From contig CAMWKB010000002.1 in the NCBI GenBank assembly GCA_947174705.1, positions 1 through 64,000 on the forward strand: DNA of 64,000 bases, in the 5' to 3' direction. Each line of letters begins with the position of its first letter. Positions within the stretch are counted from its first letter, which is position 1. Below are positions 1 to 64,000 of the stretch, piece after piece. This DNA is from an uncultured Lachnospiraceae bacterium. Its GTDB lineage: Bacteria; Bacillota; Clostridia; Lachnospirales; Lachnospiraceae. Both the position numbers and the translations under genes were made by a program. Below the pieces are notes generated by a model. That model was not told the DNA's origin. It saw only the letters and a program-made list of their open reading frames with translations, and did no database searches.

Positions 1-195
1 AATGTACAGTATAAACTTTCAATATGGATAAAAAATAATGAAAAGAATACAAAAATTTGATTTGAAATTAAGACAGACATTAAAATAGATTAAATTTCCG
101 TTGACTTTTTCCCCCTGAGAGTGTACGTTTTATTATATACACTATCTACAAATTATTATACATATTGTATGTAAATACATATTTTAGGAGGCACT

Positions 196-669
196 ATGCC
201 AACACCCATATTATACCGTAAAAGAATCATTCCCGATGAGTGTGTACTGCTAAAAGACGACAAAATCCTTCATCGGGATGAGCAAATCATTGTTACCGGC
301 TGGAATTCGCTTAAACCCCGCAAGGATCTTCATCATGGCTATTCCTGTTATTTCTTAAAAGAAGGGTACAAGGTCAGCAAATTCTACAGGGAAGACAACT
401 CCCTGCTGTACTGGTACTGCGATATCGTAGAATATGATTACCATCCGGATACCGATACATATATCGTAACGGATCTTCTTGCCGACGTCATAATATATCC
501 GGACGGCTTTGTCAAGGTTGTGGACATTGACGAACTTGTCACTGCACTCAACGAAAAACTTATTTCTGAAGACACTCTGAAAAAATCCCTGCTCAACTTA
601 AACAGTCTGCTTGAGATTATTTATTCCGGCACTTTTGACAAACTTACAGAGCCTATTGAAAAGCTTTAA
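196..669 (+). CDS. DUF402 family protein
   Basis: 157-aa ORF with RBS 'aggagg' upstream; DUF402-like 'DIVEYDYHPDTDTYIVTDLLADVIIYPDG' motif. Confidence 0.8.
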   Translation: MPTPILYRKRIIPDECVLLKDDKILHRDEQIIVTGWNSLKPRKDLHHGYSCYFLKEGYKVSKFYREDNSLLYWYCDIVEYDYHPDTDTYIVTDLLADVIIYPDGFVKVVDIDELVTALNEKLISEDTLKKSLLNLNSLLEIIYSGTFDKLTEPIEKL

Positions 670-1868
670 TAGAAGATATGTCCCCCTATTCTATACTTAG
701 GATTAATTCCGTCTACCGGCGTCCTGAAATATACACAGTTGCCGACATTGGTTGTTCCGGACATAACTTCATCCGCTGCATCATAACAGCTTTTAGTCGC
801 CCTCCCCTCTGTAAGGGCAAGGGCAAGCCTTCCGCTTGCTACAGGCGAAAATTGTCCCGATTGATAAATAACACCCACTATTGTATTTGGATAAACCGAG
901 CTGAGCACTCTGTTCATAACTACGGAGCCTACAGCTACCTGCCCGTTATACGGCTCTGCTCCTGCTTCACAATAGATTAAATTTGCAAGCAGATATCTGT
1001 CTCCTTCTGCAAAACTGACTTCTGAAATATCACGCCAACTTGACTGCTGCGCCAGCTCTGCCATACGCAGTTCTTCTTCCAGCTTTGCCTTAAGCGTCGT
1101 TATATTTTTGTCCTGATCCTTGATCTCCTGCTCATAAGCAAGCGCCTTTGCTTCGGCGTCGGAAATCTGATTAGCGGTATCCGCGAGAGATTTATTAGCC
1201 TTACTTACCAGGCCGGAAACCTGACTCTGTTCCGCGATCACCTGAGCCTTATAACTATCCAGCTCTTCCTTATCCTTTTCCATCGCGGCTTTATCCACTT
1301 CCAGCTGCGCGGCTATTTCTTCAATCTGCGCCTGTGTATCCGCATACTCTTGAAGTTTCTTGGTCTCATACGCCGACAGCTGTTCAATGTATTCGTTACG
1401 GTTTAATAAATCGCCTAGATTTTTACTCGAAAAAACCATTTCCACATACAGATACTCACTTTTCTCATACATGAACTGTATCTGTTTCTTCATGGTCTCA
1501 TACAAATCTTCTTTTACCTTTTTAGCGGCTTCAAGATCCTGATATGCAACTTCAATCTTATGGCTAGTTTCCTCTATCTCAGTTTCCTTATCCGCAATCT
1601 TAGTTTCAAGCTCACTTAAATTATTGCTTATTTGTGATAATTCCGTATTAAGATTGGACAATGTGCCTTCAAGGGAATCCTTCTGCTCATTCAAATCACT
1701 GAGATCATCCTTGGTCTTATCGAGCTTGTCCTTGGTCTTATCCCGCTCCTGCTCTGCTTCTTCAAGCTGTTTTCTCGTCTCATCTGTTGCATAAACAGAA
1801 ATAGGTAGCGCACCGGCAAGCAGAATGAGAAACATTGCAGCCGCCATATTCTGTTTTAACTTCATCAA
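666..1868 (-). CDS. Secreted cell wall hydrolase: N-terminal coiled coil plus C-terminal SleB/Hydrolase_2-type domain
   Basis: Signal peptide, long coiled coil, C-terminal 'LANLIYCEAGAEPYNGQVAVGSVVMNRV...GQFSPVASGR...' typical of SleB/CwlJ-type hydrolases. Confidence 0.85.
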   Translation of the reverse strand: MMKLKQNMAAAMFLILLAGALPISVYATDETRKQLEEAEQERDKTKDKLDKTKDDLSDLNEQKDSLEGTLSNLNTELSQISNNLSELETKIADKETEIEETSHKIEVAYQDLEAAKKVKEDLYETMKKQIQFMYEKSEYLYVEMVFSSKNLGDLLNRNEYIEQLSAYETKKLQEYADTQAQIEEIAAQLEVDKAAMEKDKEELDSYKAQVIAEQSQVSGLVSKANKSLADTANQISDAEAKALAYEQEIKDQDKNITTLKAKLEEELRMAELAQQSSWRDISEVSFAEGDRYLLANLIYCEAGAEPYNGQVAVGSVVMNRVLSSVYPNTIVGVIYQSGQFSPVASGRLALALTEGRATKSCYDAADEVMSGTTNVGNCVYFRTPVDGINPKYRIGGHIFY

Positions 1869-1894
1869 ACGCCCTCACAATTATATATTTTTAA

Positions 1895-2332
1895 TCAGTC
1901 TTTCTCTATTAAATTGACCCTTCTCTGATGCCTTTCTTCTCCTGAAAAATCCGTATGCAGAAAAGTATCTACAATGCTAAGCGCCAGATTTTCTCCAATT
2001 ATGCCGCCTCCCATTGCAAGTACATTGGCATCATTATGAAGCCTTGTAAGTTTGGCGGAAACAGTATCCGCACACAAAGCGCAGCGTACACCGGGCACCT
2101 TATTTGCAGTCATGGAGATACCTATGCCTGTAGTGCAGATAACAATTCCCTTCTCGCACTCACCAGCCGCCACAGCCTCGGCTACTGCCCTGCCATAGAT
2201 CGGATAATCGCATGAAGATTTATCCATACATCCGAAATCTTTATACTCAAACCCCTGTTCTTTCAAATAACTTATGACTGATTGTTTAAGATCAAATCCA
2301 CCATGATCGCTTCCGATTCCTATCATATCCAT
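1895..2332 (-). CDS. rpiB: Ribose-5-phosphate isomerase B (RpiB/LacAB family)
   Basis: 'IGSDHGGFDLKQSVISYLKEQG' and 'GIVICTTGIGISMTANKVPGVRCALC' motifs. Confidence 0.92.
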   Translation of the reverse strand: MDMIGIGSDHGGFDLKQSVISYLKEQGFEYKDFGCMDKSSCDYPIYGRAVAEAVAAGECEKGIVICTTGIGISMTANKVPGVRCALCADTVSAKLTRLHNDANVLAMGGGIIGENLALSIVDTFLHTDFSGEERHQRRVNLIEKD

Positions 2333-2351
2333 CCTCCATCCTTGCTCAACC

Positions 2352-3404
2352 CTATTTTAAATATATAATCTTATGACCCGCAGCCTTAAGCAGCCTGTTC
2401 ATTACCGCCTGTCCAACGCCTGCAGTATCAAATGCTTCCGAATAAATAACAGTCGTTTCTTCATCATCAAATTCCCTGAGGATTCGGTACAACTCCCTGG
2501 CAATTGTTTTCTCGTCATTGCGGTTCCCGATATTTTTACAAATATCGGCCTTATACCTTGCAATTGTATCATTTGCAGCAATAACCCCGGTTTTATGCCC
2601 ATCTTGTTTTAAACGGCATAACTCCCCGTTAATATAATCTACCACACTATCCGCTTCCCCGTCAACAATCGTCAATTCAGCCTTCGGCGCATAGTGGCGG
2701 TACTTCATTCCGGGGGCCTTGGGCGCCTGTTTAGCGTCATCACCCATTATAGTACTGTCTTCATCCACCGATGACAAAATATCTTCCAGCATCTCCCTTG
2801 TAATATAGCCCGGACGCAGTATCATCGGTTCTTCGGCCGTCATATCAATTATAGTGGATTCAAGGCCGATTTCCACATCCCCGCCGTCCAGAATCATATC
2901 GATCCTGCCATTCATATCCTCCGTCACATATTTGGCAAGCGTCGGACTCGGTCTGCCCGAAATATTAGCGCTCGGCGCTGCCACATAACCGCCTGACGCT
3001 TCAATAAAAGCCCTTGCTACAGGGTGTGACGGAAATCTTACGGCCACCGTATCCAAGCCTCCGGTAGTCTCATAAGGCACGAGCTCTGATTTGTTAAAGA
3101 TCATGGTAAGCGGCCCCGGCCAAAAAGCTTTGGCAAGTTTAAGGGCGGCTTCCGGTATCTCTCTGACAATGCCGGCTAAATCCTCCATGCGGCAGATATG
3201 CACTATGAGCGGATTATCTGAGGGTCTTCCTTTGGCAGCATATATCTTCTTTGAAGATTCAGGCGAGAGTGCGTCTCCCCCCAGCCCGTATACCGTTTCG
3301 GTCGGAAAAGCAACCAGGCCGCCTGATTTAATTATATCGCCGGCCTGATCAATTAATTCCTGATTTATATTTTGTTCATTAACCTGTATTATTTGCGTTC
3401 TCAC
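2352..3404 (-). CDS. ywlC: L-threonylcarbamoyladenylate synthase (Sua5/YwlC type)
   Basis: 'GGLVAFPTETVYGLGGDA' and 'KGRPSDNPLIVHI' motifs plus C-terminal Sua5 extension. Confidence 0.93.
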   Translation of the reverse strand: MRTQIIQVNEQNINQELIDQAGDIIKSGGLVAFPTETVYGLGGDALSPESSKKIYAAKGRPSDNPLIVHICRMEDLAGIVREIPEAALKLAKAFWPGPLTMIFNKSELVPYETTGGLDTVAVRFPSHPVARAFIEASGGYVAAPSANISGRPSPTLAKYVTEDMNGRIDMILDGGDVEIGLESTIIDMTAEEPMILRPGYITREMLEDILSSVDEDSTIMGDDAKQAPKAPGMKYRHYAPKAELTIVDGEADSVVDYINGELCRLKQDGHKTGVIAANDTIARYKADICKNIGNRNDEKTIARELYRILREFDDEETTVIYSEAFDTAGVGQAVMNRLLKAAGHKIIYLK

Positions 3405-3413
3405 AGCATTTAA

Positions 3414-4175
3414 TTACCTTGCAAGCCATCCGCCGTCAACAGCAATCGTAAAGCCGTTTACATATGCGGAAGCATCCGAAGCTAAGAAAATAGCTGCACC
3501 CATAATATCATCCGGAGTACCCCAGCGGCCTGCAGGAATACGTGAGAGAATTTCTTCGCTTCTTTGACCGTCACTTCTAAGATTGGCCGTATTGTTGGTT
3601 GCCATGTATCCGGGAGCAATCGCATTTATATTAATGTTGCGGCTTGCCCACTCATTAGCAAGTGCCTTGGTAATTCCCATAACGGCGCTTTTACTTGCAG
3701 CATATGCGGGCACCCTGATACCACCCTGATAGCTGAGCATAGATGCGATATTTATGATCTTACCGCCTTTGCCGTCCTCATGCCAACGTTTTGCAAATGC
3801 CTGGGAAAGGAAAAATACCATTTTCTCGTTAATATTTATTACGCTGTCCCAGTCCTCCATTGTAACTTCAATAGCATCGCATCTTTTGATAATTCCTGCA
3901 TTATTCACAACAATATCTACTCTTTCATGAGCCTTATAGGCTTCCTCTACTATGTACGGAATTACGGACACATCCGATAAATCCGCAATAATTTCCGTAA
4001 AACTTCCCGAAACAGCGGCAATTTTATCTGCGGTTTCCTGACAGCTTCTTCTCGCAACGCCGATAACATTTGCGCCAGCCTCGGCGTAAGCTACGCAGAT
4101 ACCTTGTCCAAGTCCGGTATTTGCACCGGTTACAAGTGCGGTTTTTCCTTTTAATGAGAACATGTTTAAAGACAT
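3414..4175 (-). CDS. kduD: SDR-family oxidoreductase, 2-deoxy-D-gluconate 3-dehydrogenase-like
   Basis: 'GKTALVTGANTGLGQGI', 'YAASKSAVMGITKALANEW', 'INAIAPGYMATNNT'; start set at MSLNMF behind 'aaggaaggatcaATG'-type RBS. Confidence 0.8.
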   Translation of the reverse strand: MSLNMFSLKGKTALVTGANTGLGQGICVAYAEAGANVIGVARRSCQETADKIAAVSGSFTEIIADLSDVSVIPYIVEEAYKAHERVDIVVNNAGIIKRCDAIEVTMEDWDSVININEKMVFFLSQAFAKRWHEDGKGGKIINIASMLSYQGGIRVPAYAASKSAVMGITKALANEWASRNININAIAPGYMATNNTANLRSDGQRSEEILSRIPAGRWGTPDDIMGAAIFLASDASAYVNGFTIAVDGGWLAR

Positions 4176-4232
4176 ATTGATCCTTCCTTTCTTTTTCACA
4201 TTTTTTATTACTATATTTTTTATTTCTTAATC

Positions 4233-6914
4233 TTACGTCGTCCCGTTTTTACTTTCTTTTTTTATGAACATAAGTCCGAAAGCTCCGGGCCCGGCATTTA
4301 TTGTAATACCACAGGACGCCTTTTGCAAATATATTTTCTCAAAAGGACAACACTTGGCTGCATATTCTTTAATATTCTCCAAAGTCTCGATGTCCATGCC
4401 CGCATATACAATAATAAGCAGCCTCTTATCGATATTTTGTGTATTTCTTAATATCTTACTGATATATTTCCGGGTAATATGGTCGAAATCGCCAATCTGG
4501 ACACCGCCTGCAGTCATTTTTTCCCCGCGCATACCTATAATTGGATGAATCATCAATGCATCGCACAATGTATGCAGTCCCTTTGGAAATTTACCCGCAT
4601 AGGTAAGCATCGTGGTATCCTTTACCATAAAGTCGGAAGTTACACGTTTTCGCATATTTTCTATTTTCCGGATAATTTCTGCTTTGCTTGCATTATTCTT
4701 TGCCATATATGCAGCAGTAAGCACCAACAGACCAATACCGCTGGAAATCTGTCCCGAATCAATAATTGTAACATTTTCAAAAGATTTAGCCGCTTCGCTT
4801 GCAGTACGGTATGCCTCGCTGACTTTCTTCGCCATAGTAATATGAATGACGTTCTGGGCTTTTGTCAGCTTCCCTGCAAAGAATTTTTCATAATCCTCAA
4901 CTTCCGGCCAACTCGAATAACCTTTTTTTCCACCCATTATATATGAAATCAGATCATCAGCTTCTAACTCTTTTCCGTCTAAAAATCTGCCTTCCTGCGT
5001 ACATATATAATAGGGCTGTATGGAAATTCCGTATTTTTCAATAAGTTCTTTCGGAATGTCGCTCATACTGTCGGTTGTAATGGCGATGGGCATACGCTGT
5101 TGCTGGTCGAATATAAGAACATCTTTACCGATTTCGGTCATCGGCTTGTCTTCACTCGTAACTACAAGTTCCTTGGGCAGCATATTCATAACCGCTGCCT
5201 CAAGCAGCATACCGTTAACCGGTTTAGCCAGATATCCGCTAAAGCCCTCTTTCTTATAAAGGAGCTGGCTCTCGCTGCCCGCATTAGCCGTAAGCGCTAT
5301 TACCGGTACATCATTACTCTTTCCGCCCTGTTGTTCACGCAGGGCGTGAAGACACTCGATTCCGTCCATTTCAGGCATTAAATGATCCATCAATATTCCG
5401 TCATAATGCTTCGTCTGAGTAAGCCTTAGACATTCTTCACCGCTCATTGCAGTATCAATCTGTATCTTGGTATCGGATAAAAGCTTGGTTGCAACCATCA
5501 GGTTCATTTCATTGTCATCAACAATCAGAATGTGCGCTTCCGGAGCTTCGAAGCTCTGCTTGTAACGATGTCTTTCTCTTGTATTTACATGGGATTCCAA
5601 TGAGAACTGACCCAGCATTTTTTCATCAATTATATCCTGCTCCAGAGTAACAAGGAAGGTAGTTCCCTGCGTGTATACACTGTTAACGTTAATCTCACCC
5701 TCCATCAGATCAACTAACTGCTTGACAATGCTAAGCCCAAGCCCTGTTCCCTCTATGTAACGGTTCTTCTCCTCGTCAACACGCTGGAATGCATCAAAAA
5801 GATGCGGTATGCTTTCTTTCTTAATTCCCATTCCGGTATCTGTAATATTATAGTAAACCCGTACTCTGTTAACTGAAATACGCTCGCATTTAACCGAAAG
5901 GGTAACCGAACCTTTGCTTGTATACTTAATTGAATTATTCAATATATTGATCAAAACCTGCTTAATGCGCACTTCATCCCCACAGAGCATACTTGGCATT
6001 GAAGAGTCAATATTTAAATGAAATTCAAGCCCTTTTTCCTTAGCCTTAACCCATATTATATTAATAATATCCGAAAAGAACACTCCCGTCTCATATGAGA
6101 CATTTACAATATCCATTTTACCGGATTCCATTTTGGATACATCCAGTATATCATTGATCAGGGTGAGCAGCATTTTACTTGCGCCCTGGATATTTCTCGC
6201 ATTTTCGGCAACTTCATCGGAAACATCACTGCGCAGAATCATTTCGTTTAATCCGATGATGGTGTTAATCGGCGTTCTGATTTCATGGCTCATGCTCGCA
6301 AAAAAGCGTTTTTCCGACTGGCTCAGCTTCTCAATCTCTTTTTTCTGCTGTTCCGAAATCTTATTTTCCTCTTCATATATAAGATTCTGGAATATTATCA
6401 TGGCACTGATCAAAGCGCTAATCATAATAACAGTTGTTACCGAATTAATATAAGCATTGCGAATCGTATACGGCCTTACATACTTAGGATAATGATAAGC
6501 CAGATAATAACTTAAAATCGTCACAGCCGTATTCAAAGCAAGAAATATTGCCTTTCTCTTTCCCCAAATAGTAACGCTTATGTAGACAAAACTGAAGATA
6601 AACCATATCGGCGCACCGCCATACACTCCGTCCGACAGAAAGAAATTAATAGGAAAAACAACAATTAATAACAAAGTAATCCATATGGCTCCTGTATTAA
6701 CACGGTGCGTTTTCATACTAAGCCATAATACAATACCCATATATACAATTGAACCAGCCTTCATCGCCTGATCCAGTATGCTGTCTCCAACAATCCCACC
6801 GCATATCAGCATAAGCAGGATCGCCACTATCCCGATTCCCGTAAGGAGGCGAAACGTACGTTCCCGAATGTTGGCATTATGATCCAATATTGGTTTCATC
6901 CATCTCTTAATCAT
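4233..6914 (-). CDS. Membrane hybrid histidine kinase with receiver domain and C-terminal DegV (fatty-acid-binding) domain
   Basis: N-terminal TM segments; 'SMSHEIRTPINTIIGLNEM' H-box; 'DTGMGIKKESIPHLFDAFQ', 'GTGLGLSIVKQLV'; REC 'ILIVDDNEMNL...ILMDHLMPEMDG'; DegV 'ITTDSMSDIPKELIEKYGI...IIDSGQISSGIGLLVLTAA...HPIIGMRGEK...TINAGPGAFGLMFIKK'. Confidence 0.9.
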   Translation of the reverse strand: MIKRWMKPILDHNANIRERTFRLLTGIGIVAILLMLICGGIVGDSILDQAMKAGSIVYMGIVLWLSMKTHRVNTGAIWITLLLIVVFPINFFLSDGVYGGAPIWFIFSFVYISVTIWGKRKAIFLALNTAVTILSYYLAYHYPKYVRPYTIRNAYINSVTTVIMISALISAMIIFQNLIYEEENKISEQQKKEIEKLSQSEKRFFASMSHEIRTPINTIIGLNEMILRSDVSDEVAENARNIQGASKMLLTLINDILDVSKMESGKMDIVNVSYETGVFFSDIINIIWVKAKEKGLEFHLNIDSSMPSMLCGDEVRIKQVLINILNNSIKYTSKGSVTLSVKCERISVNRVRVYYNITDTGMGIKKESIPHLFDAFQRVDEEKNRYIEGTGLGLSIVKQLVDLMEGEINVNSVYTQGTTFLVTLEQDIIDEKMLGQFSLESHVNTRERHRYKQSFEAPEAHILIVDDNEMNLMVATKLLSDTKIQIDTAMSGEECLRLTQTKHYDGILMDHLMPEMDGIECLHALREQQGGKSNDVPVIALTANAGSESQLLYKKEGFSGYLAKPVNGMLLEAAVMNMLPKELVVTSEDKPMTEIGKDVLIFDQQQRMPIAITTDSMSDIPKELIEKYGISIQPYYICTQEGRFLDGKELEADDLISYIMGGKKGYSSWPEVEDYEKFFAGKLTKAQNVIHITMAKKVSEAYRTASEAAKSFENVTIIDSGQISSGIGLLVLTAAYMAKNNASKAEIIRKIENMRKRVTSDFMVKDTTMLTYAGKFPKGLHTLCDALMIHPIIGMRGEKMTAGGVQIGDFDHITRKYISKILRNTQNIDKRLLIIVYAGMDIETLENIKEYAAKCCPFEKIYLQKASCGITINAGPGAFGLMFIKKESKNGTT

Positions 6915-9544
6915 AGTCTCTCTCCTCCTTCCTGCCCTTCTTCCATTCCAAGGCTTGAAGCAATAAGCTCACAGAAGGCGTCATATGACTCCATTAAATC
7001 CGAATGATTCTCACGGATATACGAAGCGTCCCCATTTTTTCCTGCCTGCTCCATAACTTTAGCTTTATCTGAAAACTGCTCCGCCCCAATCATTAAAGAA
7101 GTACTTTTTAATGCATGAACCTTAACCGCATACTCTTCCCAGTTTTCTTCGTTATATAGAGCGTATATCTCCTCTTTTTTATCCTTGCTCTGCTCATAAA
7201 ACATTTTAAGCATTTCTATATAAAATTCTTCGGATTCACTGCAGTACTGAAGACCAAGCTCTGTATTTATTCCAGCCTTTTCAAGCTTATTCATCGGTGT
7301 GTCGGGTTCTGCGACAGGTTCCTTATCAGGTGCTATGCCTGTTTTTTCATATGCGTCTGTATCTGACGCCTTAACTGCTTCTACGTTTGTCAATATACCG
7401 GCTTCCGCATCAGACTCAGTATACGGCTCTGAAGTCTTAGTTTCATCACTCTCAATATAGTGTATGCTCTGTTCCGGCAATACCCTGCGCAGCGCACGCT
7501 CCAGCACCATCCGTTCTATAGGTTTAGGTACAAACTCCGTAAAGCCTTCGTTTTTGAACATTTCCCTTGCGCCGCTGACAGCATTGGCCGTAAGCGCAAT
7601 GACCGGAGTATTCTGATAAGCTCCGCCCTTTAGCACACGTATACGCTTGAGAGTCTCCACACCGTCAAACTTCGGCATCATATGATCGAGAAATACAATA
7701 TCATACTCAGTATTTACACACTTTTCTACCGCCTCTTCTCCTCCGGAAGCAGTATCAACATTCATTCCGTAGTTGCCCAAAATTCCTCTTGCGACAACCA
7801 GATTCATTTCTTCATCATCCACCACAAGCGCCTTTACGCCATCGCATGTAAACGGCTGGTCTACTATCATTCCGCCCATAGCATCTTTTCCATGCGTCTC
7901 TCCGTTAAGCAGATTCACAATCGGAATCGGATTGAAAGGCTTACGGAAGAATATAAGGCTGCTGTCGGCAGGAAGCGAAAACCTGTCATCGGCAATAACT
8001 ACAAGACACATGGTTTTTCCTAATTTTTCAAAGTAGGACGACCTTTCTTCGTACTCTTCCCTTGCAATAAAAAGATGGGTAATTCTATGCGAATTATTCA
8101 GTTTCTCCAATTCTTCAATATGATATATGCGATGTCCCTCTACCCCAAGGCGCATTGCCATTCTGTAAATCATAACATCATAATACTCTCTTACTTCCTT
8201 GCGCTCATATTTATCCGCCTTAAAATAACATGCGATACATAATTTCTCCGGATTATTAACCGTCATACTGGGACTATTATCCACAACCTTCTGCGGAACG
8301 GATATATGTATCTGTGTCCCCTGTTCTTCTTTACTTTCAATATACATAAAACCGCCCATTGCCTGCAAAAGTCCGTGCGCAATCGGAATTCCCAGTCCAA
8401 GTCCTCCGGCTCCCCGGCTTCTTCCTGAATCAATCTGATAAAATTCATCATATATCTGGGAAAGCTCAGAGGGTTTAATACCCATGCCGGTATCACATAT
8501 ATCAATATCAAGATTTATTCCATAGCTTTCCTCTCTATAGCCTATGCGCACACAGACCCCGCCTTCTCTGGTAAACTTAATGGCGTTATCAAGCATAAGT
8601 TTAATGACCCTGCAAAGTTTCTCGCCGTCTCCGACTAAAACTGCAGGGATTGATACATCCATATCAAACACCAGTTCTATGTCAAGATTTCTGTTCTGTA
8701 CCGAAGTCATGGCAATCACATCTCCAATAACAGATGTAATCATATAATGATCCTCTACCGGAACAAGCGTCTTACCCACAATTTCCGTATAATCCAGAAT
8801 ATCCTTAATCTGACCCGACAAACGAAGCCCCGCCATCTGTATTGAATTCATTTCACTTTTTATTTCCGGCGAAAGTTTTCTTCCAAGTGCAACTTCACTG
8901 ATTCCCGTTACCATATTTATAGGCGTACGCAGCTCATGCGATATATTAGCCAGAAAATTAGCATTCCGGTCTTTGGCCTCATTAAGTTTAACTTTCATAT
9001 TACGCATATATACAGTTTCCGACTTGCGCCGGTTTGCCATATGACCGGCAATCAGCATTTCAATGGTAACCCCGATTATATCAAGCGCCAGACGCGCAAA
9101 TTCAAGTCCTGACATACTCAGGCTGATCGTATGCAGAAACAGGCAATGATATAGAAGCGTCAGAACATACGTAGCCGCTGCCAAATGCATAATATATTTT
9201 TTATCCAGCATCGAAAGTACAAAAAGAAGCACACCCATAACGACTGCCATGTCAAAAAGGCTGCTTTCATGGGCGCCATAGAAAAAGAACTCGATAACCA
9301 TTATGCCGCTGCAGAAAGATTCAAAGGTTGAATCGGGAAAAATCTTCACAATATGCAGTACCCACGCCGCAATAAGGGCTATTGCAATAAGCGGAAGCAT
9401 CCACATCTCCCATGACATTATACATATTATCGTCATAAGCAGTATATTGAAGACTGTAACGACAAGAACCATGATCAGATGTATATCCGTCTTTCTTTCT
9501 TCCAATTCAGGCAATATCATGCCTTTATTTCTCTTTTCTTCCAT
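6911..9544 (-). CDS. Membrane hybrid histidine kinase with receiver and HPt domains
   Basis: 'NISHELRTPINMVTGISEVALG'; HATPase 'DTGMGIKPSELSQIYDEFYQ'; REC 'ALVVDDEEMNLVVARG...IVFLDHMMPKFDG'; HPt 'VHALKSTSLMIGAEQF'. Confidence 0.9.
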   Translation of the reverse strand: MEEKRNKGMILPELEERKTDIHLIMVLVVTVFNILLMTIICIMSWEMWMLPLIAIALIAAWVLHIVKIFPDSTFESFCSGIMVIEFFFYGAHESSLFDMAVVMGVLLFVLSMLDKKYIMHLAAATYVLTLLYHCLFLHTISLSMSGLEFARLALDIIGVTIEMLIAGHMANRRKSETVYMRNMKVKLNEAKDRNANFLANISHELRTPINMVTGISEVALGRKLSPEIKSEMNSIQMAGLRLSGQIKDILDYTEIVGKTLVPVEDHYMITSVIGDVIAMTSVQNRNLDIELVFDMDVSIPAVLVGDGEKLCRVIKLMLDNAIKFTREGGVCVRIGYREESYGINLDIDICDTGMGIKPSELSQIYDEFYQIDSGRSRGAGGLGLGIPIAHGLLQAMGGFMYIESKEEQGTQIHISVPQKVVDNSPSMTVNNPEKLCIACYFKADKYERKEVREYYDVMIYRMAMRLGVEGHRIYHIEELEKLNNSHRITHLFIAREEYEERSSYFEKLGKTMCLVVIADDRFSLPADSSLIFFRKPFNPIPIVNLLNGETHGKDAMGGMIVDQPFTCDGVKALVVDDEEMNLVVARGILGNYGMNVDTASGGEEAVEKCVNTEYDIVFLDHMMPKFDGVETLKRIRVLKGGAYQNTPVIALTANAVSGAREMFKNEGFTEFVPKPIERMVLERALRRVLPEQSIHYIESDETKTSEPYTESDAEAGILTNVEAVKASDTDAYEKTGIAPDKEPVAEPDTPMNKLEKAGINTELGLQYCSESEEFYIEMLKMFYEQSKDKKEEIYALYNEENWEEYAVKVHALKSTSLMIGAEQFSDKAKVMEQAGKNGDASYIRENHSDLMESYDAFCELIASSLGMEEGQEGGERL

Positions 9545-9568
9545 TTCTTAAGGATTTCCTCTCGTCTA

Positions 9569-12500
9569 TTAATGTTCTCTCATATGATACTGCGTATCTT
9601 CATCCATCATTGAAAGCATAACATCCGTAAATATAGGGTCAAACTGCGTACCGCGGCCCTTTACCAGTTCTTCACGCACCACATTCTGCGGAAGTACATC
9701 ACGATAGCTGCGCTTTGAAGTCATCGCATCATATGTATCCGCCACACCGATAATCCTTGCCATCTCAGGAATCGCTTCTCCCGCCAGACCATCCGGATAG
9801 CCCTTGCCGTCATAGCGTTCATGATGCCAGTGCGCTCCTGTCGCAATATCCTGTATAGCAGAAATATTACTTAATATATTGGCTCCGATAGTCGGATGGG
9901 TTTTAATTGTCGCATATTCCTCATCGGTAAGTTTTCCAGGCTTATTGATGATGTTGTCCGAAATACCGATCTTACCAACATCGTGCAAAAGACCCGCCAC
10001 ATAAATATTATTAATCTCTGCAGCAGGCTTCCCAAGGCGCTCTGCTATAGCCCTTGCATACTCTGCCACTCTGTTAGAATGACCGTTTGTATACTTATCC
10101 TTTGCATCAATTGCGCCTGCCAGCGTAAGAATAATTTCTTCATTAATACGCTCGACCTGATTTCTCTGTTCTACTATTTCGCTGGTCTGCTTATCTACCT
10201 CCGACTGTAAATTCTTTTGCAGTCTGTCCATCTGTATGATACGTTTAACACGCTGTATCATAATTTCCAATACAAACGGTTTACGGATAAAATCAAGCAC
10301 TCCGGCCTTAAATCCCTCTACCTCTGTATCGCGCTCCTCATCTGCGGTCAGGAAAATAACGGGAACTTCCTTGTATCTTTCATTACTCTTAAGCCGTCTC
10401 AGCACCTCAAAACCGTCCATTTCCGGCATACGTACATCTAAAAGGATAATATCGGGAAGCTCATTCTTAAGCGCCTCTAACAGTTTATTACCTGCATCAA
10501 AGCTGGTAACCGAAAACTGTCCTTCCAGCATTCTTTCTATAATACGAAGGTTCATCAAATCATCATCCACTGCAAAAATGCTCGGCATATTGCCATCCGG
10601 ACCGGATTTAATCTGCTGCGGCACCTCTTTTTCGCCGTTTATCGCACCGTCTATATGTGACAAAAGCTCTGAATAATTCTTCATTAAATCTTCATGATTG
10701 GCAGTAAGATAGGATGTGTCATTTTCCTTAGCCGCCATCTCCATAGCCTTTGCTTTCTCTGATACATCTACGGCTCCGATTGAAAGCGAAGTGCTTTTTA
10801 GGGCATGCACCGCAATCCTGTAATTCTCCCAATCTTCTTGTTTATAATAATCTTCAAGCTCTGCGTCTCTCTTATTATCCAGATAAGAGGCAAGCATTTC
10901 CTGATAAAACTCCTCACTGTCGCAGCAATATGTCATACCCACTTCCGTATTTAAGAACGTGAGTTTGGATAACAGTCCCTGCCCTGCAGCAGCATCCTGC
11001 TGATTTGATTCAATTATATTCTCCGTATTGATTTCTACATCTGCCACATTCTGTTTATCCGCGTCTGCATTTTCAACGCACAAATCTTCAGGCAGATATT
11101 TACGCAACGTTTTTACCAGCTGATTCCTTTGTACGGGCTTGGACAAATAATCTTCAAACCCCTCTGCGAGATAGGATTCGCGTGCGCCTGCTACGGCATT
11201 TGCAGTCAGTATGATTACCGGAATATCAGGACACAGATTTCTTTTTTTCATCTCGCGAAGTGTCTCCATACCATCCATCACCGGCATCATATGGTCTAAA
11301 AATATCAAGTGATATTTATTCTTTTCAAGCAGCTTCAGCGCTTCCTCTCCGTTTACGGCGGTATCAATATGCATCCCGGTCTGTTTCAGCAGTCCTTTAA
11401 ACATATCCAGATTCATTGCATTATCGTCCGCAACCAGAACCCTTGCATCAGGCGCAATGAGCTTTAACGATTCCGCAGCAGTTTCCCTATTTTTGCTTAT
11501 GCTGTCTAAGCTGCCAATCGGTACTTCTTTTACAATATCCTGCAATACCCCAAAATGAAATTCGGTTCCTTTTCCATATTCGCTTGTTATTTTTAAATTA
11601 CTGTCCATCAGTGCAAGCAGTCTGTTTACTATTGTAAGCCCAAGACCGATTCCCTGAACATTTCTTGTATTACGGTTATCAAAACGTTGAAAACCTCTCT
11701 CTGCCGCTCCCAGCATTTCCAGTTTTTCAACATCTTCTTTTCGCATACCTATACCGGTATCGCTTACATCAATGCAAAGTCTTCCATGCGTATCATCCAC
11801 TTTTTCCCAAGCGGCTTTAAACTCTATGTATCCTTCCTTGGTAAATTTAATTGCGTTAGAAAGCAGATTATTAATAATCTGTGTCAGTCTTATAACATCG
11901 CCGGAAAGCTGCTGCGGAATTTTTTCGTCAATAGAAATTCTACATTCCAGAGCTTTTATCTGCGAAAAATACTCCGCATACGAAACCACGTCCTGCAATA
12001 ACGACGTCGTATCATAAGGCTTTATATCGAGATTCAAATCTCCTCTGTCAATGCTCGTAAAATCAATTACGTCATTAACCATTGATATTAACGCCCGGCC
12101 GGCCGATTGTATCTTCATTGCATATTCCGCCGTATGGCTTTCCTGGGTTTCATTCATGAGCACCTCGTTAAAACCCAGCATAACATTCATAGGCGTACGC
12201 AGCTCATGAGACATATTTGCAAGAAATTCTCCCTTGACACGATTTGCCTCAAGAGCTTCTTCCTTAGCGATATTCAACTCATCCATTGTCTTCAAAAGCA
12301 GCACATAATCCGGTGTTTCCAATGAATAATGAAGAATTATCAATCCTATTGTAATAGTAAAAATTCCAAGAAGTACATCGGGGCAAAAAAGAAACTGTAG
12401 TACAGGTCCGAGTGCCACACAAATTAAGAACGCTATAATAGATAACTGCTGTTTCTTTTTAAATCTATCCCAATGCTTTATAAGAATCGTTGACGAGAAA

Positions 12501-12973
12501 ACAAAATAGTAAAGCGGCATAAGGTAAGTGACAATATAGATCGTACCATGCGTGTATACACCCATATCATCAAAATAGAAGACCCATCCATTTATCAGAT
12601 TGATCAGAAGTATAGCCGTATAAATAGCACTTGCAATTATATTAGCCCACGTTAATTTATGGCGTTCATCTCTGGTATAAATATAACTGGCAACATACTG
12701 GACAAAGAAAAATGCAATTAAAGCATCAAGTTCAAAATAGATTGTATTTAAAAGATAATTGAGCCATTTAGGCACAAAGTCCGAATAACTTATTGTAACA
12801 GCGGTAAGTACATCCATAGTAACCGCAAGAAAGACTATCCATGCCATTCTTCTAAATGAAGTATTTACATCCGTTTTGTCAGTATCAGCATATTGAACTT
12901 CCTGGTAAATGCACAGAATCGCAGCAAATACAATAGTGGTAAGTTCTATGTATATGTTATATTTCATCTGCAT
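9569..12973 (-). CDS. Multidomain signalling protein: TM sensor-HisKA-HATPase-REC-HPt-REC-HD-GYP
   Basis: 'NMSHELRTPMNVMLGFNEVLM'; two RECs ('VLVADDNAMNLDMFKG', 'IFAVDDDLMNLRIIERM'); HPt 'VHALKSTSLSIGAVDV'; HD-GYP 'HSNRVAEYARAIAERLG...AGLLHDVGKIGI...HHERYDGKGYPDGL'. Confidence 0.93.
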   Translation of the reverse strand: MQMKYNIYIELTTIVFAAILCIYQEVQYADTDKTDVNTSFRRMAWIVFLAVTMDVLTAVTISYSDFVPKWLNYLLNTIYFELDALIAFFFVQYVASYIYTRDERHKLTWANIIASAIYTAILLINLINGWVFYFDDMGVYTHGTIYIVTYLMPLYYFVFSSTILIKHWDRFKKKQQLSIIAFLICVALGPVLQFLFCPDVLLGIFTITIGLIILHYSLETPDYVLLLKTMDELNIAKEEALEANRVKGEFLANMSHELRTPMNVMLGFNEVLMNETQESHTAEYAMKIQSAGRALISMVNDVIDFTSIDRGDLNLDIKPYDTTSLLQDVVSYAEYFSQIKALECRISIDEKIPQQLSGDVIRLTQIINNLLSNAIKFTKEGYIEFKAAWEKVDDTHGRLCIDVSDTGIGMRKEDVEKLEMLGAAERGFQRFDNRNTRNVQGIGLGLTIVNRLLALMDSNLKITSEYGKGTEFHFGVLQDIVKEVPIGSLDSISKNRETAAESLKLIAPDARVLVADDNAMNLDMFKGLLKQTGMHIDTAVNGEEALKLLEKNKYHLIFLDHMMPVMDGMETLREMKKRNLCPDIPVIILTANAVAGARESYLAEGFEDYLSKPVQRNQLVKTLRKYLPEDLCVENADADKQNVADVEINTENIIESNQQDAAAGQGLLSKLTFLNTEVGMTYCCDSEEFYQEMLASYLDNKRDAELEDYYKQEDWENYRIAVHALKSTSLSIGAVDVSEKAKAMEMAAKENDTSYLTANHEDLMKNYSELLSHIDGAINGEKEVPQQIKSGPDGNMPSIFAVDDDLMNLRIIERMLEGQFSVTSFDAGNKLLEALKNELPDIILLDVRMPEMDGFEVLRRLKSNERYKEVPVIFLTADEERDTEVEGFKAGVLDFIRKPFVLEIMIQRVKRIIQMDRLQKNLQSEVDKQTSEIVEQRNQVERINEEIILTLAGAIDAKDKYTNGHSNRVAEYARAIAERLGKPAAEINNIYVAGLLHDVGKIGISDNIINKPGKLTDEEYATIKTHPTIGANILSNISAIQDIATGAHWHHERYDGKGYPDGLAGEAIPEMARIIGVADTYDAMTSKRSYRDVLPQNVVREELVKGRGTQFDPIFTDVMLSMMDEDTQYHMREH

Positions 12974-13001
12974 ATAAGCAACTCCTCTTCATATGTACGC
13001 G

Positions 13002-13370
13002 CTATTTATCCAACGCCCTCTCTACACATTCCAGTAAAGCCGGCGGAAGAAACGGCTTTTTCACATAATCCGCTGCGCCTAAGGAATTAGCTTTTTGTAC
13101 ATCGCTTTCTTCTCCGGATGCAGATAAGAATATAACCGGAAGATTAGCGAAACCGCCTTCGGCACGAATTTGTTCCAAAGTCTCAATTCCGTTCATCTGC
13201 GGCATTTCAATATCTAAAAGAACTAAATCTATACTATTTTCTTTAAGTTTATTAAGACACTCCGCGCCGGAAGCTGCCAAAATAACTTCATAAGATGCTT
13301 TTTTCAGAATAAAATCCGCCATCTTTAAATTCATCGGGTCATCATCAACTACTAAAATTTTTTTAGCCAT
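13002..13370 (-). CDS. Stand-alone response regulator receiver protein
   Basis: 'KKILVVDDDPMNLKMADFIL...LVLLDIEMPQMNGIETL...IFLSA...YVKKPF'; start set at MAKKILVVDDD. Confidence 0.9.
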   Translation of the reverse strand: MAKKILVVDDDPMNLKMADFILKKASYEVILAASGAECLNKLKENSIDLVLLDIEMPQMNGIETLEQIRAEGGFANLPVIFLSASGEESDVQKANSLGAADYVKKPFLPPALLECVERALDK

Positions 13371-13539
13371 GTAAATCCTCCGTCCTTTACCAATCTGCAC
13401 TTATTTTTCCGCATCGGCAGACGTCTCCATAATATAGCTATTATAATATGTTTCTTATCACAATGTCTACTATATTCACCTAATTTAGCAATAGTTTTAC
13501 GTTTTTTCTTAATTACTATTTAGAATTCCTGACGTTCTT

Positions 13540-14253
13540 TTATTTCAAATCATTTATGTACTGGAGTATTCCAAGATGCACCGCCCACGCCAGTTTTTCC
13601 TGATAATAATCGGAATTAAGCTTTTGAGCCTCTTCACTGTTGGACAGGAACCCACATTCCACAATAACAATGGGGACGGATGTTTTTTTAAGAAGATAAT
13701 AACTGTCGTTAGACTTTGCGACCCGTTTATTATCTTTATCCACCTCATTTAATAACGACTGTTGTATTTTCTCTGCAAGCGCTTTGCTTCTCTCACTTCC
13801 TTCATAATAAAAAGTCTGTGCGCCATGTACATATTCTTCATGATAGCTGTTCTGGTGAATACTGACCGTAACATCGGGCTTGGCAGATTCAATGATCTCT
13901 ACCCGTCTCTTCATATCCTGTACTTTCTTATTAGAAGCGTCTTCATCATACAGTCCCGCGTCGGAGTCTCTTGTCAATATTACTTCTACATCTTCCATCT
14001 CAAGAAACTGCTTTAACTTCATGGCAATTTCCAGATTGATATCCTTTTCCAACGCTCCGTTAATTCCTACTTTGCCGGGATCAGCGCCCCCATGTCCGGC
14101 GTCAACAATAACACATGTTTTCTTATTACTGCTGACAACTCCGTCCGAATTAGTCTGCTCCGTTTTCTGATACATCAGAAAATAAACTGACGTCATAATA
14201 AGCAGCGCTGCCGTTACTCTTATTAATGTTTTAAAATTCTCTGCTCGTTTCAT
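13540..14253 (-). CDS. cwlD: N-acetylmuramoyl-L-alanine amidase, CwlD-like (Amidase_3)
   Basis: 'VIVDAGHGGADPGKVGINGALEKDINLEIAMKLK', 'SIHQNSY', 'VIVECGFLSNSEEAQKL'. Confidence 0.82.
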   Translation of the reverse strand: MKRAENFKTLIRVTAALLIMTSVYFLMYQKTEQTNSDGVVSSNKKTCVIVDAGHGGADPGKVGINGALEKDINLEIAMKLKQFLEMEDVEVILTRDSDAGLYDEDASNKKVQDMKRRVEIIESAKPDVTVSIHQNSYHEEYVHGAQTFYYEGSERSKALAEKIQQSLLNEVDKDNKRVAKSNDSYYLLKKTSVPIVIVECGFLSNSEEAQKLNSDYYQEKLAWAVHLGILQYINDLK

Positions 14254-14352
14254 TTACTCATTCCCAATACACTGTATTGTTATACTTTATGCATTAAATG
14301 AGTAAAATATCATTAGCAAAACACCAATCGGGAGCCGGTCGTTTCCTATATA

Positions 14353-14787
14353 TTATATGGTGTACTGGTCTGACAATTCTGCCTGCCATTCCAGCATATC
14401 TTCCAAAGTAATATTGTCCACCACATTATTAACGGCGTCATTGATCTGCTGCCATATTCTTATAGTAACACATTGCGGTTCACGCTCACATTCTTCCTTT
14501 TCATTTCCGACGCAGCTTACCGGTGCAAGGTCACCTTCAGTCAGCCGCAGTATCATTCCGACCGTATATTCCGACGGTGCTTTTTTCAATACATATCCAC
14601 CCTGCGCTCCTCTGATACTTCTGACATAACCGGCCCGGTTTAAGACCGCGATAATCTGCTCTAAATATTTATCCGATATTTCCTGCCGCTTTGACACATC
14701 CTTAAGGCTCACCGGTCCTCCTGCACTATACGTAGCCAAATCCAGCATCAATCTTAAAGCATACCTTCCCTTTGTAGATATTTTCAT
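14353..14787 (-). CDS. Rrf2-family transcriptional regulator
   Basis: 'MKISTKGRYALRLMLDLA...YLEQIIAVLNRAGYVRSIRGAQGGYVL' with 3 Cys in the cluster-binding region. Confidence 0.92.
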   Translation of the reverse strand: MKISTKGRYALRLMLDLATYSAGGPVSLKDVSKRQEISDKYLEQIIAVLNRAGYVRSIRGAQGGYVLKKAPSEYTVGMILRLTEGDLAPVSCVGNEKEECEREPQCVTIRIWQQINDAVNNVVDNITLEDMLEWQAELSDQYTI

Positions 14788-14795
14788 ATAACCCT

Positions 14796-14836
14796 CCCAT
14801 TCTTACTCAGCCTGCGAGTTTGGGCGCAAGCGCAAA
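14796..14836 (-). repeat. 41-bp dispersed repeat, copy 1 (partner at 58628-58668)
   Basis: cccattcttactcaGcctgcgagtttgggcgcaagcGcaaa; 39/41 identical to copy 2; ends 8 nt before the Rrf2 start codon. Confidence 0.9.
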
Positions 14837-14841
14837 CTTGC

Positions 14842-14864
14842 GTGTGAAAATTTATTTTTCACAC
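14842..14864. repeat. Perfect inverted repeat gtgtgaaaa-tttat-ttttcacac
   Basis: 9-bp perfect stem, 5-nt loop, adjacent to the 41-bp repeat. Confidence 0.7.
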
Positions 14865-14957
14865 TTTTCTCTAAAGCATAGTATTTCTGTATGAATACCA
14901 TTATAATACCAATTTTATAATAAATAAACCTCTTATTTTCTAAAATGATTTAAGCAC

Positions 14958-14986
14958 ACAAAAAGCCAGAGTATTTGTCTCTGGCT
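14958..14986 (-). terminator. Rho-independent terminator of GH18 gene
   Basis: agccagag-tatttgt-ctctggct stem followed on the minus strand by tttttgtgtg. Confidence 0.7.
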
Positions 14987-14998
14987 TAATATCTCTCG

Positions 14999-16696
14999 TT
15001 ATTTATTAATATACTCTTCAATCGCAGTCCATACAGACGGTTTTTCCAATCCAAGTCTCCATTCGGCAACACCTGCTATTTTATAATTGTCCATAACACT
15101 CAGTTTTACCCTTATGGATTCGTCGTCTTCTAACCAAACCTGATATAAGCTGTTTCCCGACTGGTATTCACCATAATTCTGACAGGTTTCTTCGTCCCAT
15201 CTTATATCTATGGAATGGTTTGCAACATATTCATCCGCCATATCCATACCGACTACCTGACTGCTCACCGAATCGCCGTTAGTTTCCCATATTCTTGTAT
15301 AAAAAGGAACGGCATTTATAACTTTCCCGGCCTGAACCTCATCAATTGTCTTGGAAATGCCGTCTTCCACAAAATCAATTGACGCCACCGAACCTGCTTC
15401 CTTGCTGTTTCCATGATGCTCATCATAGCCCATTATTATTACATAATCTGCTACAACGCCCTGTTCATCCCTGCGGTAATAATCGTTATATCCCATAGGC
15501 ACATAATTATCTACCGAAAGCACTATACCGTTTGCCCGGCACGGAATTGAAAGTTCCCTGATAAATTCTATAAAGCCTTCTCCGGCATCCACCCCGATAT
15601 CCTCAAAGTCAATATTAATTCCGTCCAAATCATATTCGAGCGCCGTATTAATCAGATTGTTTATAATATTGGTCCTTGTAGTTGTCTTAGAAAGCAGCTC
15701 ATACATATCAAGCGTTTCGGTATTCGTTATATTACTTATTAATGCCCATACCTCCATGCCCATATCATGAACCCTGTTTACGTATTCTTTGGATGCAAAG
15801 CTGGTAAACTCTCCCGCATCTCCGGTCAGCACAAACCATGTCGGGGAAATTACATTTATGCTCTTCGTACCGGCAAGCGCCTCCGTAAGAGTATCATTGC
15901 CTTCAGTGCTGTAAACGGCATGCCATGCAAGATTTATCTTATAATCCTTTGATATGCTCGTGTATTCCGGTTCTTCATAATCAGTTACGGGAATCGGTTC
16001 TTCACTATGCGCATCCGTTAATTTCTTGTTTTCAACATATCCTATATAAGCGTCTTTAGTCTTGACTTTACTCCAGTTTTCCATTTCATCCAGAACAATT
16101 ACACTGTCTCCTTCGGATACATCGGTAAGTATATCGCTCTTTATACCTCCCTGATACCGTACCTGTGTATCTTTACTGAGCGTTGCCACCTGCCTCTCAT
16201 TCCATTCGGTATAAACCTGCATATGGTAAGGCTCCGTAAAAAGTTCATAAGAAAAATTGGTGTATTTTTTAACAAAGTCAGCCGCTATATAAAGAACATC
16301 TCCTTCATATCTGGCAATAACGTATCCCGCATTATTCGACTCGTCATTACTTGTCCAGTAATCCGAGGTCCCGATTTCGGTACGTATGACCGCATCCGGA
16401 AGCGTATATAGAAGAAGACCTTCTATCTTGTCTTCATAAAATCTGTCATTTAAATACTGATGTACGACAGCGAGGCTGAAATAACATGTGTTATCCCATA
16501 TCTTGGCATATTCTTCAATCTGCTCATCCTGAAGAACGATCGCCACATCATCTTCTCCCACAATTCCGAAATATTCATCTAAATCTGCATATTCTTTGGA
16601 ATAGGAATATTTTTCAATTATTTTTGCCCCAAATCCTACCGCCGCAACAATTATAATCAGAACGATTGCAACAAGTACCGGAATTACCTTCTTCAT
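14999..16696 (-). CDS. Glycoside hydrolase family 18-like protein with SH3-type domain (spore/peptidoglycan-associated type)
   Basis: N-terminal TM; SH3-like 'GDSVIVLDEMENWSKVKTKDAYIGYVENKKL'; GH18 'LDGINIDFEDIGVDAG' and 'VIIMGYDEHHG'. Confidence 0.87.
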   Translation of the reverse strand: MKKVIPVLVAIVLIIIVAAVGFGAKIIEKYSYSKEYADLDEYFGIVGEDDVAIVLQDEQIEEYAKIWDNTCYFSLAVVHQYLNDRFYEDKIEGLLLYTLPDAVIRTEIGTSDYWTSNDESNNAGYVIARYEGDVLYIAADFVKKYTNFSYELFTEPYHMQVYTEWNERQVATLSKDTQVRYQGGIKSDILTDVSEGDSVIVLDEMENWSKVKTKDAYIGYVENKKLTDAHSEEPIPVTDYEEPEYTSISKDYKINLAWHAVYSTEGNDTLTEALAGTKSINVISPTWFVLTGDAGEFTSFASKEYVNRVHDMGMEVWALISNITNTETLDMYELLSKTTTRTNIINNLINTALEYDLDGINIDFEDIGVDAGEGFIEFIRELSIPCRANGIVLSVDNYVPMGYNDYYRRDEQGVVADYVIIMGYDEHHGNSKEAGSVASIDFVEDGISKTIDEVQAGKVINAVPFYTRIWETNGDSVSSQVVGMDMADEYVANHSIDIRWDEETCQNYGEYQSGNSLYQVWLEDDESIRVKLSVMDNYKIAGVAEWRLGLEKPSVWTAIEEYINK

Positions 16697-16742
16697 TTAT
16701 CCAGCTCCTTTCTAACCGTTCTTAATTATAACAGACTATTGC

Positions 16743-16930
16743 CTTACCGTCATTATCATTTTTTACTTTTTTTGACTGATTTCGCAAAATACGACGCTTA
16801 AAAATGGGGATTCCTAAAACCTATTATATCCGCGAAATCAGCGTTTAAGCATATTAACGCCAAAACTTTCCAAAAGGATAACCGCAGTGTTATAAAAATT
16901 ATAAATATTAAAAAAATAAATGACGGTAAG
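16743..16930. repeat. Segment bounded by perfect 12-bp inverted repeats (MITE-like candidate)
   Basis: cttaccgtcatt (16743-16754) and aatgacggtaag (16919-16930); nested inverted repeat ctgatttcgc (16776-16785)/gcgaaatcag (16832-16841). Confidence 0.5.
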
Positions 16931-17443
16931 TAAACTGCATAGCGCAATAATCCGTAAGATGTTCCTGACATGCCTAAAAAAATAAAAATAATTGTATAAC
17001 CTTTTCAATCCCTGTGAATTATAATTGTGAAAATAACGAATGAAAATAATTATTCTACGATCAGGCACTTTAGCCTGTAAGACTTCCCTATACCATATTT
17101 GTGAAAATTTATATGAATATAATTATAAAATAATAATAATATATATAACTATATGCGGTATAAGGAATAGAATTTTCATATTATATTTACGCATTGCCTC
17201 CTTCCTGTGCGGATTATCAGGAGACATCTTGTCGCTATTATAACCATAATGTGACAAAAAAGCAAGTTATTTCTAAAAATATTAAATTTTTTTAAAGAGT
17301 TTTGTCATACTATTGACTTAGGCCAACACAAAGTATAAGATACTTTTATCATAAATAAAATTTTGATGACTTATCATTATTTTATTTAAATAATTCACAT
17401 AAATTAACAGTATCAGTATCTTATATAGTAAGGATGTGATATT

Positions 17444-18196
17444 ATGAAAATCGAAAAAGTAAACGAACATCAGATTCGCTGTACGCTTACAAGAGAAGAC
17501 CTTGCGGACAGGGAATTGAAAATAAGCGAACTTGCATACGGTACCGACAAGGCAAAAACCCTGTTTCGTGATATGATGCAGTTAGCCGCTTATGAATGTG
17601 GATTTGAGGCAGAAGATATTCCGCTTATGATAGAGGCAATTCCCCTCAATGCGGAATGTATAGTTCTTATTATAACTAAAGTGGAAGACCCCGAAGAACT
17701 TGATACACGGTTTTCCAAATTTGCTCCTTCGGTTCATGACGAAGTTTATGATGATGCCGATGACCTTATTGACACATTTTCGGACAATGCCGACGAGGTG
17801 GTAGATATGCTGCGCAAGATGGATCAGCAGAGCCGTACAACGCCGGTTTCCGACACTGTTAATAAACCTGCTGTCCAGAATAAGGATACGCTTTCCGTTC
17901 CGCACACCGAACGTATGTTTTCCTTTGTATCTCTTTCTGACGTAATAAAGCTCGCACATATTGCGGCACCAATATACAAAGGCTCAAGTTCATTATACAA
18001 AAACGACAATGACGGTTCATACCTTCTGCTCATAAGCCCCTTAGGACTCAAGACCGCAGACTTTAACCGGATTTGTAATATTCTTAGCGAATACGGCAAA
18101 CCGGAACCTTTTTCATCCGCTGCGGAATCCTATCTGGAGGAACACTTTGAGCCGGTTATCAAAGATAAGGCCATACCGTCTTTGGCAGGTATTTAA
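17444..18196 (+). CDS. mecA: Adaptor protein MecA
   Basis: 'MKIEKVNEHQIRCTLTREDLADREL...DMMQLAAYECGF...PLMIEAIPLNAECIVLIITKVEDPEELDTRFSKFAP'. Confidence 0.9.
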   Translation: MKIEKVNEHQIRCTLTREDLADRELKISELAYGTDKAKTLFRDMMQLAAYECGFEAEDIPLMIEAIPLNAECIVLIITKVEDPEELDTRFSKFAPSVHDEVYDDADDLIDTFSDNADEVVDMLRKMDQQSRTTPVSDTVNKPAVQNKDTLSVPHTERMFSFVSLSDVIKLAHIAAPIYKGSSSLYKNDNDGSYLLLISPLGLKTADFNRICNILSEYGKPEPFSSAAESYLEEHFEPVIKDKAIPSLAGI

Positions 18197-18213
18197 ACAT
18201 CATAAGAACGCAA

Positions 18214-18246
18214 AAAGGAATCTGAACAATTTCAGATTCCTTTTTT
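18214..18246 (+). terminator. Rho-independent terminator of mecA
   Basis: aaaggaatctgaa-caat-ttcagattccttttttt. Confidence 0.85.
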
Positions 18247-18276
18247 AACTTGTGGACAAACGGTTTGCAAATGTTT

Positions 18277-18468
18277 CTACAGAGCAGCTATCTGTGCCAT
18301 TAAATCATCAATATTCATGCCGTGCACCATAGCGGCCTCTTCTAATGACTCGCCCTGTGCCGAAGGGCAGCCTAAGCAATGCATACCCGCATTCATAAGT
18401 ATAGGCGCCACATCAGGGTTTGTCCTTAAAATCTCTCCAATTGTCATCTCTTTCGTTATTTCTGCCAT
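18277..18468 (-). CDS. DUF1858 domain protein
   Basis: '[43 protein letters not shown]' with CLGC motif. Confidence 0.87.
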
Positions 18469-18617
18469 ATTTTTATACCTCCGATTTTTGGTTGAGTTAA
18501 TTGTCTGCTATACAGTATAGTCGCAAATCACAATTACTGCAAGCCACATCATACATTTTTCACAAAAAATTACATTAAAATTCATGCTATGTATGAGAAA
18601 AAGTACAATTGCCCGAC

Positions 18618-18646
18618 TTGACGTAACCTTATTATTTAAATATAAT
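18618..18646 (+). promoter_or_regulatory. Putative sigma-A promoter of the pfl operon
   Basis: TTGACG-17 nt-TATAAT about 90 nt upstream of the pfl start. Confidence 0.7.
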
Positions 18647-18733
18647 AAATATACAGGATTTTAAGCATGTTTTCTATATTTATAAGACATGCTAAACATA
18701 TCAAAAATATAATAAAACAGGAGGCTATTCAAA

Positions 18734-20773
18734 ATGAGACCAGAATGGAAAGATTTTGTAGGCGGCAAGTGGGAGAATGAAGTAAACGTACGTGACTTCA
18801 TTCAGAGAAACTATCACCTTTATGAAGGCGATGACTCTTTCTTAGCTGCTCCTACACAGAACACAAAAGACTTATGGGCACAGGTTCTTGATTTACAGAA
18901 ACAGGAACGTGAAGCAGGCGGTGTACTTGACATGGATACTAAGGTAATTTCCACAATTACATCCCACGGTCCCGGATATCTGGACAAGAGCAAAGAAACA
19001 ATCGTTGGTTTCCAGACAGATAAGCCTTTCAAACGTTCTCTTCAGCCTTACGGCGGTATCAGAATGGCAGAAAAGGCTTGCTCCGACAACGGTTATGAAG
19101 TTGACCCTGAGATCAGCGAGTTCTTCTCCACACACAGAAAAACACACAATGCAGGCTGCTTCGATGCTTATAATCAGGAAATGAGAGCTTGCCGTTCATC
19201 ACATATCATCACAGGTCTTCCGGATGCTTATGGACGTGGACGTATCATCGGCGACTACAGACGTGTTGCTCTGTATGGTATCGATTATCTTATCGAAGAC
19301 AAACAGGCTCAGAAGGATTCTACAGGACGTGTTATGACAGACGATGTAATCCGTCTTCGCGAAGAACTTTCAGAGCAGATGGTAGCTCTTAAGCTTATGA
19401 AAGAAATGGCTGCTTCTTATGGCTGCGATATTTCTAAACCGGCTACTAACGTACAGGAAGCTATCCAGGCTACTTACTTTGGTTATCTTTGTGCAGTTAA
19501 AGAGCAGAACGGTGCTGCTATGTCTCTTGGACGTACTTCTACATTCCTTGACTGCTACGCAGAAAGAGATTTGGCTAACGGAACATTCACTGAAGAGCAG
19601 ATTCAGGAATTCGTTGACCACTTCATTATGAAATTACGTTTGATCAAATTTGCTCGTACACCTGAATACAACCAGATTTTCGCAGGCGATCCGGTATGGG
19701 TAACCGAATCTCTCGGTGGTGTTGGTGTTGACGGACGTCCGTTAGTATCTAAGATGAGCTTCCGTTATCTGCATACTTTAACAAACTTAGGACCTTCTCC
19801 GGAGCCGAACTTAACAGTTCTCTGGTCTACCAGACTTCCTGAGAACTGGAAGAAATACTGTGCTAAGATGTCCATCCAGACTTCTTCAATCCAGTATGAG
19901 AACGACGACCTTATGAGAGTTACCCACGGTGATGACTACGGTATCGCATGCTGCGTATCTTCTATGGTTATCGGTAAAGAAATGCAGTTCTTCGGCGCTC
20001 GTGCAAACCTCGCTAAATGTCTGCTTTACGCATTGAACGGCGGTGTTGACGAAGTTACCAAGAAACAGGTTGGACCTAAATATCGTCCTGTTGAAGGTGA
20101 TGTTCTTGATTATGATGATGTATATGCTAAATTCATGGATATGATGGAATGGCAGGCAGACGTATATGTAAATACTTTGAACATCATCCACTACATGCAT
20201 GACAAATACTGCTATGAGAGAGCAGAGATGGCTCTTCATGACAGAGACGTAAAACGTTACTTCGCAACAGGTGTTGCTGGTCTGTCTATCGTAGCTGACT
20301 CTTTATCAGCAATCAAATATGCAAAGGTTGAGCCTATCAGAGATGAAGACGGCGTTATCGTTGACTTCAAGACAACAGGCGAATTCCCGAAATATGGTAA
20401 TGATGATGACCGTGTTGACCTTATTGCACAGGAAATCGTTCATAAGTTCATGACAGCAATCAGAAGACACCACACCTACAGAAACGGTGTACCTACAACT
20501 TCTATCCTTACCATTACTTCTAACGTAACATATGGTAAGGCTACAGGTAATACACCTGACGGACGTAAGAAAGGCCAGCCTTTCGCTCCCGGTGCTAACC
20601 CGATGCACGGACGTGATACTCATGGTGCAGTAGCTTCCTTATCTTCAGTATCTAAACTTCCGTTCAAGGATGCTCAGGATGGTATTTCTAATACATTTAC
20701 CATTATCCCTGGCGCACTTGGTAAAGAGGATCAGGTATTTGCAGGAGATATCGAACTTGACTTAAATAAATAA
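18734..20773 (+). CDS. pflB: Pyruvate formate-lyase core subunit lacking the C-terminal glycyl-radical domain
   Basis: 679 aa; active-site '[27 protein letters not shown]'; ends '...[30 protein letters not shown]', at the boundary where canonical PFL continues into the glycyl-radical domain. Confidence 0.93.
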
Positions 20774-20782
20774 TAAGGCGAA

Positions 20783-20805
20783 AAGAATCGCCTATGGCGA
20801 TTCTT
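20783..20805 (+). other. Intercistronic hairpin after pfl core stop
   Basis: aagaatcgcc-tat-ggcgattctt, 10-bp perfect stem, no following U-run. Confidence 0.6.
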
Positions 20806-20837
20806 CCTAAAAAATGTAAAAATAAAAGGTGGTTGTT

Positions 20838-21041
20838 ATGGACGATAAACAGATGATTGATGATTTTATCAAGATGATGGATTCTGGCATGGCACAGGGC
20901 GTGGGACATGTTAATGTCGATGTGGATACAGAATCCAGTAATTCAAAAGAAGTACAGACAATGGGCTGTACAGACTGTTCCAGAACACCATTGGCATGCA
21001 GTGTTCCAACACTGGAACAAGGTCTTGATGATTTTCGTTAA
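20838..21041 (+). CDS. 67-aa Cys-rich protein between split-PFL subunits, N-terminal half resembles glycyl-radical domain
   Basis: Start preceded by 'aaaggtgg'; MDDKQMIDDFIKMMDSGMAQGVGHVNVDVDTESSNSKEVQTMGCTDCSRTPLACSVPTLEQGLDDFR. Confidence 0.75.
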   Translation: MDDKQMIDDFIKMMDSGMAQGVGHVNVDVDTESSNSKEVQTMGCTDCSRTPLACSVPTLEQGLDDFR

Positions 21042-21103
21042 AATTTTTATAATATAACGCATGCTATTATAATATCTATATAAACAATAAGGAGGAATAT
21101 AAA

Positions 21104-21349
21104 ATGGCAGAAACAAACACAGCTCAGGTAGATAACCTGGTATCATTATTAGATGGTTATGCAACAAAAGGCGGTCATCACCTTAACGTAAATGTTCTTA
21201 ACAGAGACACTTTATTAGACGCTCAGAAACATCCTGAGAACTATCCTCAGCTTACAATCCGCGTTTCCGGATATGCTGTTAATTTCATTAAATTAACACC
21301 GGAACAGCAGGCTGATGTTATCTCTCGTACATTCCATGAGAGCATCTAA
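21104..21349 (+). CDS. Stand-alone glycyl-radical domain protein (PFL C-terminal domain, GrcA/YfiD-like)
   Basis: '[59 protein letters not shown]'; radical Gly in RVSGYAV; RBS 'aaggagg'. Confidence 0.95.
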
Positions 21350-21383
21350 TTATCAGGTGGCTGATTAGTTAACCATTAATATT

Positions 21384-21426
21384 AAAAGCTGCACATTCGT
21401 TATATTTAACGGTGTGCAGCTTTTTT
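21384..21426 (+). terminator. Rho-independent terminator after the glycyl-radical domain gene
   Basis: aagctgcac...gtgcagctttttt hairpin with U-run. Confidence 0.8.
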
Positions 21427-21514
21427 ATATATAATTTATACTATAAAAGACTGGTTTTTTTATTCATGACAGGGTATACTATACCTATCTATAACAGAAA
21501 GAAGGCTATAAACT

Positions 21515-22270
21515 ATGCAAGGAAGAATTCACTCATTAGAAAGTTTTGGTACGGTAGACGGTCCGGGCGTCCGCTTTGTTGTATTCGTTCAGGGCTGTCC
21601 CATGCGATGTGCATATTGCCACAATCCTGATACGTGGGAGATGAACGGCGGCACTTTAATGGAGCCGGAATATATCATTGAGCAGTATGAGCGGAATGTA
21701 AGTTTCTATAAAGGAGGCGGAATCACCGTAACAGGCGGGGAACCGCTTATGCAGGTTGACTTTCTCATTGACCTTTTTACACTTGCTAAGAAAAAAGGAA
21801 TTCACACCTGTATCGATTCCTCCGGAATTGCTTACAAACCGGACGGCAATCCCGAATGGCTTGCCAAACTTGATAAATTAATGACGCTGACCGACCTTGT
21901 TATGTTAGATATCAAACACATTGACCCTGAAAAGCATAAGGAACTTACCAGTCAGCCCAACGAAGGCATACTTGCTTTTGCAGCATATCTGAATGAAAAA
22001 AATGTCGATATGTGGATTCGCCATGTTATTGTTCCGGGGCTTACCGATGATGATGAATATTTGTATAAGCTTGGATATTTTATCGGCCAGTTCAAAAACC
22101 TGAAAGCATTGGATGCCCTTCCTTATCACACAATGGGCGAAAATAAATACCAGAAGTTAGGCATGGAATATAAACTTAAAGGCGTTCCCGCTATGGAAAA
22201 GAAACAATTACTTGAGAAAAAAGAAGTTATCCTTGAAGGTATACGCAAACGCCGCGCGGAACAACAATAA
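21515..22270 (+). CDS. pflA: Pyruvate formate-lyase activating enzyme (radical SAM)
   Basis: 'GRIHSLESFGTVDGPGVRFVVFVQGCPMRCAYCHNPDTW', CxxxCxxC radical SAM motif, 'GGGITVTGGEPL'. Confidence 0.95.
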   Translation: MQGRIHSLESFGTVDGPGVRFVVFVQGCPMRCAYCHNPDTWEMNGGTLMEPEYIIEQYERNVSFYKGGGITVTGGEPLMQVDFLIDLFTLAKKKGIHTCIDSSGIAYKPDGNPEWLAKLDKLMTLTDLVMLDIKHIDPEKHKELTSQPNEGILAFAAYLNEKNVDMWIRHVIVPGLTDDDEYLYKLGYFIGQFKNLKALDALPYHTMGENKYQKLGMEYKLKGVPAMEKKQLLEKKEVILEGIRKRRAEQQ

Positions 22271-22332
22271 AATCCAGCATTGCAAGGATTCTGTTACGAT
22301 AAATAATATATACCGGGGGAGGAGGAATACAT

Positions 22333-22431
22333 ATGGAAACAATTATAACAATTGCTTTTGTAGTAGTTGCAGGAATAGCTATTATCGGCAATCTTATTAA
22401 GATGAAAAAGAAAAAAGATGACGAGAAATAA
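22333..22431 (+). CDS. 32-aa single-pass membrane microprotein
   Basis: METIITIAFVVVAGIAIIGNLIKMKKKKDDEK; RBS 'ggaggagg'; below the ORF-track cutoff. Confidence 0.55.
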   Translation: METIITIAFVVVAGIAIIGNLIKMKKKKDDEK

Positions 22432-22515
22432 GCTTGTATATTCTTCATTTTTATATTAGAATATAAGTGATAAATTTTATCACTATGCTTATACAACTAT
22501 AAGGAGGATATGATT

Positions 22516-22686
22516 ATGGCATACGTAATTGGCGATGCTTGTGTAGCATGCGGCGCTTGTGAAGCTCAGTGCCCGGTAGGAGCTATCAGCATGGGAGATG
22601 GCAAATTTGAAATCGATGCTGATAAGTGTATCGATTGTGGTTCTTGTGCAGGAACATGCCCGACAGGCGCTATTTCTCAGGCTTAA
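22516..22686 (+). CDS. 2[4Fe-4S] ferredoxin
   Basis: MAYVIGDACVACGACEAQCPVGAISMGDGKFEIDADKCIDCGSCAGTCPTGAISQA; two CxxCxxCxxxCP motifs; RBS 'aaggagg'; missed by the ORF track (56 aa). Confidence 0.95.
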   Translation: MAYVIGDACVACGACEAQCPVGAISMGDGKFEIDADKCIDCGSCAGTCPTGAISQA

Positions 22687-22706
22687 TTAACCACAGATAA
22701 TTGCAA

Positions 22707-22747
22707 AAGGCCTTCATCCAACCAAAAACGGATGAAGGTCTTTTTAT
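22707..22747. terminator. Probable bidirectional terminator between ferredoxin and MerR gene
   Basis: aaaaggccttcatcc...ggatgaaggtcttttt between convergent genes. Confidence 0.8.
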
Positions 22748-22769
22748 TTAGTATAATAATATAAAGCCC

Positions 22770-23402
22770 TCAACTCTGATTACCGATAAAGCCTTTCTTG
22801 TTTCTTCTTTTACGTTCTTTTTTAGGCGGTTTTTCCTTAATTTTATAATGCTGTCTAAGCATTTCATCAATTTTACGGTAATGTTCCTCTTCATTTTTCC
22901 AATGTTCTTCCTCACGCTCATCTCTGGCGCGGAACTGATAGTCTAACTCTTTCAGAACGCTTTCTTTTATCTCGGCACACATATCCCGGTTGGCGCTCTT
23001 TACGCTTTCCGTTATCATATGCTGAAGCAGATATTGTAACCGCTTAGCCTTTTCTTCCTTAACATTATCATCCGATAGAGAAACAATAAATTTCTGCCGC
23101 TTGCCGAGCATATAATCTGCGGCTTTCTCCTCCGCCTGAAGCGTCTCTGAATCCTTATTTTCGTTTTCGGTAATTGAATCGTCTTTTTGCAGAATACTCC
23201 TAATCGCTTTCAATTGCAGCCCTTGTTCCTTTAACATCTTAATTTCCCTAAACTGCTTCACATCCTCCATTGTATAATACCTATGCCCCATTTCATTTCT
23301 TTTAATCGGGAGCTGCAATTCCTCTTCCCAATACCTGAGAACATGTGTTTCTACCTGTACCTGCTTTGCTGCTTCTGAAATTAATAAGGTCTCTTGATTC
23401 AT
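22770..23402 (-). CDS. MerR-family transcriptional regulator
   Basis: 'LLISEAAKQVQVETHVLRYWEEELQLPIKRNEMGHRYYTMEDVKQFREIKMLKEQGL'. Confidence 0.85.
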   Translation of the reverse strand: MNQETLLISEAAKQVQVETHVLRYWEEELQLPIKRNEMGHRYYTMEDVKQFREIKMLKEQGLQLKAIRSILQKDDSITENENKDSETLQAEEKAADYMLGKRQKFIVSLSDDNVKEEKAKRLQYLLQHMITESVKSANRDMCAEIKESVLKELDYQFRARDEREEEHWKNEEEHYRKIDEMLRQHYKIKEKPPKKERKRRNKKGFIGNQS

Positions 23403-23427
23403 TTTTATTCCCCTTTCTGCAAAACGC

Positions 23428-23461
23428 AAAAGAGACAAACCGGCTATAGCTTGTCTCTTTT
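23428..23461 (-). terminator. Putative terminator after dnaB
   Basis: aaaagagacaa/ttgtctctttt inverted repeat. Confidence 0.5.
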
Positions 23462-23491
23462 GTACTTATAATAACTTTTCTTATTACATTT

Positions 23492-24844
23492 CTATTTTTG
23501 TAGATTTCCGAACTTTGTAAAGTCAGGAAGCCAGACTAATTCTATGGTTCCAATCGGGCCGTTTCTCTGCTTGGCAATAATAATTTCGGCAATATTTTTT
23601 TTCTCCGTATCCTTGTTATAATAATCGTCTCTGTAAATAAACATTACCACATCGGCATCCTGCTCTATCGCTCCGGATTCACGCAAATCCGAAAGCATAG
23701 GCCTGTGGTCCGGTCTCTGTTCTACTGCGCGGCTAAGCTGGGATAACGCGATTACAGGCACATTCAGTTCCCTTGCCAACGCCTTCAATGAACGCGATAT
23801 ATCGGAAATCTCCTGCTGTCTTGAATCTGTACGTCCGCTGCCGGTCATCAACTGAAGATAATCTATTATGATCATTTCCAACCCATGTTCCAGCTTATAC
23901 TTACGGCATTTGGAACGCAGCTCTGAAATACTTATACCCGGCGTGTCATCAATGATCAAATTGGACTTACCGATTAAACCGGCGCTCTCTATGAGTTTCT
24001 CCCATTCTTCATCGGAAAGATTTCCCGTTCTGATATGCTGCGAATCAACTTTGGATTCCATGGAAAAAAGTCGGTTCACCAACTGCTCTTTTGACATTTC
24101 CAGACTGAATATTGCTACCGTCTGATTCTGTTTAAACGCCACATATTCGGCAATATTAAGCACAAACGCCGTTTTACCCATAGAAGGTCTTGCCGCTACC
24201 AGAATAAGGTCTGAAGGCTGCATTCCAGCCGTTCTGTAATCCAAATCTATAAAACCTGTTGCAACGCCTGTTACATTGCCCTTATTATGGGAGGCTCTCT
24301 CGATTCTGTCCATAGCGTTCATAACAATTTGTCTGATTGGGACAAATTCATCTGTATTTCTACGCTGTACTAAATCAAATACTCTTTTTTCCGTATTTTC
24401 AAGAATACTTTCAAGGCTCTCACGTCCTACATAGCAGGTATTCGCAATTTCTTCATTCAGTTTAATAAGTCTGCGGAGAGTGGATTTCTCCGCCACTATA
24501 TTAGCATAATATTTAATATTGGCAGATGTGGGGACTGCTGTAATCAGGTCTCTTACAAATTCCAGACTGCTTACCTCCGGCGGCACATCCTTTTCCTTAA
24601 GCCTGTCCTGCAAAGTTACAAGATCCACCGGCTTACCCTCATCATTTAACTCTACCATAGTCTCAAAAAGGATGCCATACTGTTTACTGTAAAAGTCATC
24701 GCCCACAATGATTTCAGAAGCTACTATGATCGCTTCCCTGTCCATGATCATAGAACCTATGACCGACTGCTCCGCCTCAATGCTGTGTGGCAGTATTCTT
24801 TTCAATAATGCCTCTTCCATTGGCTGCGGCATATCTAATCCCAC
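23492..24844 (-). CDS. dnaB: Replicative DNA helicase DnaB
   Basis: 'LPHSIEAEQSVIGSMI', Walker A 'ARPSMGKTAF', 'IIIDYLQLM'. Confidence 0.97.
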   Translation of the reverse strand: MGLDMPQPMEEALLKRILPHSIEAEQSVIGSMIMDREAIIVASEIIVGDDFYSKQYGILFETMVELNDEGKPVDLVTLQDRLKEKDVPPEVSSLEFVRDLITAVPTSANIKYYANIVAEKSTLRRLIKLNEEIANTCYVGRESLESILENTEKRVFDLVQRRNTDEFVPIRQIVMNAMDRIERASHNKGNVTGVATGFIDLDYRTAGMQPSDLILVAARPSMGKTAFVLNIAEYVAFKQNQTVAIFSLEMSKEQLVNRLFSMESKVDSQHIRTGNLSDEEWEKLIESAGLIGKSNLIIDDTPGISISELRSKCRKYKLEHGLEMIIIDYLQLMTGSGRTDSRQQEISDISRSLKALARELNVPVIALSQLSRAVEQRPDHRPMLSDLRESGAIEQDADVVMFIYRDDYYNKDTEKKNIAEIIIAKQRNGPIGTIELVWLPDFTKFGNLQK

Positions 24845-24850
24845 CTTCTA

Positions 24851-25297
24851 TTATTCTTCAATAACCTTTACCTTAAGCTTAGCGTTTACCTTAGGATGAA
24901 GCTTAACCGTAACTTCATATGCTCCTAATGCCTTAATCGGCTCCGGTAATTGGATTTTCTTCTTATCTAACTCTAAATCGCATTGTTTCTTGGCCTCGGC
25001 TGCAATTTCCTTAGATGAAATAGAGCCAAAAGTTTTGCCGCCTTCACCTGACTTCATTTTAACCACTACTTCTTTGGTCTCTAAAACCTTAGCAAGCTCT
25101 TTTGCAGCCTCTAACAATTCCTGTGCCTTTTTCTCTTCATTGGCCTTTTGCAGCTTTAAATCATTCATGTTCTTGGAATTTGCTTCTACGCCAACCTTCT
25201 TAGGCAGGATAAAGTTTCTGGCATAACCATCGCTTACATCTACGATCTCACCCTGCTTACCTAACGATTTAACATCCTGTAATAAAATAATCTTCAT
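24851..25297 (-). CDS. rplI: 50S ribosomal protein L9
   Basis: 'MKIILLQDVKSLGKQGEIVDVSDGYARNFILPK'. Confidence 0.97.
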   Translation of the reverse strand: MKIILLQDVKSLGKQGEIVDVSDGYARNFILPKKVGVEANSKNMNDLKLQKANEEKKAQELLEAAKELAKVLETKEVVVKMKSGEGGKTFGSISSKEIAAEAKKQCDLELDKKKIQLPEPIKALGAYEVTVKLHPKVNAKLKVKVIEE

Positions 25298-25349
25298 TGT
25301 ATTGTCACACCTTTCTCATAGGATATCATTCATGTATTTACGCATAATA

Positions 25350-27407
25350 CTAACTTAGCTCTCCCTCTTCAATCATGGTATCCAGCGTATTTTTGATCAC
25401 TATTATTCCTCCGTCAAAACTGCTGTCCCTTAACTGACATCCTGCCATAGTCATATGACCGCCGCCGCCCATGCGCTCCATGATAACCTGTACGTTAACC
25501 TCATCGATAGAACGTGCAGAAATGTATATCAATCCGTCATATTCGGTAAGTACGAAACTTGCCTTGACGCCTTTGATATTCAACAGCTCATTTGCCGCCT
25601 GCGCTCCTACAACGGTAGGACTCTGTACATGTTCTCCATGACAGATGGAAATGGCATATGACTGTCTGTATATTTCAGCCTGACTGACAGCATCCGCTTT
25701 AGCTTTATATTCCGCCGCATCATCCCTAAAGAGCTTACGTATCCAAGTCACGTCAGCGCCGTTTCTCCTAAGATATGCCGCTGCTTCAAAAGTTCTTACG
25801 CCCGTCTTAGTCATAAAATTATTGGTATCAATCATAATACCTGCATAAAGACAGGCTGCCTCTTCGGATTTAAGTTTCATTCCGTCACTTATATACTGCA
25901 AAATTTCGGAAACCATTTCACAGGTAGAAGAGGCATAGGCTTCGACATAGGAAAGTGTCGCATTTTCAATGACCTCAGCCCCCTGTCTATGATGGTCTAA
26001 TACTACAATTGAATTACAGTGTTTAAGTAAGTCCGGACACTCCGTAATACTGGGTTTATTAACGTCTACAACAACCAAAACCGCATTGTTTCCAATCATC
26101 TCTATTGCCTGAGTGCCGCTTATGATCATATCGTCCTCATAATTGTCATTGTTTCTGAACATATCCACCATAGGCTGCATGGAAGCAGTAACATTATTCA
26201 GTACAATATGCGCCTGTTTGCCAAGCGCGGCAGCAATGCGGTAAATTCCAATCGATGCTCCAAAGCTGTCGGTATCACCCAAATGGTGCCCCATAACATA
26301 AATCTCATCCTTAACGGAAATAATTTCCCTAAGGGCATGCGCCTTTACTCTGGCTTTAACGCGGGTACTCTTCTCAACCTGCTGGCTCTTACCACCGTAA
26401 TAAATAATATTTTCAGGCATCTTGACAACCGCCTGGTCGCCGCCGCGTCCGAGTGCCAAATCTATTGCATTTCTTGCAAATTCATAATTCTGTGCATAAG
26501 TAAGACCGCTCAAACCAACTCCTACGCTGATGGTAACCGCCATCTCATTGCCTATATTAACGGTCTTAACATCCTCTAATATATCAAAACGGCTTTCCTG
26601 AAGAAGCGAAACCGCCTTTTTCCTCATAACCACCAGATATTTATCTTTCTCCATCTTCTTACAGATGCCATCCAGTGACGCAATATACTTATTTACTTTC
26701 CTGTCTATTAAAGCAATCAGCAAAGACCTTCTGACCTCTTCTACGCTTTCTAACGCTTCTTCATAGTTATCCAGATAAATAAGCGCAACTGCAAGACTCT
26801 GGTCGTCCACTTCCTGGAGAGCTATCTTAAGTGCGGTTTCATCGAACAAATACAGCGCAATTAAATAACCTTCATAGTCTTTGGCTTCGATAATATCGCT
26901 GTTCTGGGCCATTTCCTTTAAGGAAATTTTCTTCAGCTTCGCAGTGTAATTACTTGGTCCATACTCCACGCTGAACTCGGCTTCATCTTCCCCATTCACG
27001 CCCGGAAGCCTTTCTTTAGTAATAGATGGAAAAATAGTGGTTATGGATTTCCTATAACCTTTTTCTTTATCAACCGCTTTCTCAAATGCAATATTAGTCC
27101 AGATAATTTTCCCTGCGTCATCTAACAGCGCATGAGGCAGATCCAGGTCACGTAGCAGCCGCCTCTGTATCTGACCATATTGCGTCGCAAAGCTAATCAG
27201 TTCATTAATAATAATAGGCTTATTATAGAACATCAAAGCAATAGTAATTGCAAAATAAAACACCAGAAAGCAGGTCAGTACCATCCCTGCACGATAATTA
27301 ATTAAATAAATAAGTAAATCTACCGCTATTAATAAAAATCCAAGGTATAAAGAAGACTGCAAATATGACTTCAATCTTCCTTTTAATTTTACACTATTTT
27401 TCATCAT
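25350..27407 (-). CDS. gdpP: GdpP-type DHH/DHHA1 phosphodiesterase (c-di-AMP)
   Basis: Two TM helices, degenerate GGDEF-like region, 'VMGHHLGDTDSFGASIGI', 'VVLDHHRQ', 'GGGGHMTMAGCQL'. Confidence 0.93.
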   Translation of the reverse strand: MMKNSVKLKGRLKSYLQSSLYLGFLLIAVDLLIYLINYRAGMVLTCFLVFYFAITIALMFYNKPIIINELISFATQYGQIQRRLLRDLDLPHALLDDAGKIIWTNIAFEKAVDKEKGYRKSITTIFPSITKERLPGVNGEDEAEFSVEYGPSNYTAKLKKISLKEMAQNSDIIEAKDYEGYLIALYLFDETALKIALQEVDDQSLAVALIYLDNYEEALESVEEVRRSLLIALIDRKVNKYIASLDGICKKMEKDKYLVVMRKKAVSLLQESRFDILEDVKTVNIGNEMAVTISVGVGLSGLTYAQNYEFARNAIDLALGRGGDQAVVKMPENIIYYGGKSQQVEKSTRVKARVKAHALREIISVKDEIYVMGHHLGDTDSFGASIGIYRIAAALGKQAHIVLNNVTASMQPMVDMFRNNDNYEDDMIISGTQAIEMIGNNAVLVVVDVNKPSITECPDLLKHCNSIVVLDHHRQGAEVIENATLSYVEAYASSTCEMVSEILQYISDGMKLKSEEAACLYAGIMIDTNNFMTKTGVRTFEAAAYLRRNGADVTWIRKLFRDDAAEYKAKADAVSQAEIYRQSYAISICHGEHVQSPTVVGAQAANELLNIKGVKASFVLTEYDGLIYISARSIDEVNVQVIMERMGGGGHMTMAGCQLRDSSFDGGIIVIKNTLDTMIEEGELS

Positions 27408-27550
27408 AACCTCTTGTCGTATGTCCTAACGCTATACACACTATCCCAGTTTTATGATTACATAACAACATTAAGTATATCATTTTTTGGCAATATGTGC
27501 CACATCAATATATTGTGCTATTTTGATATAATGTGACAGATATAGTACAA

Positions 27551-27589
27551 TTAATAAAAAATAAAGACGGAGCATATACACTCCGTCTT
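27551..27589 (-). terminator. Rho-independent terminator of the rpsF-ssb-rpsR operon
   Basis: aagacggag-catatac/a-ctccgtctt, A-rich on + strand giving a U-run on minus. Confidence 0.75.
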
Positions 27590-27613
27590 CAAATAAATCT
27601 CTGATTTTTCAAT

Positions 27614-27877
27614 TTAGTCCTGTACGTAAGGCATAATTGCAATGTGTCTTGCACGTTTGATCGCTACTGTAAGAGCTCTCTGATGCTTTGCACAGTTTCC
27701 GGTGATTCTTCTGGGAAGAATCTTACCTCTTTCAGAAATATATCTTTTTAATTTATTTACGTCTTTGTAATCAATTACGTTATCTTTACCGCAAAATACA
27801 CAGACTTTCTTTCTTCTACGGATTCCGCCTTTTCTCTTTGCAGGGAAATCAGGCTTCTCTGTCTTATTATAAGCCAT
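27614..27877 (-). CDS. rpsR: 30S ribosomal protein S18
   Basis: '[61 protein letters not shown]'. Confidence 0.97.
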
Positions 27878-27898
27878 CTTAATTACCTCCTATTATAA

Positions 27899-28342
27899 TT
27901 AATTGAATGGCAGTTCCTCGTCTATTCCGTCCGGAATATTCATGAAACCATCACCGGCTGCCATTGGCTCAGGCCGGCTGCCTGCTGAGGCGTATCCCCC
28001 GTCTCCTGCAGGAGCGCTGTTCTTACTCTCTGCAAATTCCTGATCTTCTACAACTACATCAGTAGTATATACTCTGACGCCGTCCTTATTGGTATAACTT
28101 CCTGTCTGGATGCGTCCTGTCACTGCAATCTTAATTCCCTTATGGAAATATTTCTCCGCAAACTCTCCTGCTCTTCCAAATGCTACACAGTTAATAAAAT
28201 CTGCGGTATTCTCATCTCCATTACGATTAAATCTACGGTCAACAGCTAATGTATATCTGGCAATCGCCATTGCATTTTCACCCTGAGAGTATCTTACTTC
28301 AGGATCACGGGTCAAACGTCCCATAAGAATAACTTTATTCAT
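27899..28342 (-). CDS. ssb: Single-stranded DNA-binding protein
   Basis: 'MNKVILMGRLTRDPEVRY', acidic tail 'DEELPF'. Confidence 0.95.
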   Translation of the reverse strand: MNKVILMGRLTRDPEVRYSQGENAMAIARYTLAVDRRFNRNGDENTADFINCVAFGRAGEFAEKYFHKGIKIAVTGRIQTGSYTNKDGVRVYTTDVVVEDQEFAESKNSAPAGDGGYASAGSRPEPMAAGDGFMNIPDGIDEELPFN

Positions 28343-28358
28343 TAAGTACCTCTTTCTA

Positions 28359-28649
28359 CTATTTCTCGTCTTGTCTTATGCACAAGTATCTGATCACATT
28401 GTCCATAATACGAATACGGCTCTCAATTTCAGCCGGAACAGTGCTCTCAGCGTCGAACTGGATAAAGTAATAGAAAGCTTCTTTCATTTTCTGTACTTCA
28501 TAAGCTAATCTCTTCTTACCCCAGTCATCAACGTTCGTAACTTGTCCACCGAATCTCTCGATAAGCCCTTTGCATTTTTCTAATGTTGCGGCTCTGTCTT
28601 CGTCTTCGATTTTCGCACTAACAACAACGGCTAATTCATATTTGTTCAT
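28359..28649 (-). CDS. rpsF: 30S ribosomal protein S6
   Basis: 'MNKYELAVVVSAKI...WGKKRLAYEVQKMKEAFYYFIQF'. Confidence 0.95.
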   Translation of the reverse strand: MNKYELAVVVSAKIEDEDRAATLEKCKGLIERFGGQVTNVDDWGKKRLAYEVQKMKEAFYYFIQFDAESTVPAEIESRIRIMDNVIRYLCIRQDEK

Positions 28650-28736
28650 GCCTGTTACCTCCTTTTGGTCTCTGGCCCCTTTTTACAGGAGCAAGGAATT
28701 TTGACTGTTTGTTATAAAATAACACTACGGACTAAT

Positions 28737-28765
28737 ATAATATCATAAATATATAGGAATTTCAA
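28737..28765 (-). promoter_or_regulatory. Putative sigma-A promoter of rpsF operon
   Basis: Minus strand TTGAAA-17 nt-TATTAT. Confidence 0.65.
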
Positions 28766-28944
28766 GTCTTTGGCAAAATTTCTTTTACATTTTTTTCAAG
28801 CTGTCTACGGGCAATCATGATCTGATGCCCACAGCCTGCACACTTTAAACGAAAATCCGCACCAATCCGCAGCACTTCCCATTCCTTTGATCCGCAAGGG
28901 TGCTGCTTCTTTAATTTAAGTACATCCCCTATCTGAATGTCCAT
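28762..28944 (-). CDS. DUF951 family protein
   Basis: 'IQIGDVLKLKKQHPCGSKEWEVLRIGADFRLKCAGCGHQIMIARRQLEKNVKEI'. Confidence 0.9.
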   Translation of the reverse strand: MDIQIGDVLKLKKQHPCGSKEWEVLRIGADFRLKCAGCGHQIMIARRQLEKNVKEILPKT

Positions 28945-28967
28945 CTATAATCCTCCATGCTTTCAAT

Positions 28968-29687
28968 CTAAGGCAGCTTGGAGAAAATCTCACCTATACT
29001 TCCCTGAACCACCAAATCCGCCACGCCGTCTCTCGGAGTCGGAGTTTTATTAATAAGCACCAGTTTATTGCCTCTGTAATAATCGATAAGTCCTGCCGCA
29101 GGATATACCGCAAGGGAAGTTCCACCTATAATAAGCACATCGGCTTCACTTATATAGCGGACGGATTTCTGTAAAATTTCCTGGTCCAATCCTTCCTCAT
29201 AAAGAACCACATCCGGCTTAATACCACCTCCGCATGAACACTCCGGCACTCCTTTTGAGTTAAGCATATATTCAGCATCGTACAGTTTCCCGCATTTTTC
29301 ACAATAATTGCGCATTACCGAACCATGCAGTTCCATCACTTCCTTACTTCCCGCCGCCTGATGCAGTCCGTCAATATTCTGCGTGATCACAGCCTTGAGT
29401 TTACCTTCTTTTTCCCACTGGGCAAGCTTAATATGCGCCGCATTAGGCTTGGCGTCCAGACACAGCATCTTGTCACGATAAAATTTATAAAACTCTCCCG
29501 TATTATTTCTATAAAATGTATGGCTCAGAATAGTCTCCGGCGGATAATCATATTTCTGGTTATACAATCCATCCACACTTCGAAAATCCGGTATCCCGCT
29601 CTCCGTCGAAACCCCCGCTCCGCCAAAGAAAACAATATTATCGCTATTTCGTATTATTTCTGACAGTCTTTCAATAGCATTATCCAT
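28968..29687 (-). CDS. cobB: NAD-dependent protein deacylase, Sir2 family
   Basis: 'VFFGGAGVSTESGIPDFRS', 'TQNIDGLHQAAGSKEVMELHGS', 4-Cys zinc site. Confidence 0.94.
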   Translation of the reverse strand: MDNAIERLSEIIRNSDNIVFFGGAGVSTESGIPDFRSVDGLYNQKYDYPPETILSHTFYRNNTGEFYKFYRDKMLCLDAKPNAAHIKLAQWEKEGKLKAVITQNIDGLHQAAGSKEVMELHGSVMRNYCEKCGKLYDAEYMLNSKGVPECSCGGGIKPDVVLYEEGLDQEILQKSVRYISEADVLIIGGTSLAVYPAAGLIDYYRGNKLVLINKTPTPRDGVADLVVQGSIGEIFSKLP

Positions 29688-29709
29688 ATCAATACCTCCA
29701 CACTAACTT

Positions 29710-31410
29710 TTACCCCAATTTAAGCCTGTTAACAGCCGAGAAAATTGCCCTGACAGAAGCCCTTGTGATATTCGAGCTTACACCTACACCGTAAGTAACA
29801 TCTCCCGTATCCACATCCAGCAAATGAATGTATGCTGCCGCCTGGGAATTGGAACCGCTCTGCAGTGCATGTTCTTCATAATCCAAAATCTTAATATCAA
29901 CTGACAGTTCTTCCTGCAAGCCTCGTTTTACCGCATCAATAGGTCCGTTTCCAACCGCTTCAAATTGTTTCTCAACTCCGTTATTTGTATAAGTCACAAA
30001 TACCTTTGTGTCAAATTCGGACTTAGTTTCACCGCTTAAATCATCTACGCGCAGCTTTCTGAAATGAATAGGCTCCTTCTGATTTAAATATTCTTTACGG
30101 AAGTTTTCCATAATCTCATCCGGGGAAACCTCGCCCTGCGCTTCGGAAATTTTCTGTATTACATTGGCAAATTCCCTATGCATGCCCTTAGGAAGTTTAA
30201 ATCCGAAATAAGTATCCATAATAAAGGCAACTCCGCCCTTACCTGACTGCGAATTAATTCTTACTATAGGCTCGTATTCCCTTCCTATATCCGACGGGTC
30301 AATAGGCAGATACGGCACCTGCCAGATTTCGCTGCCGCGCTCCTTCATTGCCTTAACGCCCTTATTGATAGCATCCTGATGGGAGCCGGAAAATGCAGTA
30401 AATACAAGCTTTCCTGCATAAGGGTGTCTTGGATGAATCGGGATTTTACAGCATCTTTCATATATTTCGATACTTTCGTTAATATGCTCAATATGAAGTC
30501 CCGGATCAATTCCCTGTGAAAACATATTGTAAGCGATATTCATAATATCCACATTTCCTGTTCTTTCACCGTTTCCAAACAGTGTTCCCTCTATACGGTC
30601 CGCACCCGCAAGCAGTGCAAGCTCTGAACTTGCAACGCCGGTTCCCCTGTCATTATGCGGATGAACGCTCAAAATAATGCTTTCTCTATTCTTAAAATGC
30701 TTATTCATCCACTCAATCTGGTCTGCATAAACATTCGGCGTGTTCATCTCTACGGTAGAGGGAAGATTAATGATGATCGGCTCTTCCTTGGTTGCTCCCC
30801 ATGTTTCCTGAACTGCCGTACAGATTTCCAATGCATAATCAAGCTCTGTTCCGGTAAAGCTCTCGGGAGAGTATTCCAGAATGATCTTACCTGGGAAATT
30901 TTTAGCCCGCTCTTTTACCATTTTAGTTCCTTCTACTGCAATATTGGTAATCTCATCTTTATTCATATGGAATACAACGTCTCTCTGGAGAGTTGATGTA
31001 GAATTATAAATATGAACAATAGCCTGCTTACAGCCTTTAATCGATTCAAACGTCCTATCGACCAATTCTTCACGGCATTGCGTAAGCACCTGAACCACCA
31101 CATCATCCGGTATCATCTTACGGTCTATAAGTTGACGCAGGAAATCAAACTCTATTTGGCTTGCAGCCGGAAAACCGATTTCGATTTCTTTAAAACCTAA
31201 TTTAACAAGATAATTAAAAAATTCTATTTTCTCGTGTACCACCATTGGGTCAATCAACGCCTGATTACCGTCGCGCAAATCTACACTGCACCATACAGGC
31301 GCTTTTTCAATCTCCTTATTAGGCCATTCCCTTTCAGGATAATGTACCACAGGATTCTTACGATATCTTTGATAGTTTAACATACTTCCATCCTCCACTT
31401 TGCTATGCAT
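29710..31410 (-). CDS. leuA: 2-isopropylmalate synthase
   Basis: 'APVWCSVDLRDGNQALIDPM', 'SVHPHNDRGTGVASSELALLAGADRIEGTLFGNGERTGN'. Confidence 0.95.
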   Translation of the reverse strand: MHSKVEDGSMLNYQRYRKNPVVHYPEREWPNKEIEKAPVWCSVDLRDGNQALIDPMVVHEKIEFFNYLVKLGFKEIEIGFPAASQIEFDFLRQLIDRKMIPDDVVVQVLTQCREELVDRTFESIKGCKQAIVHIYNSTSTLQRDVVFHMNKDEITNIAVEGTKMVKERAKNFPGKIILEYSPESFTGTELDYALEICTAVQETWGATKEEPIIINLPSTVEMNTPNVYADQIEWMNKHFKNRESIILSVHPHNDRGTGVASSELALLAGADRIEGTLFGNGERTGNVDIMNIAYNMFSQGIDPGLHIEHINESIEIYERCCKIPIHPRHPYAGKLVFTAFSGSHQDAINKGVKAMKERGSEIWQVPYLPIDPSDIGREYEPIVRINSQSGKGGVAFIMDTYFGFKLPKGMHREFANVIQKISEAQGEVSPDEIMENFRKEYLNQKEPIHFRKLRVDDLSGETKSEFDTKVFVTYTNNGVEKQFEAVGNGPIDAVKRGLQEELSVDIKILDYEEHALQSGSNSQAAAYIHLLDVDTGDVTYGVGVSSNITRASVRAIFSAVNRLKLG

Positions 31411-31435
31411 TAATTCTTTTTATAAAAATATTTCC

Positions 31436-31465
31436 TAAAAAAAAGTCCGTTGATACAACGGACTT
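31436..31465 (-). terminator. Rho-independent terminator downstream of HPr gene
   Basis: aagtccgttg-ata-caacggactt with A8 on + (U-run on minus). Confidence 0.85.
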
Positions 31466-31476
31466 ATCAGATAGCG

Positions 31477-31740
31477 TTATTCACCAAGACCACTTTCAAC
31501 GGCACTGACGAGCGCTTTAAGCGCTTCCTGTTCGTCTTCACCATCACATACAAATTCAATCTCATCGCCGCACTTAACACATGCTCCCAGCACACTTAAT
31601 ACGCTTTTTGCATTCGCTGTATTTTCCCTAAACGAAAATGTTATCAATGATTTAAATTTCATCGCTTCCTTACATAGGATGCCTGCTGGTCTTAGATGCA
31701 GCCCTGTTGGGTTTTTAATAACTACCTTTTGGCTTACCAT
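31477..31740 (-). CDS. HPr-family phosphocarrier protein
   Basis: 'NPTGLHLRPAGILCKEA' (His site) and 'NAKSVLSVLGACVK' (Ser site). Confidence 0.92.
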   Translation of the reverse strand: MVSQKVVIKNPTGLHLRPAGILCKEAMKFKSLITFSFRENTANAKSVLSVLGACVKCGDEIEFVCDGEDEQEALKALVSAVESGLGE

Positions 31741-31843
31741 ACCCTCATTCCTCCAATTTACCTTCTGAACTTTAATGTACTTCTAAATTAACCCCTATTA
31801 ACTATATCATTTTTTACCCAAACTTTCAACAGTATTTGCTACG

Positions 31844-33193
31844 CTATAACATAATATTTTGTATAAGTTCCGCCAGCTTTTTGGCCTCTGCCTCAATCAT
31901 CTTCTGATCTTTTCCTTCAATCATAACGCGGACTAACGGCTCTGTTCCGGACGGCCTTATCAGGACACGTCCTTCGCCGGCGAACTTGTTATTAAGCGTA
32001 TTAATCGCATCCGCAATCTCCGGATAATCCATATAATTTTCTTTCTTATGGTTCGGAACCTTCGCATTCACAAGCGCCTGCGGCATAACCTCCATAACCT
32101 TTGCAAGTTCGGAAAGCGGCTTATTAGTCTCTGCAACAACCTGCAGCAGATGCAGGGCGCTCAGCAGCCCATCGCCTGTTGTATTTTCATCTAAGAAAAT
32201 AACATGACCTGACTGTTCACCACCAAGGCTTGCACCAATCTCACGCATTCTCTCAAGCACATATCTGTCTCCGACCTTGGTCTGCTCTATATGAATTCCA
32301 TGTTTCTCTCCCATGATGAAAAATCCCAGATTACTCATAACTGTAGCAACGATTGTGTCATGGTTAAGTATGCCCTTGTTCTTCATGTGCAGACCAACAA
32401 TCGCCATAATCTGATCGCCATCCACAATCTGACCGTTCTCATCCACCGCAAGCAGACGGTCTGCATCTCCGTCAAAAGCAAGACCCAGATTGGCCTTTTC
32501 ATAAACAACCTTTGCCTGTAATTCACCCATATGGGTAGAACCGCAGTTGGCATTAATATTGGTTCCGTCCGGATTATTATGGATTGCCACTACTTCTGCG
32601 CCCAATTCTTTAAGCGCTTCTACAGATGTATAAAAAGCAGCTCCTTCCGCACAGTCAACCACTATTTTCATACCGCTCAAATCGACTCTGACTGCCTGAA
32701 TTGCATGATTGATATATTCCTCTCTTGCATCGGTACGGTATTTAATCTTTCCGACGCCCGCACCAATTGGGAATTTAATTCCCGGAAGTCCGTTACGGAT
32801 AAGCGCTTCTATCTCATCTTCCAAAGAGTCCGGTAGTTTATAACCGCTTCCGTCAAAAAACTTTATACCGTTAAATTCTACCGTATTGTGGGAAGCAGAA
32901 ATTACAACTCCCGCATCCACCTTATATTTTCTTGTAAGATATGCAACTGCCGGCGTTGGAACAATTCCCACATAAACTGCATTTGCACCTACAGAACAAG
33001 CTCCTGCCATAAGTGCATTTGCCAGCATATCTCCCGATATTCTTGTATCGCAGCCCCCCATTATTGTCGGCTTATGCTTATTCTCCCTTGAAAGCACATA
33101 TGCGCCTGCCTGACCAAGCTGCATTGCAAGCTGCGGAGTCAGCTCTTCATTTGCAACGCCCCTGACGCCATCAGTACCAAACAATCTACCCAT
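31844..33193 (-). CDS. glmM: Phosphoglucosamine mutase
   Basis: 'LFGTDGVRGVAN', 'GVVISASHNTVEFNGIKFF', 'FDGDADRLLAVDE'. Confidence 0.97.
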   Translation of the reverse strand: MGRLFGTDGVRGVANEELTPQLAMQLGQAGAYVLSRENKHKPTIMGGCDTRISGDMLANALMAGACSVGANAVYVGIVPTPAVAYLTRKYKVDAGVVISASHNTVEFNGIKFFDGSGYKLPDSLEDEIEALIRNGLPGIKFPIGAGVGKIKYRTDAREEYINHAIQAVRVDLSGMKIVVDCAEGAAFYTSVEALKELGAEVVAIHNNPDGTNINANCGSTHMGELQAKVVYEKANLGLAFDGDADRLLAVDENGQIVDGDQIMAIVGLHMKNKGILNHDTIVATVMSNLGFFIMGEKHGIHIEQTKVGDRYVLERMREIGASLGGEQSGHVIFLDENTTGDGLLSALHLLQVVAETNKPLSELAKVMEVMPQALVNAKVPNHKKENYMDYPEIADAINTLNNKFAGEGRVLIRPSGTEPLVRVMIEGKDQKMIEAEAKKLAELIQNIML

Positions 33194-33195
33194 TT

Positions 33196-34473
33196 TTACT
33201 CTGCCTCCGTTACACTAAGTCCTACTCTTATTTTTTCTTTCACATTTATATTATTATCAAGATTAAAATTCAGTTCTGCCATATAATATCCGATATGCAT
33301 CTCATCCATATCGTTACTTTCCATATATGCCGCCACATCAACGGTTGCCTGAATCGAATTGACATCCACTTCATTCAAAACGCTTGCCAATCCTACAAGG
33401 GTAATCTGATAAGTTTTTTCATCTTCTATTATCTCACCATCAAAACCTTCTGGCATATTGATAATATGAATCCGGTTCGTAAACAGCGTAACTACACGTT
33501 CTGTATTCTGTTCCACCGCAACTTCCACCTGGACAACACCCTGAAAATCCTCTTCAGCAATAATTACACCGTCAGGAAGATGATCACGTAAATTAATAAA
33601 CTGTTCTACGTTCTCCGTCGCTCCGGTAATATCCAGCTTTGTTTCCGGAATATCTATAGACTCTATGTTTGCAATCGTATTACTTTTTCCTGCAATTAAG
33701 ACACTATCTCTGGTCGCAGTAATTTCTCCTGTTGCCTGATAGCCTCTTGCCGGAGTCCCACTAACATTCCAGTTGATTGGCACTGTTTTTGTCTCCAGTA
33801 TCTCAACCGTTACACGTACTTTGCTAATACTCTTATTAATGCTCGGAGACGAAATCACCCTGTCCTCTTCATCATACAATCGTATTTCAGAATCAGTCCT
33901 GATTATATTGTTGAAACCTGAAACATTCACCGTTACTGCCGCACGTCTAACCTGTGAAATAATGGAGTCCGGTCCGGATATTTCTATAAGGTTCTGATCC
34001 AGTGAAGTTTCCCCAAGTATATAACCCTCTCTTACCGTACCTGTGGTAGCGGTCCTTATCTGTAAAGTCTTAGACGTTTTTTCTTCAATACTTAATTTGA
34101 CTCTATCGATACTTCCTCTGATACTTTCCAGTTTATCGTTATCTTTATTCGTTGAGAGACGAATCGGAATTGTATTGATGCTCGTCAGATCGTTCACGTC
34201 TGCAACGGCAATCACATTATTCGCATCAATAGAATCAATAATTGAACGTTTTGCCGATATTACAACCGTACCGATCAGATCACTGTTATCCAGTACCTCA
34301 TACACCTGGCCGCTTTCCGTTATAAGATCGTCGTTTTGAATATTTACTTTTACATTATTTACAGTTAATGTTTTGGTTGGATCGTTAATATTAGTAACGA
34401 CAAGCCATATGAGCAACGCAAATAGGAAAGAACTCAGTTTAAGCACCCAATTTTGGGTTAATTTATTCCTCAT
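33196..34473 (-). CDS. cdaR: YbbR-domain protein (CdaR, regulator of diadenylate cyclase)
   Basis: N-terminal TM, repeated YbbR modules, operon between cdaA and glmM. Confidence 0.9.
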   Translation of the reverse strand: MRNKLTQNWVLKLSSFLFALLIWLVVTNINDPTKTLTVNNVKVNIQNDDLITESGQVYEVLDNSDLIGTVVISAKRSIIDSIDANNVIAVADVNDLTSINTIPIRLSTNKDNDKLESIRGSIDRVKLSIEEKTSKTLQIRTATTGTVREGYILGETSLDQNLIEISGPDSIISQVRRAAVTVNVSGFNNIIRTDSEIRLYDEEDRVISSPSINKSISKVRVTVEILETKTVPINWNVSGTPARGYQATGEITATRDSVLIAGKSNTIANIESIDIPETKLDITGATENVEQFINLRDHLPDGVIIAEEDFQGVVQVEVAVEQNTERVVTLFTNRIHIINMPEGFDGEIIEDEKTYQITLVGLASVLNEVDVNSIQATVDVAAYMESNDMDEMHIGYYMAELNFNLDNNINVKEKIRVGLSVTEAE

Positions 34474-35338
34474 TTTTTAACCTGCCTTTCCCCTTCCACA
34501 ACTTCCGTTTTTTCTCCTCTGCCGGTTTATTCTGAATACTCTTTAAGGTTCCACGCAGATGTTCTGCATCCAGACTGCTCTCTAACTTCCCGCTATAAGC
34601 CACGCTTATCTTACCGGTCTCTTCTGAAACAATGACAGTCATGGAATCCGTTACCTCAGAAATACCCACTCCTGCACGATGCCTCGTTCCAAGCTCCTTA
34701 CTAAGTTCCATATTATCCGAAAGCGGCAGATAACATGTCGCCGCTGTAATACGATTATTCTTCACTATAACTGCACCGTCATGCAGAGGTGTATTGTGTT
34801 CGAAAATATTTATAAGAAGCTGGCTGGAAACAATACCATCCACATCAATTCCGGTACGCTCATATTCATTAAGCGGCTGCTCATTCTGTATAACGATCAG
34901 AGCGCCTGTTTTTACTTTTCCCATTTCAACGGACGCCTTGACGATTTCATTTATCGTCCTATCCGAAAAACTATCGTTATCCGATTTGGAAGCGTCAAAT
35001 GTAATAATAGACGAAAAGAAATTTTTTCGTCCAAGCTCCTCTATTGCTTTTCTAAGTTCCGGCTGTAATACAACAACAATCGCTATCGCCGCTATGCTGA
35101 AAAGATTAGAAACAATCCACAGGATTGTGTTCATATTAAATATAACTGCAATCAAAACAAATACCGCTATAACTAAAACGCCTTTTAGTAATGCCCACGC
35201 CCTGGTATTTTTAACCCAAAGCAGGATATAATACATCAAAAAGGCGATAATCAAAATTTCCGCAACATCTGACCAACGCATCGACGGTATATAAAGTTTA
35301 GATAAGTAGTTTTCAATTAAGATATTGATCTGCTGCAT
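34463..35338 (-). CDS. cdaA: Diadenylate cyclase CdaA
   Basis: TM helices and DAC 'DGAVIVKNNRITAATCYLPLSDN...LGTRHRAGVGISEVTDSMTVIVSEETGKISVA'. Confidence 0.97.
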   Translation of the reverse strand: MQQINILIENYLSKLYIPSMRWSDVAEILIIAFLMYYILLWVKNTRAWALLKGVLVIAVFVLIAVIFNMNTILWIVSNLFSIAAIAIVVVLQPELRKAIEELGRKNFFSSIITFDASKSDNDSFSDRTINEIVKASVEMGKVKTGALIVIQNEQPLNEYERTGIDVDGIVSSQLLINIFEHNTPLHDGAVIVKNNRITAATCYLPLSDNMELSKELGTRHRAGVGISEVTDSMTVIVSEETGKISVAYSGKLESSLDAEHLRGTLKSIQNKPAEEKKRKLWKGKGRLKNEE

Positions 35339-35349
35339 AACACTTCCAT

Positions 35350-36297
35350 TTAACTTTTCCTTATTTTATTCTGCCCTGCAATCTGCTTTACCGTCTTCTC
35401 GGGTCTGGTAACAGTTACCTTGGGCACTGCTTTGACATAATAATAATACTCATCGTCCTCAAATTGTACTTTTTCAGCCCTCATATAGTCCACATGGAAT
35501 ACAAAAAACTGTAATATAAGCGTTAATAAAAATGAAAATATGGTTCCCACAATTGCAGATAACAGCGATACATTCGTATCAAACATTAAATCGCCAAATA
35601 AAAGAACCATAATATTGACAATCGCACCCGCTACCATTGCAATAGTCCATGCATAGTCAATACTCATTCTCCGAATCATATAAACCAGAACAATAGTAAC
35701 TGCAAACGCTACTATCGTTACGAGCATTTCTTTGTTTCCCAGAATACCATCTATGATCAGTTTAAATTTTGCCGCTGTTTCTTCAACCGCCGCACTGCTT
35801 ATAACAGTTGCGTTTTTGTTTACATAACTAATCATATAATACGATATTACACCACAGGCAACGGAAACTGCCGATGCCGGTGTTCCGATAAGTCCCATAG
35901 AAATCGGAATAACATATGGTATTTTAAGGAGAAAGCAGACGGGAGTTAATACTACAACCGCCGTATCTCTGGGTGAAAATCTAAAATACAGTAAAAACAT
36001 GAGTAAGAAAACTCCGCCGACTACGACCGCGCACTCCAGGCTGAATGTATACATATGCAACAGCGTAAAAAGTGCATCCATAATTACTATGAAATTAGTC
36101 GGCATAAAAGAACACATCAGCGCTGCAATCAAGACAACTGCCAATTTATTAATGCTATTCATATAACCAAGATTCGCATTAATAAGCAGCAATGATATTA
36201 ACGCCAACATAAACTTCATAAAAGGAGTAATATAAATCTCATATTTACTGTAAAACAGCTTTAAATACTGTTTTGCAACAAGTAAGGTTGTCATCAT
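35350..36297 (-). CDS. Uncharacterised multi-pass membrane protein upstream of cdaA
   Basis: 315 aa, multiple hydrophobic segments, charged C-terminal tail; co-directional and close to cdaA. Confidence 0.8.
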   Translation of the reverse strand: MMTTLLVAKQYLKLFYSKYEIYITPFMKFMLALISLLLINANLGYMNSINKLAVVLIAALMCSFMPTNFIVIMDALFTLLHMYTFSLECAVVVGGVFLLMFLLYFRFSPRDTAVVVLTPVCFLLKIPYVIPISMGLIGTPASAVSVACGVISYYMISYVNKNATVISSAAVEETAAKFKLIIDGILGNKEMLVTIVAFAVTIVLVYMIRRMSIDYAWTIAMVAGAIVNIMVLLFGDLMFDTNVSLLSAIVGTIFSFLLTLILQFFVFHVDYMRAEKVQFEDDEYYYYVKAVPKVTVTRPEKTVKQIAGQNKIRKS

Positions 36298-36313
36298 TCA
36301 TCCTTTCAAATGT

Positions 36314-36703
36314 TCATCTATTTTCGTACATATTAGCTAGTTTTCTCAAATTCTTGTAATATAGGCGCAGACTTTTACGTGCCTTGCTATAGCGGTAAGT
36401 ATATACAATATAGGATATCACCGCATAGGCTCCTACCACAGCAGCGTACCAAATCAGGACATTCTTGCAGAATTCCAGTAAATCCATCTTATAAATATCC
36501 ATCATAAAGACTTCAAAGTCATAAAAAATGTACATGGCAAAAACCACTACAAATGCTATACTTGCACTTATAATGGATTTTAAAACCTGCCATCCTATAT
36601 AATCACTGCGAAAGTAACTGCCAATCGCTACATTTTTCTTTCCCTCACCTGCCTCATAAGATGCAAGCTTGGTCATCAGAATCACGCGTTCTTCATTCAG
36701 CAT
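36314..36703 (-). CDS. Uncharacterised two-TM membrane protein
   Basis: 129 aa, two hydrophobic segments, basic C-terminus; 16 nt from the next gene. Confidence 0.75.
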   Translation of the reverse strand: MLNEERVILMTKLASYEAGEGKKNVAIGSYFRSDYIGWQVLKSIISASIAFVVVFAMYIFYDFEVFMMDIYKMDLLEFCKNVLIWYAAVVGAYAVISYIVYTYRYSKARKSLRLYYKNLRKLANMYENR

Positions 36704-36722
36704 GAAAATCTCCCATCTTAAA

Positions 36723-37130
36723 TTAGTTCAGGAAACGCATCTTGGGATTTTCTTTGGTATCCTTCTTCGGTTTTGGTTTCGGCGCTTCCGGTTTCTTAAT
36801 ACTGCTGCTAAGCTGATCAGCCATCGAATTTTTGCACTTATCACAAAAACGTCCTGACATGATCGGCGCTTCACAATTCTCACAAAACAGAGTAATGCCG
36901 GAACCTTCCGCCAACTCCAGACGCTCCTCGCGAAGCCACTGCTGAATCTGGTTCGGGGATACATCACAAGCCTCAGATACTTGTGGAATCGATGCATGTC
37001 TGTTTTCATAAATATATTTCTTTACTTCCTGGAATTTTTCTTCCAATGCTTCCTTGCACTGCATACATATCGGCGGTCCCGATACGTAGTTAAAAATTCT
37101 TCCACACTTTCTACAATTACGTACATTCAT
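36723..37130 (-). CDS. Zinc-ribbon/HTH flagellar-operon-type protein (YvyF-like)
   Basis: 'NVRNCRKCGRIFNYVSGPPICMQCKEALEEKFQEVKKYIYENRHASIPQVSEACDVSPNQIQQWLREERLEL'. Confidence 0.82.
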   Translation of the reverse strand: MNVRNCRKCGRIFNYVSGPPICMQCKEALEEKFQEVKKYIYENRHASIPQVSEACDVSPNQIQQWLREERLELAEGSGITLFCENCEAPIMSGRFCDKCKNSMADQLSSSIKKPEAPKPKPKKDTKENPKMRFLN

Positions 37131-37144
37131 ATAATTTCCTCCAA

Positions 37145-37873
37145 TCACATTCCATTTCCTATTGCAAGCGCAATAAAATAAATATGCTTTACTCCTATAC
37201 GATGCAGTTCTTTGGCAATAGCATCAATAGTACTTCCTGTTGTATAAATATCATCAACTATTATAACTGTATTTAATTTTACATCATTATAGCGGATTTT
37301 AAAAGCCCTTTTCAAATTATTTTGTCTTTCCTGTGCAGATAAGTCTTTCATGGGTACGGTCTTTTTCACTCTTTCGACCAAATTGTCCTCTACAGGTATG
37401 CCCAGACGCTTTCCGACTTCATCTGCAATCAGCTTAGCCTGATTGTATCCCCTCACTCTTTTCTTGGATGCATGAATCGGAACCGGCACCAATGCATCCG
37501 GTTTCAGTGCAAGAATCCTCTCACCCAGTACCTTGGCAATCCTATCTCCATAATATGCCGCATATTCCTGCCTGCCACAATATTTAAAACGGTATATGGA
37601 GTCCGACACACTTGTATACGCAAAAAGCGCCATACCGCTGTCATAGCTATGCTCCTTACATCCGCAGTCGTGGCAGAAAACCGCCCTTTTGTCCTTCAGT
37701 TCTTTCCCGCACTTTTGACAATACGGAGCCTTTATATACTTTATTTTCTTTTTACATTCCTCACAGATGAGGTTTCCGAAAGGCTTGACAGCCTTGTCAC
37801 AGACAGGACATCTTCTTGGATATACAAGATCCAGAAGCATCCCAAAGAATACTTTAAATAGATTTTCTCTCAT
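37145..37873 (-). CDS. comF: ComF family phosphoribosyltransferase-like protein
   Basis: 'CPVCDKAV...CEECKKKI', 'RVRGYNQAKLIADEV', 'VIIVDDIYTTGSTIDAIAKEL'. Confidence 0.93.
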   Translation of the reverse strand: MRENLFKVFFGMLLDLVYPRRCPVCDKAVKPFGNLICEECKKKIKYIKAPYCQKCGKELKDKRAVFCHDCGCKEHSYDSGMALFAYTSVSDSIYRFKYCGRQEYAAYYGDRIAKVLGERILALKPDALVPVPIHASKKRVRGYNQAKLIADEVGKRLGIPVEDNLVERVKKTVPMKDLSAQERQNNLKRAFKIRYNDVKLNTVIIVDDIYTTGSTIDAIAKELHRIGVKHIYFIALAIGNGM

Positions 37874-40116
37874 GCTTCAATTAATTCCCTGATTCTCTCA
37901 GACAGACCGGTGTAACGCCTGTTCTGATAGTTGTTATTTATCATTTCGTCAATGGTTGCACTGCTCCCCAAAATCGTAACACAGCTTCTGGCCCTTGTCA
38001 CCCCTGTATAAAGCAGATTTCTGTTAAAAAGCATCTGCGGTCCTGTTAGCAGCGGCATAATGACCGCCGGATATTCGCTCCCCTGGGATTTGTGTATGGT
38101 AATTGCATAGGCAAGCTCTATCTCGTCAAGCTGCGCAAACGGATATGTCACCCGGCGGTGCTCATCATACTCCACTACCACACTGCGAGTATATTCATTT
38201 ATCTCTACAATAATTCCAATATCCCCATTAAAAATACCTAAGCCCTTATCTATCGGGATTCCATATTTACTTATAACTTCCCATTCCAGCTGATAATTAT
38301 TTTTAATCTGCATCACTTTATCTTTTTCACGAAATAAAGTATCGCCGTTTACATATTCATTTTTATTCTCTGACGGCGGATTCAAATATTTTTGCAAAAT
38401 AGAATTAAGAGTCTCTACGCCGAGTTTTCCTTTGCGCATCGGTGTAAGCACCTGAATATCATAGGGCTGCGCCCCTACATAAGACGGGAGCTTCTCTAAG
38501 ATCAGCTGAATCATATGCTTGTACATGACATTAGTGTCATTTCTTTCCAGGAAGAAAAAGTCCCTGCTCTTATTATCCAGAACAACTTCTTCCCCGTTTT
38601 TAATCCTATGGGCATTAAGTACGATATCGCTTTCCTTGGCCTGTCTGAAAATTTTCTCCAAATTAACCACCTGAAAACGCTCGCTCTTTAACAAATCATG
38701 TAAAATCTGACCGGCCCCGACCGACGGAAGCTGATTGACATCACCAACCATTACAAGCCTCGTTCCTACCGACACCGCTTTTAAAAGAGACTGAAAAAGA
38801 AAAATATCCACCATCGACATTTCATCTATTATAACTACATCGGCCTCTAGGGGATTCTCCTCGTTTTTTTCAAAACGTGCCGCTCTGTTGCCTTCTGAAA
38901 CTACTCCGTTAAGCTCTAAGAGTCTATGGATCGTCCTTGCTTCATATCCGGTCGTCTCCGTCATTCTCTTCGCCGCACGCCCTGTCGGCGCTGCCAGAAA
39001 AATATCCATTTCTTCAGACAAAAAATAACGGATGATCATATTTATTGTAGTTGTCTTACCGGTTCCGGGACCTCCGGTGAGTATCATGATACCGTTTTTA
39101 ATACATTCTAAAACTGCCTTTTTCTGAAGTTCATCCAATTCTATTTTAAGCTCTTTTTCCAAGGTTTCAATCTTTTGCAGCGCTCTCTCCTGCCCTGCAT
39201 ATTCCCCCTCGTCTTCCATAACCGAAACATTCAGATCATGCAGCATTTTGGCACAGTTCAACTCAGCGTAATAGTATGTCATTCCATAGACCTTCTGGTC
39301 TGTTTCGCCCTCTGAGGGCATCTTTATTACTATCTTCCTGTCCATTGCAAGATTCTGAAGCTGCGGCTCCATAAGCGCCGGTTCAAGTTCAAGCAGCTCT
39401 CCTGCCTTGTTTAAAAGAATACTCTTAGGCAGATAACAATGGCCATCGGCTCCGGCCTGCATTAAAGTATAGAGCAAGCCGCTTCTGATACGATAATCGC
39501 AGTCCGTATGAATCCCTATTCTTGCAGCGATTCCGTCTGCAATTTTAAAACCGATTCCATCTATGTCCTCGGCAAGCTTATATGGATTCTCTTTCATAAT
39601 ACCATACAGATCCATACCGTATGTTTCATAAATACGTATTGCAAGCGTATTAGAAATGCCGTATTTCTGAAGAAAAGTCATTGCCTCCCTTGCATCTCTT
39701 TTTTCATATACCTGTATTGCAATTTCTTTCGCCTTGCGCTCACTTATTCCTTTTATTTCTGCAAGGCGTTCCGGTTCTTCTTCAATAATACGGAATGTAT
39801 CACTGCCAAAGCGCTTGACTATCCTTGCTGCCAGCGCCTCTCCTACGCCTTTGATCGCTCCAGAACCAAGATAACGCTCCATGCTTACAACATCATCAGG
39901 CGCCACAATCTTATACTCTTCTATTTTAAACTGTTCGCCATAGACCGGATGCGCCACATAATTTCCTGCTGCCTCTATTGTTTCTCCCTGATCTATAGTT
40001 CTGAAATTACCGACACAGGTTATTTCATCGCCATCGGATATTAAATTACAGACCGTATATCCATTATCGTTATTACGATATATAATATGCTCAATATAGC
40101 CTTTTATCTTATCCAT
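37870..40116 (-). CDS. recD2: RecD2-type ATP-dependent DNA helicase
   Basis: 'LTGGPGTGKTTTINMII', 'GDVNQLPSVGAGQIL', 'AYAITIHKSQGSEYPAVIMP', ATGA overlap with comF. Confidence 0.95.
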   Translation of the reverse strand: MDKIKGYIEHIIYRNNDNGYTVCNLISDGDEITCVGNFRTIDQGETIEAAGNYVAHPVYGEQFKIEEYKIVAPDDVVSMERYLGSGAIKGVGEALAARIVKRFGSDTFRIIEEEPERLAEIKGISERKAKEIAIQVYEKRDAREAMTFLQKYGISNTLAIRIYETYGMDLYGIMKENPYKLAEDIDGIGFKIADGIAARIGIHTDCDYRIRSGLLYTLMQAGADGHCYLPKSILLNKAGELLELEPALMEPQLQNLAMDRKIVIKMPSEGETDQKVYGMTYYYAELNCAKMLHDLNVSVMEDEGEYAGQERALQKIETLEKELKIELDELQKKAVLECIKNGIMILTGGPGTGKTTTINMIIRYFLSEEMDIFLAAPTGRAAKRMTETTGYEARTIHRLLELNGVVSEGNRAARFEKNEENPLEADVVIIDEMSMVDIFLFQSLLKAVSVGTRLVMVGDVNQLPSVGAGQILHDLLKSERFQVVNLEKIFRQAKESDIVLNAHRIKNGEEVVLDNKSRDFFFLERNDTNVMYKHMIQLILEKLPSYVGAQPYDIQVLTPMRKGKLGVETLNSILQKYLNPPSENKNEYVNGDTLFREKDKVMQIKNNYQLEWEVISKYGIPIDKGLGIFNGDIGIIVEINEYTRSVVVEYDEHRRVTYPFAQLDEIELAYAITIHKSQGSEYPAVIMPLLTGPQMLFNRNLLYTGVTRARSCVTILGSSATIDEMINNNYQNRRYTGLSERIRELIEA

Positions 40117-40212
40117 ATCAATCCTACTTAACGCAAATAGGCTGCCAGAATCAGCAGCCTATTAATAGTATCCTGATAATTAATCCATTTTCACAATTAC
40201 ATAGGAGTTTAA

Positions 40213-40587
40213 TTATAAATCCTCCACTTTAACCGGATTAATATTCCTTTTCATCTGTTCATACAACATCTGGGCAAGGGAATTATTTCCCTGAGTTTCC
40301 GATGTAACCTGTGACGAAATCTCCTGAATTACGGTATCCTTAAAAACATCTACCATATTGCTTGCATAGCCCTCTTTGTCGTCGTCATCACTAAACATCT
40401 TCACGGTTTTTTCCATGCTTTTGATAACCTGCTCCCACAGATAAGCTTCAAACTGCTTACAGACTTTTAACAGTTCTTCATCATCTGCATCTGCTGCATT
40501 ATTCAATTTATTTTTCAAGTCTTCGGCAGATTTATTATTAGCCTCCACCATATAATCCGTGTATCCTGAAAGTCCTGAAATATCCAT
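40213..40587 (-). CDS. Rod-binding protein (FlgJ N-terminal-like)
   Basis: 'LLKVCKQFEAYLWEQVIKSMEKTVKM...VFKDTVIQEISSQV...LAQMLYEQMKRN'. Confidence 0.82.
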   Translation of the reverse strand: MDISGLSGYTDYMVEANNKSAEDLKNKLNNAADADDEELLKVCKQFEAYLWEQVIKSMEKTVKMFSDDDDKEGYASNMVDVFKDTVIQEISSQVTSETQGNNSLAQMLYEQMKRNINPVKVEDL

Positions 40588-40612
40588 AACATTCCTCCCT
40601 TTTCCCAATCAA

Positions 40613-41431
40613 CTAGCGTTTGAGATTGTTTGCGGTATCCATCATGGAATCTGATGTTGTAATCGCTTTGGAATTCATTTCATAAGCACGCTGTGCCACA
40701 ATCAGATTTACCATTTCATCCGCAACGGAGACATTGGAGCCCTCTAAGTAACCTTGAATAACTTTACTCGGCTGAACATCAGCATTTGTAGCTTCATTGA
40801 GCGGCGCTCCACTCGCATCAGTCCTGGCAAATAATGTGTCTCCAACTCTCTCAAGACCACCGGCATTATTAAACTGGAACAGACCGATTGTAATACCTAT
40901 AGGCTGAGCATTATTCCTTTCATCCGGATAGCACACCTCTCCATCCTGTGAAACTGATAATCTGTTTGCAATATATGAACGGTCTAACGCTATCGGTCTT
41001 CCTTCGGTATTAAGCACCGGAAGTCCGTCCTGATTAGTCAGCGTCATTCCTCCATTTGTTCCAATTGCCCATGTAAAATCACCATTTCTGGTATAATACG
41101 TTTGTCCGTCATTTCCCCTTACTGCAAAGAAACCATCTCCCGCAATAGCAAATGCGGTGTCACTTTGAGAATCAAGCAGGCTTCCCTGTGTAAAAATATT
41201 ATTAATCGAAGATGTACGTACACCAAGTCCAACCTGCGAAGTAGTAGGCTTGGGATCTCCGTTCGCCGTCGTTGTTTTTGTCTGTAATGTCTGATATAGC
41301 AGAGATTTAAACTGTGCATTCTGCGCTTTATATCCTGCCGAGTTAACATTTGCAAGGTTATTTGCAATCGTATCTACGTTTGTCTGCTGTGCATTCATTC
41401 CTGTTGCCGCAGACCATAAACTTCTAACCAT
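40613..41431 (-). CDS. flgG: Flagellar hook-basal body protein FlgG/FlhP
   Basis: 'MVRSLWSAATGMNAQQTNVDTIANNLANVNSAGYKAQNAQF'; C-term 'LIVAQRAYEMNSKAITTSDSMMDTANNLKR'. Confidence 0.93.
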   Translation of the reverse strand: MVRSLWSAATGMNAQQTNVDTIANNLANVNSAGYKAQNAQFKSLLYQTLQTKTTTANGDPKPTTSQVGLGVRTSSINNIFTQGSLLDSQSDTAFAIAGDGFFAVRGNDGQTYYTRNGDFTWAIGTNGGMTLTNQDGLPVLNTEGRPIALDRSYIANRLSVSQDGEVCYPDERNNAQPIGITIGLFQFNNAGGLERVGDTLFARTDASGAPLNEATNADVQPSKVIQGYLEGSNVSVADEMVNLIVAQRAYEMNSKAITTSDSMMDTANNLKR

Positions 41432-41469
41432 TTCTTATTCCTCCCTGTTATACATTACTGCCCGCCGTC

Positions 41470-42246
41470 TTATACTCTACCGTTCTGATTTACTGCATTT
41501 TCCAATGTAGAATCATATGTAGTAATTACTTTCTGATTAGCTTCATACTGTCTCTGAATGGTAATCATATTAACCATTTCCGTTACAACCGATATGTTTG
41601 ACATTTCCAGATACCCTGAATACACACTTGTATCTGCTTCAGCTCTCCTTGCACCCTGCACCGGCTGGAAATAATTCTCTCCATAACGCTCTAAATAATC
41701 ATAGTTCTCAAAATCGGTTATCCCTATAGTATCAACATAAGTTCCACCCTGATAAATATCTCCGGAACGTTCTATCGTAATCTCTTCGTTAGGATCAAGA
41801 CGGATTGGTCTTCCCTGATCATTCAGTACAAAGTCTCCATCCTGGGTTAACAGATTCCCCCGGGCGTTCATTGTAAAATTACCGTCTCTCGTATACTTAA
41901 CCGATGTCTCTCCGGCTTTATTTGTAAACGATATTGTAAAAAATCCGTTTCCAGACAATGCTAAGTCCAAAGTATGACCGGTTTCTTTAAAAGGTCCTCC
42001 CGAATAATCCACATAATTCTCTCCGGTCTTAACGCCAAGACTCATGTTGCCTAACCGTTTCGGCAGATTGCCTGCTTCAGAAGTATCCTTTATCTTGTAT
42101 GCAAGTACCCTGTCAAATGACTGGCTGGTCGCACCTTCCTTCTTAAAGCCATTGGTGGCCGCATTAGCCAGATTGTTAGTCATGGTGTCCATTCTATGCT
42201 GCTCGTTAATCATTCCTGTATAAGCAGTATATAATCCTTTAAGCAT
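41470..42246 (-). CDS. Flagellar hook-basal body protein FlgF/FlhO
   Basis: 'LYTAYTGMINEQHRMDTMTNNLANAATNGFKKE...ITIQRQYEANQKVITTYDSTLENAVN'. Confidence 0.92.
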   Translation of the reverse strand: MLKGLYTAYTGMINEQHRMDTMTNNLANAATNGFKKEGATSQSFDRVLAYKIKDTSEAGNLPKRLGNMSLGVKTGENYVDYSGGPFKETGHTLDLALSGNGFFTISFTNKAGETSVKYTRDGNFTMNARGNLLTQDGDFVLNDQGRPIRLDPNEEITIERSGDIYQGGTYVDTIGITDFENYDYLERYGENYFQPVQGARRAEADTSVYSGYLEMSNISVVTEMVNMITIQRQYEANQKVITTYDSTLENAVNQNGRV

Positions 42247-42266
42247 CTTATCGTTCTCTCCTTCTA

Positions 42267-43259
42267 TTATTCTTCACGATATCCCGCAAGGAACTCAACA
42301 TATTTACCGGTTCCGATTGCAACGGCTGTCATGGGATCCTCCGCGGTCATAGTATTAATTCCGGTCTTAGCGGCAATCAGGTCTTCTAAGCCACGCAGCA
42401 GGCTTCCGCCTCCTGTCAGGACAATTCCCCTGTCAGCAATATCTGCTGCAAGCTCCGGCGGCGTCTTCTCCAAAACGCTGTGGATTGTCTCAACAATCTG
42501 CACCGTTGTTTCGTGAAGCGCTTCTTCAGTTTCTTCAGAAGATACCTTTACGGTTCGCGGAAGACCCGTTACAAGGTTACGTCCTCTGACATCCATATAA
42601 TCAACTTCCGCCCTCTTATATGCCGAACCAATTCTTATTTTCAAATCCTCTGCCGTTCTTTCACCAATCAACAGATTATGTTTCTTACGCATGTATCTTA
42701 CAATTGCCTCATCAAAATCATCACCGGCAATTTTTATTGAAGCGCTGACAACAGTGCCTCCCAAAGAAATAACCGCAATATCGGATGTACCTCCTCCGAT
42801 ATCAACTATCATATTTCCACATGGTTTGGAAATATCGATACCTGCCCCGATTGCTGCCGCAATCGGCTCCTCTATAATAGATACTTCTCTGGCTCCTGCC
42901 TGATAAGTAGCATCCTCTACAGCCTTCTTCTCTACCTCGGTAACACCGCTTGGTACGCACACCGCAATACGCGGCTTTCTGAAAGATTTCTTACCAAGGG
43001 CTTTTTGAATGAAGTATTTCATCATTTTCTCTGTTACCTGATAATCAGATATAACGCCCTGACGCAACGGTCTGACTGCCACAATATTACCGGGCGTCCT
43101 GCCCAGCATAAGTCTTGCATCTTCACCAATTGCTTTAATTTTATTTGTATCCCTGTCAAAAGCTACGACAGAGGGCTCTTTAAGCACAACGCCTTTACCT
43201 CTGATATAAACCAAAATACTGGCTGTTCCCAAATCAATTCCGATATCCGTATACTGCAT
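42267..43259 (-). CDS. mreB: MreB/Mbl-type rod shape-determining actin homologue
   Basis: 'DIGIDLGTASILVYIRGKGVVLKEPSVVA', 'MIVDIGGGTSDIAVISLGG', 'GIVLTGGGSLLRGLEDLI'. Confidence 0.95.
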   Translation of the reverse strand: MQYTDIGIDLGTASILVYIRGKGVVLKEPSVVAFDRDTNKIKAIGEDARLMLGRTPGNIVAVRPLRQGVISDYQVTEKMMKYFIQKALGKKSFRKPRIAVCVPSGVTEVEKKAVEDATYQAGAREVSIIEEPIAAAIGAGIDISKPCGNMIVDIGGGTSDIAVISLGGTVVSASIKIAGDDFDEAIVRYMRKKHNLLIGERTAEDLKIRIGSAYKRAEVDYMDVRGRNLVTGLPRTVKVSSEETEEALHETTVQIVETIHSVLEKTPPELAADIADRGIVLTGGGSLLRGLEDLIAAKTGINTMTAEDPMTAVAIGTGKYVEFLAGYREE

Positions 43260-43427
43260 TTTCTGTGATCCCCTTTCTCCCGGTATCTATATTAAAGAAT
43301 TTCCAATTGCCATCAAACTAAACATTTAAACTTACTAATTGGATAAAAATGCGAAGTTCGCTGCATACATTATAACCCAAAGAAAGAGTTTTTCAAATAG
43401 ATTTAATAATTTTTTTATAAAAAGGTG

Positions 43428-43459
43428 CAAAAACCAGAACGGTTCCCTCCGTTCTGGTT
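43428..43459 (-). terminator. Rho-independent terminator downstream of uvrA
   Basis: aaccagaacgg-ttccct-ccgttctggtt with U-run on minus strand. Confidence 0.75.
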
Positions 43460-43575
43460 CCGGCTTCCATGCCTGTAATATTTATCGGCACGTCTTATAA
43501 TTTTCTTAACCCCTATTTATAAAAAACTGATTTTCACTCAGCCAAAGCTCACTTTCAGAGCTTTGGTTCCCGGAC

Positions 43576-46440
43576 TCATCCCTGTATTCTCGCTTTCTCC
43601 AACATCTTTTTAACATATATTCCCGTATAAGAGTTGGGATTTTCCGCTATCTGCTCGGGAGTGCCCTCCGCAATAACGGTTCCGCCGCCGTCTCCGCCCT
43701 CAGGCCCCAGATCAATAATATAGTCCGCAGCCTTTATCACATCCAGATTATGCTCTATTACCACTACCGAATTACCGCCGTCGGAGAGTTTATGGAGGAT
43801 ATTAACCAATTTATGGACATCTGCAAAATGCAGGCCTGTTGTCGGCTCGTCCAGAATATAAATCGTTTTACCGGTGCTGCGCCTGCTAAGCTCAGTTGCC
43901 AGCTTAATACGCTGTGCTTCACCGCCTGACAATGTGGTAGACGGCTGCCCAAGCTTCACATAAGAAAGTCCCACATCATACAGCGTTTCAATCTTTCTGC
44001 GGACAGAGGGAACGTTCTCAAAGAAAGGCACCGCCTCTTCAACAGTCATATCCAGTACATCGTATATATTCTTTCCCTTATATTTAACTTCCAGCGTCTC
44101 CCTATTGTAACGCTTGCCGCCACAGACCTCGCAGGGCACATACACATCCGGCAAAAAGTGCATTTCTATTTTAATTATACCGTCGCCGCTGCATGCCTCA
44201 CATCTTCCGCCTTTTACATTGAAACTGAATCTTCCTTTTCCATAGCCCCTTGCTTTTGCATCGGGCGTAGCTGCAAACAAATCCCTTATATGATCAAATA
44301 CGCCTGTATAAGTGGCTGGATTGGAGCGCGGCGTTCTGCCTATAGGGGACTGGTCTATGTTGATTACTTTATCAAGCTGCTCTATTCCTAAAATATTCTG
44401 ATGCTTCCCCGGTATGGTTCTTGCCCTATTTAAATCCCTGGCCAGACGTTTGTACAGTATTTCGTTTATTAATGAACTTTTACCCGAACCGGATACTCCG
44501 GTGACGCAGGTAAATACACTCAAAGGAATCTTGACATTAACTTTTTTCAGATTATTCTCTTCAGCACCCTTAACCGTCAAAAATCCATTAGGTTTTCTTC
44601 TTGTGTCCGGCACCGGTATCTGTAGCTTACCGCTTAGGTATTGACCTGTTATGGAGGCCTCTGTCTGCATGATTTCCTCAGCCGTCCCCTGTGCAACTAC
44701 TTCTCCGCCATGCGAACCCGCTCCCGGACCGATATCCACAATATGGTCCGCCGCAAACATGGTATCCTCATCATGCTCTACCACAACCAGCGTATTTCCC
44801 ATATCCTTTAAATTCTTAAGCGCCGCTATCAGTTTGTTGTTATCCCTCTGGTGCAGGCCTATACTCGGCTCGTCCAAAATATAGCAGACTCCGACAAGCC
44901 CCGAGCCAATCTGGGTTGCAAGACGGATTCGCTGTGCCTCTCCTCCGGATAATGAAGCCGTAGCTCTTGACAGCGCAAGGTAATCAAGACCCACTTCTAT
45001 TAAAAATCCAACTCTCGCCCTTATTTCTTTTAAAATCTGTTTACCAATCAGCTCCTGTTGTCTTGTAAGATTCATGTTTCCTACAAATTCATGTAAAACC
45101 TTAATTGACATGGATGTCACTTCATAAATATTCTTATCGCAGACAGTTACCGCTAACGACTCTTTCTTAAGACGCATTCCTTTACACTCCCTGCAGGGGG
45201 TTATCCTCATAAAAGACTCGTACTCCTGCTTACTGATTTCAGACGCAGTTTCCCTATATCGCCTCTCAACACTTTTAATCAGACCTTCAAATGCTATCGG
45301 ATATACGCCTTCGCCGCGCTGCCCCTTATAATGTACATTTACCTTCTTTCCGCCGGTCCCATGAATAAGTATCTCCTGTACCTCATCAGACAGCTCCCCA
45401 AACGGTGTCTCAAGAGAGAACTTATATTCATTGGCCAGCGCCTGCAAAATGGCATTGGTAAAGCTTCCTTCGCTTCCGCTCGACTGCCACCCCATAACGA
45501 CAATCGCGCCATCCTTTATACTCATGCTCTTATCAGGAATCATTAAGTCAACATCAAATTCCATCTTGTATCCCAGACCGAAACATTCAGGGCAGGCACC
45601 AAAAGGATTATTAAAAGAGAAACTCCTCGGCTCTATTTCGCCCACACTGACTCCACAGTCAGGACACGAAAAGCTCTCACTGAATGTAATCGGTTCTCCG
45701 TCTATTACGTCCAGAATCATTAATCCATTTGCAAGACTTAGTACATTTTCTATGGAATCGGTTAAACGTCTCTCTATACCTTCTTTTACGACAAGCCTGT
45801 CCACAACTATTTCTATATTATGCTTAATGTTTTTTTCTAACTTAATCTCTTCCGACAATTCATATAGATTACCGTCTACCCTGACCCTCACATAGCCGCT
45901 TTTCTTTGCTCTGTCAAATACCTTGGCATGCTCGCCTTTGCGTCCTCTGACTACCGGTGCAAGGAGCTGTATCTTCGTACCCTGAGGCAGGGCAAGAATC
46001 TGGTCCACCATCTGATCCACGGTCTGTCTCTTAATCTCCTTGCCACACTCAGGACAATGCGGAACTCCGATTCTGGCGTAAAGCAGGCGAAAGTAATCAT
46101 AGATTTCCGTAACCGTACCTACCGTAGAACGCGGGTTACGGTTAGTGGATTTCTGGTCTATGGATATCGCCGGGGAAAGTCCTTCGATTTTTTCAACATT
46201 AGGCTTCTCCATCTGCCCAAGGAACTGCCTTGCATATGATGAAAGCGACTCCATGTACCTTCTCTGGCCTTCCGCATAAATAGTATCAAATGCAAGAGAA
46301 GATTTTCCCGAGCCCGAAAGTCCCGTCAAAACCACAAATTCGTTTCTCGGTATATCCACATCAAGATTTTTAAGATTATGTTCATTTGCACCCCGGATTT
46401 TAATGTATTCTTTGGGACGCATTTTTATCGTTTCTGCCAT
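43576..46440 (-). CDS. uvrA: Excinuclease ABC subunit A
   Basis: '[40 protein letters not shown]', two ABC signatures, zinc fingers. Confidence 0.98.
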
Positions 46441-46493
46441 TTTGTAATTACCATGCCTTTCGTTTATTGTACAAAGCCACGAGCCTAAGCTGG

Positions 46494-48485
46494 TTATTGA
46501 TTATCCATATCGCGAAGCAATTTCTTCAAATCAACCATCTTATCACGAAGCTCTGCAGCGGCTTCGAAGTTTAAGTCCGCAGCAGCTTTCTTCATCTTCT
46601 TTTCCACATCCTTAATAAGCTTCTCCAGTTCCTTCCTGTCCATAGATTCAGGATCTTTCTCAAAGCGCAGCTCTTCCTTGGCAATTACCTTGGAAATGCT
46701 GATCAAATCCCTGACAGCCTTCTTAATTGTCTGTGGCGTAATGCCGTGTTCTTCGTTATATTTCTGCTGTAATTCACGTCTTCTGTTAGTCTCGGATATA
46801 GCGTTTTTCATTGAATCCGTCATCTGGTCAGCATACATTATGACATGACCGTCAGAATTTCTCGCAGCCCGCCCTATTGTCTGGATAAGCGAAGTTTCCG
46901 AACGAAGAAAGCCTTCCTTATCAGCATCCAGAATAGCCACCAGCGAAATCTCCGGAATGTCCAGACCCTCTCTAAGAAGATTGATTCCTACGAGCACGTC
47001 AAAAACATCCAGACGCATATCCCTGATAATTTCCGCACGTTCCAGCGTATCAATATCTGAATGGAGATACTTCACACGGATTCCAACATCATTCATGTAT
47101 TGTGTCAAGTCCTCCGCCATACGCTTTGTAAGCGTTGTAACCAGCACTTTATTCTTATTCTCTACTTCTTTATTAATCTCAGATATCAGATCGTCAATCT
47201 GCCCCTCTACCGGACGCACATCCACTTCCGGGTCCAACAGTCCCGTCGGCCGGATAATCTGCTCAGTACGGAACAATTCATGTTCAGCCTCATAATCTGA
47301 CGGAGTTGCCGATACAAACAGCATCTGGTCTATATGCTGTTCAAACTCTTCAAAATTAAGCGGCCTGTTATCCAACGCTGAAGGCAGCCGGAAACCGTAG
47401 TCTACAAGTGTAGTCTTTCTTGAACGGTCTCCTGCATACATACCGCGTACCTGCGGAATTGTCATATGAGATTCATCTATTATTATCAGATACTCACCCT
47501 TGAAGTAATCCATTAAGGTAAAAGGCGTTGCCCCCTGAGGCATATTATTAAGATGCCTTGAATAATTCTCAATTCCCGAACAAAAACCGGTCTCACGAAG
47601 CATCTCAATATCAAAATTCGTCCGCTCAGCAATTCGCTGTGCCTCTAACAGCTTATCCTCACCCTTAAAATATTTTACCCGTTCTTCCATTTCTTTTTCA
47701 ATATTTTTACAGGCAAGATTAATCTTCTCCTGTGGAACAACATAGTGAGATGCCGGAAAAATCGCAATATGTTCCAGTGTAGCATGAACTTGTCCGGTTA
47801 AAGGGTCTGTCTGCGCAATGCGTTCAATCTCATCCCCGAAAAATTCAACCCTTATCAGATAGTCGCCGCCCTCTGCCGGATATATTTCCAGTACGTCCCC
47901 TCTCACGCGAAAGCAGCCGCGGTCCAAGTCCATATCATTTCTGGTATATTGTATGTCAATCAATCCCCGGATTACCTGATCCCTGTCCTTTATCATTCCC
48001 GGACGCAGGGATACTATCATTTCCTCATAATCATCCGGACTTCCAAGTCCATAAATACATGAAACGCTCGCAATTACGACTACATCTTTACGCTCTGTAA
48101 GAGAGGCTGTTGCGGAAAGCCTCAGCTTATCAATTTCGTCATTAACTGAGGAATCCTTGGCAATATAAGTATCGGTGGAAGGTACATATGCTTCCGGTTG
48201 ATAATAATCATAGTAGGAGACAAAGTATTCTACCGCATTCTCCGGAAAAAATTCCTTGAACTCACCGTAAAGCTGTGCCGCCAGCGTTTTATTATGGGCA
48301 ATGACTAATGTCGGCTTATTCAGTTGTTGAATTATATTGGCCATCGTAAATGTTTTACCGGAACCGGTGACTCCAAGTAAAGTCTGGAACTGGTTACCTG
48401 CCTGAAAGCCTTTTACCAATGCATCTATAGCCTGCGGCTGGTCGCCGGTAGGCTGATAAGGGGCATGTAGTTTGAATTCTGACAT
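46494..48485 (-). CDS. uvrB: Excinuclease ABC subunit B
   Basis: '[18 protein letters not shown]', '[17 protein letters not shown]', '[31 protein letters not shown]'-type motif. Confidence 0.98.
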
Positions 48486-48643
48486 GTGAAAAACCTCTCT
48501 TAGTTGTCTCAATAATAAATGTTTTACCAAATTACATATACTTAATCACATCTTCCATATTGTATCACATATATTTTAAAATGTATATATCCAAACCGAA
48601 CTTTTGTTCTGTTTTTCCCACTAACGGGCAGATTCTGAACCTG

Positions 48644-48676
48644 CAAAAAAACAGCCGGCCGAAGCCGACTGTTTTT
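48644..48676 (-). terminator. Rho-independent terminator of the S8 peptidase gene
   Basis: aacagccggc-cgaa-gccgactgtt, poly-A on + giving U-run on minus; starts 2 nt after stop codon. Confidence 0.85.
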
Positions 48677-48677
48677 G

Positions 48678-51600
48678 TTATTTATAGTATCTGACCTTTC
48701 CATCTTTAAAGCGTGCAGCATAAACGGTCTTTTTCGCCGTTAGACCTGAACCATCCCGTAGTTTCACGCTAACTGTCATTGTCTGTAATTCATTCGTGTA
48801 TAAAAACATACTAGATGATGGTTTAGTTGTAGTCACTTTACCAGGAATCGGATAAAGATAATAACAACCATCCGCCTCGCTATACTCCTTGTTGAGTCCT
48901 GGATTCTTTCCACCAGACACTGTAACCGTGAAGTAAGGGGGCACATAATTGTACGGATCCGTTGGATCAGCCGGCGTCGCAACCACTACCAAATCGTTAA
49001 CATTGATTTTCTTGAATAACCGCGTAACTTTGAAAGTATACTCATTAGAGATCACACCGCTGCCATCCGCCGCAGACGCTGTGATAATGGCTTCGGAACC
49101 CACACTGGCCTTTTTGTTGGCAGTTACTTTTCCGTTTTTATCCACAGTTAATATAGCTTTATTACTGCTGGACCAAGTAACCTTTTTATCTGTAGGTGTG
49201 CCATAGTTACTGCCACATTTAGCAGACAGTTTTATGCTTTTGCCCTGCGCGATACATCCAATATAACCGTTACTCGAATCACTATAATCTCCATAACTAT
49301 CCGTAGTTCCTATGGTTATTTTTGACATAGGTATATTAACTTTCACTGTGCATGTTGCTTTCTTATTACTGCCATCGGTAGCGGTACAAGTAATAGTAGC
49401 CTTGCCGGGCGCCTTTGCGGTGATATTACCATTTGCATCTACGCTGGCTATAGAAGGTGCGCTACTTGTCCACGCAATCAAGGTATTGTCTACACCAGAC
49501 TTACCCTCTACTTTAGCAGTCAGCTTTCCTGTAAGAGGTGTGTTAGCACTCGCTTTTTTACTAAAGAGCACCATACTCTTAGCGGATAGCGTAATCTTTG
49601 TAATCTCTCCTGATACTATGGTAACCGTATAAGAATTAGAAATGGCTTTGCCACTGTCAACGGCCACAGCCGTCACGGTACAAGTTCCTGATGCACCCGC
49701 TTTTGCGGTCACCTTGCCATTTGCTACAGTTACCTTATCATTGCCTTCCACCTTCCATGTGAGCTTCTTGTTGGAGGCGTTTGCCGGTTTAACTGTCGCT
49801 TGAAGCGTAATCGCTTTCCCAACAGCCACTTTATTCGGACCACTTAAAGTAATACTTGTGACAAGCTGATTTACAGTCACATTACAGGATGCGCTCTTAT
49901 TGTAACCATCGTTGGAGATTGCTTTAATTACGGCTTTACCCGGAGCAAGGGCGGTAATGACACCATTATTGACGGTGGCCACCTTAGTGTTACTGCTGGA
50001 CCAAATCACATCGTCAGCGCCAGGCTCGGAACCATTCTGCGTGGTCACTTTGAGGAAAGATTTCATATCCAGAGTTTTACCCGTATCCAAATTCTGCGCT
50101 TTTACAGTTTTTCCCTGTTTATCCTGAAATGCAATTTTCTTGATGGTTGCACCACCAATCACTTGAAGCTCATAAGTTTCCGCAACACCATTAAAAGTCT
50201 TACCGTCTGCTCCCACAGCTGTGGCAGTAACAGTGTACGTCCCGGTAGAAGTACTAGCCTTCGTTTTTACAGTGCCATTTGAAACGGAAATCCCTGCTGC
50301 CTTCGCCTTATTATCCACAGACCAATTCACTTTTGTAGAAACCGAATAAGCAGGCGTGACATCAGCCGTTAATGCCAGGCTCTTGCCGGGGGCAACACGA
50401 GAGATTCCTGTTTTGGAATTCAATTTCACTCCAGAAGGAATCGGTGTTAAAGTGCATGCCTTAGAAGCAACCTTACTCACCTTACCCGTGACCGGATTCA
50501 GGGCGACAGCCTTTATGGTCACCTTCTTCGCACCCGTTAGTGTAATCGATGCTCCTTCTGTATACTTTTTACCATTTATAAACTCACCGTTCTTATAGGT
50601 AGGATTCTTGCCATCTGTTGTGTACCAGATTTCTACACCTACAGCAGTTTTTGTAGAAAGTGTGGCAGTTACGCTCTCTAGCGTATAAGTCGTACCGGTT
50701 TTAGGTTTTTCCTTGATTGCAATAACCGGAGCATCCGGTGCGGTCATATCCGATGCAATTTTCAATGCACCCGGCAGCCATGTGGTACCTGCTCCCATAC
50801 CGGAACTGGAGCTCTTAGTAGTGGAAGACTTCATTGCAGAGAGAAGCGCATCCACTCTGGCCTTACCTGTTTTTTTACGAATCGATTCATTGGCTGAAAG
50901 AATTACTGCCGCCGTACCTGCAGCTGCAGGGGATGCCTGACTGGTGCCACTCATATAACCATAACCGCTGGGAACCGTAGAGTAAATATGCACTCCCGGG
51001 AAAGACAGCTTCACATTACTTCCATAGTTGGAAAAAGAAGCTCTTGCACTGTTCTGATCCACCGCACCCACGGAAATCGCACCACTGTAGGATGCCGGAA
51101 AGCTATAGGCGTTTGTATCTTCATTGCCTGCAGACGCAAAGACCGCTACACCTCTATTATATGCATTTTTGACTACTTTCTCATAGTCGCCGCTATACAT
51201 AGGGCCACCTAAGCTCATATTAATGATATGGTTACCGTCCGCCACAGCAGCATTAATGGCCCTCATGACATCTGCATTGTCTGCGCCTGCGTTCGCTGAA
51301 GGAAATACACAATAGCCCCTAACCTGAGCATCCGGTGCGATTCCTACACCGCCTTTGCTGTTATCATCTGCTGCAATGATACCTGCCACATGAGTGCCGT
51401 GGGTAGCGTTGTCGTTGTTATACTCTGTGCCGGCTGCCCCGTTAACAAAATTTTTTCCCGCAACAGCATTTGCTGATAAATCCTCATGGTTTCTCTGTAA
51501 CCCTGTATCAATCACGGCTACTTTCACATCCTGACCTTTATAACCCGCCGCCCAAGCATAGCTGGTACCTATGTAGTCATGCTGCCACTGTATGCCAAGG

Positions 51601-52517
51601 CTGGGATCACTAGGTCCTGCCACTGCATTAATTTCGTTCATATCACTGGTGAGATAGTTATAATAGTTAGGCCATACAACGGGCAGCTTGGTATCGGGAT
51701 CTGCTGCGGCAGCCACTGCCAAGGCTACTGTAGCTTTTTTAGGCAGGTTGATTACGGCTACTCCATAAGAGTAGCTGTCTAAATCGCCACCAAAAGCCGC
51801 AGCCACCTGCTCAGCTTCTTCTGTCGTCTCAGCCAGATACACCACCTCGCCAAGTTCGTAAATTCCCTCTGCATCTGGATATTCGTCAACATTTTGGGCA
51901 TATATACTTACTATGTCGCCCACATGCGCAGCCAATACCTTTTTATCTGCCATCTGCGTCGAGGACAATGTATAGCTATCACCTAATCCGGGGAAAATCG
52001 CAAAAGCATCTTCCTCAGAATCTTCTGCCTCAAAGTCCTCTTCTGGAAGTGTATTCTCTGATATTGTATCTTCTGATATGGTATCTTCGGAATCTTCTGC
52101 CTCTTCTAAAGCAGGATCATTCACATCAGAATCTTCTGTTTCTTCCGAAGAATCCTTCGTTTCCTCTGAAGGAGCTTCTATTTCCTCCGAGGAATCTTTG
52201 ATTTCCTCCGAAGTATCTTTGATTTCCTCTTCCGCAGTTCCAGTTTCTCCAGAAGATTCCCCATCTTTGTCTTTCTCCGTCTCGGAAGACTGTTCGGGAT
52301 TTTGTACTTCTTCTGACTCTTTGTCTATTTTTTCTTCTGAAGGCAGCTCGGATGTCCCTGCATCCTCACTTTCCTCAGAAGACTCGTCGTCAGGTGCTTC
52401 AACGAACTGTTCCTCAAGAACAGGTTCTGACGCCGAAGTTGCCAACGCTTCAATTCCCGTTGTATTGAACAACAGTGAGCCGGCCAGCAATAATGACAGT
52501 ATCTTTGTTTTTTTCAT
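48678..52517 (-). CDS. Secreted S8 subtilisin-like serine peptidase with Glu/Ser-rich region, propeptide and C-terminal BIG2-like repeats
   Basis: Signal peptide; Asp 'VAVIDTGLQRNHEDL', His 'HGTHVAGIIAA', Ser 'YMSGTSQASPAAAGTAA'; multiple 'WSSSN..A.V...G.ITA.A.GKATIT' Ig-like repeats. Confidence 0.95.
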   Translation of the reverse strand: MKKTKILSLLLAGSLLFNTTGIEALATSASEPVLEEQFVEAPDDESSEESEDAGTSELPSEEKIDKESEEVQNPEQSSETEKDKDGESSGETGTAEEEIKDTSEEIKDSSEEIEAPSEETKDSSEETEDSDVNDPALEEAEDSEDTISEDTISENTLPEEDFEAEDSEEDAFAIFPGLGDSYTLSSTQMADKKVLAAHVGDIVSIYAQNVDEYPDAEGIYELGEVVYLAETTEEAEQVAAAFGGDLDSYSYGVAVINLPKKATVALAVAAAADPDTKLPVVWPNYYNYLTSDMNEINAVAGPSDPSLGIQWQHDYIGTSYAWAAGYKGQDVKVAVIDTGLQRNHEDLSANAVAGKNFVNGAAGTEYNNDNATHGTHVAGIIAADDNSKGGVGIAPDAQVRGYCVFPSANAGADNADVMRAINAAVADGNHIINMSLGGPMYSGDYEKVVKNAYNRGVAVFASAGNEDTNAYSFPASYSGAISVGAVDQNSARASFSNYGSNVKLSFPGVHIYSTVPSGYGYMSGTSQASPAAAGTAAVILSANESIRKKTGKARVDALLSAMKSSTTKSSSSGMGAGTTWLPGALKIASDMTAPDAPVIAIKEKPKTGTTYTLESVTATLSTKTAVGVEIWYTTDGKNPTYKNGEFINGKKYTEGASITLTGAKKVTIKAVALNPVTGKVSKVASKACTLTPIPSGVKLNSKTGISRVAPGKSLALTADVTPAYSVSTKVNWSVDNKAKAAGISVSNGTVKTKASTSTGTYTVTATAVGADGKTFNGVAETYELQVIGGATIKKIAFQDKQGKTVKAQNLDTGKTLDMKSFLKVTTQNGSEPGADDVIWSSSNTKVATVNNGVITALAPGKAVIKAISNDGYNKSASCNVTVNQLVTSITLSGPNKVAVGKAITLQATVKPANASNKKLTWKVEGNDKVTVANGKVTAKAGASGTCTVTAVAVDSGKAISNSYTVTIVSGEITKITLSAKSMVLFSKKASANTPLTGKLTAKVEGKSGVDNTLIAWTSSAPSIASVDANGNITAKAPGKATITCTATDGSNKKATCTVKVNIPMSKITIGTTDSYGDYSDSSNGYIGCIAQGKSIKLSAKCGSNYGTPTDKKVTWSSSNKAILTVDKNGKVTANKKASVGSEAIITASAADGSGVISNEYTFKVTRLFKKINVNDLVVVATPADPTDPYNYVPPYFTVTVSGGKNPGLNKEYSEADGCYYLYPIPGKVTTTKPSSSMFLYTNELQTMTVSVKLRDGSGLTAKKTVYAARFKDGKVRYYK

Positions 52518-52562
52518 TTTTTCTCCCTTCTCTTTCTTTTTCTATCCTTTGCGGTCATGTGT

Positions 52563-52976
52563 TTACTGTTCCGTATGAAGTTTGTCTTTATAGTTAGGTG
52601 CCAATGTGGGATAATCATTTTCCTCTCCCATGCTGATGAGCTCCTGTACATCCTTGTCAGTTACATAGGTAGCTACTCCATAGGAATAACTATCAAGTTC
52701 AATGCCGTACAAATCAGCAATCTTCTCTGCCTCTTCCAGATCATCCGCCAAGGCGGTCAATCGTGTCGTTTCCTCAGATTCGTCTTCCGCAGAGTTTCCG
52801 TCAGAAGACGAGACCGTCTCGCTCTCAGAAATCGGGAGAACAATTAGCTCTCGTTCTGTATTATCACGTTCCAGCTCAGTTATTTCGACAAGTTCATGTT
52901 TTCTGCCGCAGCCACTGAGTCCTATTATTGAGATTAGAATGAGGCCAATTGTGACAGCAACTCTTTTTATTTTCAA
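52563..52976 (-). CDS. Lipoprotein homologous to the propeptide of the adjacent subtilase
   Basis: TTG start with 'GGGAGGTGA' RBS; lipobox 'IGLSGC'; 'EEAEKIADLYGIELDSYSYGVAT' matches subtilase 'EEAEQVAAAFGGDLDSYSYGVAV'. Confidence 0.8.
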   Translation of the reverse strand: MKIKRVAVTIGLILISIIGLSGCGRKHELVEITELERDNTERELIVLPISESETVSSSDGNSAEDESEETTRLTALADDLEEAEKIADLYGIELDSYSYGVATYVTDKDVQELISMGEENDYPTLAPNYKDKLHTEQ

Positions 52977-53236
52977 GTTTTCACCTCCCAGTGCAAATAA
53001 AAGTCTCAATATATAGTCTTGCAAGTGCTGACAACACACTTATTGACTAACACCAATAAATTTTATACAAATTCAAACTGCCTCCCTGCTGCTCAAGCCG
53101 CTCCGGCAAATCTTACTATTCCCGAGTTTGCGGATCAAATCTAATAAGCAACAGCTATATGTGTAATACAAATTTTACAGCCATACAGTTCCTTTTGTCA
53201 ATATGCACAATCATCAATAAAAACAATATTTTTCTG

Positions 53237-54568
53237 TTACTTCGCCATAATCCGCTTCACTTCCTCCACAGCACGTTCCAACTGGTTATCCACACCCTTA
53301 TCATAATACGCATCTGCATCGAACTCACATTCGATATCCGGCTCAATTCCAATATTATGAATATTATTTCCCTTAGGTGTATAATATGCGCTGACTGTAA
53401 GTTTAAGGGCGGTTCCGTCTGTAAGCGGCAGGATACGCTGTACTATGCCTTTTCCAAAAGTCTTGGTCCCAACCAGGGTTCCTTTGCCATAATCCTTAAC
53501 GGCGCCGGCAAGAATTTCAGATGCGCTGGCGGAATTGCCGTTTACCAATACAACTAACGGTATCTTTAATTCATTATCGCCATCGCAGCTGTATTCCGTC
53601 CGCTTGCCGGAGCGGTCCTCGGTATATACTATAAGTCCCTCGGGAAGAATCTGCCTAGCAATATCCACTACTACGGAAAGGCTTCCTCCCGGATTGCTGC
53701 GCAGGTCAAGTATCAGACCCTTTGCCTCATTTCCTTTTATAACTGACAGCGCTTCCACAAACTGGTCATAGGTCACCTCATCAAACTCCGTTATCTGAAT
53801 ATAGCCTATCCCATTGTCCTTCATTTCATATTTAACAGTCGGGGATTCTATCTGCTTTCTGACAACATCCATTTCCAGATAATCCTCTTCACCCTCTCTG
53901 TAAATCGTAAGATGTACGATTGTCCCTTCTTCTCCCTTAATCATTGCGACAATCTCTGATAATTCTAAACCTTGGGCAGGTTCTCCGTCTACCATATAAA
54001 TAATGTCGTTTTCACGAAGTCCTGCTTCCTGCGCAGGCGTATTCTCTATGACTCCGCTGATTTTGCCGTAGCCGGTTCTGCTGTCAATGCTCACATACGC
54101 ACCGATGCCGTAATATACGCCTTCCGTATCCCGCATCAGTTCTTCCCATTCTTCCTGTGTATAATAAACGGAATATGGGTCGCCTAAGGAATCCACCATT
54201 CCGGCGTACATTCCTTCTATCATGTTATCGGTATTAATATCTTCTTCGTTATAATAATACTCATCAATAACTTTCTCTATTGATTCTAACTTGGTAATCG
54301 AATCATCATTGACTACGTTCTGCGCGGATGCTCCCTCTGCGCTGGTCTGTTTACTTCCTCTCAAATGCAAAATATCAGCGACTTTGACACCTGCATAAAC
54401 ACTGCCTGCCACAAGTACACTGATTACAATTCCGGTAAGCATACCGACAAGAAACATTCCCTTAGTCTGATGCTGTTCCTGTTTCGAGCTATCTGGATAC
54501 AAATTATTTTCAGCTCCCTGATTCATTCCACTATTATTACTACTATATCCATAATTATCCAAAATCAT
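53237..54568 (-). CDS. ctpA: S41-family C-terminal processing peptidase
   Basis: TM, PDZ 'YYGIGAYVSID...VIENTPAQEAGLRENDIIYMVDG', catalytic 'VLVNGNSASASEILAGAVKDYGKGTLVGTKTFGKGIVQ'. Confidence 0.95.
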   Translation of the reverse strand: MILDNYGYSSNNSGMNQGAENNLYPDSSKQEQHQTKGMFLVGMLTGIVISVLVAGSVYAGVKVADILHLRGSKQTSAEGASAQNVVNDDSITKLESIEKVIDEYYYNEEDINTDNMIEGMYAGMVDSLGDPYSVYYTQEEWEELMRDTEGVYYGIGAYVSIDSRTGYGKISGVIENTPAQEAGLRENDIIYMVDGEPAQGLELSEIVAMIKGEEGTIVHLTIYREGEEDYLEMDVVRKQIESPTVKYEMKDNGIGYIQITEFDEVTYDQFVEALSVIKGNEAKGLILDLRSNPGGSLSVVVDIARQILPEGLIVYTEDRSGKRTEYSCDGDNELKIPLVVLVNGNSASASEILAGAVKDYGKGTLVGTKTFGKGIVQRILPLTDGTALKLTVSAYYTPKGNNIHNIGIEPDIECEFDADAYYDKGVDNQLERAVEEVKRIMAK

Positions 54569-54604
54569 TCATCTCCATTGACATCTATTTCAACTTATAA
54601 AGCT

Positions 54605-55813
54605 TTAGCTTATATAATTCCAAGGACTCACATAGCTTCCGTTAAGACGCACGCCGAAATGCAAATGATTACCGGTTGAACGTCCGGTACTTCCTACAGC
54701 TGCAATTTTCTGACCTTTAGTAACTGTCTGGCCACTGGATACATACAGCGCGGAGGCATGCATGTATATTGTATACAATCCATCTCCATGGTCTATCATA
54801 ATGTAATTACCCATAGATGAACTGTACGCAGCGGCTACTACATCCCCATCATACGCCGCCAGAATCGAAGAACCATACGGCGCTGACAGATCAACACCGT
54901 TGTGGAATTTCTCGATTCCAAGTGTCGGGTGCATACGATTTCCATATTGGTCTGAAATCCTCGTATATGATGGACAGGGCCATGCAAACATGCCGCCGTC
55001 ATAAGTTCTTGCCGCAACATTTTCCGCAGCAAGTCTCGCCTTTTCTTCCGCAACTGCCTTTTCCAATGCGGCTATTTCGGCATTCTGGGAAGCAATCTCG
55101 TCTTCATACTCCTTAATTGCAGCTTCTTTGGTGGAAATATCCGAAGACAAGGAGAGAAGCTGCGCTTCCTTCTCTACAATTAAAGTATTTATATTTTTTT
55201 CTTCTTCCTTGACATTAACCCTTGCTTCCTCAAGCACTTCTTTCTGTGCCTCAAGTTCTTCTTTACATACTGCAATAAGCTCAGCAGTCTTTACATATTC
55301 ATCTAACTGGTTGGCGTCGTAAGCAACTAACGCTTCGATGTAGTCTGCCTTATTCATCATGTCGGTAATGTTTTCAGCCGAGAAGAACAGATTCATATAA
55401 AGCATGTTACCCTGTTCGTACATGAACTGGATACGTTTCTTCATAGCAGCATACTGTTCTTCCTGCTGCAAAATGGCATCATTTAATTCTTCGGTCGTCA
55501 CTTCGATTTCCACGGTCTTTTTATCAATTAATTCATTATATTCAGCAATTCTCTCCTGAATGTTATCCAGTTCCGTATCCAACTGTGTAACATATGTAGT
55601 AAGGTCATTTTTGGACTTCTCAAGCCCTTTCTTTATTGCTTCTATGTCGCTTAATCCGTTCTTAAGCTTCTCAACCTCTTTCCTTGCCTCAGCTATTTCC
55701 GCCTCTTTTTCCTTAATGCTGTCGTAATCGTCCGCAGCAGCGATATTAGAAGGAAAAACAAACGCAACAGCGATACATATTAATATTAATAATGCCCTCT
55801 TTAAATATTTCAT
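54605..55813 (-). CDS. Murein hydrolase activator/M23 peptidase with N-terminal coiled coil
   Basis: Signal peptide, coiled coil, M23 'RMHPTLGIEKFHNGVDLSAPYGSSILAAYDGDVV...GNYIMIDHGDGLYTIYMH...STGRSTGNHLHFGV'. Confidence 0.93.
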   Translation of the reverse strand: MKYLKRALLILICIAVAFVFPSNIAAADDYDSIKEKEAEIAEARKEVEKLKNGLSDIEAIKKGLEKSKNDLTTYVTQLDTELDNIQERIAEYNELIDKKTVEIEVTTEELNDAILQQEEQYAAMKKRIQFMYEQGNMLYMNLFFSAENITDMMNKADYIEALVAYDANQLDEYVKTAELIAVCKEELEAQKEVLEEARVNVKEEEKNINTLIVEKEAQLLSLSSDISTKEAAIKEYEDEIASQNAEIAALEKAVAEEKARLAAENVAARTYDGGMFAWPCPSYTRISDQYGNRMHPTLGIEKFHNGVDLSAPYGSSILAAYDGDVVAAAYSSSMGNYIMIDHGDGLYTIYMHASALYVSSGQTVTKGQKIAAVGSTGRSTGNHLHFGVRLNGSYVSPWNYIS

Positions 55814-55850
55814 CTAAGCTCACTGCCTTTCGCCAGCCATTTACAAAATG

Positions 55851-56747
55851 CTACACTCTAAGATGTTTTCTTACTGTAACAATACTGCCAAGGAAACCTA
55901 TTCCCACTCCGATTCCAAGTGAAACCGGGGTAAGTACATTGAAAACCTCCTGTACAGTCAGAAAACTCAAAAAATTTATAAGCGCGGGAAATCTCTCTAC
56001 TATGTAGTCCATTACCGTATTATACAAAAAATAGATTATTCCAAGCGGAATACCTGCGCCAATCAGTCCTATGATCATACCCTCAATTACAAACGGCGAT
56101 CTGACAAAGAAATCTGTTGCACCTATATATTTCATAATATTAATTTCTTCTTTTCTTACAGAAATACCAATAGTAACAGTATTGCTTATAAGGAAAATCG
56201 AAACCGCAAGCAAAATAGCAATAATTCCAATCGAAACATAAGCTATTAAAGCATTTATACCGGTCAAGGTAGTGGCGGCTATTTCGGAATAATTTACCTC
56301 CCTGACTCCGGATATGGACTTAAGATATGTTACGAGAGCCGACTGCATGGAAACATCGTTTAAATTAATCTGGTAGTTTGCGGACTGAGGAATGGGATTT
56401 TCCGTAAAACCGTCTGCATATTCACGAAGATAATCCGTCTTAAAGCTCTCCCATGCTTCATCTGCCGAAACAAAGTGGATACTTGCCACCTCCGGTCTCT
56501 TAGCTATCAATTGACCGATTTCTTCTATTCTGGAATCCTCAAGCCCTTCATCAAAGAAAACGCTTACCCCAAGCACCTGCTCGGCATTTCTTACAATATG
56601 TTGAAAATTGGTAATAACCGCATAGAACAATCCAAACAAAAATAAACATGAACTTATAGTTGCAATGGAAGCAAGCGTAAACGATTTATTTCTAAAAAGA
56701 TTACGAAAGCCCTGACGGATTGTATAGAATAACGTGCTAATCCTCAT
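55851..56747 (-). CDS. ftsX: Cell division protein FtsX
   Basis: Four TMs, '[22 protein letters not shown]', adjacent to ftsE. Confidence 0.95.
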
Positions 56748-57477
56748 CTATATATCCTCCTTTTTCCTCATCGCTTACTATAACTCCTTTTTTAAGCGTA
56801 ACTACCCTCTTCTGCATAGCGTTTACGATTTCCCTGTTATGCGTAACGACAAGTACCGTAGTTCCGTTTTCGTTAATCTGTTCAAGGAGTTTCATAATTT
56901 CCCATGAATTCTTAGGGTCAAGATTACCCGTAGGCTCATCCGCCAGAAGGATAGTCGGATTATTAACTAACGCCCTTGCCAACGCCACTCTCTGCTGCTC
57001 ACCACCGGAAAGCTGCCTGGGTCTGGCCTTGTACTTACCGGCAAGTCCCACAATCGCAAGTATGCTTGGCACGTTCTTTCTGATTTCCTTATTTGACTTT
57101 TGTACAATCCTCTGCGCAAAGGCCACATTCTCATACACATTTCTATCCTTGAGCAGTCTGAAGTCCTGAAATACAATTCCTATATTTCGCCTGAATTTAG
57201 GAATCTTCCGGTGTTTTATTCTGGCAAGGTCATAACCCATCACATTGATATCACCGCTGGTTATTGTCAACTCTCTGAGCAAAAGCTTGATAAGGGTGGA
57301 TTTGCCGGAACCACTGTCGCCTACTATAAAAACAAATTCCCCTCTGTTAATATGAAGATCGACGTCCTTAAGCGCCGGTGCGCCCGTTGAATATGCCTTA
57401 CTGACATTGTTTAAGGAAATAATTTCTTTATTGTCTGACGCGGTCCTTTTAGTTCTCCTATTTGCAGACACATCCAT
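56737..57477 (-). CDS. ftsE: Cell division ATP-binding protein FtsE
   Basis: '[18 protein letters not shown]', '[33 protein letters not shown]'. Confidence 0.95.
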
Positions 57478-57530
57478 TTATAATTCCTACTCCTTTCGCA
57501 GTTATGTTGCTTAATTTTATATTTAAAAAA

Positions 57531-58619
57531 TTAATAATCAAAATGTTCCATATACTTCATATATTTAACTACCATAAGTGCAATTTTAAACGTAATTGCA
57601 TCTTCAAAAACCCTCAGATCCAAACCGGTGCTTTTTTCAAGTTTATCCAGACGATATACCAATGTATTCCTATGTATAAAAAGCTGTCTGGAAGTCTCTG
57701 ACACGTTCAGGCTGTTTTCAAAGAACTTATTAATGGTCACTAAAGTCTCTTCGTCAAATTCATCCGGATTCTTGCCATCAAAAATTTCTTTAATAAACAT
57801 CTTACAAAGTGGAATTGGCAGCTGGTATATCAGTCTTCCGATACCAAGTTCACTGTAAGCGACTACATTCCTCTCCGCAAAGAATATCTTGCCGACGTCA
57901 AGCGCCATCTTCGCTTCTTTATAAGAACGGCTCACTTCTTTAATTTCACTTACAACGGTGCCGTATGCGATCCTTACATTTTTCAAATGCTCTTTTTCCA
58001 AATAGGTTGTCATTCCTACTGCGGCTTTCTCAATTTCTTTTCTTCCGTCTGCATCTGACAAACTTTTAACAATGATTACATTTTTCTCATCTACTGCCGT
58101 AACAAAATCGTGGCTGTTGCTGCCGACATAAGACCTCATAAGCTCTAAAACATTGCTGTCCTTGGCGTTATCCGTCTCGATTATCATTGCTATACGCTTA
58201 TCGTCCGTCTGGATATGCAGCTTCTTGGCGCGGCTGTATATATCTACCAACAGAAGATTATCCAGCAAAAGATTTTTAATAAAATTGTCCTTGTCGAACC
58301 TTTCTTTATATGCGACCAAAAGATTCTGAATCTGGAAAACGGACATTTTTCCAACCATATAAATGTCCTCTCCGATTCCCTGCGCTATCAATATATACTC
58401 AAGCTGCTGCTCATCAAAAATTTTAAAATACTGATATCCCTGTATTTCCTGCGCATCCGCCGGCGACTTGGCGAAATCCGCCGCGGGCTTCTCGCATTTC
58501 TCCATTTCATCTGAAGTCATAGCAACCGGCTTTCCGTCGATATCCATAACACAAAGTTCCACACGCGCAATTGCTTTTAATCCATCAATCGTGTTCTGTA
58601 AAATCTGATTTGAAATCAT
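57531..58619 (-). CDS. CdaR/PucR-type transcriptional regulator (sugar-diacid regulator-like)
   Basis: C-terminal HTH 'SLNVSETSRQLFIHRNTLVYRLDKLEKSTGLDLRVFEDAITFKIALMV'. Confidence 0.85.
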   Translation of the reverse strand: MISNQILQNTIDGLKAIARVELCVMDIDGKPVAMTSDEMEKCEKPAADFAKSPADAQEIQGYQYFKIFDEQQLEYILIAQGIGEDIYMVGKMSVFQIQNLLVAYKERFDKDNFIKNLLLDNLLLVDIYSRAKKLHIQTDDKRIAMIIETDNAKDSNVLELMRSYVGSNSHDFVTAVDEKNVIIVKSLSDADGRKEIEKAAVGMTTYLEKEHLKNVRIAYGTVVSEIKEVSRSYKEAKMALDVGKIFFAERNVVAYSELGIGRLIYQLPIPLCKMFIKEIFDGKNPDEFDEETLVTINKFFENSLNVSETSRQLFIHRNTLVYRLDKLEKSTGLDLRVFEDAITFKIALMVVKYMKYMEHFDY

Positions 58620-58627
58620 CCTAATCC

Positions 58628-58668
58628 CCCATTCTTACTCAACCTGCGAGTTTGGGCGCAAGCACAAA
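58628..58668 (-). repeat. 41-bp dispersed repeat, copy 2 (partner at 14796-14836)
   Basis: cccattcttactcaAcctgcgagtttgggcgcaagcAcaaa; ends 8 nt before the regulator start codon. Confidence 0.9.
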
Positions 58669-58905
58669 GTTCAATACTTTCCCCATAAATGTATATTGCT
58701 TACTGTTATAACATTTGTACAAGATTTATAACGGCTCTATTCTGCAAAATATCACATTCGTCTTTTATTTTAATATATTTTAACAATAAAATCTACCTTA
58801 AATCATTATTTTTTTGTGTATTTTTAATTATTTTGACAATATTTAGCAAAAAATACCTTTATACAATTTACATAAACAACGGACAGCACGCACTGCGAAC
58901 TGTCC

Positions 58906-59571
58906 TTATTTTTTATACTTATTAACTTTTCTGCTGAATAATACATTCAAAATTCGTTTACCTACTTTTTCAACAGCCATTTCTTTCTTATTAACGCAGC
59001 TAAAATCCTCGGGCATGCCAAGCCAGATTCCGGCATTCAAGTACCGCCTGCCGTTCTCAAGCCAGCTTCGCTGCATAGAAAACGGCATTCTTACTATTAT
59101 TACTATAGGCGCTATCATATTTATTTCATTTATAATATTCTCCTGACTTCCTACAATATCATTAATAGCCATCGTTCCCACTACCGTAATACCGTTTTGC
59201 ATTTCAATAAGCTCTGATTTTAAGGCCTGTGCATGTGCTTCCGTATCCGAAATCACAAGAATAGCCGTATGATTCTTTGCCATTTTCCTAAGGAAATTAT
59301 TCAGAAATTCTTTCTCCTCAACCTCGTTATATCTTGCTTTTGCACTGATTTCCGCCGCTTCAAGTATCTTGGTATCACCCCATAAGGTTGCATCGGCGGC
59401 CTCTATCCACTCTTTTTCACCATCATTCTTAGCGGCTTCTAAAAGTGCGGCTGTTGTAAGATATAATATTACACGGGCTGCGCCTTTTTTAATGAAACGC
59501 TCCGCCAGCATAAGGGATTCCCTTGCGTAACGGTCCTGCAGTTTCATTCCTAACAAATTAATATTTTTCAT
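58906..59571 (-). CDS. Divergent WecG/TagA/CpsF (GT26)-like protein
   Basis: 'INEINMIAPIVIIVRMPFSMQRSWLENGRRYLNAGIWLGM' resembles the GT26 C-terminal 'IN...PDILFVGLG.PKQE.WI...' region. Confidence 0.55.
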   Translation of the reverse strand: MKNINLLGMKLQDRYARESLMLAERFIKKGAARVILYLTTAALLEAAKNDGEKEWIEAADATLWGDTKILEAAEISAKARYNEVEEKEFLNNFLRKMAKNHTAILVISDTEAHAQALKSELIEMQNGITVVGTMAINDIVGSQENIINEINMIAPIVIIVRMPFSMQRSWLENGRRYLNAGIWLGMPEDFSCVNKKEMAVEKVGKRILNVLFSRKVNKYKK

Positions 59572-59627
59572 AATTCATTTCTCGTAATTATTATAATATA
59601 TTTTAATAATAACTAATTATTAACTGC

Positions 59628-59656
59628 TTGTAAATAAACCTCCAATATGCTATCAT
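59628..59656 (+). promoter_or_regulatory. Putative sigma-A promoter upstream of yjfB-like gene
   Basis: TTGTAA-17 nt-TATCAT. Confidence 0.5.
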
Positions 59657-59704
59657 AAAGATAACAATATACTTAATAAATAGGTCGAAAGGGTGGTGTT
59701 AAAT

Positions 59705-59896
59705 ATGGATATTGCGAAATTATCTATGTCTATGTCATCAATTAATACGAGTTCCGCTTATGGCGTAGCAATGCTCAGTAAATCTCTGGATACAGCTTCA
59801 GCCACCGGAAATCAGATTGTTGAGATGATAGATTCTTCTGCAATGGAGCGTTCCGTCAATCCAGCAGTCGGTTCTAATTTTGATATGTACGTTTAA
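59705..59896 (+). CDS. YjfB-family putative motility protein
   Basis: 'MDIAKLSMSMSSINTSSAYGVAMLSKSLDTASATGNQIVEMIDSSAMERSVNPAVGSNFDMYV'. Confidence 0.85.
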   Translation: MDIAKLSMSMSSINTSSAYGVAMLSKSLDTASATGNQIVEMIDSSAMERSVNPAVGSNFDMYV

Positions 59897-60862
59897 TCAT
59901 ATCATTCCGAGAATCACGTTAAAGCTCATATAAGCAAGACATAGTACAATTGCAACCAGAAGAGGCACGCTTACTAAGTATGTGCCTTTTCTTTTGCGCA
60001 AAATCCAGATATTTCTTAATACATTCTCCCTGCCCTCATTCTTGGCAATCCACACCAACACACATACCGCAAGCGATGTCGCTGCTACTGCTATGATCAG
60101 GTATGGTCCTATTACCGCAAGAAGCGCATCCGTTGTCAAAGTATTATTCACATTATTACCGGAATAAGTTTCCGGCATAAAATGATTTACAATATACATC
60201 GTACAGACCTGTTCAGAGTTAAAAAACATATGCGCAATTGCAGATGACCACAGACTCCCTGTTGCCTCTACCAGCAATGCAAACATTATTCCGATTGCAA
60301 TCGCATATGCCGCCTGATTAAAATTCATATGCATAAGCCCAAAAAGCAGGGACGACCAGAATATAGACCAGAACACCGCTCCTGAATTTTTATATCCTCT
60401 GTATATAACGCCGCGAAAGACAAATTCCTCGCAAAACGGCCCATAAATTCCCATCAATAATAACATAATAGGAAACGGCATTCTAAGCACATCCCCGCTT
60501 ATAGCGGTAACCGCGTTATCCACAAAAATCATGGAAATTGCATTAATTGCCGTCGTCATCGGCATTATAAGTATTGTAAAGAGAATTACCATAAAAAAAG
60601 ATGAGATTTTAATTTTATGAAAACCGAGCATGTCGTTTAAGCCCAGCTCTCCCCTTCCTTTTATTAACGACGCCAACACAAAAATCAGCGCAGGCATAAA
60701 CAGTATCATCTCGCTGAGAATTAAATTCTCCGCAATGCTAAGTGTAAATCCCACCTTTAAATATCCATTTAAAACAATGATCAACCCTACAATGCCAAAT
60801 TCAACAAGTATTATACTTAAAAAAAGCCAATTAACCTTTTTGCTATTCATCCTATGCCGCAT
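59897..60862 (-). CDS. CPBP-family intramembrane metalloprotease
   Basis: 'GPFCEEFVFRGVIYRGYKN', 'SSLLFGLMHMNFNQAAYAIAIGIMFALLVEATGSLWSSAIAHMFFN'. Confidence 0.93.
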   Translation of the reverse strand: MRHRMNSKKVNWLFLSIILVEFGIVGLIIVLNGYLKVGFTLSIAENLILSEMILFMPALIFVLASLIKGRGELGLNDMLGFHKIKISSFFMVILFTILIMPMTTAINAISMIFVDNAVTAISGDVLRMPFPIMLLLMGIYGPFCEEFVFRGVIYRGYKNSGAVFWSIFWSSLLFGLMHMNFNQAAYAIAIGIMFALLVEATGSLWSSAIAHMFFNSEQVCTMYIVNHFMPETYSGNNVNNTLTTDALLAVIGPYLIIAVAATSLAVCVLVWIAKNEGRENVLRNIWILRKRKGTYLVSVPLLVAIVLCLAYMSFNVILGMI

Positions 60863-60873
60863 GTTCCTTTCTT

Positions 60874-61707
60874 TTATATTCTGCGAATTGATTTCTCCCC
60901 GATAGAAATTTTTCTCTCCTTCAAAAGATGGCCTACTGCCCGCTTGAACTCATTCTTACTCATCTGGGTCTCTCTTTTTATCGTCTCCGGAGACGCCTTA
61001 TCGGAAAAAGGAAGTACGCCGTCATAACTATCTATTATCTGTAAAATTTTCTCGGCATCCTGCCCGATTTGTAAATAAGCCTTCTCACGAACACTCAGAC
61101 TCAGCTTACCGTCTTCCTTGACCTCTGTAACTCTTGCACTGATACGGTCTCCAACATTAATATTTCCATACAGCTCTTTTTTGGGTATAAGTCCGGAATA
61201 AATATCATCCACCGCTACAAACGCTCCAAAATTATCACTGATTTCGTATACATATCCGCTTACTTTGTCATCCTTATTATAAGCCGAATCCTGCCTTAAA
61301 TACGGATAAATCTTCATTGTGGCACACAGCCTGTCGCTTTTATCTATATAAAGCGCAACAAGACATTCTTCGCCCTCCCGCAGTTTCTTAGTCTGTTCCC
61401 TAAATGGCAGCAATAAATCTTTTTCCAATCCCCAGTCTAAAAACACGCCGATTCTTACATTCTGCGCCACCTTAAGCCTTGCCACCTCGCCCAAAGTAAG
61501 TTTAGGTCTGTTTGTTGTGGCAATCATGCGGTCCTTAGAATCGCGGTAAATAAACACCTCTATCTCATCGCCGATTCCTGCTCCCGAAGGCACCTGCTTA
61601 TTCGGCAATAATACCTTATCAGAAGGGTCTTCTTCGTCAGATAAGTAAACACCGAAATCTACTTTTTTTACAATTTTCAGTAACTGTATCTTACCTAATT
61701 CTATCAT
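60874..61707 (-). CDS. cvfB: S1-domain RNA-binding protein, CvfB family
   Basis: Tandem S1 modules and C-terminal winged helix 'FKRAVGHLLKERKISIGEKSIRRI'. Confidence 0.88.
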   Translation of the reverse strand: MIELGKIQLLKIVKKVDFGVYLSDEEDPSDKVLLPNKQVPSGAGIGDEIEVFIYRDSKDRMIATTNRPKLTLGEVARLKVAQNVRIGVFLDWGLEKDLLLPFREQTKKLREGEECLVALYIDKSDRLCATMKIYPYLRQDSAYNKDDKVSGYVYEISDNFGAFVAVDDIYSGLIPKKELYGNINVGDRISARVTEVKEDGKLSLSVREKAYLQIGQDAEKILQIIDSYDGVLPFSDKASPETIKRETQMSKNEFKRAVGHLLKERKISIGEKSIRRI

Positions 61708-61766
61708 TTTGTCTCCTATAATGTATACTATTTAAACTTACGGTTTTGGTGACAAACACATAACCT

Positions 61767-62483
61767 TTATGACACTCCTGTCAGTTCTATAATGCTGTAG
61801 GGTGTCCCATCCTCAGTGTTTAAAGATATCGTATAAATTGTTTTATCTTCGTTTACGACTGTTACAGGCATCATTATATCGCCAAGCACCGCCTGCTTCT
61901 TATACTCCGCCCGCAGCTGCCTGATATGGAAATCCTTAGGTATATATTCCATAGCGATTCTTACATACTGCCCATTGTTTACATGGCCGTTTGTGTCCAA
62001 GTGATGCGGTCTTACTTCAATCTTTTCCTGTGAGCTTCCGCCTGTAGGCACAGCAATTTTTCTGGGTGCGTAATCCATCTGCAGTTTATCGGACAAAACA
62101 TATCCTTCTACCATCTCTACAGGTGGTTTCGCCGGCGCCATCTTAACCATATCCATCAGAGTCCAAATCGAATTGGCATAAGCCAGACACTCTCCCGATT
62201 CTGTATCCATCCGAAAATTTCTATATCCGATAAAACCTTTAAAGTCGTAAGGTGCCGTACCGATTACGACATTCTCACATACATCAGGATACCTCTCTAT
62301 CACAATCTGCCATGAAGATAATACCCATGCCAGTTTTCTATCTTCTAAATATTTGATGCCAAGTCCAATATCTTCCGAATGAAATGTTGAACAGTCCTGA
62401 AAATAATCCAACAATGATTCGAGCGTCAGCTTACCGTCCGTCCCGGTTTCGCTGTAGCGTATTCTGCTTTGAAATGTATACAT
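61767..62483 (-). CDS. Acyl-[acyl-carrier-protein] thioesterase
   Basis: 'IRYSETGTDGKLTLESLLDYFQDCSTFHSEDIG...WVLSSWQI...HLDTNGHVNNGQYVRIAMEY'. Confidence 0.92.
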   Translation of the reverse strand: MYTFQSRIRYSETGTDGKLTLESLLDYFQDCSTFHSEDIGLGIKYLEDRKLAWVLSSWQIVIERYPDVCENVVIGTAPYDFKGFIGYRNFRMDTESGECLAYANSIWTLMDMVKMAPAKPPVEMVEGYVLSDKLQMDYAPRKIAVPTGGSSQEKIEVRPHHLDTNGHVNNGQYVRIAMEYIPKDFHIRQLRAEYKKQAVLGDIMMPVTVVNEDKTIYTISLNTEDGTPYSIIELTGVS

Positions 62484-62541
62484 AATAACCACTTCCTCCG
62501 TAGCAAAAGACCCGGCGAAACACTTTTCACCGGGTCGATAG

Positions 62542-62613
62542 CTGGGCTACAAGGATTCGAACCTTGAAATGACGGAGTCAGAGTCCGTTGCCTTACCGTT
62601 TGGCGATAGCCCA
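62542..62613 (-). tRNA. tRNA-Gln (anticodon CTG)
   Basis: Minus strand TGGGCTATCGCCAAACGGTAAGGCAACGGACTCTGACTCCGTCATTTCAAGGTTCGAATCCTTGTAGCCCAG; full cloverleaf, acceptor TGGGCTA/TAGCCCA. Confidence 0.95.
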
Positions 62614-62850
62614 TTAACATTACAACTTGAAATTATACAGCATCTCAAAAATATTTGCAAGCCCTAAATTTAAATTTTTATCTTTTATTTTTCTTGTTCT
62701 ATTTTTAACATTATTCCTGATAAAACGGCAACTTATGCATACCATACGGCAGGCTGCGCTGCGAATACTTGTTTAAAAGACTGTTTATGATAGACTAATA
62801 ACTAAAGGAACGCCCAAACCGGGAATCATAATGAACAGGAGACACTAAAC

Positions 62851-63291
62851 TTGAAAATAACGATAAATGTCGGTGAAGACATAAACGAAACTGAAATCAA
62901 TATCAGGTGCAGCCAGTTAACACCTGATATCGAAAACATTATAGCAACGCTGCGAATAATGAATCAACAGCTGCTTGTAACAAAAGATGATACAAATTAT
63001 TTGCTGGATGTGAATACAATCTCATACATCGAGGCTCTGGAGCGCAAAACATTTGTATACACACAGGACGCCATATATGAATCCAAATTAAAATTATACG
63101 AAATGGAAGAACGCCTGTGTAAAAGCGGTTTCTTTAGGATCAGCAAATCCTGTCTGGTTCACCTGAAGTTTATCAAGTCAATTAAAAAAGATATCGACAG
63201 AAAACTGCGTCTGACTTTGACAAACGGAGAACAAATTATGGTTTCCAGACAATATGCAGATGAAATCAAGAAAAGACTGGGGGTGCTTTAA
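62851..63291 (+). CDS. LytTR-domain DNA-binding protein
   Basis: TTG start; 'YLLDVNTISYIEALERKTFVYTQDAIYESKLKLYEMEERL...FFRISKSCLVHLKFIKSIKKDIDRKLRLTLTNGEQIMVSRQYADEIKKRLG'. Confidence 0.92.
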   Translation: MKITINVGEDINETEINIRCSQLTPDIENIIATLRIMNQQLLVTKDDTNYLLDVNTISYIEALERKTFVYTQDAIYESKLKLYEMEERLCKSGFFRISKSCLVHLKFIKSIKKDIDRKLRLTLTNGEQIMVSRQYADEIKKRLGVL

Positions 63292-63780
63292 ATGATAAAA
63301 AAGAATTCAATATTCGACTATCTTGCGCAGATTATGGTTGTATGGGGCGTATCCACATTATTCCTCTGCCTGTTTTGTAAGCTGTTCGGAAATATTGATC
63401 CTGAGATTTCTTTGATTTCTTCGGTTTTTGAACTGGGCAATACCGGTATTTCAATTTCGACATTAATGCAGTTCTTCTTTATGGCAATTATTATTACCAG
63501 CCTGCGCCAACTTTTTTTTACGGACATTCTGATTAAAGAACTAAGTATTATGTTCAGAAGCATTATGATGTTCACATGCATCATCCTGGCCGTAGGAATT
63601 TTTGCGGCAATATTTAAATGGTTTCCCGTCAATCAAGTTAAGCCCTGGGTGATGTTCTTTATATGCTTCTTTATCTGTGCCGGTGCCAGCGTGTATGTAT
63701 CCGCCCAAAAAGAAAAGAGTGACAACAAGAAAATACAGGATGCGCTGGAGAGATTAAAAAATGAAAGGAATGGTTATTAA
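63292..63780 (+). CDS. DUF3021 membrane protein
   Basis: Four predicted TM segments, immediately downstream of LytTR gene. Confidence 0.85.
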   Translation: MIKKNSIFDYLAQIMVVWGVSTLFLCLFCKLFGNIDPEISLISSVFELGNTGISISTLMQFFFMAIIITSLRQLFFTDILIKELSIMFRSIMMFTCIILAVGIFAAIFKWFPVNQVKPWVMFFICFFICAGASVYVSAQKEKSDNKKIQDALERLKNERNGY

Positions 63781-63781
63781 A

Positions 63782-64000
63782 ATGAATATGGTAATCGAAA
63801 TAAAGAATTTAAATCATCATTTTGGTGACAACAAAGTTTTGAAAGACATCAATCTAAATATAACCGAAGGCGAGATATTCGGTCTACTCGGTCCATCGGG
63901 TGCCGGAAAAACCACTTTAATCAATATTCTTACAGGTCAGCTACAAGCCTCCGGCGGGAACTGCAACATCATGGGCATATCCCCAACGGACATGACCGGT
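63782..64000 (+). CDS. ABC transporter ATP-binding protein (truncated by window end; alternative in-frame start at 63761)
   Basis: Walker A 'GLLGPSGAGKTTLINILTG'. Confidence 0.9.
   Translation, partial: MNMVIEIKNLNHHFGDNKVLKDINLNITEGEIFGLLGPSGAGKTTLINILTGQLQASGGNCNIMGISPTDMTG

Follow-up and report, generated by a model that had tools for sequence, protein, structure and literature searches.

The window analysed here, a 64,000-nucleotide stretch of DNA from an uncultured Lachnospiraceae bacterium, contains a split pyruvate formate-lyase (PFL) locus in which the core of the enzyme and its glycyl-radical domain, GrcA3, are encoded by separate genes (Table 1). The core ends in a Cys-free C-terminus, and no other PFL-like gene turned up in the assembly of this genome (~85% complete). 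A preliminary description of this DNA had drawn attention to a short open reading frame located between the two PFL subunits, and direct reading confirmed its sequence, its position and its own ribosome binding site. The stem-loop ahead of this frame is possibly involved in mRNA processing or differential expression; no Rfam family was found for an RNA element at the locus. The likely terminator 3' of grcA3 does not appear among the hairpins of our scan because its loop exceeds the limit of that scan.

Table 1. Coordinates of the genes and sequence features of the split PFL locus in the window.
Feature	Position	Strand	Basis
Split PFL core, 679 aa, without radical domain	18734..20773	+	TIGR01255, 1089 bits, positions 2-665 of 744
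Stem-loop between core and small ORF	20776..20808	+	Fold -16.1 kcal/mol, z -2.7
Ribosome binding site AGGTGG of small ORF	20827..20832	+	Direct reading; 5 nt before ATG
Small Cys-tail protein, 67 aa	20838..21041	+	Conserved family; purifying selection
Radical-domain-like segment, residues 7-29, helix and strand (corresponding to beta-10 of PFL)	20856..20924	+	Profile comparisons; structure of the E. coli counterpart (PMC8683613)
Conserved Cys tail, residues 44-65, GCTDCSRTPLACSVPTLEQGLD, C47 and C54 invariant	20967..21032	+	118 distinct members
Free glycyl-radical domain GrcA3, 81 aa, RVSGYAV loop, no Cys	21104..21349	+	NF038360, 161.2 bits, cut-off 158
Likely intrinsic terminator 3' of grcA3, GCTGCACA...TGTGCAGC then TTTTTT	21388..21426	+	Direct reading
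PFL-activating radical SAM enzyme	21515..22270	+	TIGR02493, 299 bits, cut-off 231.75

Several further genes flank the locus. A DUF1858 protein with a CLGC motif is encoded at 18277-18468 on the minus strand, divergently from the core, and genes of this kind are also found near split or fused GrcA3-type PFLs at other loci (L157, L166, L174 and L186), so this protein may belong to the same pathway. On the other side, the activase gene is followed by a frame with a strong ribosome site (22334-22432) that encodes a 32-residue, probably single-span membrane peptide, and then by a gene for a two-cluster ferredoxin (22516-22686); ferredoxin genes also lie downstream of the PFL loci L156, L157, L163, L166, L174, L185, L186 and L188.

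The small ORF is a genuine gene and evolves under strong purifying selection. Counting the genome of the window, 35 of 37 genomes of the genus possess it, and the two without it are drafts that are 67% and 89% complete. At nearly all loci of the genus it adjoins a free grcA3. In comparisons with its relatives in the named collection the median dN/dS was ~0.06, a value that comes from the 25 of 76 comparisons that were computable, dS being high or saturated. Conservation and dN/dS together rule out a chance ORF, and a phage origin was also discarded, as no credible phage relative was found. In agreement with the preliminary suggestion of an undescribed component, no Pfam or NCBIfam family scored above its cut-off for the small protein, and none of the family libraries that we searched covers it.

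Of 294 genomes of the order, 54, from several families, contain a member according to a profile built from 12 sequences. Each of the 54 also has a free GrcA3, which is present in 73 genomes in all (54/73), and no member occurs in the other 221 (Fisher p 3e-43; because genomes are counted as independent, the p-value is overstated, though the pattern is not). Co-occurrence with split PFL is thus supported, but it is not invariable, since 19 split-PFL genomes lack the gene. One cultured member of the Lachnospiraceae with the gene is Acetatifactor muris DSM 23669 (L149). Outside the order, a class-wide sample yielded two relatives (G463 and G379), both at split-PFL loci and one of them in the gene order core-grcA3-small, and a phylum-wide sample beyond the class yielded none. 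A possible selenocysteine in G463 was rejected, the TGA in question being simply the stop codon. In one genus, g60 (L170, L171 and L172), the small gene lies far from PFL, beside a YitT-like gene and proB/proA, and grcA3 follows the activase gene at the PFL locus of L169.

Sequence comparisons point to an origin of the N-terminal half in the radical domain. The ungapped 23-residue alignment with this domain put forward earlier contains exactly seven identities (D, D, G, H, N, V and V). The window protein alone falls below significance for likeness to GrcA3 (NCBIfam NF038360, 13.5 bits, E 0.057, model positions 3-30, against a cut-off of 158), but the family is significant: hhalign matched it to GrcA3 over 36 columns with a probability of 96.7% (E 3e-10), and the independently made NCBIfam GrcA3 model matched 14 of 16 members, weakly, with a best E of 4.8e-6. 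In addition, the next-best hits of the small-protein profile were the starts of genuine radical domains (E down to 6e-6). The likeness is thus true homology, with the N-terminal ~30 residues of the protein matching the beginning of the radical domain, and the earlier proposal of a diverged partial duplicate is supported. The copied part comprises a helix and strand beta-10, equivalent in alignment numbering to residues ~681-709 of E. coli PFL, and it ends ahead of the radical loop; the RVSGYAV loop is absent, as had been claimed, from the window protein and likewise from all aligned members. In E. coli, YfiD supplies strand beta-10 to the PFL barrel (PMC8683613). Since the copied part is the helix and strand that YfiD gives to this barrel, docking of the small protein at the radical-domain site of the core is plausible by analogy.

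The C-terminal half carries a different signature. The C-x2-C-x6-C pattern of the preliminary description is present in the window protein, but only its second and third Cys are conserved: among 118 distinct members, C47 is found in all, C54 in 117 and the first Cys in 100. The invariant pair is spaced as C-x6-C or C-x5-C, and members contain three (95/118), two (18/118) or four (5/118) Cys in total. Furthermore, A53, P57 and T58 are essentially invariant and G62 and D64 strongly conserved, so that a conserved block, ACSVPTLxxGxD, which the earlier description had missed, runs beyond the last Cys. That VPTLxxGxD is so well conserved suggests that the tail does more than simple thiol chemistry and offers a specific surface for binding. 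One small gene (L161:3147-3314, minus strand, in G271) is truncated after GCTDCAK and has lost the second conserved Cys and VPTL, and is possibly a decaying copy.

We read the cores of the 19 sampled split-PFL genomes without the small gene directly, one of which could not be resolved as its contig is too short. Of the 18 others, 17 have two or more Cys in their C-terminal tail, for example ECGNQACNIPNIMESIDNE; the exception, L165, has a split PFL with neither small gene nor Cys tail. The tails follow two main styles, C-x4/5-AC-x-IPN (as in EECGNQACNIPNIMESIDNE and GAGCGPNEACNIPNLNV) and DCACCEPN or DCLCCEP, with a further one outside both (ECCSGGACDGATLFEGLDRE); these two styles differ, and their common origin is only putative. 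Conversely, tail Cys were found in none of the 74 cores that adjoin a small gene, many of which come from one genus. The small gene and the core Cys tails are mutually exclusive, and this complementarity is a new observation. The free small protein of G379, NECNDGKNACGIPN, contains ACGIPN like the core tails and bridges the free and core-tail styles. The PDB contains two PFL cores of the split type (38la and 38lb), so others may be studying the split enzyme; 38lb is a solved core of the Cys-tailed kind, with KPDCACAAD in its partly readable tail.

On the core tree the Cys-tailed cores do not form one clade (AU p 1.4e-42), and supported branches force at least three changes. Independent pairs that differ in both gene and tail go in opposite ways, but the supported pairs number only three, too few for significance (p 0.25). 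Among fused PFLs, 18 of 19 linkers are Cys-free and one, that of L174, keeps TCGCEEVTC. Four fused, full-length PFLs (L173, L174, L175 and L203) are nested within the split clade, which suggests re-fusion of core and radical domain.

The Cys motif thus accompanies an untethered radical domain, being located either on the core or on a small protein similar to the portion of the radical domain that is seated in the core. The simplest account would be a Cys tail that acts at the open site of the core and is brought there in trans by a docking segment. As lineages without the gene keep the Cys motif on the core without the radical-domain-like part, the function seems to reside in the tail, and the radical-domain-like part, judging from sequence, seems to serve for docking. 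GrcA3 has no Cys either in the window copy or in the alignment consensus, which excludes a disulfide between the small protein and the GrcA3 of the window and makes the core the likelier thiol partner. The core contains an adjacent pair of active-site cysteines (IACCVSS), and these would be the obvious partners of the Cys tail, with protection or re-reduction of thiols as the most economical putative chemistry.

According to this, the small protein may be a third dedicated component of split PFL that docks in trans and protects the thiols of the open core through its Cys pair, a reading that we favour tentatively and rate as somewhat short of probable, and in which we infer the docking site, the displacement by GrcA3 and the thiol chemistry. 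Its N-terminal half would bind the core at the radical-domain site via the copy of the helix and beta-10. The small protein would fill the open site whenever GrcA3 is missing, either because the enzyme has yet to be activated or because O2 damage has led to swap-out. There the thiol pair (C-x5/6-C) could reach the exposed active-site cysteines of the core and keep them reduced or re-reduce them. On reassembly GrcA3 would displace the small protein, and in lineages without the gene the Cys tail on the core C-terminus would do the same job in cis. More generally, the small protein could be an unrecognised subunit, a mimic of the radical domain that takes turns with it on the core and delivers a redox-active Cys tail to the open active site, while in several lineages a similar tail sits on the core itself. 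We likewise propose this with reserve and consider it rather less than probable. AlphaFold runs with the core and the small protein, and with GrcA3 added, on the in-frame read-through of L073 with genus-level alignments, gave no usable model (mean pLDDT 31 and 37).

We regard as unlikely, though worth serious consideration, that the small protein is a placeholder and recognition stub, giving the missing barrel strand in trans, stabilising the empty core and marking it for GrcA3 loading, with the Cys tail as a secondary anchor or redox switch. It would then act like the 696-733 stub of O2-cleaved E. coli PFL, which contains beta-10 and is required for YfiD to bind the cleaved enzyme well or rescue it (PMC8683613). 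In favour of this, the copied part is exactly the helix and beta-10. The E. coli stub is part of the core chain, whereas here a separate gene with a Cys tail is involved. Against this role, cores of lineages without the gene keep the Cys motif but no copy of the strand, which indicates that the strand is not indispensable. The placeholder role of the preliminary description is for this reason probably only part of the function, as what these lineages keep on the core tail is the Cys motif and not the radical-domain-like part.

A role of the Cys pair as a safe quencher, donating a H atom or an electron to the glycyl or thiyl radical under threat of O2 or substrate shortage so that the enzyme becomes inactive but stays uncleaved, seems improbable. 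It would fit with a Cys tail that belongs to an oxygen-sensitive core, but a small protein seated at the radical-domain site could not meet the docked glycyl radical, and fused PFLs, which face an equal O2 risk, mostly lack the motif.

It is likewise improbable, in our view, that the small protein is a Fe-S or metal-binding accessory subunit like those of benzylsuccinate synthase (BSS) and 4-hydroxyphenylacetate decarboxylase (HPAD), two enzymes with known Cys-containing accessory subunits of 7-10 kDa that carry [4Fe-4S] (PMC12590467). The C-x2-C-x6-C of the window protein and core tails with three Cys such as DCACC would be in line with this function. However, only two Cys are invariant in the family, and not the four or more cluster ligands expected in one chain of such a subunit, 18 of the 118 members have just two Cys, and no significant similarity to solved Fe-S accessory subunits was detected (best Fe-S hit E 1.5). 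Having just two invariant Cys makes a cluster bound within a single subunit less likely, and the earlier suggestion of metal or Fe-S binding is weakened to that extent; a cluster shared between two subunits is possible and compatible with the sequence. Like BSS-beta, BSS-gamma and the HPAD small subunit, members of the family are small, contain Cys and go with a single glycyl-radical enzyme, their restriction to split PFL being evident from their distribution (54/73 against 0/221 genomes) and from genes that are adjacent except in genus g60. It differs from them in its PFL partner, its two invariant Cys, its lack of similarity to the solved chains and its radical-domain-like N-terminal half.

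Lastly, it is highly improbable that the small protein targets the activase, as a decoy or recruitment factor for this radical SAM enzyme, since, although it mimics part of the activase substrate and is encoded one gene away, it lacks the radical loop that the activase recognises, and the similar Cys motif on the core itself points to the core as the partner.

Thiol protection at the open core would have a parallel in class I ribonucleotide reductase, in which a C-terminal Cys tail of tested function acts in cis next to a thiyl-radical active site. The likeness would lie in the Cys pair within a C-terminal tail, the core-tail form having C-x4-AC; the sequences are unrelated as far as known, and here the tail is often separate and its function putative. 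GrcA (YfiD), whose counterpart here is GrcA3 (NF038360), is also a small free protein encoded beside PFL and shares the first ~30 residues with its helix and beta-10, but the small protein has neither the RVSGYAV loop nor the C-terminal helix, and in their place carries the Cys tail.

Anaerobic fermentation in the gut depends centrally on PFL, an enzyme that O2 destroys. The occurrence of the Cys tail on a free carrier or fused to the core, and its absence from most fused PFLs, suggests that an exchangeable radical domain brings a need to protect the open core. If true, the tail would serve to maintain glycyl-radical enzymes with exchangeable radical domains, and the small protein would be a new subunit of an abundant gut enzyme. 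According to a study of benzylsuccinate synthase, most glycyl-radical enzymes, PFL included, are single-polypeptide homodimers, and further accessory subunits may await identification (PMC12590467). The small-protein family is a concrete candidate for such a subunit in a large gut lineage. Our literature search found no description of the small protein, of split PFL or of GrcA3/GrcA in Lachnospiraceae, which is no proof for the wider literature.

Two related groups of genes lie away from PFL loci. A second family of ~73 aa with a similar layout (MNDEEMIAEIMNHLDSESKQGVFRMSV...QCCNMYGRPASETVNLLDMYTD), found on contig C5 of G000 at 31413-31634 (L031:3414-3635) and in its relatives L034-L038, matches the small-protein profile weakly (E 6e-4) and is possibly a distant paralog. 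Additionally, solitary second copies of GrcA3 with no PFL core nearby are present at L176-L182 (G189, G201, G210, G216, G225, G259 and G269), in genomes that already have GrcA3 at their PFL locus, and these look like spare-part copies.

Follow-up and report, generated by a model that had tools for sequence, protein, structure and literature searches.

A membrane-anchored relative of a subtilase propeptide, encoded beside its subtilase, as a candidate tethered inhibitor

Why should a small lipoprotein that resembles a subtilase propeptide be encoded next to a subtilase that carries such a propeptide itself? The question arises from a 64,000-nt stretch of DNA from an uncultured Lachnospiraceae bacterium, here called the window, in which an ORF of 137 aa is read on the minus strand from a TTG start codon at 52976 to a TAA stop codon at 52563. 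The Shine-Dalgarno sequence GGGAGGTG lies directly 5' of the TTG and provides a good ribosome-binding site. The translated protein carries the lipobox L20-S21-G22-C23 (LSGC), and a Pfam scan placed no protease or other domain in the chain that holds its propeptide-like domain. An earlier note on this DNA had located the lipobox protein upstream of an S8 peptidase and co-directional with it, which is correct, and had put 46 nt between them, which is not: the gap is 45 nt long (52518-52562). In the peptidase, a secreted subtilase, a signal peptide, a Glu/Ser-rich region, a propeptide and the catalytic domain are followed by Fn3-associated and Big_2 repeats. The Glu/Ser-rich region forms a long acidic stretch (residues ~30-170) between signal peptide and propeptide, and the linker of the lipoprotein is similar to it in composition. 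The features of the locus are the following:

53172..53201, minus strand: promoter-like site TTGACA-18-TAAAAT (11/12), 5' of the lipoprotein gene; consensus scan only
52911..52976, minus strand: lipoprotein signal peptide, residues 1-22, with the TTG start codon; translation and Shine-Dalgarno sequence
52908..52910, minus strand: lipobox cysteine Cys23 (LSGC) of the lipoprotein; sequence
52770..52904, minus strand: acidic/serine-rich linker of the lipoprotein, residues 25-69; nearly unconstrained, dN/dS ~0.82 against the relative in locus L061
52566..52769, minus strand: propeptide-like domain of the lipoprotein, residues 70-137; BLASTP, hhalign, AlphaFold2, dN/dS ~0.05
52593..52595, minus strand: Asn128 of the lipoprotein, counterpart of the helix-capping Asp71 of the subtilisin BPN' propeptide; Asn/Asp conservation
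52566..52592, minus strand: C-terminal tail YKDKLHTEQ of the lipoprotein, predicted to enter the active-site cleft; tail lengths and likeness to propeptide junctions
48678..52517, minus strand: secreted S8 subtilase, 1279 aa; Pfam scan, triad motifs DTG, HGTH and GTS present
51642..51857, minus strand: subtilase propeptide, residues 221-292, homologous to the lipoprotein domain; BLASTP, hhalign, PF22148 in 9/13 homologous segments
50859..51536, minus strand: S8 catalytic domain, residues 328-553; PF00082, E 1.6e-47
48652..48667, minus strand: terminator-like hairpin just 3' of the subtilase stop codon; consensus scan only

Homology and predicted fold of the lipoprotein domain

The last ~68 residues of the lipoprotein match the propeptide when lipoprotein and subtilase are compared by BLASTP (E 3e-8), and a profile-profile comparison of the two with hhalign gives a probability of 99.4% (E 3.7e-21 over 74 columns). 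The 15 identities in a core block of 23 residues, reported in the earlier note, were found again on recheck. Chance similarity can be rejected, as none of 1000 shuffles of the lipoprotein reached the observed alignment score of 98 (shuffled mean 53.7, maximum 83). The description of the lipoprotein as a version of the neighbouring subtilase's propeptide is thus upheld by homology. The similar segment of the subtilase also lies where it had been placed, inside the propeptide: because it is found just before the S8 domain and because 9 of 13 such homologous subtilase segments match PF22148 (Fervidolysin_NPro-like, a subtilase N-terminal prodomain), it can be taken as a genuine predicted propeptide. 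The window subtilase's own segment matches PF22148 weakly (E 0.04). The Pfam prodomain models gave no match for the window lipoprotein itself; three free-standing relatives (in L101, L102 and L103) match PF22148 with 27.3, 25.8 and 29.6 bits, above the cut-off of 21. PF18492, the family of the Aeromonas sobria protein ORF2, did not match the window lipoprotein and gave one sub-threshold match (E 0.095), to a small-protein relative in L100. Lipoprotein matches outside the true family (E above ~1e-5) were left out, as they look like shared signal-peptide or low-complexity similarity.

AlphaFold2 predicts a beta-alpha-beta-beta-alpha-beta arrangement for the lipoprotein domain, with a core pLDDT of 85-93; as propeptides made up five of the ten alignment rows, this model and the homology are not independent lines of evidence. 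The best fold match in the PDB, with two aligners, was ORF2 (best Foldseek E 0.026, TM 0.55), and the VIA Z of 6.5 for the fold match is of a size that common folds can also yield. Further fold matches included the prodomains of furin/PC1-3, subtilisin and fervidolysin (3cnq_P, 1spb_P and 9fid_F among those listed), with modest scores. No relative was found among PDB sequences, whether the query was the lipoprotein domain or one of the two profiles. With modest fold scores and propeptide rows in the alignment, the models support a propeptide fold without proving it. For the subtilase propeptide together with the catalytic domain, AlphaFold2 reached a pLDDT of 36 with 5 sequences.

Pairing with the subtilase, genomic sites and origin

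In relatives, 52 small proteins were mapped (43 at first and nine added later), and every one is co-directional with such a subtilase and adjacent to it. The nearest subtilase lies downstream for 40 of them and upstream for 12, at a median distance of 38 nt among the first 43. Across 77 genomes of the genus, the small protein occurs in 37 of the 38 that have the propeptide type in the large frame and in 0 of the 39 others (Fisher 3e-21, with shared ancestry left uncorrected); in the sole exception, G352, the subtilase is cut off by the contig end. The pairing for which the earlier note had proposed a search in relatives is thus well supported. A recognisable propeptide of their own is present in 65 of 67 subtilases, including that of the window, the other two being fragmentary in the assembly. 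This rejects a replacement of a lost propeptide, as in the case of ORF2, and because nearly all subtilases keep their own, the lipoprotein would be an additional copy acting in trans.

The fold match and the gene order bear on another reading, that of an external foldase, in which the lipoprotein would fold the subtilase in trans after export and inhibition would be a side effect, as for ORF2 and its protease ASP. ORF2 is encoded adjacent to ASP, is needed for ASP activity and inhibits ASP with an IC50 of 84 nM, its C-terminus lying at the catalytic site (PMC5638518), and most of the pairs described here have the small gene on the upstream side, so that its product would be made before the subtilase. 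However, ASP lacks a propeptide whereas nearly all subtilases here keep one, and a pure foldase has no obvious need for the membrane anchor found in every copy. We regard a foldase as possible but doubtful, and an inhibitor is favoured over it because nearly every paired subtilase retains its propeptide; sequence separates the two roles only in part.

Among the loci fetched, the pair was found at three or more genomic sites: 25 loci have it behind hrcA-grpE-dnaK-dnaJ (L070, L076, L079, L082, L085, L086, L088, L090, L094, L095, L099, L101-L103, L126, L127 and others), five have it opposite a PurL-like gene, and in the window and L100 it is flanked by ctpA and uvrB. The names DnaK, DnaJ, HrcA, GrpE and PurL are those that we take to apply from reading the sequences and do not come from database matches. 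As these sites are unrelated, the pair stays together when its location changes. At the hrcA-grpE-dnaK-dnaJ site, the genes downstream of the module are often those for a DUF3048 lipoprotein, prmA, a VanZ-like gene and rsmE. Six loci (L076-L079, L126, L127) encode a large secreted protein, as predicted from its sequence (up to ~1750 aa), after the module. In the window (53237-57477) and in L100, ftsE-ftsX-M23 peptidase-ctpA lies directly upstream of the pair. A link with this ftsEX-ctpA neighbourhood was dropped, since only L100 shares it among the loci fetched and most copies lie elsewhere.

Tandem arrays of the type subtilase-small-subtilase-small are also seen, for example in L070 and L094; L070, L086, L094, L095, L096 and L099 each have two or three subtilases in tandem, separated by one or two small proteins. 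Such arrays are a possible source of diversifying specificity. A protease immunity system could be envisaged, in which each of the tandem, diversifying subtilases would have its own tethered cognate inhibitor. At the cell surface this would neutralise enzyme from the cell itself or from its neighbours, recognition would be specific to the paralogue, and free-standing propeptides would have more than one origin; we consider this extension unlikely. Distances between small proteins track those between their partners (r 0.83 for the propeptides and 0.85 for the catalytic domains, reached in 0 of 5000 permutations); this shows co-inheritance of the pair and not binding.

When 43 small domains and 50 propeptides were placed in one tree (68 columns), 40 small proteins grouped together and those of L101-L103 fell among the propeptides. 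This points to two or more origins of free-standing propeptides. This evidence is moderate because the alignment is short and the program flagged joined long branches; a separate origin of L101-L103 is supported by their PF22148 matches above the cut-off. Members of the second group are transmembrane-anchored, lie downstream of their subtilase and look closer to propeptides than to the group of the window, which again suggests a separate origin. Its free-standing propeptides are:

L101:7372-7782
L102:9813-10292
L103:818-1234
L126:5480-5917
L127:5909-6550

In an order-wide sample, clear matches to the small protein came only from the family of the window, and in a phylum sample no small-protein match was found besides the window. 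PF22148 had matches in 74 of the 299 genomes of the phylum sample, with no other free-standing copy found; the three shortest frames with PF22148, upon inspection, were broken or cut-off subtilases.

Membrane anchor, conserved residues and proposed mode of action

A lipobox is present in 14 of 43 homologues and a transmembrane segment in nearly all others; L067 is unclear, and L086, scripted as a lipobox, was read instead as a transmembrane segment. All copies checked begin with a hydrophobic N-terminal anchor, and the predicted membrane anchoring of the propeptide-like protein in the earlier note is therefore borne out by one or other of these signals. Across the 31 pairs compared, small proteins with a lipobox are partnered by one subtilase type, and those with a transmembrane segment by the other types. 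A comparison of the window with L061 shows strong purifying selection on the domain (dN 0.042, dS 0.878, dN/dS ~0.05) and an almost free linker (dN 0.28, dS 0.34, dN/dS ~0.8). By these substitution rates, a constrained domain sits on a linker that is free to vary.

The propeptide of subtilisin BPN' ends at residue 77, six residues past Asp71. When aligned by motif, the position equivalent to Asp71 is Asn or Asp in 43 of 43 small proteins and in 48 of 50 subtilase propeptides; L128 and L129, among the nine proteins added later, lack Asn/Asp there. In the BPN' propeptide this residue has a helix-capping role (PMC6993865). The C-terminus falls exactly six residues past the helix-cap Asn/Asp in 7 of the 43 small proteins and at nine residues in 13; in L130, L131, L133 and L134, from other genera, it falls at six residues with Tyr or Phe last. 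The window tail resembles propeptide junctions in relatives (YLHTD, YLYTD). As this tail (KLH-TEQ) runs three residues past the expected propeptide end and others are much longer, up to 39 residues, the position of the C-terminus is only suggestive and tail docking may vary.

These features also bear on two further explanations. The lipoprotein might be an adaptor that retains the protease at the cell surface in its mature and active form. Such a role is proposed for PrcB, a small lipoprotein of the PrtP operon, which binds PrtP, is required for its expression and would anchor the complex (PMC8167434). The pairing and the anchoring of the lipoprotein would fit such a role; against it, a domain homologous to a propeptide, with a conserved helix-cap residue and tail, implies binding at the active site, and we hold the adaptor to be improbable. 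It might otherwise be a substrate-like sensor that is cleaved by the subtilase and releases a signal, or a duplicate with no function of its own. Since KLHTEQ, the tail of the window protein, continues beyond the expected cleavage site, a cut there is conceivable; the strong purifying selection on the domain and the fixed pairing of 52 copies argue against decay, and no released part is conserved. A decoy, or an idle duplicate, seems highly improbable.

We think it probable, from these comparisons of sequences and gene neighbourhoods, that the lipoprotein is a membrane-tethered cognate inhibitor that keeps the subtilase inactive at the producer's membrane. The proposal in the earlier note, of a membrane-anchored inhibitor or foldase that acts in trans and protects the producer, is supported in part. 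In known cases, a propeptide or a free-standing mimic of one blocks its subtilase by binding to the catalytic domain and inserting its tail into the cleft (PMC6993865; PMC10580911). The free-standing copy would be held on the outside of the cytoplasmic membrane by its lipid and a flexible linker of ~45 residues; its globular domain would dock on the subtilase as the propeptide does, and its C-terminal tail would lie in the active-site cleft. The newly exported protease would then be held inactive near the membrane until it moves away, and the producer cell would be protected from its own subtilase. Such a tethered safety catch is probable because the propeptide has been copied and because the two genes lie side by side in all 52 cases. 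The inhibitor possibly also aids folding of the subtilase. One objection to an inhibitory role is that a second inhibitor may be superfluous where the subtilase carries a propeptide itself.

Comparison with known systems

ORF2 (the ASP chaperone; PDB 3wqb, 2mk4) is likewise bacterial, free-standing and encoded next to a subtilase. It differs in that its protease lacks the propeptide that the subtilases here keep, its gene lies downstream of that of the protease, no membrane anchor is described for it in PMC5638518, and it has no detectable sequence match to the window lipoprotein. POIA1, the yeast proteinase B inhibitor and Arabidopsis SPI-1 (MEROPS I9), as well as TgMIC5 and Plasmodium SUB1-ProM, are also small free-standing propeptide mimics, and SUB1-ProM, whose gene neighbours subtilase genes, is a selective inhibitor of one of the enzymes (PMC6993865). 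All of these are eukaryotic and none is described in PMC6993865 as membrane-tethered; the three I9 inhibitors are described as having no significant sequence similarity to propeptides, whereas here the homology to the partner's propeptide is clear. The PF22148 family is matched by propeptides of these subtilases and, above the cut-off, by three free-standing relatives. PrcB of Treponema denticola dentilisin is likewise a small lipoprotein that shares an operon with a subtilase and binds it; it promotes rather than blocks expression of the protease, and the accessible part of PMC8167434 reports no propeptide homology. TipC, which gives Streptococcus intermedius immunity to TelC, is likewise an outward-facing, membrane-anchored inhibitor in a Gram-positive cell (PMC6193138), but its fold and target are unrelated and the likeness is one of arrangement only.

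The open-access literature searched yielded no bacterial tethered propeptide-like family that stands next to an intact propeptide. If the proposal is true, bacteria have a family of membrane-tethered propeptide-type inhibitors that work alongside an intact cis-propeptide, which suggests a way for cells to shield their membrane proteins from the aggressive subtilases that they export; the tandem arrays would be a natural test of how propeptides gain specificity for one protease. Combined, these comparisons set free-standing propeptide-like inhibitors in eukaryotes and one bacterial external chaperone, ORF2, as what is known; what appears to be new is a tethered bacterial family standing beside an intact cis-propeptide.
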